From positions 3,038,001 through 3,102,000 of the forward strand of contig NZ_CP099997.1 of assembly GCF_024138145.1 (NCBI RefSeq): a stretch of DNA of 64,000 nucleotides. Direction: 5' to 3'. The notes under the pieces are model-generated. The model had not been told where the DNA came from and did not search any database. It saw only the letters and a list, made by a program, of their open reading frames with translations. Made by a program: the position numbers and the translations under genes. Of this stretch, positions 1 to 64,000 are shown in pieces. Every line of letters begins with the position of its first letter. Position 1 is the stretch's first letter. Origin of the DNA: Natronosalvus halobius (GTDB lineage Archaea; Halobacteriota; Halobacteria; Halobacteriales; Natrialbaceae).

Positions 1-884
1 AGGGCAACGACCAGCTCCGGTTCGAAGCCGTCTGGCGCGACTCGGACCTCGAGGTCATCGCGCCTATCCGCGAACTCGGGCTCACGCGCACGTGGGAACA
101 GGAGTACGCTGCGGAGAAGGGCCTCCCCGTCGAGGGCGGCAACGAGGGCGACTGGTCGATCGACACCAACCTCTGGAGTCGCTCGGTCGAGGGTGACAAA
201 CTCGAGGACCCCAGCTACGTCCCGCCAGAGGACATCTACGAGTGGACCCAGGAGCCCACCGGCGAAACTGAACTGATCGAGATCGAGTTCGAGAACGGGT
301 ACCCCGTCGCCGTCGATGGCGAGGCGATGGACCCCGTCAGCCTCATCGAGCACCTCAACGAGGTCGCCGGCGCCCACGGCGTCGGCCGCACGGACGTGAT
401 GGAAGACCGCATGCTCGGGCTCAAGGTCAGGGAGAACTACGAGCATCCCGCGGCGACGACGCTGCTCAACGCCCACGAGTCGCTCGAGGGCCTCGTCCTG
501 ACCCAGGAGGAGCGTCAGTTCAAACAACAAGTCGACCAACAATGGGCCCAGAAGGGCTACGAGGGCCTGGTCGACGCGCCGCTCGTGAGCGCGCTCGAGG
601 GCTTCATCGCCGAGACGCAGAAACGCGTCACGGGCACGGTGACGATCAAGTTCGAGGGCGGCCAGGCCCGCCCCGTCGCCCGCGACAGCGAGTACGCGGC
701 GTACTCGGCGGCCCACGCCTCCTTCGACACCGAAACCGTCGGCAAGATCGACCAGGAGGACGCGACGGGCGTCGCGAAGTACCACGGCTTCCAGCGCCGC
801 CTGGCCAACAAGTCGCTCGAAGGCGAGGGCGAGAGCCTCGAGATGGCGACTGACGGCGGAGCCAACGAGACGACCGACGAGTGA
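1..884 (+). CDS. argG: argininosuccinate synthase, 3' part
   Basis: Joins citrulline and aspartate using ATP in the penultimate step of arginine synthesis in the cytoplasm. The gene enters from the left edge; the reading frame begins at base 3 and 293 residues are visible. The visible part starts at GNDQLRFE, a conserved family segment, and runs through the helical C-terminal oligomerisation region. The N-terminal third with the ATP-binding SGG loop lies outside the window. Total family length is about 400 residues, so roughly 110 are missing. The stop TGA (882-884) overlaps a possible GTG start of argH, so the two genes are translationally coupled. The C-terminal tail is acidic and variable. 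Identity is secure from context and sequence. Confidence 0.95.
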   Translation, partial: GNDQLRFEAVWRDSDLEVIAPIRELGLTRTWEQEYAAEKGLPVEGGNEGDWSIDTNLWSRSVEGDKLEDPSYVPPEDIYEWTQEPTGETELIEIEFENGYPVAVDGEAMDPVSLIEHLNEVAGAHGVGRTDVMEDRMLGLKVRENYEHPAATTLLNAHESLEGLVLTQEERQFKQQVDQQWAQKGYEGLVDAPLVSALEGFIAETQKRVTGTVTIKFEGGQARPVARDSEYAAYSAAHASFDTETVGKIDQEDATGVAKYHGFQRRLANKSLEGEGESLEMATDGGANETTDE

Positions 885-886
885 AC

Positions 887-2392
887 ATGACCGGAGAGGA
901 TTCCCTGCAGGACGCCACCGATGCGCCCCGCTCGAGTTCGACCGACGAGAGCGACGCCAACAGCGTCGTCCGCCGCGATCGCTTCAGCGGCGGCCCCGCA
1001 CGCGGGTTCCTCTCCTCGCTCGCGGCCGACGAGCGCATCTTCGAGGCGGACCTCGCGGTCGACCGCGCTCACGTCGTAATGCTCGCCGAGAGCGCGGTCG
1101 TCGAGGACGACACTGCGAGCGACATTCTGCGCGCGCTCGACGCCATCGAGGTCGACGGGCACGCGAGCCTCCCCGACGGCGAGGACGTCCACGAGGCCAT
1201 CGAGACGGCCGTCATCGACGCGGTCGGTTCCGACGGCGGGAAGATGCACACCGCCCGCAGTCGCAACGACGAGGTCGCGGCCTGTATTAGGTACCGCCTC
1301 CGTGAGGACGTCCTCGAGGCGCTCGAAGCGACGCTCGCGCTGCGCGAGGCCCTCTCGGCAGTCGCGAGCGAGCACGTCGAGACGACGATGCCCGGCTACA
1401 CCCACCTCCAGCCCGCCCAGCCGACGACCGTCGCCCACTGGGCGCTGTCTTACGAGGGGGCGATTCGCCGCGACACCGAGCGCCTGCTCGAAGCCTACGC
1501 GCGGATCAACGTCTCGCCGCTGGGCGGGGCCGCGTTCGCGGGGACGACCTTCGATATCGATCGCGAACGGACGGCCGAGTTGCTCGGGTTCGACGGCGTG
1601 ATCGAGAATTCGATGGACGCGTCCTCGAGCCGGGACTTCCTGCTCGAGACCGTCCAGGAGCTGTCGACGCTGTCGACGACGCTGTCGGGGCTGGCCGAGG
1701 ACGTGATCCTCTTCGCCAACCGCGGCTTCGTCGACCTCTCGGACGATTACTCCTCGACGTCGTCGATCATGCCCCAGAAGAAGAACCCCGACACGCTCGA
1801 ACTCGTCCGCGCGGTCGCGGGCGATGCAGCCGCCGGGGTGCAGGGCCTGACGACGACGCTCAAGGGACTCCCACGCGCGTACAACCGCGACCTCCAGCGT
1901 GCCACCCCGCACGCGTGGTCGACGGTCGACGCCGTCCTGGAGGCGACCCGAGTCGCTGCGGGTGCAGTCGCCACCGCCGAGTGGAACGAGGAGGCGCTCG
2001 CTGCGGAGGCAGGGGCTGGCTTCTCGACGGCGACCGGCGTCGCGGACCTGCTGGCGGCGAACGGGGTGCCGTTCCGGACGGCCCACGAGATCGTGGCCGT
2101 CGCCGCCGAGAACGGGGGCGACTACGCGGCCATCGAAGCGGCTGCCGAGGACGTACTCGGCGAACCGCTCGAGACCTACGCCGATTCCGGGGCGGTCCGG
2201 TCAGCGCTCGACCCCGCAGCGAGCGTGGCCAGTCGCGACTCGATGGGTGGGCCAGCGCCCGACGCCGTCGAGTCGCAGCTCGAGTCCGCTCGCGACGCGC
2301 TCGAGAGCCACGAGGCGGCCGTGGACGACCTCGAGACCGCACTCGAGACGGCCCACGACGAGCTACGGTCCGAGGTGATGACGTATGCGTGA
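887..2392 (+). CDS. argH: argininosuccinate lyase
   Basis: Cleaves argininosuccinate to arginine and fumarate, the last step of the pathway. The family signature SSIMPQKKNPD lies near residues 290-300 and supplies the catalytic serine loop. RRDRFSGGP near the N terminus and the GSDGGKMHTARSRNDEV segment are also typical of the aspartase/fumarase superfamily. Length is 501 residues from the ATG at 887. A GTG at 881 overlapping the argG stop (GTGA) is an alternative start giving two more residues. The first 35 or so residues are a poorly conserved acidic extension. It follows argG directly and is probably cotranscribed with it. A spacer of about 200 bases with its own promoter separates it from the lysW cluster. 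Confidence 0.96.
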   Translation: MTGEDSLQDATDAPRSSSTDESDANSVVRRDRFSGGPARGFLSSLAADERIFEADLAVDRAHVVMLAESAVVEDDTASDILRALDAIEVDGHASLPDGEDVHEAIETAVIDAVGSDGGKMHTARSRNDEVAACIRYRLREDVLEALEATLALREALSAVASEHVETTMPGYTHLQPAQPTTVAHWALSYEGAIRRDTERLLEAYARINVSPLGGAAFAGTTFDIDRERTAELLGFDGVIENSMDASSSRDFLLETVQELSTLSTTLSGLAEDVILFANRGFVDLSDDYSSTSSIMPQKKNPDTLELVRAVAGDAAAGVQGLTTTLKGLPRAYNRDLQRATPHAWSTVDAVLEATRVAAGAVATAEWNEEALAAEAGAGFSTATGVADLLAANGVPFRTAHEIVAVAAENGGDYAAIEAAAEDVLGEPLETYADSGAVRSALDPAASVASRDSMGGPAPDAVESQLESARDALESHEAAVDDLETALETAHDELRSEVMTYA

Positions 2393-2462
2393 GCGTCGTC
2401 CCGTCAGTCCTGGCCGGGCGGTACGGCCGCCGCGATCGCCGCCGTCCCCGCCGGGGGACACT

Positions 2463-2509
2463 ATACTATTTCGATGACATTCGAAACAAGATTTGCGGGA
2501 AAATAGTAT
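2463..2509. promoter_or_regulatory. inverted repeat upstream of lysW, possible operator
   Basis: ATACTATTTC at 2463-2472 and GAAAATAGTAT at 2499-2509 are inverted copies (one extra T in the second arm) separated by 26 bases. They lie in an AT-rich stretch between argH and lysW, upstream of the lysW TATA candidates. No T-tract follows, so an operator is more likely than a terminator. Its function is inferred from position only. Confidence 0.35.
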
Positions 2510-2539
2510 TTTGGCGCCTTTAGAGTCGGGTATAGTTTC

Positions 2540-2592
2540 ATAATATATTTGGTAGGTTCGAAGGATTTAAGGTGTATCGTCCCCGAGAGGGG
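2540..2592 (+). promoter_or_regulatory. promoter and ribosome-binding region of the lysW-argF cluster
   Basis: Two TATA-like elements are visible: ATAATATATT around 2540-2550 and GGATTTAAGG around 2563-2572. The first predicts a start near 2570 and a short leader. The second predicts an almost leaderless message. A purine-rich stretch (GAGAGGGGAG, about 2585-2594) lies just before the lysW ATG and could be a Shine-Dalgarno site, which supports the first promoter. Confidence 0.5.
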
Positions 2593-2598
2593 AGTACA

Positions 2599-2763
2599 AT
2601 GACAGAATGCGTCGAGTGTGGGGCGGACCTGACCCTGCACGACGATCTGGAAGTCGGAGAAATCGTCGACTGTACCACCTGCGGAGCCGAACTCGAAGTC
2701 ATCGACACCGAGCCGCCAGTCCTCGAGCGAGCCCCCGAGCTCGAAGAGGACTGGGGTGAGTGA
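2599..2763 (+). CDS. lysW: LysW amino-group carrier protein
   Basis: A 54-residue acidic carrier. Established for the family: the C-terminal glutamate of the EDWGE tail is joined to the alpha-amino group of glutamate or aminoadipate and protects it during conversion to ornithine or lysine. Seen here: Cys4, Cys7, Cys25 and Cys28 form a zinc ribbon, and the protein ends exactly in EDWGE. The ATG at 2599 is preferred over an upstream start at 2572 because it begins directly before the first zinc cysteine pair and follows a purine-rich site. Its stop overlaps the argX start (GTGA). Because a full diaminopimelate operon is also present, its job here is probably arginine only. Confidence 0.95.
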   Translation: MTECVECGADLTLHDDLEVGEIVDCTTCGAELEVIDTEPPVLERAPELEEDWGE

Positions 2764-3668
2764 CCTTGCACGTAGGAATCCTCTACTCCCGGATCCGCAA
2801 GGACGAGAAGCTCCTCCTCAACGAGCTTCGCGAGCGCGGCCATGAGGTCGAAAAGATCGACGTGCGCACGGAGACCTTCGACGTCGCCGAGGCCGGCGAG
2901 ACGTTCGCTGACCTCGACCTCGTCGTCGACCGCTGTCTCGCCACCAGCAGGAGCCTCTACGCCACGCGCTTCTGTGAGGCCTACGGCGTTCCCGTGGTCA
3001 ACAGCAACGAGACGGCCGAAATCTGCGCCGACAAAGTGAAGAACAGCCTTGCGCTCGAGTCCGCGGGTATCCCCACGCCTGCGACGAAAGTAGCGTTCAC
3101 CAAAGAGAGCGCTCTCGAGGCCATCGAATCCTTCGGCTACCCCTGCGTCCTCAAGCCCGTCGTGGGCTCGTGGGGGCGCCTGATGGCCAAGATCGATTCG
3201 AAGAGTGCCGCGGAGGCGATTCTCGAGCACAAGGCGACCCTGGGTCACTACGAGCACAAGGTGTTCTACGTCCAGGAGTTCGTCGAGAAACCGGGCCGGG
3301 ACGTGCGCGTCCTGGCCGTCGACGGCGAACCCGTGGCGGCGATGGCTCGTTCCTCGGACCACTGGCTCACCAACGCGGCGAAGGGCGCCACGACCGACCC
3401 CTTCGAGCTCGACGACGAGGCGCTCGAGCTGGTCGAGAAGGCCAGCAACGCCGTCGGCGGGGGTCTATTGGGTATCGACCTCATGGAAGCCGATGACGGA
3501 TACACCGTCCACGAGGTCAACCACACCGTCGAGTTCAAGGCGCTCAACGATGCCGTCGACGTGGACGTCCCCGGGACCGTGGTCGACTGGCTCGAGGCGA
3601 AAGCCGAGGCCGAGGCCACGACCGACGAGGACGGGGCGAACGACGCCGAACTCGAGGTGACGCTGTGA
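2760..3668 (+). CDS. argX: glutamate-LysW ligase ArgX (LysX/RimK ATP-grasp family)
   Basis: ATP-dependent enzyme that attaches glutamate to the C-terminal glutamate of LysW. It is 302 residues long and starts with GTG inside the lysW stop (GTGA overlap). ATP-grasp features: CVLKPVVGSWGRL near residue 130, GRDVRVLAVDG near residue 178, and the metal-binding GIDLMEADDGYTVHEVNH region near 237-256. The last 25 residues are an acidic tail. LysX and ArgX homologues are hard to separate by eye. The choice of ArgX rests on the neighbouring argC, argB, argD, argE, argF and the presence of a separate DAP lysine pathway in this window. A bifunctional enzyme cannot be excluded. Confidence 0.9.
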   Translation: MTLHVGILYSRIRKDEKLLLNELRERGHEVEKIDVRTETFDVAEAGETFADLDLVVDRCLATSRSLYATRFCEAYGVPVVNSNETAEICADKVKNSLALESAGIPTPATKVAFTKESALEAIESFGYPCVLKPVVGSWGRLMAKIDSKSAAEAILEHKATLGHYEHKVFYVQEFVEKPGRDVRVLAVDGEPVAAMARSSDHWLTNAAKGATTDPFELDDEALELVEKASNAVGGGLLGIDLMEADDGYTVHEVNHTVEFKALNDAVDVDVPGTVVDWLEAKAEAEATTDEDGANDAELEVTL

Positions 3669-4753
3669 TGGCAACAGGCGCACAAGCCGCGGACGACGCG
3701 ACCGCGACCGACGCCGAGACCGTCACCGCCTCCGTCGTCGGCGGCACCGGCTTCACGGGCGGTGAACTCCTCCGTCTGCTCGCCGGCCACCCCGTCTTCG
3801 AGATTCGGCAGGCCACGAGCCGCTCTGCGGCGGGAAAGAGCGTCGGCTCGAAGCACCCGCCCCTGCGCGGGAGTGATCTGCGCTTCAGCGACCCCGAGGA
3901 CCTCGAGTCCGTCGATGTGCTCTTTACGGCGACGCCACACGGTGTCTCGATGGGCCAGATCGACGAGTTCCTCGACGTTGCAGACACCGTGGTCGACCTC
4001 TCGGCGGACTTCCGCCTCGGTAGTGAAAAACAGTACGACGAGTGGTACGACGGGCACAGCGCGCCCGAGTACCTCGAGCGCGCGGAGTACGCCCTCCCCG
4101 AAATCAACCGCGAGAACCTCGCGGGCGCGGACCTGATCGCCGGCGGCGGTTGTAACGCCACCGCCACGATCCTGGGACTGTACCCCCTGTTCGAGCACGG
4201 CATCCTCGAGGGGGGAGAACAGATCGTCGTCGACGTGAAAGTCGGCTCCTCGGAGGGCGGCGCCGGGGGCGGCGAGGCCTCGAGCCACCCCGAACGTTCG
4301 GGCGTCGTCCGCCCCTACGCCCCGACGGGCCACCGTCACGAGGCCGAGATCGAGCAGTTCCTCGGCACATCGGTGGCGTTCACCTGCCACGCGGTGGACA
4401 TGGTTCGGGGCGCGAGCGCGACGAGTCACGTCTTCCCCTCGGGGCCGGTCTCGAAGGGCGACCTTTGGAAAGCCTACCGCGAAACGTACGAGGACGAACC
4501 GTTCGTCCGCATGGCAGCCGGCGGCTCCGGCGTCTATCGCTACCCCGAACCCAAAGCGGTCGCGGGAACGAACATCGCCGAAGTCGGCTTCGAACTCGAC
4601 CCCTCGAACAAACGGATCGTGGTCTTCTCGGCTATCGACAACATGATGAAGGGGTCGGCCGGCCAGGCCGTCCACGCCGCGAATATCGCGCTGGGGCTCG
4701 AGGAAACCGCGGGACTCGAGTTTACGGGATTGCATCCCGTGGGGGCGCCCTGA
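3668..4753 (+). CDS. argC: [LysW]-glutamyl phosphate reductase
   Basis: NADPH-dependent reductase converting LysW-gamma-glutamyl phosphate to the semialdehyde. 361 residues. GGTGFTGGELLRLL near residues 25-38 is the nucleotide-binding loop, and Cys162 in GGGCNATATILG is the catalytic cysteine. The ATG at 3668 shares one base with the argX stop (TGATG). A GTG at 3665 would add one residue. The first 20 residues are Ala/Thr/Asp-rich and not conserved. Family assignment to the LysY/ArgC branch follows from the gene context with lysW. Confidence 0.95.
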   Translation: MATGAQAADDATATDAETVTASVVGGTGFTGGELLRLLAGHPVFEIRQATSRSAAGKSVGSKHPPLRGSDLRFSDPEDLESVDVLFTATPHGVSMGQIDEFLDVADTVVDLSADFRLGSEKQYDEWYDGHSAPEYLERAEYALPEINRENLAGADLIAGGGCNATATILGLYPLFEHGILEGGEQIVVDVKVGSSEGGAGGGEASSHPERSGVVRPYAPTGHRHEAEIEQFLGTSVAFTCHAVDMVRGASATSHVFPSGPVSKGDLWKAYRETYEDEPFVRMAAGGSGVYRYPEPKAVAGTNIAEVGFELDPSNKRIVVFSAIDNMMKGSAGQAVHAANIALGLEETAGLEFTGLHPVGAP

Positions 4754-4754
4754 G

Positions 4755-5702
4755 ATGACGACGAATCCGTACACTGAGGGCGAGACGGTAGTCGTGAAAA
4801 TCGGCGGCGCTCGCGCCGTCGACCCTGCAGGAGCGCTGGCCGACGTGGCCCATCTCGTCGCCAACGGTGAAGATGTGATCGTCGTTCACGGCGGCTCCAC
4901 CGCCGTCGACGAGACCCTCGAGGAACTGGGCGAGGAACCCACCTACGTCGAGACCCCCGGCGGCGTCGTCGGACGCTTTACCGACGAGCGCACCATGGAC
5001 GTGTTCAAGATGGTCATGCCCGGGAAGTTGAATACGGACCTCGTCGAGGCCCTGCAGAACGAGGGCGTCGACGCCGTCGGTCTCTCGGGCGTCGACGGCC
5101 AGCTCCTCTCGGGGAAACGGAAGTCGGCTGTCCGCGTCCAGGAGGGCGGCAAGAAGAAGATCAAGCGTGGCGACCACTCCGGAACCATCGAGGACGTCAA
5201 TTCGGATCTCCTCGAGACCCTGCTCGCGGGCGGGTACGTGCCCGTCGTGGGCGGACCCGTCCTCGGTGCCGAGAAGGACGGCGGCTACACCGCGGTCAAC
5301 GCCGACGCCGACCGCACGGCCGCGGCCGTCGCGGGGGCGCTCGAGGCCGACCTCGTGCTCCTGACGGACGTCTCGGGGATCTACGCCGATCCCGAGGACG
5401 AGGCGACGAAGATCGACGAAGCGACGGACGAAGAGTCGTTCGCGGCCGTCCAGGACGCCGCCGAGGGCTTCATGACGAAGAAGGTCATGGCCGCGAAAGA
5501 GGCCCTCGAGACCGGCGCGAGTTCGGTCGTGGTCGCGGATGCGAACGCGAACGATCCCGTTTCGAACGCCCTCGCGGGTCACGGAACGACGATCACCCCT
5601 GGCGCGCTGGGTCTGGGGCTCGACGGCGGCGACGCGGACGATGGCGAAACGGACGATACCGACGCGGACGAGAAGGCGGCGCTCGAGGTGACCAACCAAT
5701 GA
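4755..5702 (+). CDS. argB: [LysW]-glutamate kinase (ArgB/LysZ)
   Basis: Phosphorylates the side-chain carboxylate of LysW-bound glutamate. 315 residues of the amino acid kinase fold: KIGGARAVD at the N terminus, VVHGGSTAVDE near residue 38 and the ATP-site region LLTDVSGIYADPED near residue 203. The protein is longer than many relatives because of an acidic C-terminal tail of about 30 residues. It begins one base after the argC stop, and its own stop overlaps the argD start (ATGA), so the cluster is tightly coupled. Confidence 0.95.
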   Translation: MTTNPYTEGETVVVKIGGARAVDPAGALADVAHLVANGEDVIVVHGGSTAVDETLEELGEEPTYVETPGGVVGRFTDERTMDVFKMVMPGKLNTDLVEALQNEGVDAVGLSGVDGQLLSGKRKSAVRVQEGGKKKIKRGDHSGTIEDVNSDLLETLLAGGYVPVVGGPVLGAEKDGGYTAVNADADRTAAAVAGALEADLVLLTDVSGIYADPEDEATKIDEATDEESFAAVQDAAEGFMTKKVMAAKEALETGASSVVVADANANDPVSNALAGHGTTITPGALGLGLDGGDADDGETDDTDADEKAALEVTNQ

Positions 5703-6850
5703 GCGGGTTCGTTTTCTCCGAGAAGCCCATCTCGATCGCCTCGGGTGAGGGCGCGTTCCTCACGAGCGAGGACGGAATCGACTACCTCGACCTCGGTGCG
5801 AGCTACGCCTGCACGCCGACGGGACACTGCCACCCGCAGGTGGTCGAGGCGATCCAGGAGCAGGCGGGCGAGTTGCTGTTCGTCCAGGGTTCGTACCCCG
5901 TCAAGTCCCGGACCGATCTCCACACCAGACTGGCCGCGCTCGCCCCCGGCGACCTCGAAAACGTCTGGCTCTGCAATTCGGGCACCGAAGCCAACGAGGC
6001 GGCACTGAAGTTCGCACGGAGCGCGACCGGCGGGACGAAGATCGTCGCCGCCAAGCGCGCCTTCCACGGTCGGACGGCGGGGACGCTCTCCGCGACGTGG
6101 AAACCGAAGTACAGGAAGCCCTTCGAGCCGCTGCTCCAGGACGTCGAGTTCGTCACCTACGGGGACGCAGGCGAGTTATCGGAGGCCGTCGACGACGACA
6201 CCGCCGCGGTGATCCTCGAGCCCATCCAGGGCGAGGGTGGCATCCACCCCGCGCCGGCGGGCTACCTCGAGGCGGCCCGCGAGGTCACCGAGGCGACGGG
6301 GACGGCGCTGATCTTCGACGAGATTCAGACGGGACTCGGCCGGACGGGGACGACGTGGGCCTGTCAGAACGAGGCCCTCGGGGGACCCGTCGAACCCGAC
6401 ATCCTCACGACCGCGAAGGGGCTCGCCAGCGGGCTCCCGCTCGGGGCGACCCTGTGTGCCGACTGGATCGCCGAGGATGCCGGTCCACACGGCTCGACGT
6501 TTTCGGGGAATCCGCTCGTCTCTGCCGCCGCGAACGCCACCATCGACGTCCTCGTCGACGAGGATGTGTCGACCAACGCCGCGGAGGTTGGCGACTACCT
6601 GAAAGACGAACTCAAGGCGTCCGACGTGCCCCTCCGGGACGTCCGCGGCGAGGGCCTGATGCTCGGCCTCGAAGTCAAGCGCGGTGCCAACCGTGTGCTT
6701 CGCGACCTCGCACTCGAGCACCAGATACTCGCCTTGCCAGCGGGCCGAAGCGTCGTTCGGTTGCTCCCGCCGCTGGTCCTCGAGCGCGAACACGCAGACC
6801 AGGTCGTCGACGCACTGTCGGCAATCCTCACACCCACGGCAGAGCAATGA
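5699..6850 (+). CDS. argD: [LysW]-ornithine/lysine aminotransferase
   Basis: PLP-dependent class III aminotransferase converting LysW-glutamate semialdehyde to LysW-ornithine. 383 residues. The pyridoxal lysine is Lys240 in TTAKGLASGLPLGA; NSGTEANEAALKFAR and DEIQTGLGRTG are further family motifs. The ATG overlaps the argB stop (ATGA). No dapC is found in the dap operon of this window, and ArgD enzymes elsewhere are known to accept N-succinyl-2-amino-6-oxopimelate, so a second role in lysine synthesis is plausible but unproven. Confidence 0.95.
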   Translation: MSGFVFSEKPISIASGEGAFLTSEDGIDYLDLGASYACTPTGHCHPQVVEAIQEQAGELLFVQGSYPVKSRTDLHTRLAALAPGDLENVWLCNSGTEANEAALKFARSATGGTKIVAAKRAFHGRTAGTLSATWKPKYRKPFEPLLQDVEFVTYGDAGELSEAVDDDTAAVILEPIQGEGGIHPAPAGYLEAAREVTEATGTALIFDEIQTGLGRTGTTWACQNEALGGPVEPDILTTAKGLASGLPLGATLCADWIAEDAGPHGSTFSGNPLVSAAANATIDVLVDEDVSTNAAEVGDYLKDELKASDVPLRDVRGEGLMLGLEVKRGANRVLRDLALEHQILALPAGRSVVRLLPPLVLEREHADQVVDALSAILTPTAEQ

Positions 6851-6869
6851 CTCGAGACATGGAAGAACA

Positions 6870-8081
6870 ATGACGCAGGCCACGACAGCAATGGACGCGA
6901 ACGACGTGGACGAGACTGACGAAACGGCGGCTACTCCTGCCGACGAGGCAGACGAGGCCGACGGAAGCGAGACGAGCGCCGAATTCGACTCGAGCGCGGC
7001 GGCTGTCTCGCGGAAGGCGGCACACGAACTGCTGATCGACCTCGTCTCGACTCCCTCACCCTCGGGCGAGGAGGACGCGGCAGCCGAAGTGCTCGTCGAT
7101 TTCTTCGAAGCCCACGACCGCGAGGTCCGGATCGACGAGGTCGGCAACGTGCACGCACCGGCCGACGACGCGGTCCTCCTGACCTCCCACATCGATACCG
7201 TCCCGGGAGAGATTCCGGTTCGGGTCGAGCCGGCGAGCGACGAGGACGTGGACGCCGAGGTCGCGGCCGCGGGCGAGGACGTCCTCTGGGGCCGCGGCAG
7301 CGTCGACGCCACCGGCCCGCTGGCCGCAATGGCCGTCGCCGCCGTCACCACCGGCGTCTCCTTCGTCGGCGTCGTCGGCGAGGAGACGGACTCGCGGGGC
7401 GCACGACATCTCGTCACCGAGCGAGACGCACCCGAAGCCGTGGTCAACGGCGAACCCTCCGGCGCCGACGGCATCACACTGGGCTATCGCGGCTTCCTGG
7501 CCGGCACTTACGTCGCCACCAGCGAGTCCGGCCACACCTCCCGGCCCGAACCGAACGCCATCCAGCAGGCGATTCGCTGGTGGTCGGCCGTCGAGGAGGC
7601 TTTCGAGTCTGACGATTACGAACCCGTCTTCGAGCAAGTGACCGCCAAACCCGTCTCGCTTGAGGGCGGCACCACCGAGGACGGCCTCTCCGTCGAGGCG
7701 ACCCTCGAGGCACAACTCCGCATCCCGCCGAGTCTCGACGCCGAGGCGGTCAGGGAGGTCGCGGAGGCCACGCTCGAGGTCGGCACCGTCTCCTGGAGGG
7801 AGCCGATCCCACCGGTGATGGAGAGTCCACGCACGGAAATCGCGCGGGCGTTCCGCGTCGCGATTCGGCAGGAAGGCGGCGAGCCGCGACTCCTCCGGAA
7901 GACCGGAACGAGCGACATGAATCTCTACGCCGGCGCGTGGGACTGCCCGATGGTTACCTACGGCCCCGGCGACTCGAACCTCGATCACACCCCCGACGAA
8001 CGACTCTCGCTCGCGGACTACGAGTGCTCGATCGCGGTCCTCGAACGCGTCGGGAACACGCTCCGGGGGGAGGACGCGTGA
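6870..8081 (+). CDS. argE: [LysW]-ornithine hydrolase (ArgE/LysK, M20 family)
   Basis: Zinc peptidase that releases ornithine (or lysine) from LysW. 403 residues from the ATG at 6870. Metal-site motifs typical of M20 enzymes: LLTSHIDTVPGE, WGRGSVDATGPLAAM and VGEETDSRGARH, with a late histidine in SNLDHTPDERL. The first 50 residues are an acidic Asp/Glu/Thr/Ala-rich extension before the conserved start SRKAAHELLIDLV; no later ATG fits, so the extension appears real. It lies 19 bases after argD and its stop overlaps the argF ATG. Confidence 0.93.
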   Translation: MTQATTAMDANDVDETDETAATPADEADEADGSETSAEFDSSAAAVSRKAAHELLIDLVSTPSPSGEEDAAAEVLVDFFEAHDREVRIDEVGNVHAPADDAVLLTSHIDTVPGEIPVRVEPASDEDVDAEVAAAGEDVLWGRGSVDATGPLAAMAVAAVTTGVSFVGVVGEETDSRGARHLVTERDAPEAVVNGEPSGADGITLGYRGFLAGTYVATSESGHTSRPEPNAIQQAIRWWSAVEEAFESDDYEPVFEQVTAKPVSLEGGTTEDGLSVEATLEAQLRIPPSLDAEAVREVAEATLEVGTVSWREPIPPVMESPRTEIARAFRVAIRQEGGEPRLLRKTGTSDMNLYAGAWDCPMVTYGPGDSNLDHTPDERLSLADYECSIAVLERVGNTLRGEDA

Positions 8082-9046
8082 TGACGGACGACTCGGGTCG
8101 TCCCGCCCACGCGAGTCGCTCGGCGGCCGGAAACGAGGGTGACGTGCGCCACCTGCTCGACGTCGACGACCTCTCTCGCGAGGAGCTGTTTACCGTCCTG
8201 GACCGGGCGGCCGACTACAAACTCGCCCAGACGCGCGGCGAGGGCCACGCCGACTTGCCGGGGCAAACGCTGGGCATGCTCTTCCAGAAGCCCAGCACCC
8301 GGACGCGTGTCTCCTTCGAAACGGGGATGACTCACCTCGGGGGGCACGCCATCTTCCTCGGGGCCGACGACATCCAGCTAGGTCGGGGCGAACCGCTCAA
8401 AGACACGGCGAGGACCCTCTCGCGGTACGTCGACGCAGTGATGGCCCGAGTGTTCAAACACGAGAACATTCGGGTAATGGCTGAGTACGCGGACGTACCG
8501 ATCGTCAACGGGCTAACCGACGACGCCCACCCGTGTCAGACGCTGGCGGACCTCCTGACGATCCGGGAGCGCTTCGCCGACCTCGATTCCGTCTCGGCGA
8601 CCTGGATCGGTGACGGCAACAACGTCGCCCAGTCGTTCGTCCTCGGCTGTGCACTCGCCGGAATCGACCTCACGGTAGCGACGCCCGAAGAACACGGCAT
8701 CGACGAGGCCGTCCTCGAGCGGGCGGCCGAACTTGGAACGGCGCCAACGGTGACGCACGACCCCGTCGAAGCGGTGACGGACGCGAACGTCGTCTACACC
8801 GACGTCTGGGTCAGCATGGGTCAGGAGGACGAACGCGAGATCCGCCTCCGGACGTTCGAGGGGTTCCAGGTCAACCAGGAACTGCTCGAGCACGCGCCCG
8901 AAGCAGCCGTGATGCACTGTCTGCCGGCCCACCGTGGCGAGGAGATCACCGACGCTGTCATCGAAAGCGAGCGCTCTATCGTGTTCGATCAGGCGGAAAA
9001 TCGGCTCCACGCCCAGAAGGCGGTGTTGAGCTGGTTGCTCGAGTAG
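8081..9046 (+). CDS. argF: ornithine carbamoyltransferase
   Basis: Condenses ornithine with carbamoyl phosphate to give citrulline. 321 residues. The carbamoyl phosphate loop KPSTRTRVSFE, the HPCQTLADLLT motif and the ornithine-site MHCLPAHRGEE motif are all intact. The ATG at 8081 shares one base with the argE stop (TGATG). The first 20 residues, before VRHLLDVDDLSREEL, are non-conserved. This is the last gene of the lysW cluster. No clear stem with T-run directly follows the stop. Confidence 0.96.
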   Translation: MTDDSGRPAHASRSAAGNEGDVRHLLDVDDLSREELFTVLDRAADYKLAQTRGEGHADLPGQTLGMLFQKPSTRTRVSFETGMTHLGGHAIFLGADDIQLGRGEPLKDTARTLSRYVDAVMARVFKHENIRVMAEYADVPIVNGLTDDAHPCQTLADLLTIRERFADLDSVSATWIGDGNNVAQSFVLGCALAGIDLTVATPEEHGIDEAVLERAAELGTAPTVTHDPVEAVTDANVVYTDVWVSMGQEDEREIRLRTFEGFQVNQELLEHAPEAAVMHCLPAHRGEEITDAVIESERSIVFDQAENRLHAQKAVLSWLLE

Positions 9047-9167
9047 CTCGAGCGATGCAGTCGCTTTCCCGTCCGCGTTCGAACGGTACGAGGCCGTGGC
9101 TGGCTGTTGATGGCCAAACTCCTTGCGAGCACCAGTAGGCGGAAAACGAGAGACGGAAAATCCCATG

Positions 9168-9178
9168 TTTTTATATGG
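9168..9178 (+). promoter_or_regulatory. TATA-like element upstream of the structured RNA candidate
   Basis: TTTTTATATGG at 9168-9178 is a strong archaeal TATA match in a region with no downstream start codon in a plausible frame. It predicts a transcript starting near 9200, where the first of four hairpins begins. Confidence 0.45.
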
Positions 9179-9199
9179 AAGAACCTGCTATCCCGAGTT

Positions 9200-9334
9200 A
9201 GCAGCACGTTAGACAGGCTGCTGCGCACCGCGGATGCCGTGCGTATGGGGTGCCCGGCAGACGCGGGCGAGTGATGGGGGGAAACCATCTACCACTAACC
9301 GATCCACTGGGGGGATCGCCTGTTTCCGTTTTTT
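9200..9334 (+). ncRNA. candidate structured small RNA between argF and TFS
   Basis: About 135 bases bracketed by a TATA element and a T6 run (9329-9334). Four short stems are readable: AGCAGC/GCTGCT (9200-9205 with 9217-9222), GCGCAC/GTGCGT (9223-9228 with 9239-9244, one G-T), GATGG/CCATC (9273-9277 with 9285-9289) and CGATCC/GGATCG (9300-9305 with 9313-9318). It is not the leader of the next gene, because TFS has its own TATA (CATTAATG, about 9471-9478) 27 bases before its ATG. I could not match it to RNase P, SRP RNA, a tRNA or C/D boxes; an H/ACA-type guide RNA is possible. The rest of the 9047-9504 spacer shows nothing else. Confidence 0.35.
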
Positions 9335-9504
9335 GCGGTCGCGACGAAACGGCGAGCACGATGCTCGAGCGTCTCGATGCCTCAATCGCCCTCGGGGCCC
9401 TTCGCCGCTCGATTTCTTCCGATTCCGTTTCTCACGTCTCTCGATTCCTCGCCGTCCGCGGCGGAACGCGCCATTAATGTGTCTCGACTCCCGTAGCCGG
9501 ATAC

Positions 9505-9813
9505 ATGGAATTCTGCGACGAATGCGGCTCGATGATGAAGGCGGACGATGGCTACTGGGTCTGCGGTAGCTGTGACTTCACGAAACCGAAGGGCAACAGC
9601 GACGAGTACGTGGTCACCGAAGATCAGGAGGCCACTGAAGTGATCGAGTCCTCCGACGAGACGTCGCTCCCGAAGACCGAGGCCCGGTGTCCCGAGTGTG
9701 GGCACGATCAGGCGTACTGGTACCTCCAGCAGACGCGCTCGGCGGACGAGTCCGAAACCAGGTTCTTCGTCTGCGCAGAGTGTGAGTACAAGTGGCGCGA
9801 AGACGATAACTGA
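9505..9813 (+). CDS. transcription factor S (TFS)
   Basis: Archaeal homologue of TFIIS and RNA polymerase subunit M/Rpb9 that stimulates RNA cleavage in backtracked polymerase. 102 residues with two zinc ribbons: N-terminal CDECGSMM and CGSC, and C-terminal CPECGHDQAYWYLQQTRSAD with CAEC near the end. The acidic pair in RSADESETRFF sits where the family places its catalytic Asp-Glu tip. A TATA element 27 bases upstream of the ATG predicts a leaderless message. It is convergent with the methyltransferase gene that follows. Confidence 0.93.
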   Translation: MEFCDECGSMMKADDGYWVCGSCDFTKPKGNSDEYVVTEDQEATEVIESSDETSLPKTEARCPECGHDQAYWYLQQTRSADESETRFFVCAECEYKWREDDN

Positions 9814-9846
9814 TTCTCGCGAGAATCGCTCTCGATCCGACTGGTT

Positions 9847-10698
9847 CTATTCGAGTCGAGCCACGAGCAGGTACCCGGTGTGGCCGACGGGAGCAGTCGA
9901 CGGCCGCGACCCACGGTCGTCGAAGGTCATCTCTCGCTGGATGGTCTCGCGGGTGACGACACTCGAGAGTCCGGCCCCGCGGGCGGCCTCGCTGGTCTCG
10001 CGGGCGGTCTCGACGAACGGGCTGTAGACGGCCACGAACCCGCCCTCGACGAGGAGGTCGGGCGCGTACTCGACGATGGCCGGCGCGTCGCCGGTATCGA
10101 GCGTGATCACGTCGAAGCCGGGGCCCGCGGCGAGGGTCTCGAGGTCGTCTCGAAGGTCGCCCGTCCGGACCTCGACGTCGCTCGAGACGCCGCCGAGGGC
10201 CATGTTCTCCCGCGCGACGTCGGCGAACTCGGGATCGCGTTCGTAGCTCACCACGTTCGCCCCAGCGCGGGCCATCGAGGCCGCGAGGACGCCGGTACCG
10301 GTACCGGTGTCGAGCACGCGGTCGCCGACGCGGACCCCGGTCTCACCGAGCACGAGACCAACGTCGCGGGGCACCATCGGGGCGCCGGTGCGCTCGAAGT
10401 GATGAAAGAGGTCGGGGCCGCGGAGCTTTCGGACGCGAAACTCGGTGCCGAGGTGGGTCTCGAGGACCTGCCCCGGTTCGACGTCGGTGGGGACCTCGAG
10501 GACGCCGAGGTCGGAGCCGAACTCCTCGCCGGGCTGGACGAGGTGTTCGCGGTCCTCGTGGACGAGCAGGACTGGCGGTCGGTCGGTGGGTTCCGCTTCG
10601 GCTTCGGCTACCGGTTCGCCCGCGTCGCTCGCGTTCACGTCTGCGTTCGTGTCTCGCTCGTCAGTTCCACTCTCGTCTCCGCCGTCAGGTGATCCCAT
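9847..10698 (-). CDS. trmI: tRNA (adenine-N1)-methyltransferase, TrmI-like
   Basis: AdoMet-dependent enzyme expected to methylate adenine 57/58 in the T-loop of tRNAs. 283 residues. The N-terminal small beta domain (VLLVHEDREHLVQPG) is followed by the Rossmann core with motif I VLDTGTGTGVLAASMA, and VITLDTGDAPA resembles motif IV. The ATG at 10698 is chosen because everything upstream in frame is antisense to NAC. An acidic linker of about 40 residues precedes the conserved region. It lies 16 bases after the NAC gene on the same strand, a pairing that suggests a translation-related operon. Confidence 0.85.
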   Translation of the reverse strand: MGSPDGGDESGTDERDTNADVNASDAGEPVAEAEAEPTDRPPVLLVHEDREHLVQPGEEFGSDLGVLEVPTDVEPGQVLETHLGTEFRVRKLRGPDLFHHFERTGAPMVPRDVGLVLGETGVRVGDRVLDTGTGTGVLAASMARAGANVVSYERDPEFADVARENMALGGVSSDVEVRTGDLRDDLETLAAGPGFDVITLDTGDAPAIVEYAPDLLVEGGFVAVYSPFVETARETSEAARGAGLSSVVTRETIQREMTFDDRGSRPSTAPVGHTGYLLVARLE

Positions 10699-10714
10699 CA
10701 CGCGAGTACTGGGC

Positions 10715-11113
10715 TCACTCGAGGCGTTCGACTGCGGCCGCGAGGTCGCCGTTCTCGGCCTCGAGGGCCTCGCGGGCCTCGTCGTCGCTGACGCCGGTGC
10801 GGGCGGCGACGATTTCGATGTCCGAGTCGGGGATGGCCGACTCGCTGTCGGCGTCCGCGTCAGTTTCGTCCGCGTCGGCGCCGCCAGCGTCGCCGGCGCT
10901 CCCGCGCTCGCGCTCCTCGGGCGTCCCGATGACCTGATAGGTCTCCTGACCACGGGCGTCCATCTTCGTGACGTCCGCGTCGGTGAAGACGAGGTCGTGG
11001 TCGGCCGTCCGGATGATGACCTCCTCGGCGTCGAGTTCGTCGACGTCGATTCCCATCTGTTTCATCATCTGTTCCATCTTCCGTGGATTGAGTCCGCCGC
11101 CGCCTCCAAACAT
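10715..11113 (-). CDS. nac: nascent polypeptide-associated complex protein (NAC)
   Basis: Ribosome-associated chaperone that binds emerging peptides; archaea use a homodimer. 132 residues. The start [20 protein letters not shown] is the characteristic archaeal NAC N terminus, followed by the NAC beta domain ([20 protein letters not shown]) and a C-terminal UBA domain ([18 protein letters not shown]). A longer frame beginning at 11140 is rejected because the family start is at 11113. An acidic Asp/Ala linker joins the two domains. Confidence 0.93.
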
Positions 11114-11234
11114 ACTCGAGACGTGGCCAGCCGCGGGCAAAAACCCACCGGAACCGTCTCTCGCGTCCTTCGACTTTCCGTCTTTCGTGTCTCCGCCGCA
11201 TCTCGACTCGAGCGACGGAACTCGAGATGCGACC

Positions 11235-11741
11235 TCACCGAAGGCTTCCCGACTCCGGTGACTCGCCGCTCTCGAGGCCGTCCCGGCCCCGCCAACTCCA
11301 CAGTCCGAGGACCATCATCGTGATCCCGAGGATCGCGATGACCGCCCAGACGCCGATCTGGGTCGCCGTCAGCGCCGAGCCGGTAAACAGGGTGGTCGCC
11401 TGGAGCAAGAACGCGACGAGCAACAACAGCCCGAACAGCGAGGCGATGGCGACGCCGATTCCCTCCCGGATCGCCCACCGAAGCTCTTCGGCGTCGCGGT
11501 CGGCCGTTTCGGTGTGGTTACGTGACCGAATTTCTTCGTCGGCGTCGACGTAGCCGGACGTCGCCCACGGCGTCTCGAGGTAGCCGATCACGTACGAGAG
11601 CGTGGCGCCGGCGACCATCACGATGGCGAAGGTAACCACTCCGGCGACGAGCGTCGGTGGGGCGAACAGGAGCGTGATCACAGCGGCGGCAACGACCGCC
11701 CCGCCGAGCATGACCAGGAATCGTCGGAGGCGTGGAAGCAT
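11235..11741 (-). CDS. haloarchaeal multi-pass membrane protein
   Basis: 168 residues with no family I can name. Two hydrophobic segments lie near the N terminus (about residues 8-28 and 31-54) and two more in the C-terminal half (about 92-112 and 125-147), separated by a charged central stretch ([23 protein letters not shown]). Four transmembrane helices with short soluble loops are likely. The C terminus is Gly/Glu/Ser-rich. It is transcribed away from the methyltransferase at 11924. Function unknown. Confidence 0.7.
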
Positions 11742-11923
11742 ACTGCATCTATGTCATCGAGTAACATAGGCCTATCACCGGTCAGTATACTGACTCGAGT
11801 CGAGACCGACGTACGACCTCGACCGCGCGACTCGGGGACTCGAGAGGACGGCGGCCTCGAGCGCGCGACGACGCTGACGGACGGTCGACACCTATACGGC
11901 TCTCGTCGACCGATAGCGAGCCA

Positions 11924-12691
11924 GTGACCGAGGAACACGATGGAAAACGGAAGACAGCCGCCACCTTCGATGCGGCGAGCGACCACTACCTCGACAGCGA
12001 CGTCCACCGCCACGGCGCCGACCTCGAGCGACTGACGTCGTGGTGTGCGGATGCAACGCGTGCCCTGGATGTCGCGACGGGCGCGGGTCACACCGCTGGT
12101 GCCGTCGCCGATCGAGGCGTTCCGACCGTCGTCGCGACCGACGCCGCGCCGTCCATGGTCGAGACCGCCGTCGACGCTTTCGGCGGCCTCGAGGGGGCCA
12201 TCGTCGACGCCGAGCGCCTTCCGTTCGCCCGCGACGCGTTCGACGCCGTCACCTGTCGGATCGCCGCCCACCACTTCCCGAACCCGACGGCGTTCGTGAG
12301 GGAGGTGTCCCGCGTGCTCGAGCCCGGTGGCGTGCTCGCACTCGAGGATAACGTAGCGCCTGCGGACCCGTCGCTGGGCGAGTTCATCAACCGCGTCGAA
12401 CGGCTCCGTGATCCGACCCACGTCGAGTCCTATACGATCGAGCGGTGGCACGAGTGGCTCCGAGAAGCGGGATTCGCGCTCGAGGAGACGGTCCGATTGC
12501 ACAAGCCACTCCAGTTCGAATCCTGGGCCGACGGCCAGTCCTGTACCGGCGAGGAGCGAAAACGGGTCGAACGAACGCTACGGGAGGCCTCCGACGAGGC
12601 GGTCGAGACGTTCGACATTCGGGTCGAAGATGGTCGCGTCGTCTCGTTCGCCCCGCTCAAAGCGCTGGTCCGAGCGCGACACCTCGAGTGA
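11924..12691 (+). CDS. class I SAM-dependent methyltransferase (UbiE/Methyltransf_11 type)
   Basis: 255 residues starting with GTG at 11924. Motif I ALDVATGAGHTAGAVA, the acidic residue after strand 2 (VVATDAAPSMVE), and AAHHFPNPTAFVREVSRVLEPGG place it among UbiE-like methyltransferases. The substrate cannot be read from the sequence. It stands alone between two minus-strand genes. A TATA-like CTATACG about 30 bases upstream is compatible with a leaderless start. Confidence 0.8.
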   Translation: MTEEHDGKRKTAATFDAASDHYLDSDVHRHGADLERLTSWCADATRALDVATGAGHTAGAVADRGVPTVVATDAAPSMVETAVDAFGGLEGAIVDAERLPFARDAFDAVTCRIAAHHFPNPTAFVREVSRVLEPGGVLALEDNVAPADPSLGEFINRVERLRDPTHVESYTIERWHEWLREAGFALEETVRLHKPLQFESWADGQSCTGEERKRVERTLREASDEAVETFDIRVEDGRVVSFAPLKALVRARHLE

Positions 12692-12710
12692 GACGGGTGA
12701 AATTACTGAC

Positions 12711-13211
12711 CTAGTCGTCCGCCCGACTCGCTCCGCTCCGAACGTTCACCGCCATCCCAGATTCGAAGTCGAGAATCGACTCGCCGTCGAGTTCCGCCCG
12801 CCCGACCGCGAGCAGGTCGCCCCGCTCGTGAACGACGAGCACCTCGTCGCCCGGCCGGATCTCGGGGCCCGCCTGGAGGACGAACTTCGAGAAGACGTTC
12901 TTGCCGTCGCGGACGAATGGTTCGCTCTCGTCGTCGACGACGACGCGGTAGGCGGGTGGCTCGAGCGCGTCGTGGAGGCGGTGTCCACCCTCGAGTCCGA
13001 GGGTGAAGCGGCCGTCGGTACCGAAGGAGACGATCCGCCCGCGGTCAGCGTGAATCTGCTGGGGGCGACCGGACGTCGTTCGCTCGATACGGCGGTCCTC
13101 GCCGGGTGGGAACAGCGCCGCGCCGGCGCTGGCCCCGAACTGGTAGTCTGCGATGGTCCGCAGGTCTGCGCCCTCGTTTCTCCCGCTCTCGTCGACTGCG
13201 TGCCCGCTCAT
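12711..13211 (-). CDS. PUA-domain protein
   Basis: 166 residues. The C-terminal 80 residues form a PUA RNA-binding domain (SKFVLQAGPEIRPGDEVLVV, then a short strand pair and SGMAVNVRSGA). The N-terminal half (ADYQFGASAGAALFPPGED) resembles the region preceding the PUA domain in stand-alone archaeosine-transglycosylase-like proteins. A role in RNA modification or binding is inferred. It lies 93 bases downstream of dapE on the same strand and could be read through from the dap operon. Confidence 0.75.
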   Translation of the reverse strand: MSGHAVDESGRNEGADLRTIADYQFGASAGAALFPPGEDRRIERTTSGRPQQIHADRGRIVSFGTDGRFTLGLEGGHRLHDALEPPAYRVVVDDESEPFVRDGKNVFSKFVLQAGPEIRPGDEVLVVHERGDLLAVGRAELDGESILDFESGMAVNVRSGASRADD

Positions 13212-13304
13212 TCTTGTTCTCTACCGCCCGTTCGCGCGGACTCGAGGAAAGGGCTTCGGACCCGGCCCTGCCTCACGAGTCGGCGCTCGCCCGGTGCTCG
13301 CCAC

Positions 13305-14438
13305 TCACGACAACTCGAGCACTCGCTTCACCGCCTCCGCTCCCATCCGAACGGCGGCCGTCTCGACGTACTCCCGCGGGGAGTGAGCGACGGCGCCGTC
13401 CTCGTCCGCGAGCACCCCCGGCCCGAAGACGACCGTTGGTGCGTGGGCGGCGAAGTAGGAGGCCTCGGTCGCGGCCGTGAACGGGCGCACCTCGCCGCTC
13501 CCCCTCGCCGCGAGAGCGTCGACGATCGGCGCCTCGGTATCGGTCGCCCAGGCCTCCAGGAACGGCGTCGGCCGCTCGGTGAAGGCGAAGTCGACGCCCA
13601 CTTCGGCGGGCACGGCTGCCTCGAGGTGGGCCACCAGGGCTCGCTCGAACTCCTCGGCGGTTTCGGGCGGAACGCTCCGCCGATCGATCGTGAGCCGAAC
13701 CCGGTCGGGAACCTGGTTGGTAGCCTCGCCGCCCTGGACGACCGTCGGCGTGAGCGCTGCGGGCCCGAGATCGGGGTGGGCGGGCGGCGCGTCCTCGCGG
13801 TCGTCGAACGTCTCGAGGGCCCCCAGAACCTGCTCGAGGGCGGCCACCGCGTTGACGCCCGATTGCGGTTCGGCGGCGTGGGCGTTCGCCCCCGAGAGTT
13901 CGATCGTCCCCTCGAAGCGCCCCTTCGCGGCGGTGCAGACGTCGAGGCCCGTCGGCTCGCCGACGATGACGGCATCGGCGTCCTGGACCGGCGAGTCTGG
14001 ATGGGAGACGAGGGCGTGGGCGCCAGTCGAGAGGAGTTCCTCGTCGGGAGTGATCGCGAGCGTCACTCGATTCGTCGTCTCGGCCTCGAGAAACGCGGCG
14101 AGTAACGCGGCGACCTGTCCCTTCGCGTCGCAGGATCCACGGCCGCGGATTTCGCCGTCCCCGATCTCGAGCGAGACGTGCGGCGAGACGGTGTCGATGT
14201 GGGTGTTGAGGACGTAGTGCGTTCCTCGCTCAGCGCTTGCATCCTCGCCGTCGGTCTTTCCATCTCGCGTTGCCAGCACGTTCCCCGCCTCGTCGACCGT
14301 CGCCTCGACGCCGTGATCTTCGAGGGTCTCGACCAGGAAGGCTCGCATCTCCGCGACCCCGGCGTCGGGGTGAGAAGGAATCGCGACCGCGGCTTCGAGG
14401 AACGAGAGCGGGTCGAATCCCCCCGAATCCCCCGTCAC
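13305..14438 (-). CDS. dapE: succinyl-diaminopimelate desuccinylase-like M20 peptidase
   Basis: Removes succinate from N-succinyl-L,L-diaminopimelate. 377 residues starting with GTG at 14438, which overlaps the dapF stop (GTGA). M20 metal-site motifs: NTHIDTVSPH, GRGSCDAKGQVAAL and TPDEELLSTGAH, with the late PFTAATEASYFA segment where the family has its final metal-binding and substrate residues. The frame extends far upstream but that part is antisense-like shadow over dapF. Last gene of the dap operon. Confidence 0.9.
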   Translation of the reverse strand: MTGDSGGFDPLSFLEAAVAIPSHPDAGVAEMRAFLVETLEDHGVEATVDEAGNVLATRDGKTDGEDASAERGTHYVLNTHIDTVSPHVSLEIGDGEIRGRGSCDAKGQVAALLAAFLEAETTNRVTLAITPDEELLSTGAHALVSHPDSPVQDADAVIVGEPTGLDVCTAAKGRFEGTIELSGANAHAAEPQSGVNAVAALEQVLGALETFDDREDAPPAHPDLGPAALTPTVVQGGEATNQVPDRVRLTIDRRSVPPETAEEFERALVAHLEAAVPAEVGVDFAFTERPTPFLEAWATDTEAPIVDALAARGSGEVRPFTAATEASYFAAHAPTVVFGPGVLADEDGAVAHSPREYVETAAVRMGAEAVKRVLELS

Positions 14439-15346
14439 GGGTCGAACGACGAGAAGTGGGTCGTCTGCACCTCGCCGTCGAACTCGTGTTCGACCGGGCC
14501 GATCAGGGTCGCGGTGTCGCCGTCGAAGACGACCTCGAGGTTGCCGCCCGGTGGGCTGACGGAAATCGAGTCGCCGTCGGCGAGCCCCAGTCGACGGGCG
14601 GCCGCAGCGATCGCCACGGCTCCGGTCCCGCAGGCGTCGGTTTCGCCCTCGACGCCGCGTTCGAAGGTTCGCTGGCGGAACCCCTCTGTATCTGGGCTCG
14701 CCAGGTTTACGTTCGTCCCCAGCGGGAACGCATCGGCGTGGCGAACCGGCTTCGCGACGGCCTCGAGGTCGACCGCGTCCACGTCGTCGACGAAGGCGAC
14801 CGCGTGGGGAACACCCGTGTTGACGACCGTGACCTCGAGCCCCTCGATGGGTTCCTCGATCACGGGCTCGTCCGCGAGTACCGGAATCGACTTCGGGTCG
14901 AACGTCGGATCGCCCATTTCGACGGCGATCCGGTCGTCCTGGTCCTGGTCCTGTTCGTCGCTGTCGTTTCCGTGGCTCCCGTCGTACCCGTCGCTCCCAT
15001 CGCCCTCGACGCGATAGGCACGTCGCGTCCCGGCCTGGGTGTCGATCATGACCTCGTCGCTCCCGGTGCGCTCCATCGCCCACCGGCCGGCACAGCGAGC
15101 GCCGTTGCCACACATCGGCGCCGTGCCGCCGTCGGGCTGGACGAGCGTCATGATTACCCGCGGCGGGTTGTACCGGTCCTCGAGCGCCAGGAACAGGATA
15201 CCGTCGGCGCCGACGCCGGTCTCGCGGTCGCACTCGCGACTGGCGAGGCCCCGCCGGTCGGGGACGTACGTTTCGGCGTCGATCACGAGGAAGTCGTTGC
15301 CGGTTCCGTGGTACTTCTCGAAGTGGACGTCGGCGAATGCGCTCAT
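14435..15346 (-). CDS. dapF: diaminopimelate epimerase
   Basis: Interconverts L,L- and meso-diaminopimelate without a cofactor using two cysteines. 303 residues. Both are present: MCGNGARCAGRW near residue 78 and ETDACGTGAVA near residue 237. The N-terminal FEKYHGTGNDFLVID is also diagnostic. An acidic insertion rich in Asp, Gly, Glu and Gln (about residues 117-136, DGSDGYDGSHGNDSDEQDQD) is unusual for the family but in frame. The start overlaps the lysA stop by four bases. Confidence 0.95.
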   Translation of the reverse strand: MSAFADVHFEKYHGTGNDFLVIDAETYVPDRRGLASRECDRETGVGADGILFLALEDRYNPPRVIMTLVQPDGGTAPMCGNGARCAGRWAMERTGSDEVMIDTQAGTRRAYRVEGDGSDGYDGSHGNDSDEQDQDQDDRIAVEMGDPTFDPKSIPVLADEPVIEEPIEGLEVTVVNTGVPHAVAFVDDVDAVDLEAVAKPVRHADAFPLGTNVNLASPDTEGFRQRTFERGVEGETDACGTGAVAIAAAARRLGLADGDSISVSPPGGNLEVVFDGDTATLIGPVEHEFDGEVQTTHFSSFDP

Positions 15347-16692
15347 CGGGACATCCCCCGTGGTGGGCTGCGGTTCGGTTCGTCACTATCGACCTCACCG
15401 TCTCGAGCCGCCCGCTCGAGCCGTACGATGTCCGCGAGCGTCTCGCGGCGCCGCGAGAGCGCCGTCGAGCCGTCGACCTCGAGGACGACCGAGGCGGGCC
15501 GCGGGCGAGAGTTGTACGTACTCGCCATCTCGTAGCCGTAGGCGCCGGCGTTGCCGATCGCGAACAGGTCGCCACGCGCTGTTTCGGGCAGGGAGCGGTC
15601 CGTACAGAAGACGTCCGAACTCTCGCAGATGGGCCCCGTCACCGTTTGTGGGTTCTCGGGACGGTCGACGGCATCGGCCTCGAGGTTCCGAATCGGATGA
15701 TGCGAACCGTACATCGCCGGTCGGGCCAGCGTCGTCATGCCCGCGTCGACGCCGACGACGGTCGTCTCCGGGGTGTCCTTGACCGTGTTCACCTGCGCCA
15801 GGAGCACGCCAGCGTCAGCCACCAGGTACCGGCCGGGCTCGATCGTCAGTCGGGCGTCGACCGCTCCCAGCGCGTCGCGGGTGGCTTCGGCGACCGCCTC
15901 GAGGTCCAGTGGCGCTTCGTCCTCGCGATAGGGGACGCCGAAGCCGCCGCCGACGTCGACGAACTCGAGGCCTGCCTGTGCGTCGGAGGCGGCGGTCAAC
16001 GTCTCGTTCAGCTCTCGTGCGAGGTCGCCCATCCGGGAGACGAACTCGCGGTGGGCGTCCAGGTCGTCGCTCGAGACGCCGGAGCCGACGTGGGCGTGGA
16101 CGCCGACGATGTCGAGCCCGCGCTTGGCGGCGTCGACGGCCGTCTCGACCGCCTGGTTCGCTGGAATGCCAAACTTCGCGTCCGCACCCGTCCGGACCTT
16201 CTCGTGGTGACCCGCGCCGATGCCGGGATTTACCCGGAGACAGAGGCGGCCGTCGTAACCGCGTTCCTCGAGCCTGTCGATGGTATCTTCGGCCCCGGCG
16301 GTGATCGTCAGGGTCGGGTGCTCGTCGGCCGCCTCGACGGCGACGTCCAGGTCGGCCGCGGGCGGGTTGACCGCCGTGTAGTGGACTCGCTCGCCCGGCG
16401 CGCCCGCCTCGAGCGCCCGGACGAGTTCGCCGGCGGAGGCGCACTCGATGCCCGCACCGGCCTCGAGCAGCGTTTCCAGTACCCTGCCGAGCGCGTTCGC
16501 CTTCGCCGCGAACATGATTTCGCTGTCGGGAAACGCCGCCTCGAGTCGCTCGTAGTTCTCCTGGACGCGCTCGAGGTCGAGGACGTACAGCGGCGTCCCG
16601 TAGTCGTCGGCCAGGTTCCGCAGGTGGCTCGCGCTCCAGTCGCCGAGGCGGCGTATTGGCGGGTTCGGTACCCCCGATTCGGCGGCGCTCAT
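15343..16692 (-). CDS. lysA: diaminopimelate decarboxylase
   Basis: PLP enzyme that makes lysine from meso-diaminopimelate. 449 residues. The pyridoxal lysine lies in MFAAKANALG, the PLP phosphate site in VDVGGGFGVPY, and the substrate-binding segment in GPICESSDVFC. The ATG at 16692 overlaps the dapD stop by four bases; a longer in-frame extension is shadow over dapD. The C-terminal 40 residues are variable. Confidence 0.95.
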   Translation of the reverse strand: MSAAESGVPNPPIRRLGDWSASHLRNLADDYGTPLYVLDLERVQENYERLEAAFPDSEIMFAAKANALGRVLETLLEAGAGIECASAGELVRALEAGAPGERVHYTAVNPPAADLDVAVEAADEHPTLTITAGAEDTIDRLEERGYDGRLCLRVNPGIGAGHHEKVRTGADAKFGIPANQAVETAVDAAKRGLDIVGVHAHVGSGVSSDDLDAHREFVSRMGDLARELNETLTAASDAQAGLEFVDVGGGFGVPYREDEAPLDLEAVAEATRDALGAVDARLTIEPGRYLVADAGVLLAQVNTVKDTPETTVVGVDAGMTTLARPAMYGSHHPIRNLEADAVDRPENPQTVTGPICESSDVFCTDRSLPETARGDLFAIGNAGAYGYEMASTYNSRPRPASVVLEVDGSTALSRRRETLADIVRLERAARDGEVDSDEPNRSPPRGMSR

Positions 16693-17606
16693 CGGTCCCG
16701 TAACACCTCCTCGCGCTCGGAGCGCTCGAGTGTCCGGTCCTCGAGGGCGGTCGCGACGACGGCGGGCTTGTACGCGCCGCCCTCGAACAGGTCGTGGTCG
16801 CTGATCGAGGACTCGACGAATCTGGTGAAGGCGCGCCGTTCGGTGGGTAACTCGCCGTAGACGACCTCCTCCTCGACGAGGTCGTAGACTGGGATCCGTG
16901 GGGTGAGCAGCGTGTTCTCGCCGACGACGGAGTTCTCGCCGACGACGAATCCCGAGGTGACGCGACAGCCAGCGCCCAGCGAGACGCCGTCTTCGATGAC
17001 GACTGGTGCGCTCTCGACGGGCTCGAGGACGCCGCCGATCAGCGTGTTGGCGCCGAGCTTGACGTTCGCGCCGATCTGGGCGCACGATCCGACCGTATCG
17101 CAGGAGTCGACGAGCGTCCCGTCGCCGACGTGGGCGCCGACGTTGACGAACGCGGGGCTCATCAGGATGCAGTCCGAGCCGACGTGGGCGCCCCGCCGGA
17201 CGACCGTGCCGTCGGGCGTGTTCCGGGAGCCGCGCTCGCCGAAATCGCTCGAGTCCGCGAGCGGGAGCACGTCGTTGTAGGTGACGCTGCCGTACTCGCG
17301 GGCGCGAGTCTCGCGAAGGCCGAAGTTGAGCAGGATGCCCTGCTTGACCCAGGCGTTTGCTTCCCACGCCCCATCTTCACCGCGGGGTTCGGCCGCGCGG
17401 ACGTCGCCCGCCTCGAGCGCGTCGAGGAAGGTTTCGAGCGTCGCCATGTCGTCTTCGGTCGCCGACTCGGCGTCGACGTCGTTCGCCTCGTAGCGGTTCC
17501 ACAGGTCGGTAATCTCGGACTCGAGTGCGCTCGCGTCAGCGTCCGCGTCCGCGTTTGCGTTCGAGTTCGCGTTCCCGTTCGTGTTGCCGTCAGTCGATGG
17601 ACTCAT
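16689..17606 (-). CDS. dapD: 2,3,4,5-tetrahydropyridine-2,6-dicarboxylate N-succinyltransferase
   Basis: Transfers succinate from succinyl-CoA to tetrahydrodipicolinate. 305 residues. The central region (about residues 120-235) shows hexapeptide repeats of a left-handed beta helix, e.g. VVRRGAHVGSDCILM, VNVGAHVGDGTLVDS and CAQIGANVKLGANTLIGG. The N-terminal 30 residues are a low-complexity Asn/Asp/Ala run encoded by a degenerate hexamer repeat. This fixes the pathway as the succinylase branch. Start overlaps the dapB stop (ATGA). Confidence 0.93.
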   Translation of the reverse strand: MSPSTDGNTNGNANSNANADADADASALESEITDLWNRYEANDVDAESATEDDMATLETFLDALEAGDVRAAEPRGEDGAWEANAWVKQGILLNFGLRETRAREYGSVTYNDVLPLADSSDFGERGSRNTPDGTVVRRGAHVGSDCILMSPAFVNVGAHVGDGTLVDSCDTVGSCAQIGANVKLGANTLIGGVLEPVESAPVVIEDGVSLGAGCRVTSGFVVGENSVVGENTLLTPRIPVYDLVEEEVVYGELPTERRAFTRFVESSISDHDLFEGGAYKPAVVATALEDRTLERSEREEVLRDR

Positions 17607-18370
17607 GCTGAAAGTACCTCCGAAAAGTCGTATCGGCCGGGTTCCTGGCCGGCCAGCCAGACCGCCGCGTCGACGGCGCCGGCGGCGAAGACCCCGCGGT
17701 CCTCGGCGCGGTGGGTGAGTCGCAGTTCCTCGTGGTTACCGGCGAGGACGACCTCGTGCTCCCCCGTTACGTTCCCGGCTCGCAGGGCGTGAACGCCAAT
17801 CTCGCTCGGCGTTCGTGGCTGTTCACCCTCCCGGCCGTGGACGCGGTCCGTGAAGTCGCCGGCCGCTTCGATCTCCTCGAGCAGTCGATTGGCCGTCCCG
17901 CTCGGGGCGTCGCGCTTCCCGTTGTGGTGGGTCTCGACGAGTTCGACATCGTAGCCGGGCAGGCTCGCGACGGCGTCCCCGACGAGCGCGAGCAGCGCCT
18001 GGACGCCACGAGCGAAGTTCGGGCTGTGAAGCAGCGCGATGTCGTCGCCGTGAGCGTCGAGCTGGGACTCCTCGTCACTAGAGAAGCCCGTCGTCCCCGT
18101 GACGAAGGGGACGCCCGCCTCGGCGCAGGCGGCAGCGTATTCGAGCGCCGACGCCGGACCCGTAAAGTCGATCACGACGTCCGGGTCGCGCTCCTCGAGC
18201 AGGAGGTTGATCTCGAGAGCGGACTCGATCTCGATGCCCTGGACGCGCTCGACGTCGGTGCTCCGGTTGACCGCGAAGGTAACCTCGCAGTCGTCGCGGT
18301 CCGTGAGCACGCCGAGGACGCGTTGCCCCATCCGGCCGGCCGCGCCCGTGACGCCGACCCGGACCCCCAT
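17603..18370 (-). CDS. dapB: 4-hydroxy-tetrahydrodipicolinate reductase
   Basis: NAD(P)H-dependent reductase producing tetrahydrodipicolinate. 255 residues. GVTGAAGRMGQRVL is the nucleotide-binding loop, FVTGTTGFS is conserved, and ETHHNGKRDAPSGTA carries the catalytic His-His and Lys. Its ATG overlaps the dapA stop by one base (TAATG). Confidence 0.95.
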   Translation of the reverse strand: MGVRVGVTGAAGRMGQRVLGVLTDRDDCEVTFAVNRSTDVERVQGIEIESALEINLLLEERDPDVVIDFTGPASALEYAAACAEAGVPFVTGTTGFSSDEESQLDAHGDDIALLHSPNFARGVQALLALVGDAVASLPGYDVELVETHHNGKRDAPSGTANRLLEEIEAAGDFTDRVHGREGEQPRTPSEIGVHALRAGNVTGEHEVVLAGNHEELRLTHRAEDRGVFAAGAVDAAVWLAGQEPGRYDFSEVLSA

Positions 18371-19284
18371 TACTCGGCCTCCGCCCGGGAGACGGGTCGG
18401 TTCTCGAGGTCCTCGAGGACGGCCTCGAGGTCATCGCGGTACTCGTCCTGGAGGCGGGTGAGCGGCGGGCGTAATCGAGCGGGACCGTAGCCACGGATGG
18501 CCATCGCCTCCTTGACCGGGATGGGGTTCGTCTCGACGAAGAGTTCGCGCATCAGCGGCCCGAGTTCGTGGTGGATGGCCCGGGCGCGCTCGTAGTCGCC
18601 CTCGAGGGCGGCCCCGACCATCGCGACGGTTCGTTCGGGTTCGATATTGGCGACGACGCTGATCGCACCGTGCCCGCCAATCGAGAGCATCGGGAGAGTG
18701 AGCGCATCGTCACCCGAGAGCACCGAGAAGTCCGAGTCGGCGGTCCGCTCGACGATTTCGCCGATGACGCCGAGGTCGCCCTCGGCGGCCTTGTAGCCGC
18801 CGATGTTCGGGTGGTCGGCCAGTTCGACGACCGTGTCCGGTTCGATCGTTCGGCCCGTCCGCGAGGGCACGTTGTAGACGATCTGGGGCACGTCGACCGC
18901 GTCCGCGATGGTCAGGTAGTGCTCGAGCAGGCCGCGCTGCTCGGGCTTGTTGTAGTACGGCGAGATCAACAGGAGGCCGTCGGCGCCGGCGTCGGCCGCG
19001 CGCTCGGAGAGTTCGAGCGCCTCGCGCGTGTTGTTCGAACCGGTGCCCGCGATCACGGGTACGTCGTCGACGGCGTCGATCACCGCCTCGAGCACGCGAA
19101 CGTGCTCGTCGTGGGTCAGGGTGGCGGACTCGCCGGTGGAGCCGACGGGGACGAGGCCGTCGACGCCCGCGGTCTCGAGGCGCTGGGCGTCCGCGCGGAG
19201 TGTCTCGTAGTCGATTCGCTCGTCGGCGTCGAAGGGCGTGCACATTGCCGGGAAGACGCCCGTGAAGTCGATGTCGTGTGTCAT
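18370..19284 (-). CDS. dapA: 4-hydroxy-tetrahydrodipicolinate synthase
   Basis: Condenses aspartate semialdehyde with pyruvate, the committed step of lysine synthesis. 304 residues of TIM-barrel aldolase. The Schiff-base lysine lies in IGGYKAAEGDLG, the catalytic tyrosine in YNVPSRTG, and VPVGSTGESATL forms the substrate loop. First gene of a six-gene operon with every junction overlapping. No purine-rich ribosome site precedes the ATG; instead the upstream 60 bases are a GTGGGTCGT-type repeat. Confidence 0.95.
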   Translation of the reverse strand: MTHDIDFTGVFPAMCTPFDADERIDYETLRADAQRLETAGVDGLVPVGSTGESATLTHDEHVRVLEAVIDAVDDVPVIAGTGSNNTREALELSERAADAGADGLLLISPYYNKPEQRGLLEHYLTIADAVDVPQIVYNVPSRTGRTIEPDTVVELADHPNIGGYKAAEGDLGVIGEIVERTADSDFSVLSGDDALTLPMLSIGGHGAISVVANIEPERTVAMVGAALEGDYERARAIHHELGPLMRELFVETNPIPVKEAMAIRGYGPARLRPPLTRLQDEYRDDLEAVLEDLENRPVSRAEAE

Positions 19285-19285
19285 T

Positions 19286-19344
19286 GGTGTGGGTTGTGAG
19301 CTGTGGGTCGTAGGTCGTGGGTGGTGGGTCGTGGGCCGTGGGTT
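19286..19344. repeat. degenerate GTGGGTCGT repeat just upstream of dapA
   Basis: The stretch contains about six copies of GTGGG followed by T and mostly TCGT (for example GTGGGTCGT twice, GTGGGTGGT once, GTGGGCCGT once) at irregular 7-9 base spacing. On the coding strand of dapA this is a pyrimidine-rich ACCCAC array that occupies the position of the 5' untranslated region or core promoter. Confidence 0.6.
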
Positions 19345-19808
19345 CTGTAATCGAGAGCGGCGCGAAACGGCCGCGCTGCCCTCTGAAGTGTGAATTGTTA
19401 GACCGTGCGTTCGATCCGAAATGCGCCCGAAACGAGGGTGCCAGTCTCGCAGTGAGCACTCTTACGCACGTTTTTTCGATTTTGTGGGGCGAAAACCAGG
19501 AGTCGCGTCGCTCCGGGCCGTCGGACGGGCCTCGACCGCGAGCGCGACGCGACGCATACGAGACACACGGCAGTCGAGGAACTTATCGGTTGCGCCTCTC
19601 GACAAATGCTGCCTGGCGTGTTATCACGCGACGGATTCCAGCGTCGGACACACGGGCTGACGGTTCGAGCCCCCTCTCGAGTCGGTTGGTTCCGCGAATT
19701 GATCGTCGGCCCCGCCTGTCGGCAGTTCGGGCTGGTCGACAGTCCGCGTCGATCGTCGAACTGCAACTCGAGTGTCGGGCAAAACCGACTCGAGGCTGTG
19801 ACTTCCCG
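19345..19808. other. intergenic spacer between dapA and htpX
   Basis: About 460 bases between divergent genes. I see a T6 run (CACGTTTTTTCG near 19468) and no convincing gene on either strand. A GGTTCGAGCCC segment near 19660 resembles a tRNA T-loop but has no matching stems. No coding frame shows haloarchaeal character. Confidence 0.5.
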
Positions 19809-19820
19809 CGATATTTATAC
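19809..19820 (+). promoter_or_regulatory. TATA element of htpX
   Basis: CGATATTTATAC around 19809-19820 lies about 28 bases upstream of the htpX ATG at 19846, so the message should start at or just before the start codon. This decides against a longer frame beginning at 19606. Confidence 0.6.
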
Positions 19821-19845
19821 GTCAGAAACGCTAACTGGAGCGCGT

Positions 19846-20679
19846 ATGAACGACTTTGGATTGAAAGTCCGGATGGCAATCGTCGGCTCGGTCCTGTTCG
19901 GCTTCTACCTCCTCGGGGGGCTCGTCTTCGCCGCAGCCTTCGGCGCGCCGCTGTACCTCGTCCTGGGCGTCGGAATCGTCGTCGTCCCGGCGATCCAGTA
20001 CAAACTCGGCCGATGGATGGCCGTCAGGAGCGTCGGCGCCGAGGACATGCCGGAATCGGGGCAGTACCAGGAGATCCACCACATGACCGAAACGCTGTGT
20101 GAGCGGATGGGTCTCGAGACCAAACCTCGGCTCATGGTCGCGGATATGGGCGTCCCCAACGCGTTCGCGACGGGACGGAAAGGCGCCGGCATCGTCGTCG
20201 TCTCCACCGAACTCATCCGCTTGCTCGAGCGCGACGAACTCGAGGGCGTCATCGCCCACGAACTCGCCCACATCAACAACCGCGACGTGATCACGATGGT
20301 GCTCGGCCAGTCGATCGGCATGATCGTCAGCTACGCCGTCTTCTTCGTCGTCCGCGGCCTGGGCGAGAACAACATCGGGAGTTTCGTCCTCGCGTACGTC
20401 GCCTCCATCGCGGCGAACTTCCTCGTCATGCTGTTCGTCATGGCGATTAGCCGCTACCGCGAGTACGTCGCCGACGCCGACGCCCGCGAGGCTATCGGCA
20501 CCGGCGACCCGCTGGCCCGCGCGCTCGAGAAGATTTCGCGGGGCGCCGAAGGGCGCGAGTCGAGGATCGACGACAGCGTCAGCGCGCTGTGCATTCTGAA
20601 CACCGACCGCAGCCTCCTCCAGCAGGTGCTCTCGACGCACCCGCCAACGGAGAAACGCATCGCGCGGCTCCGGAACTGA
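19846..20679 (+). CDS. htpX: HtpX-like membrane zinc metalloprotease
   Basis: M48-family protease in the cytoplasmic membrane that degrades damaged membrane proteins. 277 residues. Two N-terminal transmembrane segments (about residues 8-30 and 33-50), the zinc site VIAHELAHINNRD near residue 135, two further helices, then SRYREYVADADA with the third ligand glutamate. The ATG at 19846 is supported by the upstream TATA. It is followed after 22 bases by the convergent cupredoxin gene. Confidence 0.93.
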   Translation: MNDFGLKVRMAIVGSVLFGFYLLGGLVFAAAFGAPLYLVLGVGIVVVPAIQYKLGRWMAVRSVGAEDMPESGQYQEIHHMTETLCERMGLETKPRLMVADMGVPNAFATGRKGAGIVVVSTELIRLLERDELEGVIAHELAHINNRDVITMVLGQSIGMIVSYAVFFVVRGLGENNIGSFVLAYVASIAANFLVMLFVMAISRYREYVADADAREAIGTGDPLARALEKISRGAEGRESRIDDSVSALCILNTDRSLLQQVLSTHPPTEKRIARLRN

Positions 20680-20701
20680 TCACTCGCCGGAGTCGGTCTG
20701 C

Positions 20702-21301
20702 TCACCCGCCTGACTCGACCTGAATCTCGCCCAGCATCGTCCCGATGTGCACCTCACAGACGTACTGGGTCATCTCCGACGTCGCCTCGAGCGTCAGCGT
20801 CTGGGTTTCGCCTTCCTCCTCGATGATCTCGGTCTGGTAGTCCTCGACGACCTCGTCGTTGTCGTCCCAGATTACGATGTTGTGGGGCTGGCCGTCGATA
20901 TTCTCCCAGGTGATGTCGTACTCCTGGCCCTCGAACAGGGTGAGCGTCGGGTTGGTCTCCCCCTCGATGGGCGCCGGTTCGACGCCCTCCCACCCCTCGG
21001 TGATCCCGTCGAGGACGATTTCGTCGACATCCTCCCAGTCGCCCCCACCGCCGTCAGCGCCGGTTTCGTTGCCGTCTCCGGTTTCGTTGCCGTCTCCGGT
21101 TTCGTTGCCGTCTCCGGTCTCGTCATCCGTTCCACCGGCGCCAGTCTCGTTCTCGTCACCGCCATCGGCCGTATCGTCGCCGGTAGTGTTGTTGTCGCCC
21201 GGCCCGCCTCCTTCCGTACAGCCCGCGAGCAGTGCTAGGGTGACACCGGCGCCCGCGGCGGAGAGCACTCGCCGTCGTGATACTGAATTGTCTCTTTCCA
21301 T
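20702..21301 (-). CDS. Tat-exported lipoprotein cupredoxin (plastocyanin/halocyanin-like)
   Basis: 199 residues. The N terminus RDNSVSRRRVLSAAG is a twin-arginine signal followed by a lipobox, LLAGC, so the mature protein is probably lipid-anchored outside the cell. A 65-residue acidic linker contains three perfect DGNETG repeats. The C-terminal 95 residues are a cupredoxin domain with candidate copper ligands His in GQPHNIVIW, and Cys, His and Met in YVCEVHIGTM. It likely carries electrons at the membrane surface. Spacing of the ligands is closest to halocyanin-type proteins. Partner enzymes are not in the window. Confidence 0.88.
   Translation of the reverse strand: MERDNSVSRRRVLSAAGAGVTLALLAGCTEGGGPGDNNTTGDDTADGGDENETGAGGTDDETGDGNETGDGNETGDGNETGADGGGGDWEDVDEIVLDGITEGWEGVEPAPIEGETNPTLTLFEGQEYDITWENIDGQPHNIVIWDDNDEVVEDYQTEIIEEEGETQTLTLEATSEMTQYVCEVHIGTMLGEIQVESGG
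21061..21114. repeat. three perfect 18-bp tandem repeats inside the cupredoxin gene
   Basis: Unit CGGTTTCGTTGCCGTCTC at 21061-21078, 21079-21096 and 21097-21114, followed by a degenerate partial copy. The unit length is a multiple of three and encodes DGNETG in the linker, so copy-number change would lengthen or shorten the linker without a frameshift. Confidence 0.95.
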
Positions 21302-21480
21302 GGGACTCCCTTCACCCGTGAGACGGATAAGCCGATACCAGTCACTCGCATGGTTCGCGACCGGCGGAAGGACCGAATTTGGCCGCCTCGAGTCGATTCG
21401 ACCCCAATTTCGCTGGCGACGTTCTTTTCACGACATTCGAGATGGAAGCGGTTTTCACACTGGCCCGCACAGGATACCGT

Positions 21481-21978
21481 ATGACAGACGTTCATCCGGG
21501 CCAGCGCGTTGCGGTTCTGGTCGACGCGCAGAATCTGTATCACACCGCCCAGAGTATCTACAGCCGAAACATCGACTACTCGGAACTCCTGGAGGAGGCC
21601 GTCGACGGCCGTCAACTCACGCGCGCAATCGCTTACGTCATCCGGGCCGATTCGCCCGAGGAGGAGAGCTTCTTCGAGGCGCTGTACGATATCGGCTTCG
21701 AGCCCAAGATCAAGGACATCAAGCGCTTCTCGGACGGGACGAAGAAGGCCGATTGGGACGTCGGGATGAGCCTCGACGCCGTCACGCTCGCCAACCACGT
21801 CGACACGATGATCCTCTGTACGGGCGACGGCGACTTTTCGAGGCTCTGCTCGCACCTGCGCCACGAGGGCGTCAAGGTCGAGGTGATGGCGTTCGAATCC
21901 TCGACCGCCGAGGAACTCGTCGAGGCGGCCGACGATTTCGAGGACCTGGGTGAGCGCCACGAGACGTATCTTCTCTAA
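21481..21978 (+). CDS. NYN-domain (LabA/DUF88-type) protein, putative RNase
   Basis: 165 residues of PIN-like fold. Conserved acidic residues are present: LVDAQNLYHTA near the N terminus, KADWDVGMSLDAV in the middle and LCTGDGDFSRLC near residue 115, where NYN proteins bind metal. Members of this family are believed to process RNA. The ATG at 21481 is chosen because the upstream in-frame part is not conserved and an ordinary start context lies there. It is divergent from the cupredoxin gene. Confidence 0.85.
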   Translation: MTDVHPGQRVAVLVDAQNLYHTAQSIYSRNIDYSELLEEAVDGRQLTRAIAYVIRADSPEEESFFEALYDIGFEPKIKDIKRFSDGTKKADWDVGMSLDAVTLANHVDTMILCTGDGDFSRLCSHLRHEGVKVEVMAFESSTAEELVEAADDFEDLGERHETYLL

Positions 21979-22133
21979 CGTACGCTGACTTTCTCGCTCG
22001 CTCTCGGGTGTCCGTCTTCGCCGTATCCATTGGCTTCTTCTCGGAGTCTGTCGCTCCTGCAACCATTGGTACAAAAATTATAGTGTGTCCCGAGCGACCG
22101 TCTCGGTAAGAGACCGCTCGACACCTCGACGCC

Positions 22134-23087
22134 TCACCCGCCCATCGACGGCACCTGGACGCCGTTGAGCGCGCCATCGATCACTGCCCTCCGATCGACG
22201 CCGCGAACGTCCGCCTCGGTCGTCAGCACCAGCCGATGGTCGAGGACCGGGTGAACGACCGCGTGAACGTCCTCCGGGGCGACGTAGTCCCGCCCGGCGA
22301 GCACCGCTCGCGCCCGACTGGCCTCGAACAGTCGCTGGATACCCCGCGGCGAAACACCGACCTGGACGCGGTCGTCGGTACGGGTCGCCCGGCAGACGTC
22401 GATCAGGTACGCCCGGATGGCGGGGTCGACGGTCACCGTCTCGGGGACCTTCTGGAGCGCCAGCACCGCCTCGCGGTCGACGACGCTCTCGACCGTGGGC
22501 GTCCTGGACTGACGACTCGCCCGGCGATCGATCAGCGTCAACTCGCCGTCGCGGTCGGGGTACCCCATCGACGTCTTGACCATGAACCGGTCGATCTGGG
22601 CCTCCGGGAGCGGGAACGTCCCCTCCTGCTCGACCGGGTTCTGGGTCGCGATGACGAAAAACGGCTCCGGCAGGTCGTACGTGTCCCCGGCCACCGACAC
22701 TTGCCCCTCGCCCATCGCCTCGAGCAGGGCGGCCTGGGTCTTTGGCGGCGCGCGGTTGATCTCGTCGGCCAGGACGACGTTCGCGAATATCGGGCCGCGT
22801 TCGAACTCGAAGGTCGCGTCGTGTTCGTTGTAGATGTGCGTTCCCGTGATGTCCGCCGGGAGCAGGTCGGGCGTGAACTGGACGCGGGTGAACTCGAGGT
22901 CGAGTGCCGTCGCGATCGTCTGGGCGGTCAGCGTCTTCCCCGTACCGGGGACGTCCTCGAGCAGGACGTGGCCCCGGGCGAGGATGGCGGTCAGTATGGT
23001 CTCGAGTCGCCCGGACTCGCCGACGACGGCGGTCTGGATCTCCTGGAGGGTGGCCTCGCCGGTTCGCGCGGCCTCGGGAACGTTCAT
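22134..23087 (-). CDS. MoxR-type AAA+ ATPase
   Basis: 317 residues. Walker A DVPGTGKTLTAQ near residue 46, Walker B VVLADEINRAPP, sensor 1 VIATQNPVEQEGTFPLPEAQ and the C-terminal lid domain with SPRGIQRLFEASRA. MoxR ATPases usually act as chaperones maturing von Willebrand factor-domain proteins; no such partner is adjacent here, which is less usual because a DUF58 gene often follows. The start at 23087 is supported by a TATA (CTATATAG, 23110-23117) 23 bases upstream, predicting a leaderless message. Confidence 0.93.
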   Translation of the reverse strand: MNVPEAARTGEATLQEIQTAVVGESGRLETILTAILARGHVLLEDVPGTGKTLTAQTIATALDLEFTRVQFTPDLLPADITGTHIYNEHDATFEFERGPIFANVVLADEINRAPPKTQAALLEAMGEGQVSVAGDTYDLPEPFFVIATQNPVEQEGTFPLPEAQIDRFMVKTSMGYPDRDGELTLIDRRASRQSRTPTVESVVDREAVLALQKVPETVTVDPAIRAYLIDVCRATRTDDRVQVGVSPRGIQRLFEASRARAVLAGRDYVAPEDVHAVVHPVLDHRLVLTTEADVRGVDRRAVIDGALNGVQVPSMGG

Positions 23088-23109
23088 GTCTGCTGTCACC
23101 GCGGGAGCA

Positions 23110-23117
23110 CTATATAG
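23110..23117 (-). promoter_or_regulatory. TATA element of the MoxR gene
   Basis: CTATATAG at 23110-23117 is centred about 27 bases upstream of the ATG at 23087 on the minus strand. It fits the usual haloarchaeal leaderless arrangement. Confidence 0.6.
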
Positions 23118-23160
23118 CGTTCGGCCAATTCGTCCTTCCGTCTCCCGAATCTCGACGCGC

Positions 23161-24075
23161 TTACGCGCTGCCGACGAGCGCAATCACGACGAACAGCGTC
23201 AGCACGGACGCGACCGTCGTCACGAAGACGTTGAGCGAGGCGAACCGTTCGTCGCCACCGAGTTCGCTCGAGAAGACGTACGTCGAGACGGCCGTCGGCA
23301 TCGCCAGCATGACGACCGCGGCGGTGAACGTTGCGTCGTCGACTGCGAGCGCGGAGAAGATCACCCAGGCGACAGCGGGCATGACCGCGACCTTCATCGC
23401 GGTCACGGCACCCGTCGCGACGGGATCGAGTTCGGGAAGGTCGAACTCGAGGGACGCACCGACGCAGACGAGCGCGAGCGGAAGCGCCAGGGTGGCGAGT
23501 GCGTCGAGGCCAGTGACGAAGGGCCCCGGCACCGAGAGGCCCAGCGAGCCGACGACCATGCCGGCGACCAGCGCGAGTAAGACGGGGTTCCCGAGGAGTC
23601 GAACGAACTGGCGTCTCGCGCTCGTTTCGGCCCCGTTAAACGCCACGAGAATCGTGATCGTCAGGGGCGCCTGAAGCAGCGTCGCGATGCCGAGGATCAC
23701 GCTCGCGATCGCGGTTACGCTCGCATCGAAAGTCGCCGCCACGAGCGGAATCCCCAGGTAGCCCAGGTTCGAGTGGTACGACTGGACGACGGCGACGCTC
23801 CGCCGGGCGCTCGAGTCGCGATTGCGGTGGACGGCCCACGCCAGCGCCGCCGTGGTCGCCAGGACGGCGACGACGCCGACGAAGAGGGCCGGCGAGAGCA
23901 GCGACGCGATCGCCTGGTCGTAGGTGGCGACGAATATCAGGGCCGGCAGGGCGACGTAGTAGGTGGCAGCGTTCAGTCGCGTCGTCCGCGTTGCATCGAG
24001 GATCCCGGCCGATCGGAGTCCTGCTCCGGCGAGCACGACGGCGAGCAACGCTAGTAACCGGAGCAGAACCTCCAT
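23161..24075 (-). CDS. AEC (auxin efflux carrier) family transporter
   Basis: 304 residues, almost entirely hydrophobic, with about ten predicted transmembrane segments in two repeats. The first half holds NAATYYVALPALIFVATYD and HSNLGYLGIPLVAATF, and the second half ALPLALVCVGASL and MPTAVSTYVFSSELGG, which are characteristic of this family. The name is historical; archaeal members probably move organic anions. The ATG at 24075 is preferred because the in-frame region upstream is charged and unlike the family. Confidence 0.88.
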   Translation of the reverse strand: MEVLLRLLALLAVVLAGAGLRSAGILDATRTTRLNAATYYVALPALIFVATYDQAIASLLSPALFVGVVAVLATTAALAWAVHRNRDSSARRSVAVVQSYHSNLGYLGIPLVAATFDASVTAIASVILGIATLLQAPLTITILVAFNGAETSARRQFVRLLGNPVLLALVAGMVVGSLGLSVPGPFVTGLDALATLALPLALVCVGASLEFDLPELDPVATGAVTAMKVAVMPAVAWVIFSALAVDDATFTAAVVMLAMPTAVSTYVFSSELGGDERFASLNVFVTTVASVLTLFVVIALVGSA

Positions 24076-24220
24076 GCCCGTCCCCAGTGGACTCACGGAT
24101 TTGATCGTTCGGATCTCGGTCGCAGTCGCCTCGAGCTCGCTGCCTCGACCGCAGTCGCTTCGAGTCCACCGGCCCATCGCTCGTCGATCCGTCGTCCACC
24201 CCAGCCCCGAGCGCCGTGCC

Positions 24221-24286
24221 GTCGGGAAGCTACCGTGCTCGAGTCGGGAAGCTACCGTGCTCGAGTCGGGAAGCTACCGTGCTCGA
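24221..24286 (+). repeat. three perfect 22-bp direct repeats abutting a promoter
   Basis: Unit GTCGGGAAGCTACCGTGCTCGA at 24221-24242, 24243-24264 and 24265-24286, with no spacer between copies. The array ends one base before a TTTAAATA TATA element and 31 bases before the ATG at 24318. The 22-bp period is about two helical turns, so a protein binding each copy would sit on one face of the DNA. Confidence 0.95.
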
Positions 24287-24287
24287 G

Positions 24288-24295
24288 TTTAAATA
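24288..24295 (+). promoter_or_regulatory. TATA element after the 22-bp repeats
   Basis: TTTAAATA at 24288-24295 lies 22 bases before the ATG at 24318. It is the probable promoter of the two-gene operon that ends with the MinD-like ATPase. The last copy of the 22-bp repeat occupies the BRE position. Confidence 0.6.
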
Positions 24296-24317
24296 CCAGT
24301 GGGCGCCAGGAGCGACC

Positions 24318-24974
24318 ATGGTCGAGGTTGAGGCGACGGCGACGACCGTCTCCGGGGTGGCGTTCGTCTGCGCGACGGTGTGGAACACGTACTCGACGCC
24401 CCAGCGCGTCCGCGTGCGAAGTACCGTGTCCGGACCGACGTGGCCGCCGCGAGACGGCGAGGGGGCGACGGCCGAGTGGTCGAACGACGAGTGGACGGCC
24501 CGTCTCGAGCCCGGCCGTCGCCGGGGGTTCGGATTCGCGACGCCGGTGTCCGAGGCGGTCGACGACGCGGCGGCGGCAGAGCGGACGCTGGCGTCCGACG
24601 GATCCGCCGATCTCACAGGCGCTCGAACCGATGTTCGAACTCCCGATCCCATCGACGCTCGAACCGACCTCGAGGCGGCACTCGAGTCACCAGTCGAACT
24701 CGTATCGGCCGAACGGGCGGACGGCGAGAACGGACCGGCCCGACCGGACGACGTCCTGGCGTCGCTCGCGCCGTGGGCACCGGTCGGTGCGGTTCTGGAC
24801 GGTGGCTCCGGTTGGGATTCTGATGCCGCGCGCGATTCGGATCGTGATCCCGAACCCGGCCACGATACTGGCGCTCCCCCCGAGTCCGCGGACCGTTCTC
24901 GAGCCACCCACTCATCTCGAATACCCTGCCCCTCTCGAACCACCCACCTTCCTCGAGACCCCCCGGAGCAATGA
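24318..24974 (+). CDS. haloarchaeal protein of unknown function coupled to MinD
   Basis: 218 residues. The first 85 residues (VEVEATATTVSGVAFVCATV, then TYSTPQRVRVRSTVSGP and a conserved Trp/Pro pair) look like a beta-sandwich domain. The remainder is a disordered Asp/Ser/Arg/Pro-rich tail after PARPDDVLASLAPWAPVGAV. The stop overlaps the MinD start (ATGA), so both are made together and may act together. I do not recognise a function. Expression is probably controlled through the upstream 22-bp repeats. Confidence 0.75.
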   Translation: MVEVEATATTVSGVAFVCATVWNTYSTPQRVRVRSTVSGPTWPPRDGEGATAEWSNDEWTARLEPGRRRGFGFATPVSEAVDDAAAAERTLASDGSADLTGARTDVRTPDPIDARTDLEAALESPVELVSAERADGENGPARPDDVLASLAPWAPVGAVLDGGSGWDSDAARDSDRDPEPGHDTGAPPESADRSRATHSSRIPCPSRTTHLPRDPPEQ

Positions 24975-25675
24975 TCGTCGCCGTCGCCGGCGGCAAAGGC
25001 GGCGTCGGCAAGTCGACGATGGCGCTGAATCTCGGCGCAGAACTCGGGGCGGTCGTCGTCGACGCGGACCTCGTCGCCGCCGACCTCCCGGCGGGATCCG
25101 GACGCGGCCCAGACCTCCACGACGTCCTCGTCGGCCGGGCGACGCCCCTGGACGCCGTCGATTCGACCGGATCCGTCCAGGTCCTCCCCTGCGGTCGCAC
25201 TCTCGAGGGCGCTCGAGCGTCGGACCTCGCCGAACTTCCACGCGTCGTGGACGCGCTCGACCGACGCTACGGTCGCGTCGTCGTCGATTGCCCGGCCGGA
25301 CTGGCCCGCGACGTGGGAGTACAACTCGCCAGCGCGGACGCGGCGGTGCTCGTCACGACGCCATCTAAGGTCGCCATCCACGACGCGTATCGAACCCGCC
25401 AGCTCGCCCTGGCGCTCGAGACGCCGCTCGCGGCGGTCGTGGTCAACCGATCGCGTTCCCGTCGCGACGAACGCCTACTCGATCCAGTCGAGCGTCACTT
25501 CGGGGCACCTGCGGTGCGGGTCGAAACGCGACCTGCAATTGCCGAGGCGCAGTCGATGGGCCGCCCGCTTCGGGCAGTTGCGCCGGAGTGCCCCGTGCTC
25601 GACGCGCTCGAGGCACTCTCGCGGGTGATCGAACGCCGTGCTCGTCGGCATTCCGAACACGTCGAAACCCTGTAA
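24971..25675 (+). CDS. MinD/ParA-family P-loop ATPase
   Basis: 234 residues. The deviant Walker A GGKGGVGKSTMALNLG lies near residues 8-23, followed by VVVDADLVAADLP and the switch region VVVDCPAGLARD; VVVNRSRSRRD fits the base-recognition segment. The protein is shorter than classical MinD and no C-terminal amphipathic helix is obvious. Established role of the family: positioning of cell structures by ATP-dependent membrane or DNA binding. A short T5 run follows the stop. Confidence 0.88.
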   Translation: MIVAVAGGKGGVGKSTMALNLGAELGAVVVDADLVAADLPAGSGRGPDLHDVLVGRATPLDAVDSTGSVQVLPCGRTLEGARASDLAELPRVVDALDRRYGRVVVDCPAGLARDVGVQLASADAAVLVTTPSKVAIHDAYRTRQLALALETPLAAVVVNRSRSRRDERLLDPVERHFGAPAVRVETRPAIAEAQSMGRPLRAVAPECPVLDALEALSRVIERRARRHSEHVETL

Positions 25676-25723
25676 TTTTTGCCGTCCGGAACACCTTTCC
25701 GAACCGTCCGTCGATCTGTATCC

Positions 25724-26674
25724 ATGACGGATCTTCGATCACCTGCCGAGACCGCCGTTCGACAGTGCCTGGCCCTCGAGCCCGACGAATCGTGCGTCGT
25801 CGTTACCGACGACAAGCGGGTCCAGATCGGGGCGGCCCTCTACGAGGTGGCGAGCGAGATCACCGACGACGCGGTGATCGTGCGCTACCCGCCGGGAGAG
25901 ACCCACGGCGGCGAGCCGCCGGCGCCCGTAGCGGCCGCGATGGCCGACGCGGACGTCGTCCTCGCGCCGACGAGCAAGAGCCTGAGTCACACCCGGGCGC
26001 GAACGGAGGCCAACGAGGCCGGCGCTCGTGTTGCGACCCTCCCGGGAATCACCGAGGACGTCTTCACCACCGGCCTGGACGCCGACTACGAGACGATCGC
26101 GGCCCACTGTGCGGACGTTCGCGAGCAGATCGACGGTGCCGACGAGGTTCGTGTGACGACGCCTATCGGTACCGACGTCACGTTCGGCATCGGCAACCGG
26201 CAGTTCCTCTCGGATACCGGCATCGTCCACGAACCCGGCCGGATGTCGAACCTCCCCGCCGGCGAGGTGTTCGTCAGCCCCGAGACCGCCGACGGGACCT
26301 TCGTCGTCGACGGCACCATGATGCCCCACGGATTGCTCGAACCGGGTCAGACGCTCGAGTTCGAGGTCGAAGACGGCCTCGTCACCCGGATTTCGGATCC
26401 GGAGATCCGCGAGACGGTCGAGACGGCGGCCGAGGAGGTCGGCGACGCGGCCTACAACCTGGCGGAACTGGGCATCGGGACGAACGTCGCGGTGACGACC
26501 CTGGTCGGGAGCGTCCTTTTGGACGAGAAGGCGGCCGGGACGGTCCACATTGCGATCGGCGACGATGCGGGAATCGGTGGCGACGTCGAGGCGCCGATTC
26601 ATCTGGACGGGATCCTTCGTGAGCCGACGGTGTACGCCGATGGCGAGGAAGTGACGCTGCCCACGAGTGAGTAG
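25724..26674 (+). CDS. aminopeptidase-like protein (M29/AmpS-NicX superfamily)
   Basis: 316 residues from the ATG at 25724. The N-terminal Rossmann-like domain ends near PTSKSLSHTRARTEANEAGAR, the segment VTTPIGTDVTFGIGNR is typical of thermophilic leucyl aminopeptidase relatives, and late metal-site candidates include ETADGTFVVDGTM, ELGIGTNVAV and HIAIGDDAGIGG. The active site is not certain by eye, so peptidase activity is inferred from the superfamily. A NicX-like ring-opening oxygenase is the alternative. Confidence 0.7.
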   Translation: MTDLRSPAETAVRQCLALEPDESCVVVTDDKRVQIGAALYEVASEITDDAVIVRYPPGETHGGEPPAPVAAAMADADVVLAPTSKSLSHTRARTEANEAGARVATLPGITEDVFTTGLDADYETIAAHCADVREQIDGADEVRVTTPIGTDVTFGIGNRQFLSDTGIVHEPGRMSNLPAGEVFVSPETADGTFVVDGTMMPHGLLEPGQTLEFEVEDGLVTRISDPEIRETVETAAEEVGDAAYNLAELGIGTNVAVTTLVGSVLLDEKAAGTVHIAIGDDAGIGGDVEAPIHLDGILREPTVYADGEEVTLPTSE

Positions 26675-26751
26675 CCGTTCTGGTAGATTCCCCTTCGAGC
26701 GCCGGACCCGCTTCAATCGTCTTTTACGCCCGGAGCCTGTAGGGGCGTGCT

Positions 26752-27417
26752 ATGAGCGATACCCACGCCCAGGACCAGGACCGCATCCCGACGCCCTGTC
26801 CGTCGTGTTCGCCCGACCTCGAGACGGTCCACGAGGTGCTCTCGCCCGGCGGCGGCAGCCTCACCGTCCGCTGTGGCGAGTGCGGCCACGTCCACAAGAT
26901 CCAGCCCGAGCCCGACCGCGAGGTGACCCTCGACGTCGTCGTCTCCCAGGACGGCGAGTCGTTCACCGCGAACGTGACCACGCCCGAGGACGAGACCGTC
27001 GAGGTGGGTGACGAGTTCCTCCTCGAGACCGATGACGTGCTCGCGACCGTCCGGGTCACGAGCGTCGAACTCGAAGGCGACAAACGCGTCGAGTCGGCCC
27101 CGGCCGACGAGGCTGTGACCGTCTGGACCCGCGAGGTCGACAACGTCTCGGTCAACGTCACGATCCATCCCCAGGACGGCCGACGCGAGGATAGTCGAAG
27201 TCTCACCGTGTACGTCCCCGGTGACTACGAGTTCACCGTCGGGGAAACCGACTCCTTCGGCGACGACGAGTTCGAAATCGACGCGTTCGTCGTCCGCGGC
27301 GATGCAGAGGGCTATCACCGTGACCGCTTCGAGGAGGCCGGCGACATGGCCTTCGCGAAGGACGTCAAGCGGGTCTACGCCTACGACGAGACGAGCACGG
27401 CCTGGTCGGCCTGGTAG
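26752..27417 (+). CDS. HVO_0476-type zinc finger protein
   Basis: 221 residues. An N-terminal zinc ribbon is formed by CPSC near residue 16 and CGEC near residue 41. The rest is a series of beta strands ending in the conserved RVYAYDETSTAWSAW. It resembles the haloarchaeal family named after HVO_0476; no biochemical role is known to me. A TTTTA element about 30 bases upstream fits a leaderless start, and a T5 run (27422-27426) directly after the stop probably ends transcription. Confidence 0.8.
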   Translation: MSDTHAQDQDRIPTPCPSCSPDLETVHEVLSPGGGSLTVRCGECGHVHKIQPEPDREVTLDVVVSQDGESFTANVTTPEDETVEVGDEFLLETDDVLATVRVTSVELEGDKRVESAPADEAVTVWTREVDNVSVNVTIHPQDGRREDSRSLTVYVPGDYEFTVGETDSFGDDEFEIDAFVVRGDAEGYHRDRFEEAGDMAFAKDVKRVYAYDETSTAWSAW

Positions 27418-27430
27418 GTGGTTTTTGCTC

Positions 27431-27490
27431 GCGACCACGATCACGACACGCTCACACTCGCGATCACGACCACGACCACGATCACGACTC
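27431..27490. repeat. degenerate CACGAT/CACGAC hexamer repeat upstream of pcm
   Basis: The stretch is built from CACGAT, CACGAC and CACACTCG-like units with six-base periodicity, most regular at 27463-27488. It fills the space between the zinc-finger gene and pcm. It is open in the pcm frame and would encode an Asp-His then Thr-rich peptide if translation began at 27418. Confidence 0.6.
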
Positions 27491-27513
27491 CGACCCAGAT
27501 CGAGACCGAGACC

Positions 27514-28164
27514 ATGACCCACGACGCTCCTGGAGACCGGCGCGACGACCGCGAACGACTCGTCGAGACCGTCGCCGCCCGAAACGGGATCGGCGACCGC
27601 GTCCAGTCGGCGCTCGAAGCCGTTCCCCGGCACGCGTTCGTCCCCGACGACCGGCGGGCCGACGCCTACGCCGATCGCCCGCTGCCCATCGCCAACGGAC
27701 AGACGATCAGCGCCCCGCACATGGTCGCCGTGATGACCGACGAACTCTCCCTCGAGCCCGGCGACGCCGTCCTGGAGATCGGCACGGGGTGTGGCTACCA
27801 CGCCGCGGTCACCGCCGAACTGGTCGGTGCCGAACACGTCTACAGCGTCGAGTACGACCCCGGACTCGCCGACGACGCGCGAGATCGCCTCACCCACCTC
27901 GGCTACGAGGGCGTCGACGTCCGGATCGGTGACGGCCGCGACGGGTGGTCCGAGCACGCCCCCTACGACGCGGCCTACCTGACCTGCGCGGCTCCCGCGT
28001 TCCCCGACGCGGTTGTGGAACAGGTCCGTCCAGGCGGCCGACTCCTCGCTCCGCTCGAGGGCGGGCTGGGCTCCCAGACGTTGACGTTCGCCCGTAAGCG
28101 CGAGGACGGCTCCCTCGAGCGCGAGGAACGCGGGGCGGTGCGGTTCGTTCGGATGCGTGGCTGA
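27514..28164 (+). CDS. pcm: protein-L-isoaspartate O-methyltransferase
   Basis: Repairs isoaspartyl residues in aged proteins using AdoMet. 216 residues. The family signature GQTISAPHMVAVMTDEL with its conserved serine lies near residues 67-83, PRHAFVPDD near residue 42 and AdoMet motif I VLEIGTGCGYHAAV near residue 88. The ATG at 27514 follows the hexamer-repeat spacer. It heads a run of three methyltransferase genes on the same strand. Confidence 0.93.
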   Translation: MTHDAPGDRRDDRERLVETVAARNGIGDRVQSALEAVPRHAFVPDDRRADAYADRPLPIANGQTISAPHMVAVMTDELSLEPGDAVLEIGTGCGYHAAVTAELVGAEHVYSVEYDPGLADDARDRLTHLGYEGVDVRIGDGRDGWSEHAPYDAAYLTCAAPAFPDAVVEQVRPGGRLLAPLEGGLGSQTLTFARKREDGSLEREERGAVRFVRMRG

Positions 28165-28238
28165 GAGAGGCGGCGACCGGCACGGCGAACGAGTACGCGT
28201 GCTTTTTCGACCCCGCGAACCATCGACGACTCGAGGAC

Positions 28239-29180
28239 ATGTCACAGCCACCTGCGATGCCATCGCTCGAACTCTGCTTGCTCCTGCGCGCCGCTCGCGA
28301 GACCGGCGCGCTCGAGGCGCTGATGACCACTGCGGAGACGCCAACCGACCTGGCGAGCGAAACCGGGCTGACCGAACGCGCGGCCGAGACACTCGTCGCC
28401 GTTCTCGAGGCCGAGGGATTCCTCGAAGCCGTCGACGGCGCGCACGAACCCACGAATCGCTCGCTCGGCTTCCTGACGAAGACGGACGCCCGGTCCATCG
28501 GATCGCTTCCCGCAACCCTGGATCGACTGGACCGCGGCCTCGAGACCGACTGGCTCCTGACTGACGACCGGCCGACCGCGACGGACACCCAGCGGCGAAA
28601 CCGCCTCGGCAGGGAAGCAGCCGCGGACGAGGCCAGGACCCGCGCGCTCGTCACCGCGGCGATTCGTGTCGCTCCCGAGACCCAGCGCGTCCTGGAGGTC
28701 GGCGGTGCGCCGGGAACCCGCGCCGTCGAGTTCGCCCGCCGTGGGGTCGACGCCACGTTGTACGACGAGTCGGAATCCGTCGCCGACTCGGAGGCCATCC
28801 TCGTTCGCGAACCAGTGGACGTGCTCGAGGGCCCCGTCCCCGGCGGGCTGTCGGAGGCGCTCGAGGAAGTTGACGGATTCGACCTGATCGTCGCCGTCGA
28901 TCAGCTGTCGCGACTCGATCCGGCGGCGAACGAAACCCTCGTTGACGCCGCGGCGGACGCTCTCGAGCCGGGGGGTTGGCTCGTCGTCGCGGAACGACTC
29001 GAGGGGCCGGCAGCGACGCAGGCCGCCGTGGAAACGGTGCTCGAGACGACGGCTGGGCGTATCTACCCGACCGATCGGTATCGCGAGTGGTTCGAGCGAG
29101 CGGGACTCGGGCGGTGGACCGTCGAGTCGGTTCCTGGCACGGCGTACGCGGTGCTCGCCGGGCGGCACTCGGTCGCCTGA
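28239..29180 (+). CDS. methyltransferase with N-terminal winged-helix domain
   Basis: 313 residues. Residues 8-75 resemble the winged-helix dimerisation domain of plant and bacterial O-methyltransferases (LCLLLRAARETGALEALM, then TGLTERAAETLVAVLEAEG). The C-terminal Rossmann core has VLEVGGAPGTRAVEFARRG as motif I and ALEPGGWLVVAERL near residue 240. The core lacks the usual acidic Gly-rich GxGxG (it has GGAPGT), and the middle part is short, so activity is uncertain. The substrate is unknown. It sits 74 bases after pcm and 62 before the pcm paralogue. Confidence 0.75.
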   Translation: MSQPPAMPSLELCLLLRAARETGALEALMTTAETPTDLASETGLTERAAETLVAVLEAEGFLEAVDGAHEPTNRSLGFLTKTDARSIGSLPATLDRLDRGLETDWLLTDDRPTATDTQRRNRLGREAAADEARTRALVTAAIRVAPETQRVLEVGGAPGTRAVEFARRGVDATLYDESESVADSEAILVREPVDVLEGPVPGGLSEALEEVDGFDLIVAVDQLSRLDPAANETLVDAAADALEPGGWLVVAERLEGPAATQAAVETVLETTAGRIYPTDRYREWFERAGLGRWTVESVPGTAYAVLAGRHSVA

Positions 29181-29242
29181 CGTGACAACGAATTGGCCAC
29201 AGCAAGCGAGTCGTTGATTACCGTCGCGGCGATACCGTCTCT

Positions 29243-29977
29243 ATGGACCCGGCGGTATTGCGCGAGGACATGATTGACGGTCTCGTCCACGAGTCGAAAG
29301 GCGTCCTGGCGGACGAGTCGCTCGCCGTCGCCATGCGCGACGTCCCGCGCCACGAGTTCGTCGAGGACGAGTCGGCGGCCTACGCCGACCGAGCCCACGA
29401 GTGTCACGGTACGCGCGTGCTGGCTCCCAGTACGGTCGCGCAGTTACTCGAGGCGCTCGCCCCCCGGAGCGGCGACTCCGTCCTCGTCGTCGGGGCCGGC
29501 GTTGGCTACACCGCCGCCGTTCTCGCGGAACTCGTCGGCGAGACCAACGTCCACGCCGTCGACATCGCCCGCCCAATGGTGTACGAGGCTCGCGAGAACA
29601 TCGAGCGAGCGGGGTACGGCGGCGTCCTCGTCGACTGTCGAGACGGGGCCCGCGGATTGCCGGCGTACGCGCCGTTCGATCGGATTTTACTCGAGGCGGC
29701 GACCGTTTCGCCGCCCAGGGACTTGCTCGAGCAGTGTCGCGAGGGCGGCCGGATCGTGTATCCACGGGGGGTACAGCGCCAGCGCCTCGAGGCGCGTCGA
29801 CCCGATGGCACGACCGAGGGATTCGGCGCCGTCTCGTTCGAACCGCTGCTCGTCGACGGTGAGCAGGTTGGGGCTGTCGAGCGTAACCGGACGGCTCGAG
29901 AGGACGTCGAACACGCGACGCGCCGCGCCCAGTCCCGAACCGGTTGGGAGCGAGAGTGGATCGAGTGGGAGGGATAA
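29243..29977 (+). CDS. PCM-like methyltransferase paralogue, signature degenerate
   Basis: 244 residues. PRHEFVEDESAAYADR and motif I VLVVGAGVGYTAAV align with protein isoaspartate methyltransferases, and ILLEAATVSPPRDLLEQCREGG continues the match. At the position of the conserved ISxPxM motif it has RVLAPSTVAQ, so the serine considered essential is replaced by leucine. It may act on another substrate or have lost repair activity. The C-terminal 40 residues are extra. It is convergent with the pilin-like gene, two bases apart. Confidence 0.8.
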   Translation: MDPAVLREDMIDGLVHESKGVLADESLAVAMRDVPRHEFVEDESAAYADRAHECHGTRVLAPSTVAQLLEALAPRSGDSVLVVGAGVGYTAAVLAELVGETNVHAVDIARPMVYEARENIERAGYGGVLVDCRDGARGLPAYAPFDRILLEAATVSPPRDLLEQCREGGRIVYPRGVQRQRLEARRPDGTTEGFGAVSFEPLLVDGEQVGAVERNRTAREDVEHATRRAQSRTGWEREWIEWEG

Positions 29978-29979
29978 TT

Positions 29980-30432
29980 TCAGTTCTCGATGACGACGAT
30001 TTCGGTGTTCGACTGGTCGTCGACGTAGTCAGTGTTCGTCGGCGGGACGACGTCGACCTGGAGCGTCCCGGTTCGCTGGCCCTGTCTGAGCGTCGGGTCG
30101 AGTCGCAGGGTGACCGTGCCGTCGCTTCCGGTCTCGCCTTTGACGGCCGAGTCCAGCCAGGCGTCGTCGCTCATGACGATGACGGTCGCCCCCTCGACGG
30201 TGTTGCCGTCGTCACCGAGGACGGTGAGATCGACGCTCGTCGTTCGGCCGGCGTCGACCGTCACGGGGTCGATCTCGACGTCCGTTTCCGTCTCGGCCAG
30301 CGTTCCGATTCCGCCGAGCATGCTCATCATGATCGCCAGGCTCGCGACGCCGACGACGAGCGCGATGATTAACCTGATGGGGAGTCCTTCGATCGCCCTG
30401 TCGTCCGCGCCGAACCGATGTGGTGGTCGCAT
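29980..30432 (-). CDS. pilin-like membrane-anchored protein
   Basis: 150 residues. A short basic N terminus (ADDRAIEGLPIRL) precedes one hydrophobic segment (about residues 20-42), and the rest is an extracellular beta-sandwich-like domain (EIDPVTVDAGRTTSVDLTVL, then TGSDGTVTLRLDPTLRQG). The layout resembles archaeal type IV pilin-like proteins, although no standard prepilin cleavage site is obvious. No secretion ATPase is nearby. A TATA (30454-30464) predicts a leaderless message, and a G14 run lies about 90 bases upstream. Confidence 0.65.
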   Translation of the reverse strand: MRPPHRFGADDRAIEGLPIRLIIALVVGVASLAIMMSMLGGIGTLAETETDVEIDPVTVDAGRTTSVDLTVLGDDGNTVEGATVIVMSDDAWLDSAVKGETGSDGTVTLRLDPTLRQGQRTGTLQVDVVPPTNTDYVDDQSNTEIVVIEN

Positions 30433-30453
30433 GGCCGGTCTGGCCGCTCGTTA

Positions 30454-30464
30454 GTATATAAATT
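30454..30464 (-). promoter_or_regulatory. TATA element of the pilin-like gene
   Basis: On the minus strand TTTATATACTA covers about 30454-30464, 22-32 bases before the ATG at 30432. This is a textbook spacing for a leaderless haloarchaeal promoter. Confidence 0.65.
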
Positions 30465-30522
30465 CACGTCTGAGGGATCCAGTTGACACTCGAGGATCTG
30501 GAAAAGTGGGGTGGGGGGTTAA

Positions 30523-30536
30523 GGGGGGGGGGGGGG
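30523..30536. repeat. run of 14 G
   Basis: G14 at 30523-30536, preceded by GTGGGGGGTTAA. It lies in the 202-base spacer between the pilin-like gene (5' side) and the Bat-type regulator (3' side). Such runs are prone to slippage in replication and in sequencing. Confidence 0.9.
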
Positions 30537-30585
30537 TGGCGACAGTCTGTCTCAGATCGCCAACTAATGGTATGGACGCGGGGCC

Positions 30586-30600
30586 ATTAAAAATAGCTTC
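30586..30600 (-). terminator. T-rich terminator of the Bat-type regulator
   Basis: On the minus strand, about 40 bases after the regulator's stop, GAAGCTATTTTTAATGG contains a T5 tract (30589-30593). Haloarchaeal genes commonly terminate on such T-runs with little secondary structure. Confidence 0.4.
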
Positions 30601-30634
30601 TAGCTGTTTAGATGGTCTCGAAGACAGGTACTAA

Positions 30635-32740
30635 TTAATTAGAACCGGGCCCGAACGCCAGCGAGACCAGCTTTCGCTGGGCCGCTCGCAGGTGATAGTG
30701 GTAGGTCGGCGGCGTCACGTCGAGAGCCGCAGCGAGGTCCTCGCCCGTGCTCTCCCTGGGCCACTCGAAGAACCCGCTGTAGTGGGCCGCCTGCAGCGCC
30801 TCGAACTGCTTTGCCGTCAGCGACTCTTCGAGGCGCGCGTCGAACCGGGTACTCGAGACACTCGCCGTCGTCTCCCGGCGAGCCGTCAGTTCCGTCTCCG
30901 GATAGTGGTCTCGGATCGATTCGACCAGTGCCCGCGTATCGATCTGGCTCGGGACCGACAGCGCGATGGTCGTTACGTCGTCGCTCGTCGTGGTTGACGT
31001 TACGTGGGCGTCGTACTCTCGCAGTATCTCGACGAACGGGGTCGGCGTGATCGTCACCTCGAACAGCGTCGACTCCTCCCCGTCGGAGACGACCGAGAGG
31101 GAGTCGACCACCGCCCATCGCTCCGCCTGCTCGAGGATCTCGTCGACCGACGGTTCCTCGATCGAGACAAACAGGACGGTCTCCTGAGCCCGATCGATGA
31201 TCCCCTCCAGGGTGATCGTCCCGGGGACGACCGTTCCGATCCGATTGAACAGCAACTGCGGGTCCTGACACTCGAGTTCGATCTCGAGTCGACTGTCGGT
31301 GAGCATCGCCTGGGTGCGCTCGACCGACCGGATCGCGTGGCCGATCGTCTCGCCGAGTTCCCCCAGGACCTCGCGCTCGCTCTCGCTTATCGCGTCGGCT
31401 TGCGGGGCGTGAACCACGATGGCGCCGTATCGCCGCTCGGCGTCGACCAGCGGCACGGCGAGCACCGTCTGGTAGCCGTAGGTGAGCGCCGCTTTTCGCC
31501 GGTCGGCCCACGCCTCGTCGTCGAGCACGTTCTCGGCGACCTGCACCGATTCGGCCTCGAGCGCGCGCTCGATCAGGGCCGCTTCGGGTGCCCTGGCCCC
31601 GTCCTCGCGAACGCGGTCGACGTAGGTGACGTCGATTCCCTCCCAGACGGTCGGCGACGGCGTCTCCTGGCCCGCGGTGATCCACGCACAGAGGTAGCGA
31701 TCGGTTTCGGCGAGGCGCTGACAGACCGTCCTCTCGATCTCCTCGCGGGTTGAGGCCTTGGCTATCCCACGGTTGATCGCCCGAACGATCTCGTTCGTGT
31801 GGTTCAGCCGTGTCAGTTCCTCGTTTTGCTCGGTGAGCGTGCGGTCGTGTTCGCGCAACAACTGCTCGCGCTCGGCCCGGTCCAGGGCGGCCTCGGTGTT
31901 GGCCCCCAGGATGTAGAGCAACTCGCGCATCGACTCGTCGAATCGGTCGGGTCGTTCGCCCCCCGCGACGACGACCCCGTGCGTCCCGAGCGGAACGACG
32001 AGTTTACTTCGGCTCACCGTGTCGGCAACGTCCGTCACCCCCGCCGCCCGGACGTTGGGATAGTACTGCGGTTCGCCCTCCGAGAACGCCTCCCAGACCA
32101 GTCCGTCGCCACGCCCGATCGTCTCTGCCGGCGTCAGCAATTGGCGTGTCTCCGCCGTCGACGCCGCGTGAGCGAGCGCCCCCTCGGCGGGCTCGAACCG
32201 ATACGCGGAGACGATCGGCACCTCCAGGATCGCCCCCGCGGTTTCGACGGCGGCCTCGTAAATCTCGCGTTTCGTCCCCGCTCGCATCAGGTCGCGCGTG
32301 GTGTCGTGGAGCGTCGTCAGCGTCCGTTCGTACCGCCGTTCGTTCTCCCGGAGTTCGGTCTCCGTCCGGTACTGTGAGACGGCGTTCGTGATCTGGTTTG
32401 CCAGTAGGGTGAACCGGTCGCTCCCGGGCTGTTTCTGGAGATACTGGGTCACGCCGGCAGCGATCGCTTCGCTCGCGATCTCTTCGGAGCCTTTCCCGGT
32501 GAACAGAATAAAGGGTAACTCCGGGTCGCGTTCCCGGACGGCCTCGAGCAACTCGAGTCCGTTCTTGCTGGGCATGTCGTAGTCACTCACGATACACTCG
32601 ATGGGTTCAGCCTCGAGCGTCTCGAGGGCCGCGTCCGCGCTCGAGACGTCCGTCGCCTCGATGTCATCGCGTTCGCGCTCGAGCATCGTCGCCGTCAATT
32701 CGGCGAACCTGGGGTCGTTGTCGACGACCAGGACGCGCAT
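30635..32740 (-). CDS. receiver-GAF-GAF-Bat/HTH transcriptional regulator
   Basis: 701 residues from the ATG at 32740 (a GTG at 32752 adds four). Residues 1-115 are an intact receiver: VDNDP acidic pocket, phospho-acceptor Asp53 in VSDYDMP, TGKG and Lys103 in LQKQPG. Two GAF-like sensor regions follow (about 150-290 and 330-480), joined by a helical, probably coiled-coil linker (REQLLREHDRTLTEQNEEL). The C terminus has the bacterio-opsin activator GAF-HTH pair, ending in the HTH_10 helix motif FFEWPRESTGEDLAAALDVT. It probably senses a small signal and activates transcription. No cognate histidine kinase is adjacent. Confidence 0.88.
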   Translation of the reverse strand: MRVLVVDNDPRFAELTATMLERERDDIEATDVSSADAALETLEAEPIECIVSDYDMPSKNGLELLEAVRERDPELPFILFTGKGSEEIASEAIAAGVTQYLQKQPGSDRFTLLANQITNAVSQYRTETELRENERRYERTLTTLHDTTRDLMRAGTKREIYEAAVETAGAILEVPIVSAYRFEPAEGALAHAASTAETRQLLTPAETIGRGDGLVWEAFSEGEPQYYPNVRAAGVTDVADTVSRSKLVVPLGTHGVVVAGGERPDRFDESMRELLYILGANTEAALDRAEREQLLREHDRTLTEQNEELTRLNHTNEIVRAINRGIAKASTREEIERTVCQRLAETDRYLCAWITAGQETPSPTVWEGIDVTYVDRVREDGARAPEAALIERALEAESVQVAENVLDDEAWADRRKAALTYGYQTVLAVPLVDAERRYGAIVVHAPQADAISESEREVLGELGETIGHAIRSVERTQAMLTDSRLEIELECQDPQLLFNRIGTVVPGTITLEGIIDRAQETVLFVSIEEPSVDEILEQAERWAVVDSLSVVSDGEESTLFEVTITPTPFVEILREYDAHVTSTTTSDDVTTIALSVPSQIDTRALVESIRDHYPETELTARRETTASVSSTRFDARLEESLTAKQFEALQAAHYSGFFEWPRESTGEDLAAALDVTPPTYHYHLRAAQRKLVSLAFGPGSN

Positions 32741-32904
32741 AGTTTCGGTCACGTTGGACCACGCTCTGCGTCTCGAGGTGACGGCTCCACAGCGTCAGCC
32801 CCAACCGGGTGACTCGTGCTGGCTCGAGGAGCGACGGTACTCATTATCGAGACGTAAACTGGAGTGTACTAAATAATTAGCATTGGTCCCCCTCTCTGGA
32901 GGAC

Positions 32905-33312
32905 TCACAGTCGCTTCTCGAGTCGATAGTCCGACTCCCGTTTCGTCGACGGATGCTCTATCTCGGGTTCCACAATTCGGAGATAGGTGCTCTTCTTTCC
33001 GGCGTCTTCCATCGGGACCCAGTACAACTCGTCGGTCTCTCGGCACCGAACGGCGAACCCGTCGATCGTGTCGTCGTAGTCGACGACCGTGTCAGTTCCG
33101 TCGACCGTCGTCTTGCTGGCCGTCTTGAATCGAATGACGTCGCCTTCGACCCAGCCGGTTTTGCACTGCACCCGGAGTATACGAGTACCGGTATCGAGCA
33201 GGAGGTCGTATTTGTCGTTGTCTCCGAACGGAATCGACACCGAGTGGCCCATAGCGATCAGTGCCGCCAGGATCGTCGCTTCAGTCTCGTCTCCTGTTTG
33301 CTTCGTATTCAC
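32905..33312 (-). CDS. PD-(D/E)XK-type nuclease-like protein
   Basis: 135 residues. IPFGDNDKYDLLLD followed by RVQCKTGWV gives the D...(Q)xK pattern of PD-(D/E)XK nucleases, closest by eye to the group I intron-associated endonuclease family that is widespread as a free-standing gene in haloarchaea. The start is uncertain: GTG at 33312 begins at the conserved NTKQTGDETEATIL; a TTG at 33339 is possible. No methyltransferase or intron is adjacent, so it is not an obvious restriction system. Confidence 0.75.
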   Translation of the reverse strand: MNTKQTGDETEATILAALIAMGHSVSIPFGDNDKYDLLLDTGTRILRVQCKTGWVEGDVIRFKTASKTTVDGTDTVVDYDDTIDGFAVRCRETDELYWVPMEDAGKKSTYLRIVEPEIEHPSTKRESDYRLEKRL

Positions 33313-33524
33313 GCGAGGTCTGGTCCCGTTTTCGTACAAAAACTCCTGGACTGTGTGAGATTTCTACGGGTAGGCCGACCGCCTCGGTTTCCTTACAGGC
33401 CGGCCCGTCGCTATACGCTCGAGGCCTGGCCGCAAAACAACCGTCTGGGTACGAGTCGATTCGTCTCGCTGTGGTTCTCGAAGCACGCCGAATCGCTCCG
33501 CTCGTCGGTTAGTTCCTCGAAAAG

Positions 33525-33597
33525 CGCCCGAGGCGGGATTTGAACCCGCGTCACGACCGTGACAGGGTCGTATGATGGGCCACTACACCACCCGGGC
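33525..33597 (-). tRNA. tRNA-Asp (anticodon GTC)
   Basis: The minus strand folds as a full cloverleaf: acceptor GCCCGGG with CTCGGGC (one G-T), anticodon loop CTGTCAC with GTC at 33561-33563, T-arm CGGGTTCAAATCCCG, and discriminator G. No intron. A TATA-like CTTAATA lies about 33 bases upstream (near 33630) and a T4 run follows the 3' end. Confidence 0.97.
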
Positions 33598-33792
33598 ACC
33601 CTGCATCTCTTCGTTTCCCGGTCGCAGTATTAAGGCTTTCCAATCGGTGACGGTTTGGTAGGCCGGGACGCAACACGATTTCTGGATTTTCGACGCTGTT
33701 TGAATCGCTCGAGACAACCGAAACCTCGAGCCAGACTAGCTATCGAACGGCTAAGCGAACTTCCTGACGAACGGTTGCCAATTCTCCGCAAA

Positions 33793-33903
33793 GGATTTAA
33801 TCAATACGTGTGGTACGTACTGGTATGTGACGCCGCCGGCGACGGGTGATGGCCGGCGGGCCGACTAGCCGTGCCTGTGGGGCAACTTAGTAACCGTTAA
33901 ATG
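33793..33903 (+). promoter_or_regulatory. promoter and leader region of the RNA polymerase operon
   Basis: Two TATA-like elements precede rpoH: GGATTTAATC (about 33793-33802) and CGTTAAATG (about 33895-33903), so either a leader of about 150 bases or one of about 50 bases may be made. Between them CCGCCGGC (33833-33840) pairs perfectly with GCCGGCGG (33852-33859), an 8-bp GC stem with an 11-base loop close to the predicted first start. Nothing else is seen between the tRNA and rpoH. Confidence 0.5.
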
Positions 33904-33974
33904 CCTTCCAGCAATACGTCCCTGTAGTATCTCGTGACAGCCGCTTCTCCCCCGGTAGGCCGGACCAACAACAC

Positions 33975-34202
33975 ATGGTAGACGTAAGCCAACACGAACT
34001 CGTGCCCGAGCACACAATCCTCGACGAAGCGGTACTCGAGGACGTGCTCGACGAGTACGACATCGACCGTACAGACTTGCCGAAGATCAAACGCACGGAC
34101 AAGGCGCTGCCCGACGAAGCCGAGGTCGGGGACGTCATCAAAATTGTGCGAAACTCGCGAACGACGGACCAGGCCGTCGTCTATCGACTTGTGGTGGAAT
34201 AA
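33975..34202 (+). CDS. rpoH: DNA-directed RNA polymerase subunit H (Rpo5)
   Basis: 75 residues, homologous to the C-terminal domain of eukaryotic Rpb5, which helps form the lower jaw of the polymerase. Conserved features include [29 protein letters not shown] and [10 protein letters not shown]. First gene of the polymerase operon. Its stop abuts the rpoB'' ATG with no gap, indicating coupled translation. Confidence 0.97.
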
Positions 34203-35777
34203 ATGGAACTGGACCGAACACTCAGACGAGACATCTCGCGGGAGTATTTTTCGAAAGAACGACTGGCCGAGCACCACTACCGCTCGTTCAACTCCTTCCT
34301 CACGCGAGGGATGCAGGAGGTAGTCGACGAGAAGGCAACCATCGACACGGACATCGGCGACAAGGAGGGCGAGGAGCCCGTCCGCGTCGATCTCGGAGAC
34401 GTACGCGTCGTCACGCCCCGGGTTCGCGAGGCCGACGGGTCCGAGGAACTGCTCTACCCGCAGGAGGCCCGCCTGCGCAACATCACCTACTCCGCGCCCG
34501 TCTTCATGGAGATGAGCATCGTCAAGGGCGAGGAGGGCGACGAGCGCGTCGTCGACTCGACGGAGACGAAGATCGGCCGGATGCCGATCATGGTGGGCTC
34601 CGAGAAGTGTAACATCGCGGGCTTTTCCGACCAGGAACTCATCGAAATCGGTGAGGACCCCGCCGACCCAGGCGGCTACTTCATCGTCAACGGCTCCGAG
34701 CGCGTGTTGATGACCAGCGAGGACCTCGCGCCGAACAAGATTCTCGCCGAGTACGACACGAAGTACGGCGACGAGATTCAGGTCGCCAAAACCTTCAGTC
34801 AGCGCCGTGGCTACCGCGCCCTGGTGCTGTGTGAGCGGACCCGGAACGGCCTGCTCGAGGTCTCGTTCCCCTCGGTATCGGGCTCGATCAACTTCGTCAC
34901 CCTCGTGCGCGCGCTGGGTCTCGAGTCCGACGAGGAGATCGTCCACAAGGTCTCGAACGACCCCGAGGTCGTCAAGTACATGCTCGAGAACCTCGAGGAG
35001 GCGGAGGTACAGACGAAAGAGGAGGCTATCGAGGCGCTGGGCAAGCGCGTCGCCTCCGGTCAGGGCAAGAACTACCAGCTCAAGCGGGCGAACTACGTGA
35101 TCGACCGCTACCTCCTGCCTCACCTCCACGAGGAAGGTGTCGAGGAGGAGGACGTCCGAATCAACAAGGCCCACTACCTCTGCCGGATGGCCGAGGCGTG
35201 TTTCGAACTCGCGCTCAACCGGCGCGAATCCGACGACAAGGACCACTACGCGAACAAGCGGCTGAAAGTCAGCGGCGACTTGATGCGCGACCTGTTCCGG
35301 ACGGCGCTGAACAAGCTGGCACGCGACGTGAAGTACCAGCTTGAGCGCGCGAACATGCGAAACCGGAACCTGTCGGTCAACACCGTCGTGCGCTCTGACG
35401 TCCTGACCGAGCGACTCGAACACCCCATCGCGACGGGGAACTGGGTCGGCGGCCGGTCCGGCGTCTCACAGCTCGTCGACCGAACCGACTTCATGGGCGT
35501 CCTGAGCCACCTGCGCCGGCTGCGGAGCCCGCTCTCGCGCTCACAGCCACACTTCGAAGCGCGGGACCTGCACGCGACCCAGTGGGGCCGAATCTGTCCC
35601 TCCGAGACGCCGGAGGGGCCGAACTGTGGGCTGGTGAAGAACTTCGCGCAGGCGATGGAACTCTCCCAGCACGTCGAGGACGAACAGGACCTGAAACGCG
35701 AACTGGCGTCGATGGGTGTCGAGGGCATCCCCGGCATCGAGGGCGTCGAACGAACGACAACGAGTGCGGACGACTAA
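34203..35777 (+). CDS. rpoB2: DNA-directed RNA polymerase subunit B'' (Rpo2N)
   Basis: N-terminal half of the second-largest polymerase subunit, split as in other haloarchaea. 524 residues. VNGSERVLMTSEDLAPN, TFSQRRGYRALVLCER and the fork-loop region HLRRLRSPLSRSQPHFEARD followed by WGRICPSETPEGPNCGLVKN are diagnostic. The split from B' occurs shortly after this last motif. The next gene starts three bases after the stop. Confidence 0.97.
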   Translation: MELDRTLRRDISREYFSKERLAEHHYRSFNSFLTRGMQEVVDEKATIDTDIGDKEGEEPVRVDLGDVRVVTPRVREADGSEELLYPQEARLRNITYSAPVFMEMSIVKGEEGDERVVDSTETKIGRMPIMVGSEKCNIAGFSDQELIEIGEDPADPGGYFIVNGSERVLMTSEDLAPNKILAEYDTKYGDEIQVAKTFSQRRGYRALVLCERTRNGLLEVSFPSVSGSINFVTLVRALGLESDEEIVHKVSNDPEVVKYMLENLEEAEVQTKEEAIEALGKRVASGQGKNYQLKRANYVIDRYLLPHLHEEGVEEEDVRINKAHYLCRMAEACFELALNRRESDDKDHYANKRLKVSGDLMRDLFRTALNKLARDVKYQLERANMRNRNLSVNTVVRSDVLTERLEHPIATGNWVGGRSGVSQLVDRTDFMGVLSHLRRLRSPLSRSQPHFEARDLHATQWGRICPSETPEGPNCGLVKNFAQAMELSQHVEDEQDLKRELASMGVEGIPGIEGVERTTTSADD

Positions 35778-35780
35778 CAC

Positions 35781-37610
35781 ATGAGTAGCCAACAACGAGA
35801 AGCCAAGGTGTACGTCAACGGGTCGCTGGTGGGTACGCACCCAGACCCGGAGGAACTGGCCGAACAGATTCGCGAAGCCCGACGCATCGGCGACGTCAGC
35901 GAGATGGTCAACGTCTCGGTGAAAGAGCGCACGCGCGAGGTCATCGTCAACGCCGACGCGGGCCGCGCTCGTCGTCCCCTGCTGGTCGTCCAGGACGGCG
36001 AACCCCGTATCTCGGACGCCGAGATCGAGGCCCTTCGTGACGGCGATCTCGAGTTCGAGGACCTCGTCGACCACGGCTACATCGAGTTCATCGACGCCGA
36101 GGAAGAAGAGGACATCTACGTCGCGGTCGACGAGGACGATCTGAACGACGATCACACCCACCTCGAGATCGATCCCTCGCTGATCTTCGGGATCGGTGCG
36201 GGAATGATTCCGTACCCCGAGCACAACGCGAGCCCGCGAATTACGATGGGGGCAGGGATGGTCAAGCAGTCGCTGGGCCTGCCCAGCGCGAACTACCGAA
36301 TCCGGCCGGACACGCGCCAGCACCTGCTGCACTACCCGCAGCTGTCGATGGTCAAGACCCAGACGACCGAACAGATCGGGTTCGACGAGCGCCCCGCCGC
36401 CCAGAACTTCGTCGTCGCCGTCATGAGCTACGAGGGGTTCAACATCGAGGACGCGCTGGTTATGAACAAGGCCTCCGTGGAACGAGCGCTCGCCCGGTCG
36501 CACTTCTTCCGGACCTACGAGGGCGAGGAACGGCGCTACCCGGGTGGCCAGGAGGACCGCTTCGAGATTCCGAGTCAGGACGTCCGCGGCGCTCGCGGTG
36601 AGGAGGCCTACACCCACCTGGACGAGGACGGCCTCGTCAACCCCGAGACGAACGTCGACGAGAACTCCGTCTTGCTGGGCAAAACGAGCCCACCGCGGTT
36701 CCTCGAGGAACCCGACGACATGGGCGGGCTCTCGCCCCAGAAACGCCGGGAGACGTCAGTCACCATGCGCTCGGGCGAGTCGGGCGTCGTCGACACCGTC
36801 ACCCTGATGGAGGGCGAGGACGGCTCGAAACTGTCGAAGGTCTCGGTGCGCGACGAACGAATCCCCGAACTCGGGGACAAGTTCGCCAGCCGCCACGGCC
36901 AGAAGGGGGTCGTCGGTCACCTGGCGCCCCAGGAGGACATGCCCTTCACCGAGGAGGGCGTCGTTCCCGACCTGGTCGTCAACCCCCACGCCCTGCCGTC
37001 GCGGATGACCGTCGGACACATTCTCGAGATGATCGGCGGCAAACTCGGCGCGATGGAGGGCCGTCGTGTCGACGGCACGCCGTTCCTCGGCGAGGACGAG
37101 GACGAACTCCGCGGCGGACTCGAGGAAGCCGGCTTCAACTCCGCGGGCAAGGAGGTCATGTACTCGGGCGTGACCGGCGAGAAGATCGAGGCCGAAATCT
37201 TCGTTGGCGTCATTTTCTACCAGAAACTCTACCACATGGTCTCGAACAAACTGCACGCCCGTTCGCGCGGGCCGGTGCAGGTACTCACCCGCCAGCCCAC
37301 CGAAGGGCGTGCCCGCGAGGGTGGGCTGCGTATCGGGGAGATGGAGCGCGACGTGTTCATCGGCCACGGCGCGGCCATGACGCTCAAGGAACGCCTGCTC
37401 GATGAGTCTGACCGCGAATTCATCCACATCTGTGGCAATTGCGGGATGAGCGCGGTCGAGAACGTCGAGCAACGCCGGGTGTACTGCCCGAACTGCGACG
37501 AGGAGACCGACATCCACGAGATCGAGATGAGCTACGCGTTCAAACTGCTGCTCGACGAGATGAAGGCCCTCGGCATCGCCCCGCGACTCGAACTGGAGGA
37601 CGCCGTCTAA
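35781..37610 (+). CDS. rpoB1: DNA-directed RNA polymerase subunit B' (Rpo2C)
   Basis: C-terminal half of the second-largest subunit. 609 residues. Key parts include [20 protein letters not shown], the [17 protein letters not shown] switch with active-site basic residues, and the clamp-associated zinc ribbon [12 protein letters not shown] with CPNCDEETD near residues 555-575. The C terminus [17 protein letters not shown] is typical. It starts three bases after B''. Confidence 0.97.
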
Positions 37611-37613
37611 CAC

Positions 37614-40577
37614 ATGCAACACAGCACACCCAAAGACATCGGATCGATCAACTTCGGGCTCATGGAGCCCGAAGAGTACCGGGAGATGAGCGCGACGAAG
37701 ATCATCACCGCCGACACCTACGACGACGACGGTTTCCCCATCGACATGGGGTTGATGGACCCCAGACTGGGCGTCATCGACCCCGGACTCGAGTGCAAGA
37801 CCTGCGGGAAGCACTCGGGGTCGTGTAACGGCCACTTCGGCCACATCGAACTCGCGGCGCCGGTGATCCACGTCGGTTTCACCAAACTCATCCGGCGACT
37901 GCTCCGGGGAACCTGCCGTGAGTGTTCGAAGCTCTTGCTCACCGAGGACGAGCGCCAGGAGTTTCGCGACCAGATCACGGAGTACCGAAAGCTGGGTCAC
38001 GACCTGAACGACGTGACGAAGGCGGCGATTCGGCAGGCACGAAAGAAGGATCGGTGTCCGTTCTGTGCCGAAATCCAGTACGACATCGACCACGAGAAGC
38101 CGACCACGTACTACGAGGTCCAGCAGGTTCTCACGAGCGAGTACTCCCAGCGTATCGCCGGTGCGATGCAGGGCAACGAAGAGGAGGGCATCGACCGAAC
38201 GACGCCCGACGAACTCGCAGAGAAGACGGATATCGAACTCACCCGCATCAACGAGATTCTGTCGGGTTCGTTCCGTCCGCGCGAGGATCAGCGCAAGGCG
38301 ATCGAGAAGGCTCTCGACATCGACCTGACCGAAGAGGACACGAACAAGCTGATGCCCTCGGATATCCGCGACTGGTTCGAGGCGATCCCGGACGAGGACC
38401 TCGAGGTACTCGGTATCGACGCCGAGCGGTCCCGACCCGAGTGGATGATCCTGACGGTGCTGCCGGTACCGCCGGTCACCGCTCGCCCGTCGATCACGCT
38501 GGACAACGGCCAGCGTAGCGAGGACGACCTCACCCACAAACTGGTCGACATCATCCGGATCAACCAGCGGTTCATGGAGAACCGCGAGGCTGGTGCGCCC
38601 CAGCTGATCATCGAGGACCTGTGGGAACTGCTTCAGTACCACGTTACGACGTTCATGGACAACGAGATCTCGGGAACGCCGCCGGCGCGACACCGCTCCG
38701 GACGGCCTCTGAAGACCCTCTCCCAGCGGCTAAAGGGGAAGGAAGGCCGGTTCCGCGGTTCGCTGTCCGGGAAGCGCGTCAACTTCTCGGCCCGGACCGT
38801 CATCTCCCCCGACCCCACCCTGAGCCTCAACGAAGTCGGCGTCCCCGACCGCGTGGCGACGGAGATGACCCAGACCATGCTCGTCACCGAGCGTAACCTA
38901 GAGGAAGCTCGACGCTACGTCGCCAACGGGCCGAACAGCCACCCCGGCGCGAACTACGTGCGACGGCCGGACGGCCGCCGGCTCAAGGTAACCGAGAAGA
39001 ACTGCGAGGCGCTCGCGGGGCTGTCCGAAGAAGGTGAACTCGAGAGTTCCCAGACGATCGGTCCAGGATGGGAGGTCAACCGGCACCTGATCGACGGCGA
39101 CATCGTCATCTTCAACCGCCAGCCGTCGCTCCACCGGATGTCGATCATGGCCCACGAGGTCGTGGTCATGCCGTACAAGACGTTCCGACTCAACACCGTC
39201 GTCTGTCCGCCGTACAACGCGGACTTTGACGGCGACGAGATGAACATGCACGCCCTGCAGAACGAGGAGGCCCGCGCGGAGGCGCGCGTCCTCATGCGCG
39301 TGCAAGAACAGATCCTGAGTCCCCGCTTCGGGAAGAACATCATCGGGGCGATCCAGGACCACATCTCCGGGACGTACCTCCTGACGAAGGACAACCCCCG
39401 GTTCAACGAGACGCAGGCGCTCGACTTGCTCCGGGCGACCCGGATCGACGAACTGCCCGAACCCAGCGGCATCGACGATGAGGACGAACCGTTCTGGACT
39501 GGCCGGGACGTGTTCTCCGAACTCCTGCCCGACGACATGAACCTCGAGTTCACGGGGACGGTCGGCGACGACGTCGTCATCGAGGACGGTCAACTCGTCT
39601 CGGGAACCATCGCCGAGGACGAGGTCGGCGAGTTCGGCGGCGAGATCGTCGACGCGATCACGAAGCAGTACGGGAACACTCGCTCGCGCGTCTTCATCAA
39701 CGAACTCTCGACGCTCGCGATGCGGGCGATCATGCACTTCGGGTTCTCGATCGGGATCGACGACGAGACGATTCCGGCCGAGGCCGAAGCGCGCATCGAC
39801 GAGACGATCGAGGAGGCCTACGATCGCGTCGCGGAACTCATCGAGGCATACGAGCGCGGCGAACTCGAGAGCCTGCCCGGGCGGACGCTCGACGAGACGC
39901 TCGAGATGAAGATCATGCAGACGCTCTCGCGGGCGCGTGACAACGCGGGGAACATCGCCGAGGAGCACTTCGAGGGCGACAACCCCGCGGTCGTCATGGC
40001 CGAGTCCGGAGCGCGTGGGTCGATGCTCAACTTGACCCAGATGGCCGGCTGTGTCGGCCAGCAGGCAGTTCGTGGCGAGCGGATCAACCGCGGCTACGAG
40101 AACCGCACCCTGAGCCACTACCAGCAAAACGACCTCTCCGCGGAGGCTCACGGTTTCGTCGAGAGTTCCTACACGGTCGGCCTGGACCCGCGGGAGTTCT
40201 TCTTCCACGCGATGGGTGGCCGCGAGGGTCTGGTCGACACGGCAGTCCGGACCTCGAAGTCCGGCTACCTCCAGCGTCGGCTGATCAACGCGCTCTCGGA
40301 ACTCGAGGCCCAGTACGACGGCACCGTCCGGGACACAGGCGACACCATCGTGCAGTTCGAGTTCGGCGAGGACGGCACATCGCCGGTCCAGGTGGCCTAC
40401 GACGACGACCACGACGTCGACGTCGAGGGCATCGCCGAAACGGTGCTCGACGAGGAGTTCGACTCTGAGGCCGAGCGCGAGGCGTTCCTCTCGGGCAAGC
40501 GGATCGAGACCAACCTCTCGGAACACGCCGACAGCCGTCGAGTTGTCGAGCCAGAGGGGGTGAGCTCGGATGACTAA
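37614..40577 (+). CDS. rpoA1: DNA-directed RNA polymerase subunit A' (Rpo1N)
   Basis: Catalytic N-terminal part of the largest subunit. 987 residues. Zinc site [20 protein letters not shown] near residue 62 and a second CRECSKLLL with CPFC near 102-147. [12 protein letters not shown] near residue 535 holds the three magnesium aspartates; the bridge helix lies near [16 protein letters not shown]. No intein is present. The A'' gene begins eight bases before the stop. Confidence 0.97.
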
Positions 40578-41796
40578 GACCGAGAACGTCTTCGTCCAGG
40601 ACTACGACGTCGACGACGACGCTGTCGTCATCGTCGAGGATAGCGAACTCCCGCGACGGCTCAAGGATCGCGTCTACGCGGTGCTCGAGGACAAGGGGGA
40701 CGTGACGATCGAGCAGGCCCAGGATATCGTCAGCGCCGTCGAGACCGAGTACGTCGAGACGCGCGTCGATCCGCTCGACCCCGTTGGGACCGTCAGCGCC
40801 CAGTCCATCGGGGAGCCCGGGACGCAGCTGACGATGAACACGTTCCACTACGCGGGGGTCGCCGAGATCGACGTCACCCAGGGACTGCCCCGACTGATCG
40901 AACTCGTCGACGCCCGGAAGACGCCGGACACGCCGACGATGCAGGTCCACCTCACAGAGGAGTACGCGACCGAGCGCGAGAAGGCCCACGAGGTCGTCTG
41001 GAACATCGAGGCGACGAAGATCCTCGCGCTGGGTGACGTGTCGACGAACGTCGCCGACATGCGCGTCCAGATCGATCTGAATCAGGACACGCTCGAGGAA
41101 CGACTCATCACGGCCGAGGAGGTTGCCGAGATCATCGAAGACTCTCTGGGCGTGCAGACGACCCAGCAGGGGACCCAGATCGAGTTCGGCCCCGAGGAGC
41201 CGTCCTACCGGGACCTCCTCCAGCTGGTCGAGGAGCTTCGGGACATCACGTTCAAGGGGATCGAGGACATCTCGCGGGTCGTCATCCGCCGGGAGGACCT
41301 CGAGGTCGAGACCGACGACGGCGTCGAGGAGCGCGAGGAGTTCGTCCTCTACACCGAGGGGTCGGCCTTTGGCGACGTGCTCTCGATCGAGGGCGTCGAC
41401 GCTTCGCGGACAACCTGTAACAACATTCACGAGATTCACCGAAACCTCGGTATCGAGGCCGCTCGGGAGGCGATCATCGAGGAGACGAACAACACGCTGG
41501 CCGAGCAGGGGCTCGACGACGTGAACGTTCGCCACCTGATGCTGGTCGCCGACATGATGACCAACGAGGGGACCATCGAGTCCATCGGTCGTCACGGCAT
41601 CTCGGGTTCGAAGGATTCCGTGCTCGCCCGCGCGGCGTTCGAGGTGACGGTTAACCACCTGCTCAACGCGGCCATCCACGGCGAGATCGACGAACTCGAC
41701 GGCGTCACCGAGAACGTTATCGTCGGCAAGCCGATCAAGCTCGGTACCGGTGACGTCGACCTGCGGATGGGGTCGTCGCCGAATCGGGCGGACTGA
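40570..41796 (+). CDS. rpoA2: DNA-directed RNA polymerase subunit A'' (Rpo1C)
   Basis: C-terminal part of the largest subunit including the trigger loop. 408 residues. [21 protein letters not shown] near residue 78 is the trigger-loop signature, and [20 protein letters not shown] near residue 340 is the conserved C-terminal segment. The ATG at 40570 overlaps the A' gene by eight bases. Confidence 0.97.
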
Positions 41797-41830
41797 CATA
41801 CCGCTCGTTTTCTAGACGTCATATACCAAG

Positions 41831-42250
41831 ATGACCATCACCCTCGAGGACGACGCACGCCAGTTCATTGCCCGTTTCGAGGACGTCTCAGGCATCTCCG
41901 GCCAGGACTGTCTCGTCTTCGAGGACCGCCTGGTGATCGTCGTCCCTGCGGGGACGATGGGGCAGGCAGTCGGCGCCCGCGGGCAGCACGTCCAGCAGTT
42001 CGAGCGCCGAACGGGGCGATCCGTGCGGCTGGTCGAGGGCTCGAGCGACCCCGAAGCCTTCGTGGCGAACGCGCTAGCGCCCGCAGCGATCCGCAACGTC
42101 ACGATCAGCGAGAACGACACGACGGTCGCCTACGTCGAGGTGCCCGAGGACGACCGCGGGGTGGCGATTGGGACGGGTGGCCAGCGGATCGAGGACGCAC
42201 GAACGCTCGCCAACCGTCACTTCGGAATCGACGACGTGCAGTTAGCCTGA
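41831..42250 (+). CDS. nusA: NusA-like KH-domain transcription protein
   Basis: 139 residues with two KH domains and none of the bacterial NusA N-terminal or S1 regions, as usual in archaea. GxxG loops: VPAGTMGQAVGARGQHVQQF and VAIGTGGQRIEDART. It probably binds RNA emerging from the polymerase. Spacing of 34 bases after A'' and no separate TATA at a useful distance suggest that it belongs to the polymerase operon. Confidence 0.95.
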   Translation: MTITLEDDARQFIARFEDVSGISGQDCLVFEDRLVIVVPAGTMGQAVGARGQHVQQFERRTGRSVRLVEGSSDPEAFVANALAPAAIRNVTISENDTTVAYVEVPEDDRGVAIGTGGQRIEDARTLANRHFGIDDVQLA

Positions 42251-42466
42251 GCGCCCGATGCTGGGACGTTCGCCCTCGCGCTCGGTCTCAGTACTGAGAA
42301 GATTGTGCTCGGACGGCGTTCGATCTCGAGTGACGGCGCCTCAGTGACGCCGAGGGACGATAAACCGTGCTGTGGCCGTAACTCGAGACTGCGAAACGCC
42401 CTCAGATCTCTCGAGGAGGCTCGATAAAGCGCTCTCGAGGCGTTTCTCTCGGAAGCAAAAGGGGAT

Positions 42467-42473
42467 GCTTAAG
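42467..42473 (+). promoter_or_regulatory. TATA element of rps12
   Basis: GCTTAAG at 42467-42473 lies 25-31 bases before the rps12 ATG (42498), suggesting a separate leaderless promoter for the ribosomal protein pair within the larger operon. Confidence 0.45.
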
Positions 42474-42497
42474 TGCCTTCGTCGGATAGCCATCGGC

Positions 42498-42926
42498 ATG
42501 GCAAACGGCAAATACGCCGCGCGCAAACTCAAGAAGGACCGCCAGAACCAGCGGTGGTCCGACTCTGACTACGCGCGCCGAGCACGCGGCCTGCGCGAGA
42601 AATCGGACCCCCTCGAGGGTGCGCCCCAGGCTCGCGGTATCGTCCTCGAAAAGGTCGGCATCGAAGCAAAACAGCCCAACTCGGCCATCCGGAAGTGCGT
42701 CCGTGTCCAGCTGATCAAGAACGGCAAGCAGGTCACGGCCTTCTGTCCTGGCGACGGGGCAATCTCGTTCATCGACGAACACGACGAGGTCACCATCGCC
42801 GGTATCGGTGGCGCGAAGGGTCGTGCCATGGGTGACCTCTCCGGCGTCAACTACAAGGTCGACAAGGTCAACGGCGTCGCCATGCTCGAACTGGTTCGCG
42901 GCAACGCGGAGAAACCGGTGCGATAA
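42498..42926 (+). CDS. rps12: 30S ribosomal protein S12 (uS12)
   Basis: 142 residues, the standard archaeal length. Decoding-site segments [20 protein letters not shown] and [15 protein letters not shown] are intact. The ATG at 42498 opens with [16 protein letters not shown] as in other haloarchaea; longer in-frame extensions are rejected. It acts at the ribosomal decoding centre. The rps7 gene starts one base after its stop. Confidence 0.97.
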
Positions 42927-42927
42927 C

Positions 42928-43536
42928 ATGAGCGAGCAAGAACAACCCGAACCCGACGCCCCCGCTGGCGGCAGCGACCTCACTACCAAGCTCTTTGGCA
43001 CGTGGGACGTCTCCGAAATCCAGTACAACGACCCCTCGACCGAGCGCTACCTGTCGGTGACGCCCATCGCGCACACGGCGGGTCGCCACGCGAGCAAGCA
43101 GTTCAAGAAGTCCGAACTCTCCATCGTCGAGCGACTGGCCAACCGACTCATGCAGACCGAGGAGAACACGGGCAAGAAACAGCAGACGCTGAAGATCATT
43201 CGCGATGCGTTCGAAATCGTCAACGACCGCACCGAGGAGAACCCCGTCCAGGTCCTCGTCACCGCCGTCGAGAACGCGGCGCCACGTGAGGAGACCGTCC
43301 GCCTCAAGTACGGCGGTATCTCGGTCCCGAAGGCCGTCGACGTCGCGCCCCAGCGCCGCGTCGACCAGGCCCTGAAGTTCATCGCCGAGGGTGCTTACAG
43401 TGCCTCGTTCAAGTCGCCGACGTCGGCTTCGGAAGCGCTCGCCAGCCAGCTCATTGGGGCGTCGAACTACGACGTCCAGGCGTACGCGATCAACCAGAAA
43501 GAGGAGAAAGAACGCGTCGCGGCTGCGGCGAGATAA
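42928..43536 (+). CDS. rps7: 30S ribosomal protein S7 (uS7)
   Basis: 202 residues. Primary 16S rRNA-binding protein that organises the head of the small subunit. Typical segments: [55 protein letters not shown] and [16 protein letters not shown]. The acidic first 20 residues are a haloarchaeal extension. In most archaea elongation factor genes follow; here an accessory block separates rps7 from EF-2. Confidence 0.97.
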
Positions 43537-43539
43537 CCG

Positions 43540-43569
43540 CGTTTCGTTTACGTTTACGTTTGCGTTTTT
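43540..43569 (+). terminator. T-rich hexamer-periodic terminator after rps7
   Basis: Directly after the rps7 stop, GTTTCG, GTTTAC, GTTTAC, GTTTGC and GTTTTT follow in register with six-base periodicity. Multiple T-tracts are the usual termination signal in haloarchaea, so this probably ends the polymerase-ribosomal transcript. Confidence 0.5.
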
Positions 43570-43598
43570 CTCGGTTTCGGCCCGTTGTCAGCTGTCGA

Positions 43599-43685
43599 CT
43601 GCTGATCGCTGCCTGTCGACTACTGACTGCTGGCTGGCTGCTGTCGATCACTGACACCGACTACCAACTGTCGACCTCCAATTGA
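43599..43685. repeat. degenerate CTGTCGACT/ACTGCTG repeats
   Basis: A low-complexity block with CTGTCGACTGCTG, CTGTCGACTACTGACTGCTGG, CTGCTGTCGATCACTGACA and CTGTCGACC. It lies between rps7 and the HalX-type gene and carries no plausible coding frame. It marks the left edge of the accessory insert. Confidence 0.5.
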
Positions 43686-43862
43686 CTCTCCATCTATCGG
43701 GCACCTCCTCGAGCGCACTCGACGTTCGTTACTCGGTATCCTCGAATTCGACCTCGAGAGTGATACTGCTGGTCCGGACAGCGTACGTCGATCGAGCCCG
43801 CCTCGACAGATACCAACCTTCTCGGACCGGTTTGCTTGCACTTGCAGGCGAGGCGAGTCAGA

Positions 43863-43870
43863 TTTATAAT
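43863..43870 (+). promoter_or_regulatory. TATA element of the HalX-type gene
   Basis: TTTATAAT at 43863-43870 is a strong TATA match. It falls inside the longer possible frame that begins at 43836, so translation must begin downstream; GTG at 43899 is 29 bases after it. Confidence 0.6.
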
Positions 43871-43898
43871 CCTTGCACGTGGATTCTACGTACTAACT

Positions 43899-44468
43899 GT
43901 GTTGTCTATTACGTCACCTCGTGTTTTCGCCGTTCACCACGACGTTTCTCAGGTCGTGTCGGATACTGAGGCCCTCTCCGCGGTGTACGACGTTCGCCGT
44001 ATCGACTTCGATCGATCGATCCTGGATCAGCTCGAGGCGGGCGACGACGTCATCCTCGTCGACTGGGAACTCGAGAGTCCAGACCCCAGAGGGGTTCTCG
44101 ATGCGCTCAGCCAGAACGCGCCATCGACGCCCATTCTCGTGGTCACGAGCGACGTCCCGACGGACGACCCCATCGACCGCGGCGCTGACGAGTATCTGGT
44201 GACGCCCGTCTCGGCCGAGAAACTCCGATCGACGATCGATCGACTGGTTCTCCAGCACGCCTACCAGGAGGCGATGAGTGAGTACTTTCGACTCGCGACG
44301 GAGCGGGCGTTGCTCGAGAACGAACGCGAGGCGGGTGTCGACGTCGACGAGCGATACGAGCAGGTGGTGGCTGACCTACACGAGTGGCGAGAGCGGGCGG
44401 ATTCGATCAGAGGTGAGTTCTCGCGCGACGGGTTCGACCGGGCGCTTCGTCGGTTACTCAGCGAGTAA
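43899..44468 (+). CDS. degenerate receiver-HalX protein
   Basis: 189 residues from GTG 43899 (TTG 43902 also possible). Residues 9-115 have receiver topology: Asp55 in VILVDWELE fits the phosphorylation site and VVTSD fits the conserved Thr/Ser. However, the acidic metal pair that should follow strand 1 is replaced (VFAVHHD has His13-His14), and the conserved lysine is threonine (YLVTPVS). Residues 116-189 resemble the HalX helical domain (AYQEAMSEYFRLATERALLE, then a coiled-coil stretch). It is probably a phosphorylation-independent signalling protein. It lies beside the CHAT cassette. Confidence 0.75.
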   Translation: MLSITSPRVFAVHHDVSQVVSDTEALSAVYDVRRIDFDRSILDQLEAGDDVILVDWELESPDPRGVLDALSQNAPSTPILVVTSDVPTDDPIDRGADEYLVTPVSAEKLRSTIDRLVLQHAYQEAMSEYFRLATERALLENEREAGVDVDERYEQVVADLHEWRERADSIRGEFSRDGFDRALRRLLSE

Positions 44469-44583
44469 CGATTATTTTCCGCCGATTTTCTGGCCACCCC
44501 GACGCAGTCCCCTTTTTCTATATCAAATCGTTGTTTAACTATTTATACTATCAGATTTTCCCATGTATTCTGTGTGTGATTTC

Positions 44584-44593
44584 TTAAAATAAA
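44584..44593 (+). promoter_or_regulatory. TATA element of the 42-residue membrane peptide gene
   Basis: TTAAAATAAA at 44584-44593 lies about 36-45 bases before the ATG at 44629. The surrounding 160 bases are strongly AT-rich compared with the rest of the window. Confidence 0.45.
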
Positions 44594-44628
44594 TTCATTA
44601 CGTGTCGGTACCATGGATTGGATGTACT

Positions 44629-44757
44629 ATGACGGAACTTAGCGACTACCTGAAGAACCACCCACGAATGATCGGCGTCCTGTTCACGGCAATGCTGTTG
44701 CTGTCCCAGGCGGGAACGGTTGCGGCGGGGAACAACGGCGCTTACACTGGACCTTAA
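44629..44757 (+). CDS. 42-residue haloarchaeal membrane peptide
   Basis: A short frame encodes a basic/polar start (TELSDYLKNHPRM), one hydrophobic segment (about residues 14-27, IGVLFTAMLLLS) and a small polar tail ending in GAYTGP. The HPRMIGVLFT and SQAG motifs recur in a widespread family of tiny haloarchaeal proteins (I believe catalogued as DUF7503, from memory). The stop overlaps the stop of the CHAT gene on the other strand by four bases (44754-44757). Function unknown; a membrane-acting partner or substrate of the CHAT protease is a hypothesis. Confidence 0.8.
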   Translation: MTELSDYLKNHPRMIGVLFTAMLLLSQAGTVAAGNNGAYTGP

Positions 44758-46805
44758 TCGTCAATGGAGAACGTTTCACTCCACTGAATTTCGCCTTCGT
44801 ATAGAATTGGGATGTCTTCTAACTGAAGAAACCGGTTGAGCTCCTGCTTCGTTACTGGGAATGGTCCTGCAGTTGCTGCAGTAAGAAAATAAGAGTCGTT
44901 CGAGTCGAGATACGGAACAACTATCGTACCTTTTGGTAATTCGGTTGTCTCGTACGTATCGAGTGCAATCATTGTTTTCGAATCTTTTTGGGTAATTCTC
45001 CCAATAGTCGGGGCACCAGTCTCTGACTGCGCTATAGAGATTAATCCGTTTCCGACCATTCGATACTGTTGTCCCACAAGTGTCTTTCTTCGTGCCACGT
45101 CGAGTGCAGCATAGAGCGGGTAGCCTCGATTTAGCACTCTAGCGATCATGCTACCCATGCGAATTGCACCGCTATTGATTACGTCGCCGAGCGTGACAAT
45201 CCCTCCAGAACTTCCGGCTTCGACCAGATGAAGCCCTTGGTCGCGTGACTGACACGCATTGAGCAAGAATGCTTTTGTGCCGACTTCCTCGAGCGTCGTT
45301 CCCGATAATTTGCCGTCCGAGCACTGGAACCCCTCCCGATCGATATGGCCGATGTAATGTACAAAATCGCTCTCTTTGGCCAATAATTCTCTGAGTTCGT
45401 CCATCGTCAGAGAATAGTACTCGGCCACGTTGAACGGGAGTTCGTCGCGATTACCGTATATCCCGTTTACAGTCTCGAGTTCATCTTTCATCTCTGAGTC
45501 GTTACAGACGACTTTGATCTCGATAGGATCCTCTCGCGGCTCTCGTCCGATACTGTGAGTAAACGCGGACAGGGGTGTTGTACTTATCAAAGTCGTCGAG
45601 TCATCAGTTTCCCAATGCTGTTCAATTGTTGGTATGTCCAGTCCCTGATCGCGAATGTCGTGCTCCTCGGCACCTCGAGAGGTACTCACACCCCGTGTAA
45701 ACTCTTGGATCGCTTCACGCTGTGCGGGGGCTTCTGGCGAAGCACTATCGGTTTGCTGTATCTGAATGATTGCGAGATCGTTCGCGATAAAGGGGAGGAA
45801 CGTAATGCTCTCTGATGTCGGCTTCAAATGGGCTTCGAGACGCCACTCGGGGATGACTGGTTCGATCGTCGAAAACGGCGTCGAGAGATATTCCTCGAGT
45901 TGTTTGGAGAGGGGCTGTTCGTACACCTGTTCTAAGTCGAATGGAAGGGACGATTCGATCGCCTGCCGTTCGTGTAACGGTACGGGAGTCATCCCTTCGG
46001 TACGGACGATACAGTCGAGGAAGAAGATCTGCTTGAGTAACCGTTCAGCAGTTTCTTCGAAACCACCGTCACTGGTTAGTGAATAGGATAGCCCGGCATC
46101 GGTCGATATCCTCGATGCATCTCCGGAGGTGACCTCCGCTCCGAGATAGTATGCGAGTGGAGCTATAACATATACGTTCTCGAGACTCGGCGGAATCTCG
46201 ATTCGTATTCCGGTTTCCGGGCGGTCAAACTCGTCTGGAATCGATAACGTCTCTCCGATTTCAAGCGCTGGTGGATGTCCTCTGAGCGTTGGATAGGATC
46301 GTTCGGGAGTGGTGGTTTTTAACGCTGACCCGAAGGCCGTAACTGCTTCCATGAGGTCTGCCGGCTCTTCTGTCGTAATAATCGTCCCTGCAGGGCGCGT
46401 GTGTGAAGAACGGGCGCCGACGATCACTCGGGTTGCATCGTCAAGAGTGATGTGTGTTTGTTGACTATCTGCGTAGATATGCATCGAACTTTTAAAATGA
46501 AGGTAGATCTTGAACGGTGTCGAGAGATCGAGAGTGTACGCCCCTTCTGGAAGTATTTGCTGTTCACCCGGTCGAACCTCGTGGACCATCGCACCTGTCT
46601 CGTCCCGGACGTACACGAGGTCGTTCGTCGGTAGCGTGACGCTCTCGATTTCGATTTCGACGGCCGAATCGACCGGATACTGTAAACAATCGTCGCTGAC
46701 CGGCTCCGGCGACACCGACTCGTGGGTCGTCAACCGGTAGCGATGGCGCTCTATCCGATCGATAATCTCGAGCCCGCCATCGACTGCTTCGAATGTCGGC
46801 TTCAT
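44754..46805 (-). CDS. CHAT-domain (caspase-like) protease
   Basis: 683 residues. The C-terminal third is a CHAT peptidase domain: catalytic histidine His487 in FVHYIGHIDREGF, and catalytic cysteine Cys518 in KAFLLNACQSRDQG, followed by AGSSGGIVTLGDVINSGAI and ARVLNRGYPLYAALDVARR, a typical CHAT ending. The N-terminal 400 residues are beta-rich (VYVRDETGAMVHEVRPGEQQ) without known repeats, signal or membrane segment, so it is probably a cytoplasmic sensor region. GC is low for the window: two sampled 60-base lines count 42% and 50%, against 63% for a line in rpoA1. It is 67 bases downstream of the gene at 46873-47652 and likely cotranscribed. Confidence 0.88.
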   Translation of the reverse strand: MKPTFEAVDGGLEIIDRIERHRYRLTTHESVSPEPVSDDCLQYPVDSAVEIEIESVTLPTNDLVYVRDETGAMVHEVRPGEQQILPEGAYTLDLSTPFKIYLHFKSSMHIYADSQQTHITLDDATRVIVGARSSHTRPAGTIITTEEPADLMEAVTAFGSALKTTTPERSYPTLRGHPPALEIGETLSIPDEFDRPETGIRIEIPPSLENVYVIAPLAYYLGAEVTSGDASRISTDAGLSYSLTSDGGFEETAERLLKQIFFLDCIVRTEGMTPVPLHERQAIESSLPFDLEQVYEQPLSKQLEEYLSTPFSTIEPVIPEWRLEAHLKPTSESITFLPFIANDLAIIQIQQTDSASPEAPAQREAIQEFTRGVSTSRGAEEHDIRDQGLDIPTIEQHWETDDSTTLISTTPLSAFTHSIGREPREDPIEIKVVCNDSEMKDELETVNGIYGNRDELPFNVAEYYSLTMDELRELLAKESDFVHYIGHIDREGFQCSDGKLSGTTLEEVGTKAFLLNACQSRDQGLHLVEAGSSGGIVTLGDVINSGAIRMGSMIARVLNRGYPLYAALDVARRKTLVGQQYRMVGNGLISIAQSETGAPTIGRITQKDSKTMIALDTYETTELPKGTIVVPYLDSNDSYFLTAATAGPFPVTKQELNRFLQLEDIPILYEGEIQWSETFSIDD

Positions 46806-46872
46806 CTCAGTAATCTCTGAAGTCGGCCCCGTCCAGGATGGGACACCCGACCGGCGCCTCGACGCGTCTTGC

Positions 46873-47652
46873 TCACTGGGTTATCGGTACCCAGCCGGTG
46901 GAGAGGTCGCTCTCTGTGAGCGACCATCGCTCCTGGACGATGCCGTTTCGTTCTCGAAGTTCGACGACGACGTCGAACAGGGGGGTGAGGATCGAGACGG
47001 TACTCGAGTCGCGTTCGATCGGGAGGTGGTAGTGGGCGATGCCGCCGGCGGCTCGAGTCCGTCCGTTGAGCAAGTGCAGGTACTGGAATACGGCTTCCCT
47101 GCCGTACTCCTCAAGGAATGGCACGAGCGAGTCGATGCCGACGCGGAGTACGCCGGGTTCGAGGTCGCCGTTGCGTTCGAATCGTTCGATGGCGCTCGAG
47201 ACGGCGATGCCGACGTCGCCGAGGGTTTCGGCCGTCGTCACTGGTGCTTTGGCGCCTGGTGTCGATGGTGTCGAGGGAGTTTTGGTCCCGGCTGCCTCTG
47301 TCGTTTTTGCTGTCTCTGTTGTCCCCGCTGTCCCCGCCGTCTCCGCCGAGACGCTGCGGGCCGTTCCCTGGTAACTGACGATTTCGGCGTTCCCGGAATC
47401 TACGTCGTCGACCAGGCGGTCGATGTCGAACTCCGTGCCAGGCGTCGAAATCACGATGCGCTTCCGGATTTCCTCGGGGGCCGTTCCGAGCAATCGGCGA
47501 GCGATCACCTGTCGCTGGTCGGCCTGTACGACACCGGTCACGAGGACGCTCGCCCCTCGTCGTTTCAACCGGGACAGTTCGTCGGCGAATGCGCGCTCCG
47601 TCGTCCCATTACGACAATCCTTCCCCGAAAACATCAGTAGTATGTTCCGCAT
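46873..47652 (-). CDS. degenerate RecA/KaiC-like haloarchaeal protein
   Basis: 259 residues. The N-terminal NILLMFSGKDCRNGTTERAF occupies the place of a P-loop but lacks a proper GKT/S. A Thr/Ala/Pro-rich linker of about 45 residues (roughly 105-150) splits the protein, and the C-terminal part GVLRVGIDSLVPFLEEYGRE, YLHLLNGRTRAAGGIAHYHL and VVVELRERNG resembles KaiC-like families often found near HalX regulators (I recall DUF7504, to be checked). Probably non-catalytic and regulatory. A TATA-like CTTAATG (about 47668-47674) supports the ATG at 47652. First gene of the CHAT operon. Confidence 0.7.
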   Translation of the reverse strand: MRNILLMFSGKDCRNGTTERAFADELSRLKRRGASVLVTGVVQADQRQVIARRLLGTAPEEIRKRIVISTPGTEFDIDRLVDDVDSGNAEIVSYQGTARSVSAETAGTAGTTETAKTTEAAGTKTPSTPSTPGAKAPVTTAETLGDVGIAVSSAIERFERNGDLEPGVLRVGIDSLVPFLEEYGREAVFQYLHLLNGRTRAAGGIAHYHLPIERDSSTVSILTPLFDVVVELRERNGIVQERWSLTESDLSTGWVPITQ

Positions 47653-47739
47653 CTATGAAGTATCGAACATTAAGCGTTTGGGTCGAAGCGGCACGTCTCG
47701 AGCGGGAGGCACGGCCAATCGGCGGTGTTCGCGCGCCGT

Positions 47740-48501
47740 TCAATCTGCCGCTCGAGTCCCCTCGCCGACGTACGACCGAGTGGTTTCGACGAGCACCTGC
47801 CGGTAGGTGCTCGGGTCGGGATCCTGGCTGAGTTCTCGGAATCGCCGCCGGAACGCCTCGAAGTCGATCTGCGGGGCGTCCATCGCTGCCACGTGGGCGA
47901 GGTCGTACAGGCGGTGGTCGGCCTCGAGCAGGTCGTGTCGCTCGGCGAGTGCGAGCGCAAAGGCCGCGTTGACGGCGGTAATATCGGGATCGGCGGCGGG
48001 GGAGAGCCGTTCGACGCCCGGATTCGTCCCAGGGGGCGTCTCCGGTCGATCACGGAGGGCAGTCGCGAGCGAGGACTCCAGGAACGCCAGTAGCTTTTCC
48101 CCGGGGCCGACCGAGAGCGTGATGTCGTCGGCGTAGATGTCTTTCATGTGGTTGGCGATCTGGTAGCAGTGTGAGAGTTTGTACTGCTCGACGCGTTGCC
48201 CGGCCAGCGCGAGGTAGAGGGCCTCCTTCGTCGACTGGACGTGTGAAGGGTGATCCTGCTCGTGACGGGCCATGTGGGCGAACTCGTGGAGTGCCAGCTC
48301 GCGCGCCATCGCCGAGGATGCGGCCTGCCTCGAGATGTTGAGCACGTGCCGGTCGTCGTGATGGGCGGCCCAGGTTCGCTCGTCGGGGTCGTCACGCAGG
48401 TGGACGTAGACGGGGAGTGAGAGGTCACACTCGGTTTCGAACAGGTCCTGGGCGCTGAGAAACGGTGCGGCAGGTCCCGGTCCCTGTATGCGCAAATCCA
48501 T
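47740..48501 (-). CDS. HExxH zincin-like protein next to EF-2
   Basis: 253 residues from the ATG at 48501 ([15 protein letters not shown]). Residues 71-80, [10 protein letters not shown], contain an HExxH zinc motif (72-76). The domain continues with [15 protein letters not shown] and [13 protein letters not shown], where a helix could supply a third ligand. The C-terminal 70 residues are helical. It resembles a haloarchaeal family adjacent to the EF-2 gene (DUF5781 from memory). Protease activity is inferred from the motif only. It is divergent from EF-2 with 196 bases between the starts. Confidence 0.75.
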
Positions 48502-48663
48502 GTGTGTCCGTAACAGGGGTCGGGCGCCTATGGCTCTTACGCCGGTGTTCGTCGGCCGTCGGTCGAACCCCTGGCGTTCAATGCTTGCTATTCTCTCACG
48601 CAAATTGGCCAATTCGAGTCTCGAGGCGGTCTTGGGGCCTGTTCCCGCCGAGACGAAACAGCA

Positions 48664-48673
48664 CCCTTTTGAC
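48664..48673 (+). promoter_or_regulatory. TATA-like element of EF-2
   Basis: CCCTTTTGAC at 48664-48673 lies about 25-34 bases upstream of the ATG at 48698. Weak as a TATA but correctly placed for a leaderless start. Confidence 0.35.
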
Positions 48674-48697
48674 CCCGCTACCGGTACAGGTGGGTAT

Positions 48698-50884
48698 ATG
48701 GGCCGACGCAAAAAGATCGTCCAGGAGTGTGAACGGCTGATGGACGAACCGGAGAACATCCGGAACATCGCCATCGCCGCTCACGTCGACCACGGGAAAA
48801 CGACTCTCTCCGACAACCTCCTCGCGGGCGCCGGTATGATCTCCGATGATACTGCCGGCCAGCAGCTCGCGATGGACACGGAGGAAGACGAGCAGGAACG
48901 TGGGATCACCATCGACGCGGCGAACGTCTCGATGACTCACGAGTACGAGGACACGAACCACCTCATCAACCTCATCGACACGCCGGGCCACGTCGACTTC
49001 GGTGGCGACGTCACCCGCGCGATGCGCGCCGTCGACGGTGCGCTCGTCGTCGTCGACGCCGTCGAGGGTGCCATGCCCCAGACCGAAACGGTCCTGCGGC
49101 AGGCACTCCGCGAGGGCGTCAAGCCCGCGCTGTTCATCAACAAGGTGGACCGCCTGATCTCCGAACTACAGGAAGGCCCCCAGGAGATGCAAGAGCGTCT
49201 CCTCTCGGTCATCCAGGACGTCAACGACCTCATCCGCGGCATGACCGAGGAGATGGACGACGTCGACGACTGGTCCGTCTCCGTCGAAGAAGGCACCGTC
49301 GGCTTCGGGTCCGCCCTCTACAAGTGGGGCGTCTCGATGCCGTCGATGCAGCGCACCGGCATGGACTTCGGAGACATCATGGAACTCGAGCGCAACGACG
49401 AGCGCCAGGAACTCCACGAGCGGACACCGCTCTCGGACGTCGTGCTGGACATGGTCTGTGAGCACTTCCCGAACCCGGTCGACGCTCAACCCCGTCGTAT
49501 CCCTCGGATCTGGCGCGGCGACTCCGAGTCCGAACTCGCCGAGACGATGCGTTTCGTCGACGAATCCGGCGAGGTCGTCTTCATGGTCACCGACATCTCC
49601 ATGGACCCTCACGCCGGGGAGATTGCCTCCGGGCGCGTCTTCTCGGGCACCCTCGAAAAGGGCCAGGAGCTGTACGTATCGGGCACTGCGGGCAAGAACC
49701 GCGTCCAGTCCGTTGGCATCTACATGGGCGGCGAGCGCGAGGAAGTGGAGAACGTTCCCGCGGGGAACATCGCCGCGGTCACCGGCCTGCGCGACGCTAT
49801 CGCCGGCTCGACCGTCTCGAGCATCGATATGACGCCGTTCGAGTCCATCGAGCACATCTCCGAGCCCGTCATCACGAAGGCGGTCGAGGCGAAGACGATG
49901 GACGACCTCCCCAAGCTCATCGAAACGCTTCGCCAGGTCTCGAAGGAAGACCCCACGATTCAGATTACGATCAACGAGGACACCGGCGAGCACCTGATCT
50001 CCGGGCAGGGTGAGCTTCACCTCGAGGTCATCACCCAGCGTATCGAGGCCAACCAGGGCATCCCGGTCAACACCGGCGAACCGATCGTCGTCTACCGCGA
50101 GGCCGTCCAGCGACCGAGCGACACGGTCGAGGGCATCTCGCCCAACCGCCACAACCGCTTTTACATCTCCGCCGAGCCGCTGACCCAGGAACTGGTCGAG
50201 ACGATTCAACTCGGCGAAGCGTCGATGGACATGCCCGAACTCGAGCGCCGTGAAGCGCTCCAGGAGGCCGGCCTCGACAAGGACACCTCCCAGAACGTCG
50301 AGCACATCCACGGGACGAACATCCTCATCGACGACACGAAGGGTATCCAGCACCTGAACGAGACGATGGAGCTCGTCATCGAGGGGCTCGAGGACGCTCT
50401 CGACAACGGGCCGCTGGCCGCCGAGCCAGTCCAGGGAACCCTGATCCGACTGCACGACGCGAAGCTCCACGAGGACACCATCCACCGTGGTCCGGCACAG
50501 GTCATCCCCGCGACGCGGGAGGCCGTCCACAAGTCGCTGATCGACGCTCACATCAAGCTGCTCGAGCCGATGCAGGACGTCCGGATCGACGTGCCCAACG
50601 AGCACATGGGCGCTGCCTCCGGCGAGATCCAGGGCCGCCGTGGCCAGGTCGACGACATGTACCAGGAGGGTGACCTCATGGTCGTCGAAGGCGTCGCGCC
50701 AGTCGAGGAGATGATCGGCTTCTCGAGTGACATCCGCTCGGCCACCGAGGGTCGTGCGGCATGGAACACCGAGAACGCCGGCTTCGACGTCATGGCCGAC
50801 TCGCTCCAGCGCGAGACGATCATGGAGATTCGCGAGCGCAAGGGCATGAAGCTCGAGTTGCCGCCGGCGATCACCTACCTGTAA
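48698..50884 (+). CDS. fusA: elongation factor 2 (EF-2)
   Basis: GTPase that moves tRNA and mRNA through the ribosome. 728 residues from [18 protein letters not shown]1 loop AHVDHGKTT at residues 28-36, G3 DTPGHVDF, G4 NKVD. Near the C terminus, His596 in [15 protein letters not shown] occupies the diphthamide position. The longer in-frame extension to 48488 is rejected because the family begins at 48698. A short T5 run lies about 25 bases after the stop. Confidence 0.97.
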
Positions 50885-50955
50885 TCGCTCGATACCCCCT
50901 TCTCTCGATTTTTGCATCCACCGAGCGACGGCTCGGCCGAATTGCCCGAATTCGG

Positions 50956-51702
50956 TTAGTGCTCGACGACGTTACGTAGCGTTCCGACGTCCTCGTAGGT
51001 GATCTCGACCGCATCACCGGGTTCGAGCAGCCCTGGGTTCGCCGGGCTGCCGAAGGCGACCACGTCGCCTGGACGGAGGGTGAACCGCTCGGAGAGGAAG
51101 GCGACGACTTCGAAGGGATCGAACAGCATCAGTTCAGTGCTCGCCTCCTGGCGACGTTCCCCGGCGACGTCCGTCCGCATCTCGAGGCGTGTCGGATCGA
51201 TGTCGGTCTCGAGCCAGGGGCCCAGCGGCGCCGACCCGTCGAAGGCTTTGCGGGCGGTTCGGCCCTGCTGGTCGAGGGCGTCCACGTCGTTCATGATCGT
51301 GTAGCCGCGGACGACCTCGGGGACCTGTTCGGGTGCGAGGTCCCGACAGCGTCGGTCGATCACGGCCGCCAACTCGCCCGCGTAGGTCAGCTCGTCGGTG
51401 AACCCCGGATACTGAATCGGTTGACCGTGTCCGAGTACGGAGGTGGGAGGCTTGATGAAGAAGTCCGGTTCGTCTGGGCGCTCGTAGTTCATCTGTTCGA
51501 GCGTGTCGGCGTAGTTTCTCCCGACGCAGTACAGCGCCGAGGGGTCACACGGCGGGAGGAGGCGGCCGTCCCGGCCGACCTCGTAGGTCCCGCCGTCGGC
51601 GCGGAGGACGGCGCCGTCGTAGCCGTCTTCGGAGGTTGCAGTCCCAACCTCGAGCTGGCCCGAGACGGGCCCGTCGGGCGTCGACAGTCTCGCGAGTCGC
51701 AT
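50956..51702 (-). CDS. fumarylacetoacetate hydrolase-family protein
   Basis: 248 residues from the ATG at 51702. CVGRNYADTLEQMN, FIKPPTSVLGHGQPI, ELTYAGELAAVIDRRCRDL and GYTIMNDVDALDQQ with a magnesium-binding Glu/Asp set mark the FAH fold. Family members hydrolyse or decarboxylate 1,3-dicarbonyl products of ring cleavage, or oxaloacetate. The substrate here is unknown. It is divergent from the dehydrogenase gene and shares its 133-base promoter region. Confidence 0.85.
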   Translation of the reverse strand: MRLARLSTPDGPVSGQLEVGTATSEDGYDGAVLRADGGTYEVGRDGRLLPPCDPSALYCVGRNYADTLEQMNYERPDEPDFFIKPPTSVLGHGQPIQYPGFTDELTYAGELAAVIDRRCRDLAPEQVPEVVRGYTIMNDVDALDQQGRTARKAFDGSAPLGPWLETDIDPTRLEMRTDVAGERRQEASTELMLFDPFEVVAFLSERFTLRPGDVVAFGSPANPGLLEPGDAVEITYEDVGTLRNVVEH

Positions 51703-51803
51703 GCTGGGGACTCTCGAGGCGAGCGACGTATGTCTGCTGGTCGATCCGGAAGGCGTCGGTGCCGACCCGCTGTGGATCCTTCGTGAGAGACTATCTGGCA
51801 CAG

Positions 51804-51810
51804 CATATTT
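51804..51810 (+). promoter_or_regulatory. TATA element of the FAD/Fe-S dehydrogenase gene
   Basis: CATATTT at 51804-51810, 26 bases before the ATG at 51836, within the short divergent region shared with the FAH gene. Confidence 0.5.
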
Positions 51811-51835
51811 GACCGCCCTCCGTGTACGAGGGGGC

Positions 51836-54800
51836 ATGGCAGTTGAGGACGTTCCACCTGTGGCAGGCGATGTCGGATCTCACCTCGAGTCGACCGGCGG
51901 GGACCGCCCACCCGTCGAGGAGTACGCCGCTCTCGCCCAGGCACTCGAGACGCGCCTCGAGGGCGAGGTCGCCTTCGACGAGTACGCCCAGGTGCTCTAC
52001 GCCACCGACGGGAGCATCTACCAGGCTCGACCGGCCGGCGTCGCCCACCCGACTGACGTCGACGACGTGCGCGCGGCCGTCGAAACGGCTGCCGAGTTCG
52101 ACGTGCCGATCCTCCCTCGCGGGGCCGGGTCGTCGCTGGCCGGCCAGGCCGTCGGTCCGGGCTGTCTCGTCCTCGATTTTTCGACCCACATGAACGACGT
52201 CCTCGCGGTCGACCCCGACGACCGGCGGGCAGTCGTCCAGCCCGGCGTCGTCCAGGACCACCTCGACGCCCGCCTCGAGCCCCACGGACTGAAGTTCGCG
52301 CCAGATCCGGCCTCTTCGAACCGGGCGACGGTCGGCGGCGGCATCGGCAACAACTCGACGGGAGCGCACTCGGTTCGCTACGGGATCACGGACGCCTACG
52401 TCGAGGCCTGTGAGGTCGTCCTCGCCGACGGCTCGCTGATCCACGCGCGGGAAGTCGTCCTGGACGGGCCGGAGTGGGACGAAATCGTCGGGAAAGACGA
52501 CCAGGAGGCCCACATCTACGAGACGGTACGCGGCCTAGTCGAGGACCACGAGGCCGAAATCGAGGCGCGTTACCCCGACCTCAAACGGTCAGTCAGCGGC
52601 TACAACCTCCAGAAGGTGATCGACGAGACTGACGACGGCGAGCGAACGATCAACCTCTCGAAGCTGCTGGTAGGTGCCGAAGGTACCCTTGGAATCGTCG
52701 TCGAGGCGACCCTCTCGCTCGTGACGGTTCCCGAGGAGACGGCGCTCGTGGTCTACCCCTTTACGGACCTGATCGACGCACTCGCCGCTGTCCCTCGCGC
52801 GCTCGCCCACGACGTCAGCGCCGTCGAGTTGATGGACGACGAGGTGTTCCGTCTCGCCCGCGAGTCAGAAGGGTACGCCGATTACGCCGGGGCCATCCCC
52901 GAGGAGGCTGCTGCGGCGCTGATGCTTGAGTTCGACTCCGAACTGGTCGAAGACTTCGAGGCGGCCATCGCAAAAACGACTGCGGAGTTCGTCGACGACG
53001 GCGACGCCTTCGACGTCGTCGAGGCCTACACGGACGGTGCCCAGGGCGACCTCTGGAAGCTCCGGAAGGCGGCGATCCCGCTCCTGATGAGCATGGACGG
53101 TGACCCCAAACCCTACCCGTTCATCGAGGACGCCTCCGTGCCGCCGGCTGAACTGGCCACCTACGTCCGCCGGTTCGAGGAGATCCTACGCGACCACGGC
53201 ACATCGGCGGCGTACTTCGCCCACGCGGGCGCCGGTACCCTCCACATTCGCCCCATCCTGAACCTCAAGGAGGACGACGGCGTCGAGACGATGCAGGCCA
53301 TCACCGAGGACGTGACCGACCTCGTGCTCGAGCACGACGGCGCCTTCTCCGGGGAACACGGCGACGGGAAGGCCCGGACAGCGTTTACCCCCAAGATGTA
53401 CGGCGACGACCTGTGGGCGGCGTTCAAGGCACTCAAGACGGCCTTCGATCCCGAGTGGCGTCTCCACCCCGGTAACGTCGTCTACCGCGACGGGCCCGAC
53501 GACGTCGGTCCCGACTGCGAACGAGGGGTGGGCGCCGACATGCGCGAGAACCTGCGCTACGGGCCCGCCTACCACTCGCTCGAGCCGCGGTCGACGCTCT
53601 CGTTCGACGACGAGGGCGGCTTCGCTCACCTCGTTGAACTGTGTAACGGTTGTGGCACCTGCCGCCAGACCGATAGCGACGTGATGTGCCCGACCTATCG
53701 CGCCTCCGGCGAGGAGATCCAGACGACACGCGGACGGGCGAACCTGCTCCGAGCGGCAATCTCGGGCGAACTTCCACCGGAGGAACTGTACACCGAACGG
53801 TTCCAGTCCGAGGTCCTCGACCTCTGTGTCGGCTGTAAGGGTTGCTCGAGCGACTGCCCGACGGGTGTCGACCTGGCGAAGCTCAAGGCGGCGGCCAAAC
53901 ACCAGTACCACCAGGATCAGGGCGCGAGCCTCCGGACGAAGTTGTTCACGAATATCGACCGACTGGCGGCCCTCGCGAGCGCCGTCGCGCCCGTCTCGAA
54001 CCGCGTGCCCGACCTGCCGGGCGTTCGACCCGTGATGGAGCGAACCCTGGGGATTGCCCGCGACCGTCACTTGCCGTCGTTCGAACGGGAGACGTTCCAC
54101 GACTGGTGGGACGCCCGGGATGGTCCCGCCGTTCCGGAATCCGACGCCGGGGCCGCCGTCGTCCTGTTCCCCGATACGTTCACTACCTACAGCGACCTCG
54201 GGCCAGGGAAAGCCGCGGTTCGCCTGCTCGAGGCCGCCGGCGTTCACGTCCGCGTTCCGACCGACCTCGCTCCCAGCGGCCGGGCGGCCTACTCGATGGG
54301 CCTGCTCGATGAGGCGCGCGACCGGGCGAAACGCAACGTCCGCGCGCTGGCTCCCTACGCCGACCGTGGCTGGTCGGTCGTCTTCGTCGAGCCCTCCGAC
54401 GCCGTCATGTTTCAGGACGAGTACCGCGACCTGCTCGCTGGCGGTGCGGACGTCGACTCGCGAGCGCTCGAAGCCGTCTCGAGCGCGGCGTTCGGCGTCC
54501 TGGAGTACGTCGACCGGTTGGGCCTCGATCGAGAACTCGAGTTCGACGCGTCGGGCGAGTCGCTGACCTACCACGGCCACTGCAACCAGAAGGCGCAGGG
54601 AACCGATCACCACGCCGTAGGCGTCCTTCGACGGGCCGGCTACGCCGTCGACCCGCTGGACTCGACGTGCTGCGGGATGGCCGGTTCGTTCGGCTACGAG
54701 GCCGAGCACTACGACCTGTCACTGGCTATCGGAACCTTGCTCGCCGACCAGGTCGAGGCGAGTCCAGGCGACCGCGTGACGGCCACCGGCACCTCCTGTC

Positions 54801-54880
54801 GGAGTCAACTTGCGCAGGTGCTCGAGGCCGACCGACCGCCCCATCCCGTGGAACTGATTGAACGGGCTCGCCTCGAGTGA
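51836..54880 (+). CDS. FAD-linked 2-hydroxyacid (D-lactate/glycolate) dehydrogenase fused to Fe-S subunit
   Basis: 1014 residues combining GlcD-like and GlcF-like parts. The N-terminal FAD domain has LPRGAGSSLAGQAVGPG near residue 92 and GGGIGNNSTGAHSVRYG near 165; residues 250-560 are the FAD-oxidase C-terminal domain with FSGEHGDGKART. Two 4Fe-4S cysteine clusters follow: CNGCGTCRQTDSDVMCP near 602 and CVGCKGCSSDCPTG near 663. A CCG domain is near the C terminus, with HGHCNQKAQG and DSTCCGMAGSFGYE near 944. It likely oxidises D-lactate or a related acid at the membrane and passes electrons onward. Start 51836 is supported by the TATA. Confidence 0.92.
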   Translation: MAVEDVPPVAGDVGSHLESTGGDRPPVEEYAALAQALETRLEGEVAFDEYAQVLYATDGSIYQARPAGVAHPTDVDDVRAAVETAAEFDVPILPRGAGSSLAGQAVGPGCLVLDFSTHMNDVLAVDPDDRRAVVQPGVVQDHLDARLEPHGLKFAPDPASSNRATVGGGIGNNSTGAHSVRYGITDAYVEACEVVLADGSLIHAREVVLDGPEWDEIVGKDDQEAHIYETVRGLVEDHEAEIEARYPDLKRSVSGYNLQKVIDETDDGERTINLSKLLVGAEGTLGIVVEATLSLVTVPEETALVVYPFTDLIDALAAVPRALAHDVSAVELMDDEVFRLARESEGYADYAGAIPEEAAAALMLEFDSELVEDFEAAIAKTTAEFVDDGDAFDVVEAYTDGAQGDLWKLRKAAIPLLMSMDGDPKPYPFIEDASVPPAELATYVRRFEEILRDHGTSAAYFAHAGAGTLHIRPILNLKEDDGVETMQAITEDVTDLVLEHDGAFSGEHGDGKARTAFTPKMYGDDLWAAFKALKTAFDPEWRLHPGNVVYRDGPDDVGPDCERGVGADMRENLRYGPAYHSLEPRSTLSFDDEGGFAHLVELCNGCGTCRQTDSDVMCPTYRASGEEIQTTRGRANLLRAAISGELPPEELYTERFQSEVLDLCVGCKGCSSDCPTGVDLAKLKAAAKHQYHQDQGASLRTKLFTNIDRLAALASAVAPVSNRVPDLPGVRPVMERTLGIARDRHLPSFERETFHDWWDARDGPAVPESDAGAAVVLFPDTFTTYSDLGPGKAAVRLLEAAGVHVRVPTDLAPSGRAAYSMGLLDEARDRAKRNVRALAPYADRGWSVVFVEPSDAVMFQDEYRDLLAGGADVDSRALEAVSSAAFGVLEYVDRLGLDRELEFDASGESLTYHGHCNQKAQGTDHHAVGVLRRAGYAVDPLDSTCCGMAGSFGYEAEHYDLSLAIGTLLADQVEASPGDRVTATGTSCRSQLAQVLEADRPPHPVELIERARLE

Positions 54881-54940
54881 TCGAGGGGGATTTGCGTAAG
54901 TGGGGTTTGCATCTTAGTTCCGCGGGAGCGAACGGTCGAT

Positions 54941-55342
54941 ATGGCATCGATCCCGACCGACTTCCACGACCTGTTCGAGAAACAAACATTCGCCCACGTC
55001 GCCACCTTGCTTCCGGACGGGGCGCCCCACGTCACGCCGGTGTGGGTCGGTTACGACGCCGACGCGGATCGGCTGCTGGTGAACACCGAGCGCGACCGGC
55101 GAAAGACGAAGAACGCTGAGAACGATTCGCGAATCGCAATCAGCATGACCGACCCGGACAATCCCTACCGGATGCTGTCGGTGACGGGCGAAGTCGACGA
55201 GGTCACGACGGAGGGCGCGCGCGAACACATCGACGAACTGGCACAGCGCTACATGGGCGAGGACGAGTACCCGAATCCGATCCAGTCTGAACGCGTCATC
55301 ATCTCGATTCGACCCGAACACGTCAGCAGCTTCGAGGGGTGA
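54941..55342 (+). CDS. pyridoxamine 5'-phosphate oxidase-like / F420-dependent split-barrel protein
   Basis: 133 residues. FEKQTFAHVATLLPDGAPHV, VTPVWVGYDADADRLLVNTE and RDRRKTKNAENDSRIAISM match the split-barrel flavin/F420-binding fold. The basic segment RDRRKTKN is where F420-dependent members bind the cofactor, so an F420-linked reductase is more likely than a true PNPOx. Haloarchaea do make F420. Its substrate is unknown. Confidence 0.85.
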   Translation: MASIPTDFHDLFEKQTFAHVATLLPDGAPHVTPVWVGYDADADRLLVNTERDRRKTKNAENDSRIAISMTDPDNPYRMLSVTGEVDEVTTEGAREHIDELAQRYMGEDEYPNPIQSERVIISIRPEHVSSFEG

Positions 55343-55642
55343 GCAGCGAGTAGCGGGCGGGTCTACTAGCGATCCAGTCGTGCTCCAGCGTTCCCCGTAT
55401 TCGACGCGCGTCTCGTGGTTCCTCATCAGCTACACGACCATGCGCCTCGTTAGCGTACGTACTCGACTCGAGGCCCACGTCTCGCTCGTCGGAAAACAAT
55501 GGGAGCGGTCCTGCGCGTGAGGAATTCGCCACTCGGGTGTCGTCCACATCCAGGACGCTCGAGTGCGGCGCAACCGACTGACCGCGTCCGTTCCCCGGGC
55601 TACGCACGACGTACGGCACCTCTCCACTGGTAAGTGTTAACT
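55343..55642. other. spacer before the PLP decarboxylase gene
   Basis: Three hundred bases without a plausible gene. The only structured element is the palindrome at its right end. A GTGTTAACT element (about 55634-55642) is the best TATA candidate, 23-31 bases before the ATG at 55665. Confidence 0.4.
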
Positions 55643-55656
55643 CACCACGTGTGGTG
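55643..55656. promoter_or_regulatory. palindrome overlapping the start region of the PLP decarboxylase
   Basis: CACCAC (55643-55648) and GTGGTG (55651-55656) are perfect inverted arms around a 2-base centre, eight bases before the ATG. The site lies just downstream of the TATA candidate, where a bound repressor would block polymerase. Confidence 0.45.
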
Positions 55657-55664
55657 GTGCGGTC

Positions 55665-57197
55665 ATGGCTACCCAGGATCGGCCGGTGGGCGATCTCGAT
55701 CCCGACGAGTTCCGGGCGGCCGGCTACCGGACCGTCGACCTGATCGCCGACTACTACGAGCGCATCGACGACCGCCCCGTCTACGTCCAGGACGACCCCG
55801 AGGACGTCGTCGCGGCGTTCGACGAACCCCTTCCCGAGCAGGGGGAGGATCCGGAACGCATCCTGGACGCCGTCGAGGAGTCGGTTATCCCGTACGCGAC
55901 CCACAACCCCTCGCCGCGGTACTTCGGCTTCGTGATGGGGTCCGGAACGCCGCTCGCCCCGCTGGCCGACGCCATTGCGGCGACGGTCAACATGAACGTC
56001 GGTGGGTGGCATCCGGCACCGTCCGGAACCGAGATCGAACGGCGGTGCATCCGCTGGCTGGCCGAGGCGATCGGTTACACGTCCGACACCGGTGGCCTCC
56101 TCACCAGCGGCGGGACGATGGCCAACTTCACCGCCCTCATGACCGCACTGCGTGATCACACGGCGTACGAGACGACGGGGCCTGGGCTACAGGAGGATCG
56201 TCCGCGATACACGCTCTACGTCGCCGACCACGAGGGCCACTCGAGCGTCGTTCGGGCCGCGGACATGCTCAACCTCGGCCGCGACGCTGTACGGCGGGTG
56301 CCGAGCCACGACGACTTCACGATGGACGTAGAGGCCCTCGAACGGCTGCTCGAGACCGATCGAGAAGCGGGGGCCGAGCCCTTCTGCGTCGTCGGCCAGG
56401 CCGGGTCGATCAACGTGAGTGCCATCGACCCCCTGGGGGACATCGCCGACATCTGTGCCGAACACGAACTCTGGTTTCACGTCGACGGCGCGTGCGGTGC
56501 GGTGGGGGCGATGGTTCCCGAACTCGAGTCGCGATACGACGGCATGGAGCGCGCCGATTCCGTGACGCTCGACCCGCACAAGTGGCTGTTCGTTCCCTAC
56601 GAGTGTGGCGCAGTGCTCGTCCGCGACCAGGACTGCCTCGCGAAGACGTTCGCGATGGACGCGTCGTATCTCCGGGGATCGGTCGCGGAGACGCCACAGG
56701 AGTTCGACTTCTACGAGTTCGGCCCGCAACTCTCCCGCAGCTTCCGCGCGTTGAAGCTCTGGGTGTCCATGAAGTACTACGGACTGGAGGGCTACCGGGA
56801 ACTGTTGCGAACGAGCGTTCGCTGTGGCGAACACCTCGATACGCTCGTTCGCGATCACGAGGACTTCCTGGCCGTCCAGGAGCCGAACCTGTTCATCTAC
56901 TCGTTCAGGTACGTGCCCGACGACCTTCAGATGACGCTGGCCGACCCACCGGACGTGCCACTGGCGCGGGTTGACCAGTACCTGGACGAACTCAACCAGG
57001 CGATCACCGACGAGGTCGTCCGGAGCGGTCTCGCGTTCCTCACGACGACGACCATTCGCGGTCGACGGGCCCTCCGCATGTCGATCTGCAGCCACCGGAC
57101 GACCGAGGCGGACATCGAGACGGTGTTCGACGCGCTGGCGGAGACGGGCACCCGAATTGACGAGGCGTGGCGCCCGAAGGCGAGTCTGCCAGTCTGA
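55665..57197 (+). CDS. group II PLP-dependent amino acid decarboxylase
   Basis: 510 residues, related to aromatic-L-amino-acid and glutamate decarboxylases. The pyridoxal lysine is Lys306 in [40 protein letters not shown], and VDGACGAVG with the pyridine-binding aspartate complete the active site. The C-terminal [18 protein letters not shown] is typical. The substrate (tyrosine, tryptophan, DOPA or glutamate) is not determinable by eye. Expression may be controlled by the palindrome upstream. Confidence 0.9.
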
Positions 57198-57282
57198 CGA
57201 GTACGTTCGAAACTCGCCGGAACGGCTCGTCTCCCTGGCCGGGTTCGAAGTACCTTTGATCCCCGGATACAGACTCGTCGAT

Positions 57283-58158
57283 ATGTCTATGCACGTCGGC
57301 GCACACGTGTCAATCTCCGGATCGCGGGTCTCCTCTGACGAGGAGACGCCACCGTACAGCGACGTCCGCAACGCCGTTCACCGACAGCTCGCATTCGGCG
57401 GTAACTGCGGACAGATCTTCACCACCTCCCCGCAGGTCTGGGCCCAGCCCGAAATTAGCGAGGAGGCCGCCACCGGCTTCCGCGAGGAGACCGATGACCT
57501 GCTTGAGGGCCCGTGGGTGATCCACTCGGCGTACCTGGTCAACCTCTGTACCCCTAAGGAGGGCCTCCGGGAGAAGTCGATGGCGAGCATGCAAGCCGAA
57601 CTCGACGCGGCCGACCAGCTGGGCGTCCCGTACGTGAACGTCCACCTCGGGGCCCACACCGGCGCGGGCGTCGAGGGCGGCCTGGACAACGCCGCGAGCG
57701 TCATCGACGACCTGGATGTGCCCGAAGACGTAACCATCCTGATCGAATCCGACGCCGGCAGCGGGACCAAGCTGGGCGGGGAGTTCGAACACCTCGCGGG
57801 AATCATCGACCGCACCGACGAGGACATCGGTATCTGCATCGACACCGCCCACACCCTCGTCGCGGGCAACGACCTCACGACGCCCGAAGCCGTCGACGAG
57901 ACCGTCGGGCGTTTCGACGACGTGGTCGGCCTCGAGCACCTCGAGTACATCCACCTCAACGACTCGAAACACGACGTGGGCACTCACAAGGACGAGCACG
58001 CGCTCATCGGCGAGGGCTACATCGGCGAAGATGGGATGCGCGCCATCGTGAATCACCCCGACCTCCGTGACCTGCCGTTCGCGCTCGAGACGCCTACCGA
58101 GGACGGGAAGGGCTTCGCCTGGAACATCGCGAAGGTCAAGGAACTGCGCGAGGCCTAG
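57283..58158 (+). CDS. nfo: endonuclease IV (AP endonuclease)
   Basis: Cuts DNA 5' to abasic sites in base excision repair. 291 residues of TIM barrel. N-terminal [58 protein letters not shown] and [16 protein letters not shown] carry the zinc-binding His, Glu and Asp residues. The ATG at 57283 is used; the next ATG, six bases later, is equally possible. Confidence 0.95.
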
Positions 58159-58297
58159 CCCCAGCCTCGACACCCGTTCGGAGTCCCCGGTATCGTACTC
58201 CTTCGGAGTTGGTACCGCAACTCGTTTGGAAGGATTCGAGGCAGAGACGTGACGTTGAAAGCACGTCTATTTTACCAGCAGCCGTGGTGCTTCCGGT

Positions 58298-58600
58298 ATG
58301 GCAGACGACGAACACGAATCCGAGACGGAAGCGGAATCGGAAGCCGACGAGACGGAACGCGAAGGCGAGCGGGTAATGAATCGATCGGACGGCGCGGCAA
58401 TCTTGCGCGAAGTCGCTGATGGCGTCGAGAACGGGACGATCGACATCGAGGGGGAAGACGGCTTCACGGTGGACGTTCCAGAGCGTTTCGAACTGGAAGT
58501 CGAGTACGAGGTCACCGACGACGAGGCCGAGTTCGAAGTCGAACTCGAGTGGCCGATGGAAGACGGCGAACCGGTGGCACCGGACGAAGAACACGAGTAA
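58298..58600 (+). CDS. amphi-Trp domain protein
   Basis: 100 residues. An acidic N terminus of about 28 residues is followed by a small domain: NRSDGAAILREVADGVENG, VPERFELEVEYEV and the closing ELEWP motif with its conserved tryptophan. This fits the small amphi-Trp family, which has no known biochemical function. It stands alone between nfo and the AGTAACG repeat region. Confidence 0.8.
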   Translation: MADDEHESETEAESEADETEREGERVMNRSDGAAILREVADGVENGTIDIEGEDGFTVDVPERFELEVEYEVTDDEAEFEVELEWPMEDGEPVAPDEEHE

Positions 58601-58773
58601 CGGCGGCTGTTGCGTCGGAAGGGAGGAAGACCGCGTTCACCAATCGAGCAAGAACGGGAGAACATGGTCAATCACTGAACGCTGCGAGAAGCAGTATGAA
58701 CGCTGCAAGAGGTAGTTCTTCGTCTTCTACACGTTTCCCCGGCGTGCTCTGTAGTTCGTCAGTCTCAGTCGAC

Positions 58774-58833
58774 AGTAACGCACAGTAACGAACAGTATCA
58801 ATCAGTAACGATAGTAACGGAAATACTGTTACC
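58774..58833. repeat. AGTAACG direct-repeat array with inverted copy, upstream of the EamA gene
   Basis: AGTAACG occurs at 58774-58780, 58784-58790, 58804-58810 and 58813-58819, with a degenerate copy AGTATCA at 58794-58800, so the first four positions have an exact 10-base period. CTGTTACC at 58826-58833 is an inverted copy. The array ends 26 bases before the ATG at 58859. The rest of the 58601-58773 spacer shows nothing. Confidence 0.85.
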
Positions 58834-58858
58834 ATCGTTGCCAGCCGTCCTCCGTTCG

Positions 58859-59785
58859 ATGCGAACTCGCGCGGATACGACGGAGACAGCAGGCGGCCTA
58901 TCCGGATCGAAACGTACGCGAGCCGTCTTCGAAGCGCTATTCGTGACTGTCCTCTGGTCGTCTTCGTACGTCCTCATCAAAGTCGGCCTCGAGGAGATTC
59001 CGGCGGTGACGTTCGCGGGGTTGCGCTACGGCGTGGCGACGGTCGTTCTGGTTCCACTCTTTCTCCGCGAGGGCGGGCACCGATCCGTCCGACGGCTCGA
59101 GCGGCGAGAACTCGCCGTGTTGCTCGCCCTCGGGCTGTTCATGTACGCGATCACGCAAGGGGCGCAGTTCCTCGCGCTACAGTACCTGCGAGCGGCGACC
59201 GTCAGCCTTCTCCTGACGTTCACACCCGCGGTGGTTGCCCTGTGTAGTGTCCCGCTTCTTGGCGAGCGCGCCTCGCGACGACAGTGGCTGTGGATGGTGG
59301 TCCTGTTCGTCGGCGTCGGGGTCTACTTCTACCCGTTCGACCTCGGCGTCCTCGCGCTGGTCGGCCTCGGTATCATGGCCGTTGGGCTGCTCTCGAACGC
59401 CCTCGCGTCGATCTTCGGCCGATACGCGAATCGCGACGGAACGCTGTCGGCGCTCGCCGTAACGACGGTCAGCATGGGGGTCGGATCGGCTCTACTCCTC
59501 GGGACGGGTATCGCCGTGCAGGGCCTCCCGTCGCTGAGCCTTCGGAGCTGGGCCATCGTCCTCTGGCTCGCGGTCGTCAACACGGCGTTCGCGTTCACCC
59601 TCTGGAACCGGACGTTACAGACGCTTACCGCGACGGAATCGAGCGTCATCAACAACACGATGCTCGTGCAGGTGGCGCTCCTCGGCTGGATCTTCCTCGG
59701 CGAGTCGCTCACGCTCACGGACGGTCTCGGCATGGCCGCAGTGCTGGTGGGCGTGTTGCTCATCCAGGTCGCTGGGCGGAGGTAG
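58859..59785 (+). CDS. EamA/DMT-family transporter
   Basis: 308 residues with ten hydrophobic segments in two EamA repeats. TVLWSSSYVLIKVGLEEIP and FAGLRYGVATVVLVPLFL open the first repeat; NTAFAFTLWNRTLQTLTATE and ALLGWIFLGESLTLTDGLG close the second. It is probably an exporter of amino acids or other metabolites. The ATG at 58859 is preferred over a TTG at 58838. The AGTAACG array directly upstream implies regulation. It is followed by the CARF-like regulator gene with 54 bases between them. Confidence 0.88.
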   Translation: MRTRADTTETAGGLSGSKRTRAVFEALFVTVLWSSSYVLIKVGLEEIPAVTFAGLRYGVATVVLVPLFLREGGHRSVRRLERRELAVLLALGLFMYAITQGAQFLALQYLRAATVSLLLTFTPAVVALCSVPLLGERASRRQWLWMVVLFVGVGVYFYPFDLGVLALVGLGIMAVGLLSNALASIFGRYANRDGTLSALAVTTVSMGVGSALLLGTGIAVQGLPSLSLRSWAIVLWLAVVNTAFAFTLWNRTLQTLTATESSVINNTMLVQVALLGWIFLGESLTLTDGLGMAAVLVGVLLIQVAGRR

Positions 59786-59789
59786 TATT

Positions 59790-59805
59790 GGTAACGACGG
59801 TAACG
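59790..59805. repeat. two GGTAACG copies upstream of the CARF-like regulator
   Basis: GGTAACG at 59790-59796 and 59799-59805, nine bases apart, directly before a TTTTACTA TATA element (about 59812-59819) and the ATG at 59840. It is the same core (GTAACG) as the array before the EamA gene. Confidence 0.8.
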
Positions 59806-59839
59806 GGTTCCTTTTACTATTGGTCGCTCATGGCCACGT

Positions 59840-60622
59840 ATGAGCCGCGACTCGCCGGTGACCGACCGCGTTCACGTCGTCCCGCTCGGCTTCGAGTACG
59901 CTCGCGTGAAAGAACCGATCCTGCGGTGGAAGGCCGATCGCGTCGTACCGATCGAGTACCGTGACAGCGACCGGGAGATTCCGTTCGTTCGAGCGCTCCT
60001 CGAAGAACTCGAGGCAAACGAGCGCATCACAGTCGACCGCCGCTCCTGTGACATCTTCGACCTGTACGACACGCTCGGGACGATTTCGGCGGCGATCGCG
60101 GACTACGCCGACGACGACGTCTTCGTCAACCTCTCCGCCGGGAGCAAGATCACCGCCATCGCGGGCATGATCGCCTGCATGGCGACCGGCGCACGGCCGA
60201 TCTACGCCCGGCCGTCGTACGGCCCAGAGGCGTCGCGGATCCCCGAGGAACCGCTTCACGAGGAGGTGGCGGAAATATTCGAACTACCGAGGTACCCCAT
60301 CGAACGACCGTCGGACGTCCACGTCGCGTTTCTGGCACACGTCGACGCGGAGACCGCGGAGACGGCCAGCGGGCGCTATCGCGGGGTTCCCAAGACAGAC
60401 CTGATCGACTTCGCCCTCGAGTCGGCGTTCCCGTTCGTCGCGCGGTCCGAGGCGACGACGCGGAAGGGATACTATCGACTGCTGGATCGACATGCCGTGA
60501 ATCCCCTGCTGGAGAAGGGGTACTTGGAGATCGAGAAAGTCGGTCGCGAGAAGTACGTCACCCTCACCGAGGACGGACGGAACGTGCTTCGGGCGTTTCG
60601 ATACGCCGCCGAAGAGGCCTGA
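59840..60622 (+). CDS. CARF-like/winged-helix regulator (HFX_2341-type)
   Basis: 260 residues. The N-terminal 150 residues form a Rossmann-like domain: DRVHVVPLGFEYARVKEPIL, then VFVNLSAGSKITAIAGMIAC, the region that binds ligand in CARF proteins. The C-terminal 80 residues form a winged helix (ATTRKGYYRLLDRHAVNPLL, then YLEIEKVGREKYVTLTEDG). It resembles Csa3 and the HFX_2341 family, which carries the same domain pair. No CRISPR array or cas gene is in the window. GTAACG repeats upstream suggest autoregulation together with the EamA gene. Confidence 0.78.
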   Translation: MSRDSPVTDRVHVVPLGFEYARVKEPILRWKADRVVPIEYRDSDREIPFVRALLEELEANERITVDRRSCDIFDLYDTLGTISAAIADYADDDVFVNLSAGSKITAIAGMIACMATGARPIYARPSYGPEASRIPEEPLHEEVAEIFELPRYPIERPSDVHVAFLAHVDAETAETASGRYRGVPKTDLIDFALESAFPFVARSEATTRKGYYRLLDRHAVNPLLEKGYLEIEKVGREKYVTLTEDGRNVLRAFRYAAEEA

Positions 60623-60703
60623 TCTGCTCCTCGAGGATGCTCGGGGTGGGCGGCGAACTCTCATAAATCATCGAAATCTTCCTCAACCGATCGAAACGCC
60701 GCG

Positions 60704-60835
60704 TCAGCGACTCTCTCGCTCTTCGTGGTCGTCGTCCCGCTCTCTGGACTGCCACCAGGAGATGGCAATCGACGGGAGAAACAGCACGAACCCCACCACC
60801 AGCACGAACAGTACGATTCCGACCGTCTCGAGCAT
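60704..60835 (-). CDS. 43-residue single-pass membrane peptide
   Basis: A short frame encodes one strongly hydrophobic helix (ETVGIVLFVLVVGFVLFLPS, about residues 3-22) followed by AISWWQSRERDDD and a charged, acidic tail. The composition and clear membrane segment favour a real gene over chance. Function unknown. It is convergent with the CARF-like regulator gene. Confidence 0.6.
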   Translation of the reverse strand: MLETVGIVLFVLVVGFVLFLPSIAISWWQSRERDDDHEERESR

Positions 60836-61108
60836 CGTTCTCGAGTCACACTACGGTGGGGCGTGTTGTACCTCTTGTGTGTGCCAGGCCGACGGCACTG
60901 CGTGGGCTGTGGCCACCGACGCGCATCAATGCTCGATGTCGATCAGGACGCTGGGCATCGATCGAAATCACTCGAGGGTCCTGGACATCGCTTGAGGCTA
61001 CTTGACGTCGACCCCCGATTCACGATTCGCCAGCGCCCACGTAACTCGAGACCGCCTCGTCGCCACAATCCAGACGCCTTTTTACCCGCCACCCGCAATC
61101 CCCAGGGC

Positions 61109-61939
61109 GTGCGCGCGTTCTCCGAAGCCTACCTCCGCCGGACCCGCGAGGGAATGTGGGCCGACTCCCGCGAGGCCCTCTCGAGTCTCGACCTCGGCTC
61201 TCGCGAACGCGTCCTGGACGTGGGCTGTGGCTCGGGTGAACTCACTCGCGTCCTCGCCGAGGAGTGTCCAGGCGAGGTCGTCGGGTGTGACGTCGACCGG
61301 TCGTTGCTCGAGTTCGCTGGTGATTCGTCGGGTCCCGAGCAGGCGTCGGCAGTCCCCGTCGTCCAGGGCGACGCCATCCGCCTCCCCTTCGCCGACGACA
61401 GCTTCGACCTCGTGCTCTGTCAGGCGCTCCTGATCAACCTGCCCGACCCGGCCGTGGCCGTCCAGGAGTTCGCCCGCGTCTCCAGCGATGGCGTCGCCGC
61501 CGTCGAACCCGACAACGGGGCTGTCACCGTCGAGTCGACGGTCCCGCGAGAGGCTCCCCTCGAGCGTCGCGCTCGCCGAGCCTACCTCGGTGGCATCGAG
61601 ACGGACGTGACCCTCGGGGCGGACGCTCGAGAGGTGTTCGAGTCGGTTGGCCTCGAGGACGTCACCACCGTGCGCTACGACCACGACCGCTCGATTGAAT
61701 CACCTTACGACGACCACGCGCTGACGGTGGCCCGCCGGAAGGCGACGGGGGCCGGTCTGGCCGACGACCGGGCGACGATGCTCGAGAGCGACCTCACGGA
61801 CGAGGAGTACGACGACCTGCGACGGGCCTGGCGCGAAATGGGCCGGGAAGTGATCGAGCAGATGCAAGCAGGCACCTACGAGCGGATGGAGACGGTTCCC
61901 TTCTACGTAACGTCCGGGCGGGTATCGAGCCTCGAGTGA
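61109..61939 (+). CDS. class I SAM-dependent methyltransferase
   Basis: 276 residues from GTG at 61109 (VRAFSEAYLRRTREGMW). Motif I VLDVGCGSGELTRVLAEE near residue 35, VVGCDVDRSLLE, and the motif IV region FDLVLCQALLINLPDP. A TTTTTACC element about 30 bases upstream supports this start and excludes the longer frame to 60725. The substrate is unknown. The spacer 60836-61108 shows only this promoter. Confidence 0.82.
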   Translation: MRAFSEAYLRRTREGMWADSREALSSLDLGSRERVLDVGCGSGELTRVLAEECPGEVVGCDVDRSLLEFAGDSSGPEQASAVPVVQGDAIRLPFADDSFDLVLCQALLINLPDPAVAVQEFARVSSDGVAAVEPDNGAVTVESTVPREAPLERRARRAYLGGIETDVTLGADAREVFESVGLEDVTTVRYDHDRSIESPYDDHALTVARRKATGAGLADDRATMLESDLTDEEYDDLRRAWREMGREVIEQMQAGTYERMETVPFYVTSGRVSSLE

Positions 61940-61966
61940 GCCGGATCGCTCGCTCCCGCTGACGTC

Positions 61967-62323
61967 TCACACGTTGGGCACGCCGGTGGCCTCGACCCCC
62001 GTCACGCCGGCCAGACTGAGTGCGTACAGCGCGGCAAACACGGTGAGCCACGCGAGGAGGGCGATCATCGCGGCGCCGGTCCACTCCGCCGAGTAGCGCC
62101 AGTTGATCACGCCGACGTAGGCGATGAGCGCGACGAGCGGCCCGACGAGCGGTATCCAGCCGACGAGCGCCCCGGCGACGGTCCAGACGATCGCGCCGAG
62201 CAACGCGGTGACGATCGCGTGATCGAAGTCCTTCTCGCCGACGATGATCCGTGCCCCGACGTAGATGCCCACCGCGCCAAGCAGCAGGCTGACGAGGAAG
62301 ACGATGGCTGTGGCAACGACCAT
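61967..62323 (-). CDS. small multi-pass membrane protein
   Basis: 118 residues from the ATG at 62323. Four hydrophobic segments are visible (TAIVFLVSLLLGAVGIYVGA, ALLGAIVWTVAGALVGWIPL, GPLVALIAYVGVINW and AAMIALLAWLTVFAALYALS). Resembles short haloarchaeal membrane proteins of unknown function. It is convergent with the methyltransferase gene. Confidence 0.7.
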   Translation of the reverse strand: MVVATAIVFLVSLLLGAVGIYVGARIIVGEKDFDHAIVTALLGAIVWTVAGALVGWIPLVGPLVALIAYVGVINWRYSAEWTGAAMIALLAWLTVFAALYALSLAGVTGVEATGVPNV

Positions 62324-62578
62324 ACGATGCGTTCGACACTCACGCAAAGGAACGCGTTGCTTGCATCTGCCTCCCAGACGGGTGTACGCTCACCGTACCG
62401 TCCGATTACGGACTTCGCTCTCGAATCGGCATCGTCGACCACTCCGGCGATCCGCGTGCCTTGATATCACGCCACTCGATGAGCCGCTATCAGTCTCGTT
62501 AAGTCGCTTCGACTACTGGCTATGGTACATGAATCGAGCCGCCGAACGACCGCGAGAACGATCGAGACGAGGGCAGCG

Positions 62579-64000
62579 ATGAGCAAGGACCAGATCGACG
62601 TCCGTGGGGCACAGGAACACAACCTCAAGGACGTCGACGTCTCGATTCCGCGCGAGTCGTTCACCGTCGTCACCGGGCTTTCCGGGTCCGGAAAGTCCTC
62701 CCTCGCGTTCGACACGATCTACGCCGAGGGCCAGCGCCGCTACATCGAGAGCCTCTCTGCGTACGCCCGCAACTTCCTGGGGCAGATGGACAAACCCCAG
62801 GTCGAGACCGTCGAAGGGCTCTCGCCTGCCATCTCGATCGACCAGAAGAACGCGGCGAACAATCCCCGGTCGACCGTCGGGACCGTCACCGAGTTACACG
62901 ACTACCTCCGTCTCCTGTACGCCCGCGTCGGCACCCAGTACGATCCGATCACGGGCGAGGAGGTCGGCACCCAGAGCGCCCAGGACATGGTCCAGCAGGT
63001 GATGTCCCTACCCGAGGGCACCCGTGCGAAAATCGCCGCCCCGATCGTCCGCGACCAGAAGGGGGCCTTCGAGGACCTGTTCGAAGAACTCCTGACCGAG
63101 GGGTACTCACGAGTCGAAGTCGACGGCGAGGAGGTCGACCTCGCGACCGAGAAACCCGACCTCGACAAGAACTACGACCACACAATCGACGTGATCGTCG
63201 ACCGCGTGAAGATCAGCGAGGAGGCCCGTCCCCGGATCACCGACAGCGTCGAGACGGCCCTCGAGGAGGCCGACGGCGTTCTCAAACTCATCATCCCCGA
63301 TCCGAGCGACGAGATCGACCTCGGATCGAACACCCGCTCGACGGGCGACCTGGCGGGCGAGGGTGACGACCGCCTGACCATCGAGTTCTCGACGGCGCTG
63401 GGCAATCCAAACAGTGACTTCCAGTTCAGCGAAATCGAGACCCGAAGCTTCTCGTTCAACAGCCCGCACGGCGCCTGTCCCGAGTGTGAGGGGCTGGGCA
63501 AGACCAAGGAGGTCGACGAGGATCTGGTGATCCAGGACCCCTCGAAGTCGCTCAAACACGTCTTCGAACCCTGGAGCTACAATCGCTCGTACTACCAGAC
63601 GCGACTCGATGCGGTGGCCGAGCACTTCGACGTGAGCCTCGAGACGCCGTGGGAAGACCTCGACGCGAGTATTCAAGAGCAGTTCCTCTACGGCACCGAC
63701 CGCCAGGTCGTCTTCAAGCGCCGCACCAAGAACGGCATTCGCCGCAAGACCAAGCGCTTCGAGGGCGTCATCCCCAACCTCGACCGACGCTACCTCGAGA
63801 CCGACTCCGACGGCACCCGCGACCACATCGAGAAGTACATGGCCGTCACGGAGTGTCCGGCCTGTGACGGCTCGAGGTTGAAAGAGCAGTCCCGCCACGT
63901 TCACGTCGGCGGAACCTCGATCGACGAGGTCAACCGGCTGTCCATCGGTGACGCCCTCGAGCACTTCGAGGGGCTCGAGGCCGAGTTGTCGGGTCGCGAC
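62579..64000 (+). CDS. uvrA: excinuclease ABC subunit A, 5' part
   Basis: Damage-recognition ATPase of bacterial-type nucleotide excision repair. 474 residues are visible; the gene runs off the right edge (family length about 950-980). Walker [13 protein letters not shown] near residue 33, [19 protein letters not shown] and [20 protein letters not shown] are typical. Zinc-site cysteines begin at [10 protein letters not shown] near residue 301 and CPACDGSRL near residue 428. The ATG at 62579 follows a purine-rich GACGAGGG site. Confidence 0.95.

Follow-up and report, generated by a model that had tools for sequence, protein, structure and literature searches.

What joins a protease of 683 amino acids to a peptide of 42, encoded tail to tail with it, and do the genes on either side belong to the same unit? 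The question is raised by a locus of Natronosalvus halobius located in the stretch of 64,000 nucleotides analyzed here (contig NZ_CP099997.1, positions 3,038,001 to 3,102,000; hereafter, the window), whose other genes, identified from ORFs and Pfam profiles, include rpoA2, nusA, rps12, rps7, DUF5781, and EF-2. The initial annotation had described a four-gene cassette combining a sensor, a protease, and a membrane effector, perhaps for defence or regulated cell death. ORFs and Pfam profiles confirmed all four genes: a receiver-HalX protein with a degenerate receiver and a GTG start (43899–44468, plus strand), a 42-aa micropeptide (44629–44757, plus strand), a CHAT-like (clan CD) cysteine protease (44754–46805, minus strand), and a P-loop-like protein (46873–47652, minus strand). 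The reported tail-to-tail overlap of the peptide gene with the CHAT gene is also real and spans 4 nt. The peptide and the P-loop-like neighbour belong to DUF7503 and DUF7504, respectively, two Pfam families of unknown function.

The protease is comprised of an all-beta N-terminal region, a conserved middle region, and a C-terminal protease domain. The catalytic residues proposed for it, His487 (codon 45345–45347, motif HYIGH) and Cys518 (codon 45252–45254, motif LLNACQS; both on the minus strand), are present, and the dyad, recognized by the motifs H-x-x-G-H and N-[AG]-C, is intact in all 99 aligned DUF7503-paired homologues. Another family contributed 67 more proteases, of which 64 face a convergent peptide; the dyad is intact in every one of the 67. 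The Pfam CHAT profile (PF12770) matches the window protein weakly, below the cut-off (E = 0.039), and is matched at E ≤ 0.01 by 5 of 44 protease homologues, the best E-value being 4e-5; the peptidase C25 profile is matched by one of the 44. As the CHAT matches are weak and few and the C25 match is single, the sequence places the window protease in a very divergent clan-CD-type family. Searches of PDB sequences yielded no significant match, and AlphaFold, run with a three-sequence alignment, gave a mean pLDDT of 43 for the whole protease and 39 for the protease domain alone, too low for either model to be relied on. Only two protease lineages, L101/L003 and L102/L004, have a truly broken dyad; both belong to the home genome, and no Gly-Pro-type peptide is found beside them. 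Four paired proteases flagged as dead by pattern matching (L142, L151, L155, and L168) have the dyad intact in the alignment, and the same flag was rejected for L225, whose motif reads LLHFVGH.

The window peptide matches DUF7503 (PF24335) with E = 7e-24 and a score of 83.7 bits (cut-off 27). Throughout haloarchaea, 248 of 253 DUF7503 copies have a convergent (tail-to-tail) CHAT gene no more than 2 kb away, the arrangement of the 3′ ends varying from overlap to gaps of hundreds of bases. Of 145 genomes sampled across the class, 14 contain neither gene and not one carries DUF7503 in the absence of CHAT (Fisher p = 4e-13, not corrected for phylogeny); the association far exceeds chance. The dependence has a direction: the peptide hardly ever occurs by itself, but intact proteases can. 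About 90% of the haloarchaeal genomes sampled encode the caspase-like protease family, frequently in multiple copies, and there are many DUF7503 paralogues per genome. The genes are near-universal and largely chromosomal, with copies also carried by plasmids of 0.1 to 1.2 Mb. Outside the class, the relatives found in four genomes (f22) have no convergent micropeptide of the DUF7503/Gly-Pro type; one opposing ORF there does end in Gly-Pro, but it is a different, larger protein.

The core of the locus is a two-gene unit, in which a DUF7503 micropeptide is encoded tail to tail with a divergent cysteine protease of the CHAT/clan-CD type. The cassette idea held up when tested by neighbour enrichment: this pair is nearly obligate, and DUF7504 and receiver-HalX accompany it in some lineages only. 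The DUF7504 protein (PF24336, E = 3e-49) is encoded on the CHAT strand, upstream of the protease gene, a position that DUF7504 occupies in 47 of the 102 DUF7503-containing loci that were scored. The initial annotation had called it degenerate, and no Walker A motif is conserved in 81 homologues. The receiver-HalX protein matches HalX (PF08663) above the cut-off and the receiver profile (PF00072) below it; in 24 of 25 genomes, its orthologue precedes DUF7503 on the same strand at a distance of 150–420 bp. Both genes may be regarded as accessories specific to certain lineages, perhaps with a role in the control of expression or activity.

The chief novelty is that the C-terminal tail, not the membrane segment, is what defines the peptide. 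In the window, the N-terminus and the hydrophobic segment form the body (MTELSDYLKNHPRMIGVLFTAMLLLSQAGTVAA, 44629–44727, plus strand), followed by the tail GNNGAYTGP and the stop codon (44728–44757, plus strand). An alignment of 135 distinct DUF7503 peptides shows conservation of the most frequent body, which is hydrophobic and has an invariant proline and then arginine or lysine beside the hydrophobic stretch; by inspection, it resembles a signal peptide with an AxA end, and the tail is short and variable. Most members end in Gly-Pro, the typical tail being x-[YFIVT]-x-Gly-Pro-COOH; about 10–16% of the tails lack the terminal Gly-Pro, some reading NGGTIS or SGATTY. The codons of the terminal Gly-Pro are fully diverse, and therefore selection acts on the protein. 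A DNA-level cause of the conserved end was rejected on the same grounds and given the variable gaps between the genes.

The tail outlasts the body. Intact CHAT clusters devoid of DUF7503 face a tiny ORF that has an unrelated body and ends in Gly-Pro in 26 of 38 cases, compared with 11 of 506 control genes (p = 1e-26) and with a base rate of 0.38% for ORFs ending in Gly-Pro; no Gly-Pro peptide is visible in the other 12. In L088 to L090, the bodies are eroded and the tail NGGLFTGP is intact. In L133 and L134, the hydrophobic body is gone, and there are 7 and 14 tandem tails, respectively; the proteases of these loci are sisters of DUF7503-paired ones with the tails AAGNNVGISGP or GNHVGISGP. By inspection, the tandem-tail proteins and peptides ending in STYGGP have no recognizable export signal. 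The tail-only and tandem-tail partners fall outside DUF7503 as defined by Pfam. Twenty CHAT2 paralogues were also seen, none with a Gly-Pro peptide of its own.

Where the tail might bind is suggested by covariation at protease residue 164, which belongs to a near-invariant block (residues 160–179, SALKTTTPERSYPTLRGHPP, 46269–46328, minus strand). Thr164 is found in 88 of 91 proteases with a Gly-Pro-ending peptide, and Ser164 in seven of seven with a peptide ending in Gly-Ile, Gly-Leu, or Gly-Thr (0 of 5000 permutations), this covariation resting on two to three independent changes. The relationship at first looked perfect and was then weakened by newer data from another family, four proteases of which combine Ser164 with Gly-Pro. 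It hints, weakly, at a docking site for the tail outside the catalytic core.

What is observed here is obligate pairing, an intact dyad in the aligned paired proteases, and a tail that persists even where the body is swapped, eroded, lost, or replaced by tandem tails. The reading that we prefer, and to which we give roughly an even chance, is that the tail of a dedicated convergent micropeptide is the element recognized by a haloarchaeal caspase-like protease, with the peptide as its substrate or activating ligand. The tail would dock on the CHAT protein, probably at the block 160–179 and not in the catalytic cleft; of the two dedicated roles, that of a substrate seems the likelier, and in its common form the peptide would be held at the membrane. 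In the cell, such a pair might serve a stress response, cell death, or signalling. No common cleavage site is visible across the unlike peptide bodies. Since the inner copies of tandem tails have no free C-terminus, a pocket that binds the terminal carboxylate could accept no copy but the last, unless the repeats are cut. Counted against tail recognition were the DUF7503 tails without Gly-Pro, the intact clusters without a peptide, and the CHAT2 paralogues.

The close genetic tie, the conserved tail, and the tandem repeats would also suit an inhibitor or antitoxin, whose tail acts as a pseudosubstrate keeping the protease off, with tandem tails as extra inhibitory units in the manner of calpastatin and with loss of a labile peptide freeing a toxic protease; the absence of a peptide beside the two broken-dyad lineages agrees with this. 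However, the dependence is reversed: a toxin should not be kept without its antitoxin, yet intact CHATs without a visible peptide exist, CHAT2 among them, and it is the antitoxin candidate that is almost never alone. Moreover, the genes are convergent and do not form one operon, and the proposed contact is outside the catalytic core, so that we consider this role rather unlikely. In Rap-Phr and AimR-AimP, a tiny prepropeptide gene lies beside the receptor gene, and the C-terminus is the active end. By analogy, DUF7503 could be a Sec-type prepropeptide whose tail is released outside the cell, with CHAT or a neighbour as the receptor or maturation protease. The size of about 42 aa, the signal-like body ending in AxA, the short variable tail, the many paralogues per genome, the plasmid copies, and the adjoining regulator gene fit such a signal. 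Still, a protease is the partner here, its gene and that of the peptide converge, and no export signal is recognizable in several carriers (tandem-tail and STYGGP-ending); the conserved part that the carriers share is short, whereas in signalling pairs it is usually the tail that diversifies. A peptide signal thus appears improbable.

The membrane effector of the initial annotation would be a gasdermin-like partner, cut by the protease to release a hydrophobic peptide that permeabilizes the membrane. Although the conserved hydrophobic body and its invariant Pro-Arg/Lys fit this role, it is not supported, because several lineages have replaced, eroded, or lost the body and yet keep or multiply the tail, and the pairing with the protease persists in them; we regard it as very unlikely. 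Finally, Gly-Pro before a stop codon is a known context of slow termination and the 3′ ends overlap or are close, so stalling at Gly-Pro-stop or the overlapping 3′ ends themselves might act at the level of translation or RNA, the link to the protease being regulatory. But the inner Gly-Pro copies of tandem repeats make no sense as a stop-coupled stall, the residue types upstream of Gly-Pro are conserved, and the gaps between the genes range up to hundreds of bases, which leaves this explanation hardly any probability.

Tail recognition, the reading that we favour, has partial parallels in known systems. In bacterial gasdermin-CHAT pairs, a caspase-like protease is encoded beside its partner, which is often membrane-active. 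The genes adjoin here as well, but the partner is a 42-aa DUF7503 peptide without a gasdermin fold, several lineages can dispense with its hydrophobic part, and there is no PADLOC model for it. Csx29 (TPR-CHAT) of type III-E CRISPR systems recognizes its partner Csx30 via the C-terminal part of the latter, away from the cut site; Csx30 is a large, sigma-factor-bound protein, and Csx29 is triggered by target RNA (PMC10028731, PMC9729208). Common to both systems is a CHAT-family protease genetically tied to a dedicated partner, with C-terminal recognition proposed here; by contrast, our partner has about 40 residues and is defined by the last of them, and the neighbours include no CRISPR gene, in particular neither gRAMP/Cas7-11 nor Csx30 or Csx31. 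Plant metacaspase 4, a clan-CD protease, acts on the small precursor PROPEP1 to release a peptide signal (PMC7206013). The likeness is by analogy alone, a clan-CD protease with a small peptide, and unlike PROPEP1, DUF7503 peptides have no visible conserved Arg cut site before the tail. As for defence, PADLOC found no match among the four proteins and searches of phages and viral contigs found no relatives; neither these results nor the near-universal, largely chromosomal distribution speak for such a role.

In the literature searched, we found no mention of DUF7503 or DUF7504 and no haloarchaeal CHAT proteases. As far as this literature shows, a near-universal haloarchaeal caspase-like protease and its peptide partner are undescribed, and since the Gly-Pro end is kept while the rest of the peptide is swapped or lost, the sequences point to an undescribed partnership between them. 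Tentatively, this could be a new class of protease module, in which the C-terminal tail of a micropeptide is read by an exosite of a caspase-like enzyme and any carrier, be it a membrane peptide, a soluble peptide, or an array of up to 14 tails, would serve; the tail would then be an interchangeable tag by which one protease family, nearly universal in haloarchaea, is connected with different signals or places in the cell. In practice, the tail motif, the last two to eight residues, is a simple handle for finding micropeptides missed by annotation. High caspase-like activity has been reported in Haloferax volcanii, for which no gene was known, clear homologues being described as missing from archaeal genomes (PMC3615174). 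Both DUF7503 and DUF7504 occur in H. volcanii, and by the pairing rule the presence of DUF7503 means that it should carry a CHAT-like protease as well. If this is true, the CHAT-like family could supply the gene for this activity.

All four genes proposed by the initial annotation are present in this part of the haloarchaeal chromosome (G000:C1:3038001-3102000), including the tail-to-tail overlap of the peptide and protease genes (4 nt). They encode a receiver-HalX protein (43899-44468, + strand), a DUF7503 peptide of 42 aa (44629-44757, +; Pfam match of 83.7 bits, cut-off 27), a CHAT-like protease (44754-46805, −), and a DUF7504 protein (46873-47652, −). The cassette lies within the rps12-rps7/EF-2 translation gene region (42372-48774), with rps7 on one side and DUF5781/EF-2 on the other, and with rpoA2, nusA and rps12 upstream. 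The window protease matches the CHAT profile weakly (E=0.039), and 5 of 44 homologues match it at E<=0.01; its His487 and Cys518 motifs, described as intact, are invariant among aligned DUF7503-paired homologues. Given these matches and the invariant motifs, we regard the protein as clan-CD-type but very divergent.

The proposed co-occurrence of CHAT with its neighbours was confirmed for the peptide: overall, 248 of 253 DUF7503 copies are convergent with a CHAT gene at most 2 kb apart. In the home family, Natrialbaceae, all 125 genomes contain CHAT relatives and 121 contain DUF7503; 106 of the best 150 DUF7503 matches are convergent with a listed CHAT match (median gap 47 bp), and retrieval of the remaining 43 loci showed 40 more to be convergent with CHAT. 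Outside this family, a convergent CHAT was found for 102 of 103 copies, among the matches listed. The exceptions are genomes where CHAT is absent within 9 kb (G041), lies at 4.5 kb (G118), is on the same strand (G161) or is broken by stop codons (CHAT1 of G094), and one copy at a contig end (G123). Of 145 genomes sampled across the class, 131 had CHAT, 120 had DUF7503, 14 had neither and 0 had DUF7503 without CHAT (Fisher p=4e-13; these per-genome counts are uncorrected for phylogeny). Two loci carry a tandem pair of DUF7503 genes opposite a single CHAT gene (L139:4010-4257 and L341:2670-2979). Seven genomes, all from genus g14, have a CHAT gene that falls into two reading frames at a comparable position, and all keep the DUF7503 gene opposite (L056, L059, L061, L067, L079, L080, L081). 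Distant CHAT relatives also occur in four genomes of f22, another family of the phylum (L327 to L330); as no micropeptide of the DUF7503/Gly-Pro type was found with them, the association with a peptide appears to be a feature of haloarchaea.

In an alignment of 135 distinct DUF7503 peptides, the body is conserved (Y-L-x-x-H-P-[RK]-M-I-G-x-L-F-T ... S-Q-A-G-T-V-A-A) and is followed by a linker that varies; 84% end in Gly-Pro. One subgroup lacks this end and has NGGTIS, NGGTVA or SGATTY instead (L082, L083, L085, L092, L093, L094, L104). CHAT genes without DUF7503 often have another tiny ORF opposite. L100-type proteases, the home genome's second lineage, face partners whose bodies are unrelated and whose ends are RISTYGGP, RVSTYGGP, SSPYTGP, GSAYTGP or similar. 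Partners at L095 and L096 combine a different hydrophobic body with TTPGP or VTSGP, and those at L088 to L090 have an eroded body and retain NGGLFTGP. At two loci of family f4, DUF7503 is replaced by small proteins that lack a hydrophobic segment and carry tandem tails, 7 copies in L133 (5034-5369, −) and 14 in L134 (5037-5681, −), with a 13-residue unit ending in GNGSGISGP or GNSGGISGP. The sister proteases (L150 and L159) face DUF7503 with the like tails GNNVGISGP and GNHVGISGP, so this lineage lost the body and multiplied the tail. One genome, G217 (L211, L219, L224 to L232), has 14 CHAT match pieces, and several of its CHATs are opposite differing long-bodied partners with Gly-Pro ends. 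The suggestion that the peptide is a membrane effector is thus not upheld, as the hydrophobic body is dispensable in several lineages and the tail is the common element.

For intact, clustered, DUF7503-less proteases, leaving out the second paralogue CHAT2, we searched for opposing ORFs whose stop falls between 60 bp inside the protease stop and 450 bp past it. A Gly-Pro-ending ORF was found in 26 of 38 clusters, whereas among 506 non-CHAT genes used as controls 11 had one (p=1e-26; base rate 0.38% of ORFs), although a few chance ORFs may be among these, picked as they were by position and tail. Each of the four Gly codons and each of the four Pro codons occurs at the terminus, so the conservation is at the protein level. 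In an independent set of 67 proteases from family f3, 64 have a convergent peptide, 61 a Gly-Pro end and 67 an intact dyad. The home genome also has two CHAT paralogues (L101, G000:C1:3003893-3005476; L102, G000:C1:1217419-1218936) whose catalytic His and Cys are gone, replaced by Asp with Tyr or Pro; no opposing Gly-Pro micropeptide was found at either.

We also scanned for protease positions that track changes in the last peptide residue. Position 164, within the block SALKTTTPERSYPTLRGHPP, is Ser in 7/7 proteases facing Gly-Ile/Leu/Thr ends and Thr in 88/91 facing Gly-Pro, an association reached in 0 of 5000 permutations mimicking clade structure. In the later f3 data, Ser164 accompanied two Gly-Ile ends, one of them from L136 sampled again, but also four Gly-Pro ends. 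The covariation is suggestive: Ser164 may be permissive for an altered tail, and, if this reading is right, the tail contact lies outside the catalytic motifs.

The cassette holds less well as a four-gene unit. For 24 of the 25 receiver-HalX orthologues in the home family, DUF7503 follows downstream on the same strand after 150-420 bp, the single other one coming from a fragmented genome, but DUF7504 is directly upstream of CHAT in only 47 of 102 scored loci having DUF7503, and with up to 13 copies per genome it is not CHAT-specific. The acidic pair and lysine usual in receiver domains are missing from the window's receiver-HalX protein and kept in an orthologue from another family (L133). Many home-family cassettes also carry a second protease gene, CHAT2, divergent from the receiver gene; none of the 20 seen has its own peptide. 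CHAT2 forms one clade, and in other genera of the family it appears to adjoin rps7.

Comparative evidence, which makes up the whole case, shows an obligate pairing, catalytic motifs intact in aligned pairs, and a common tail on a dispensable body. Both the gasdermin pair and the type III-E system were rejected as models for CHAT-DUF7503 by the features tested. In Csx29-Csx30, a CHAT protease recognises a dedicated neighbour via its C-terminal part (PMC10028731); the haloarchaeal CHAT likewise has a dedicated neighbour, whose tail would be the recognition element. A small protease partner is also known from metacaspase-PROPEP1, where it is a precursor (PMC7206013). The peptide could instead be an antitoxin of the protease, but the dependence pattern opposes this: the peptide is almost never alone, while the protease sometimes is. 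For the same reason we favour the peptide as a substrate or activating ligand of CHAT, with the hydrophobic body probably placing its common form at the membrane.
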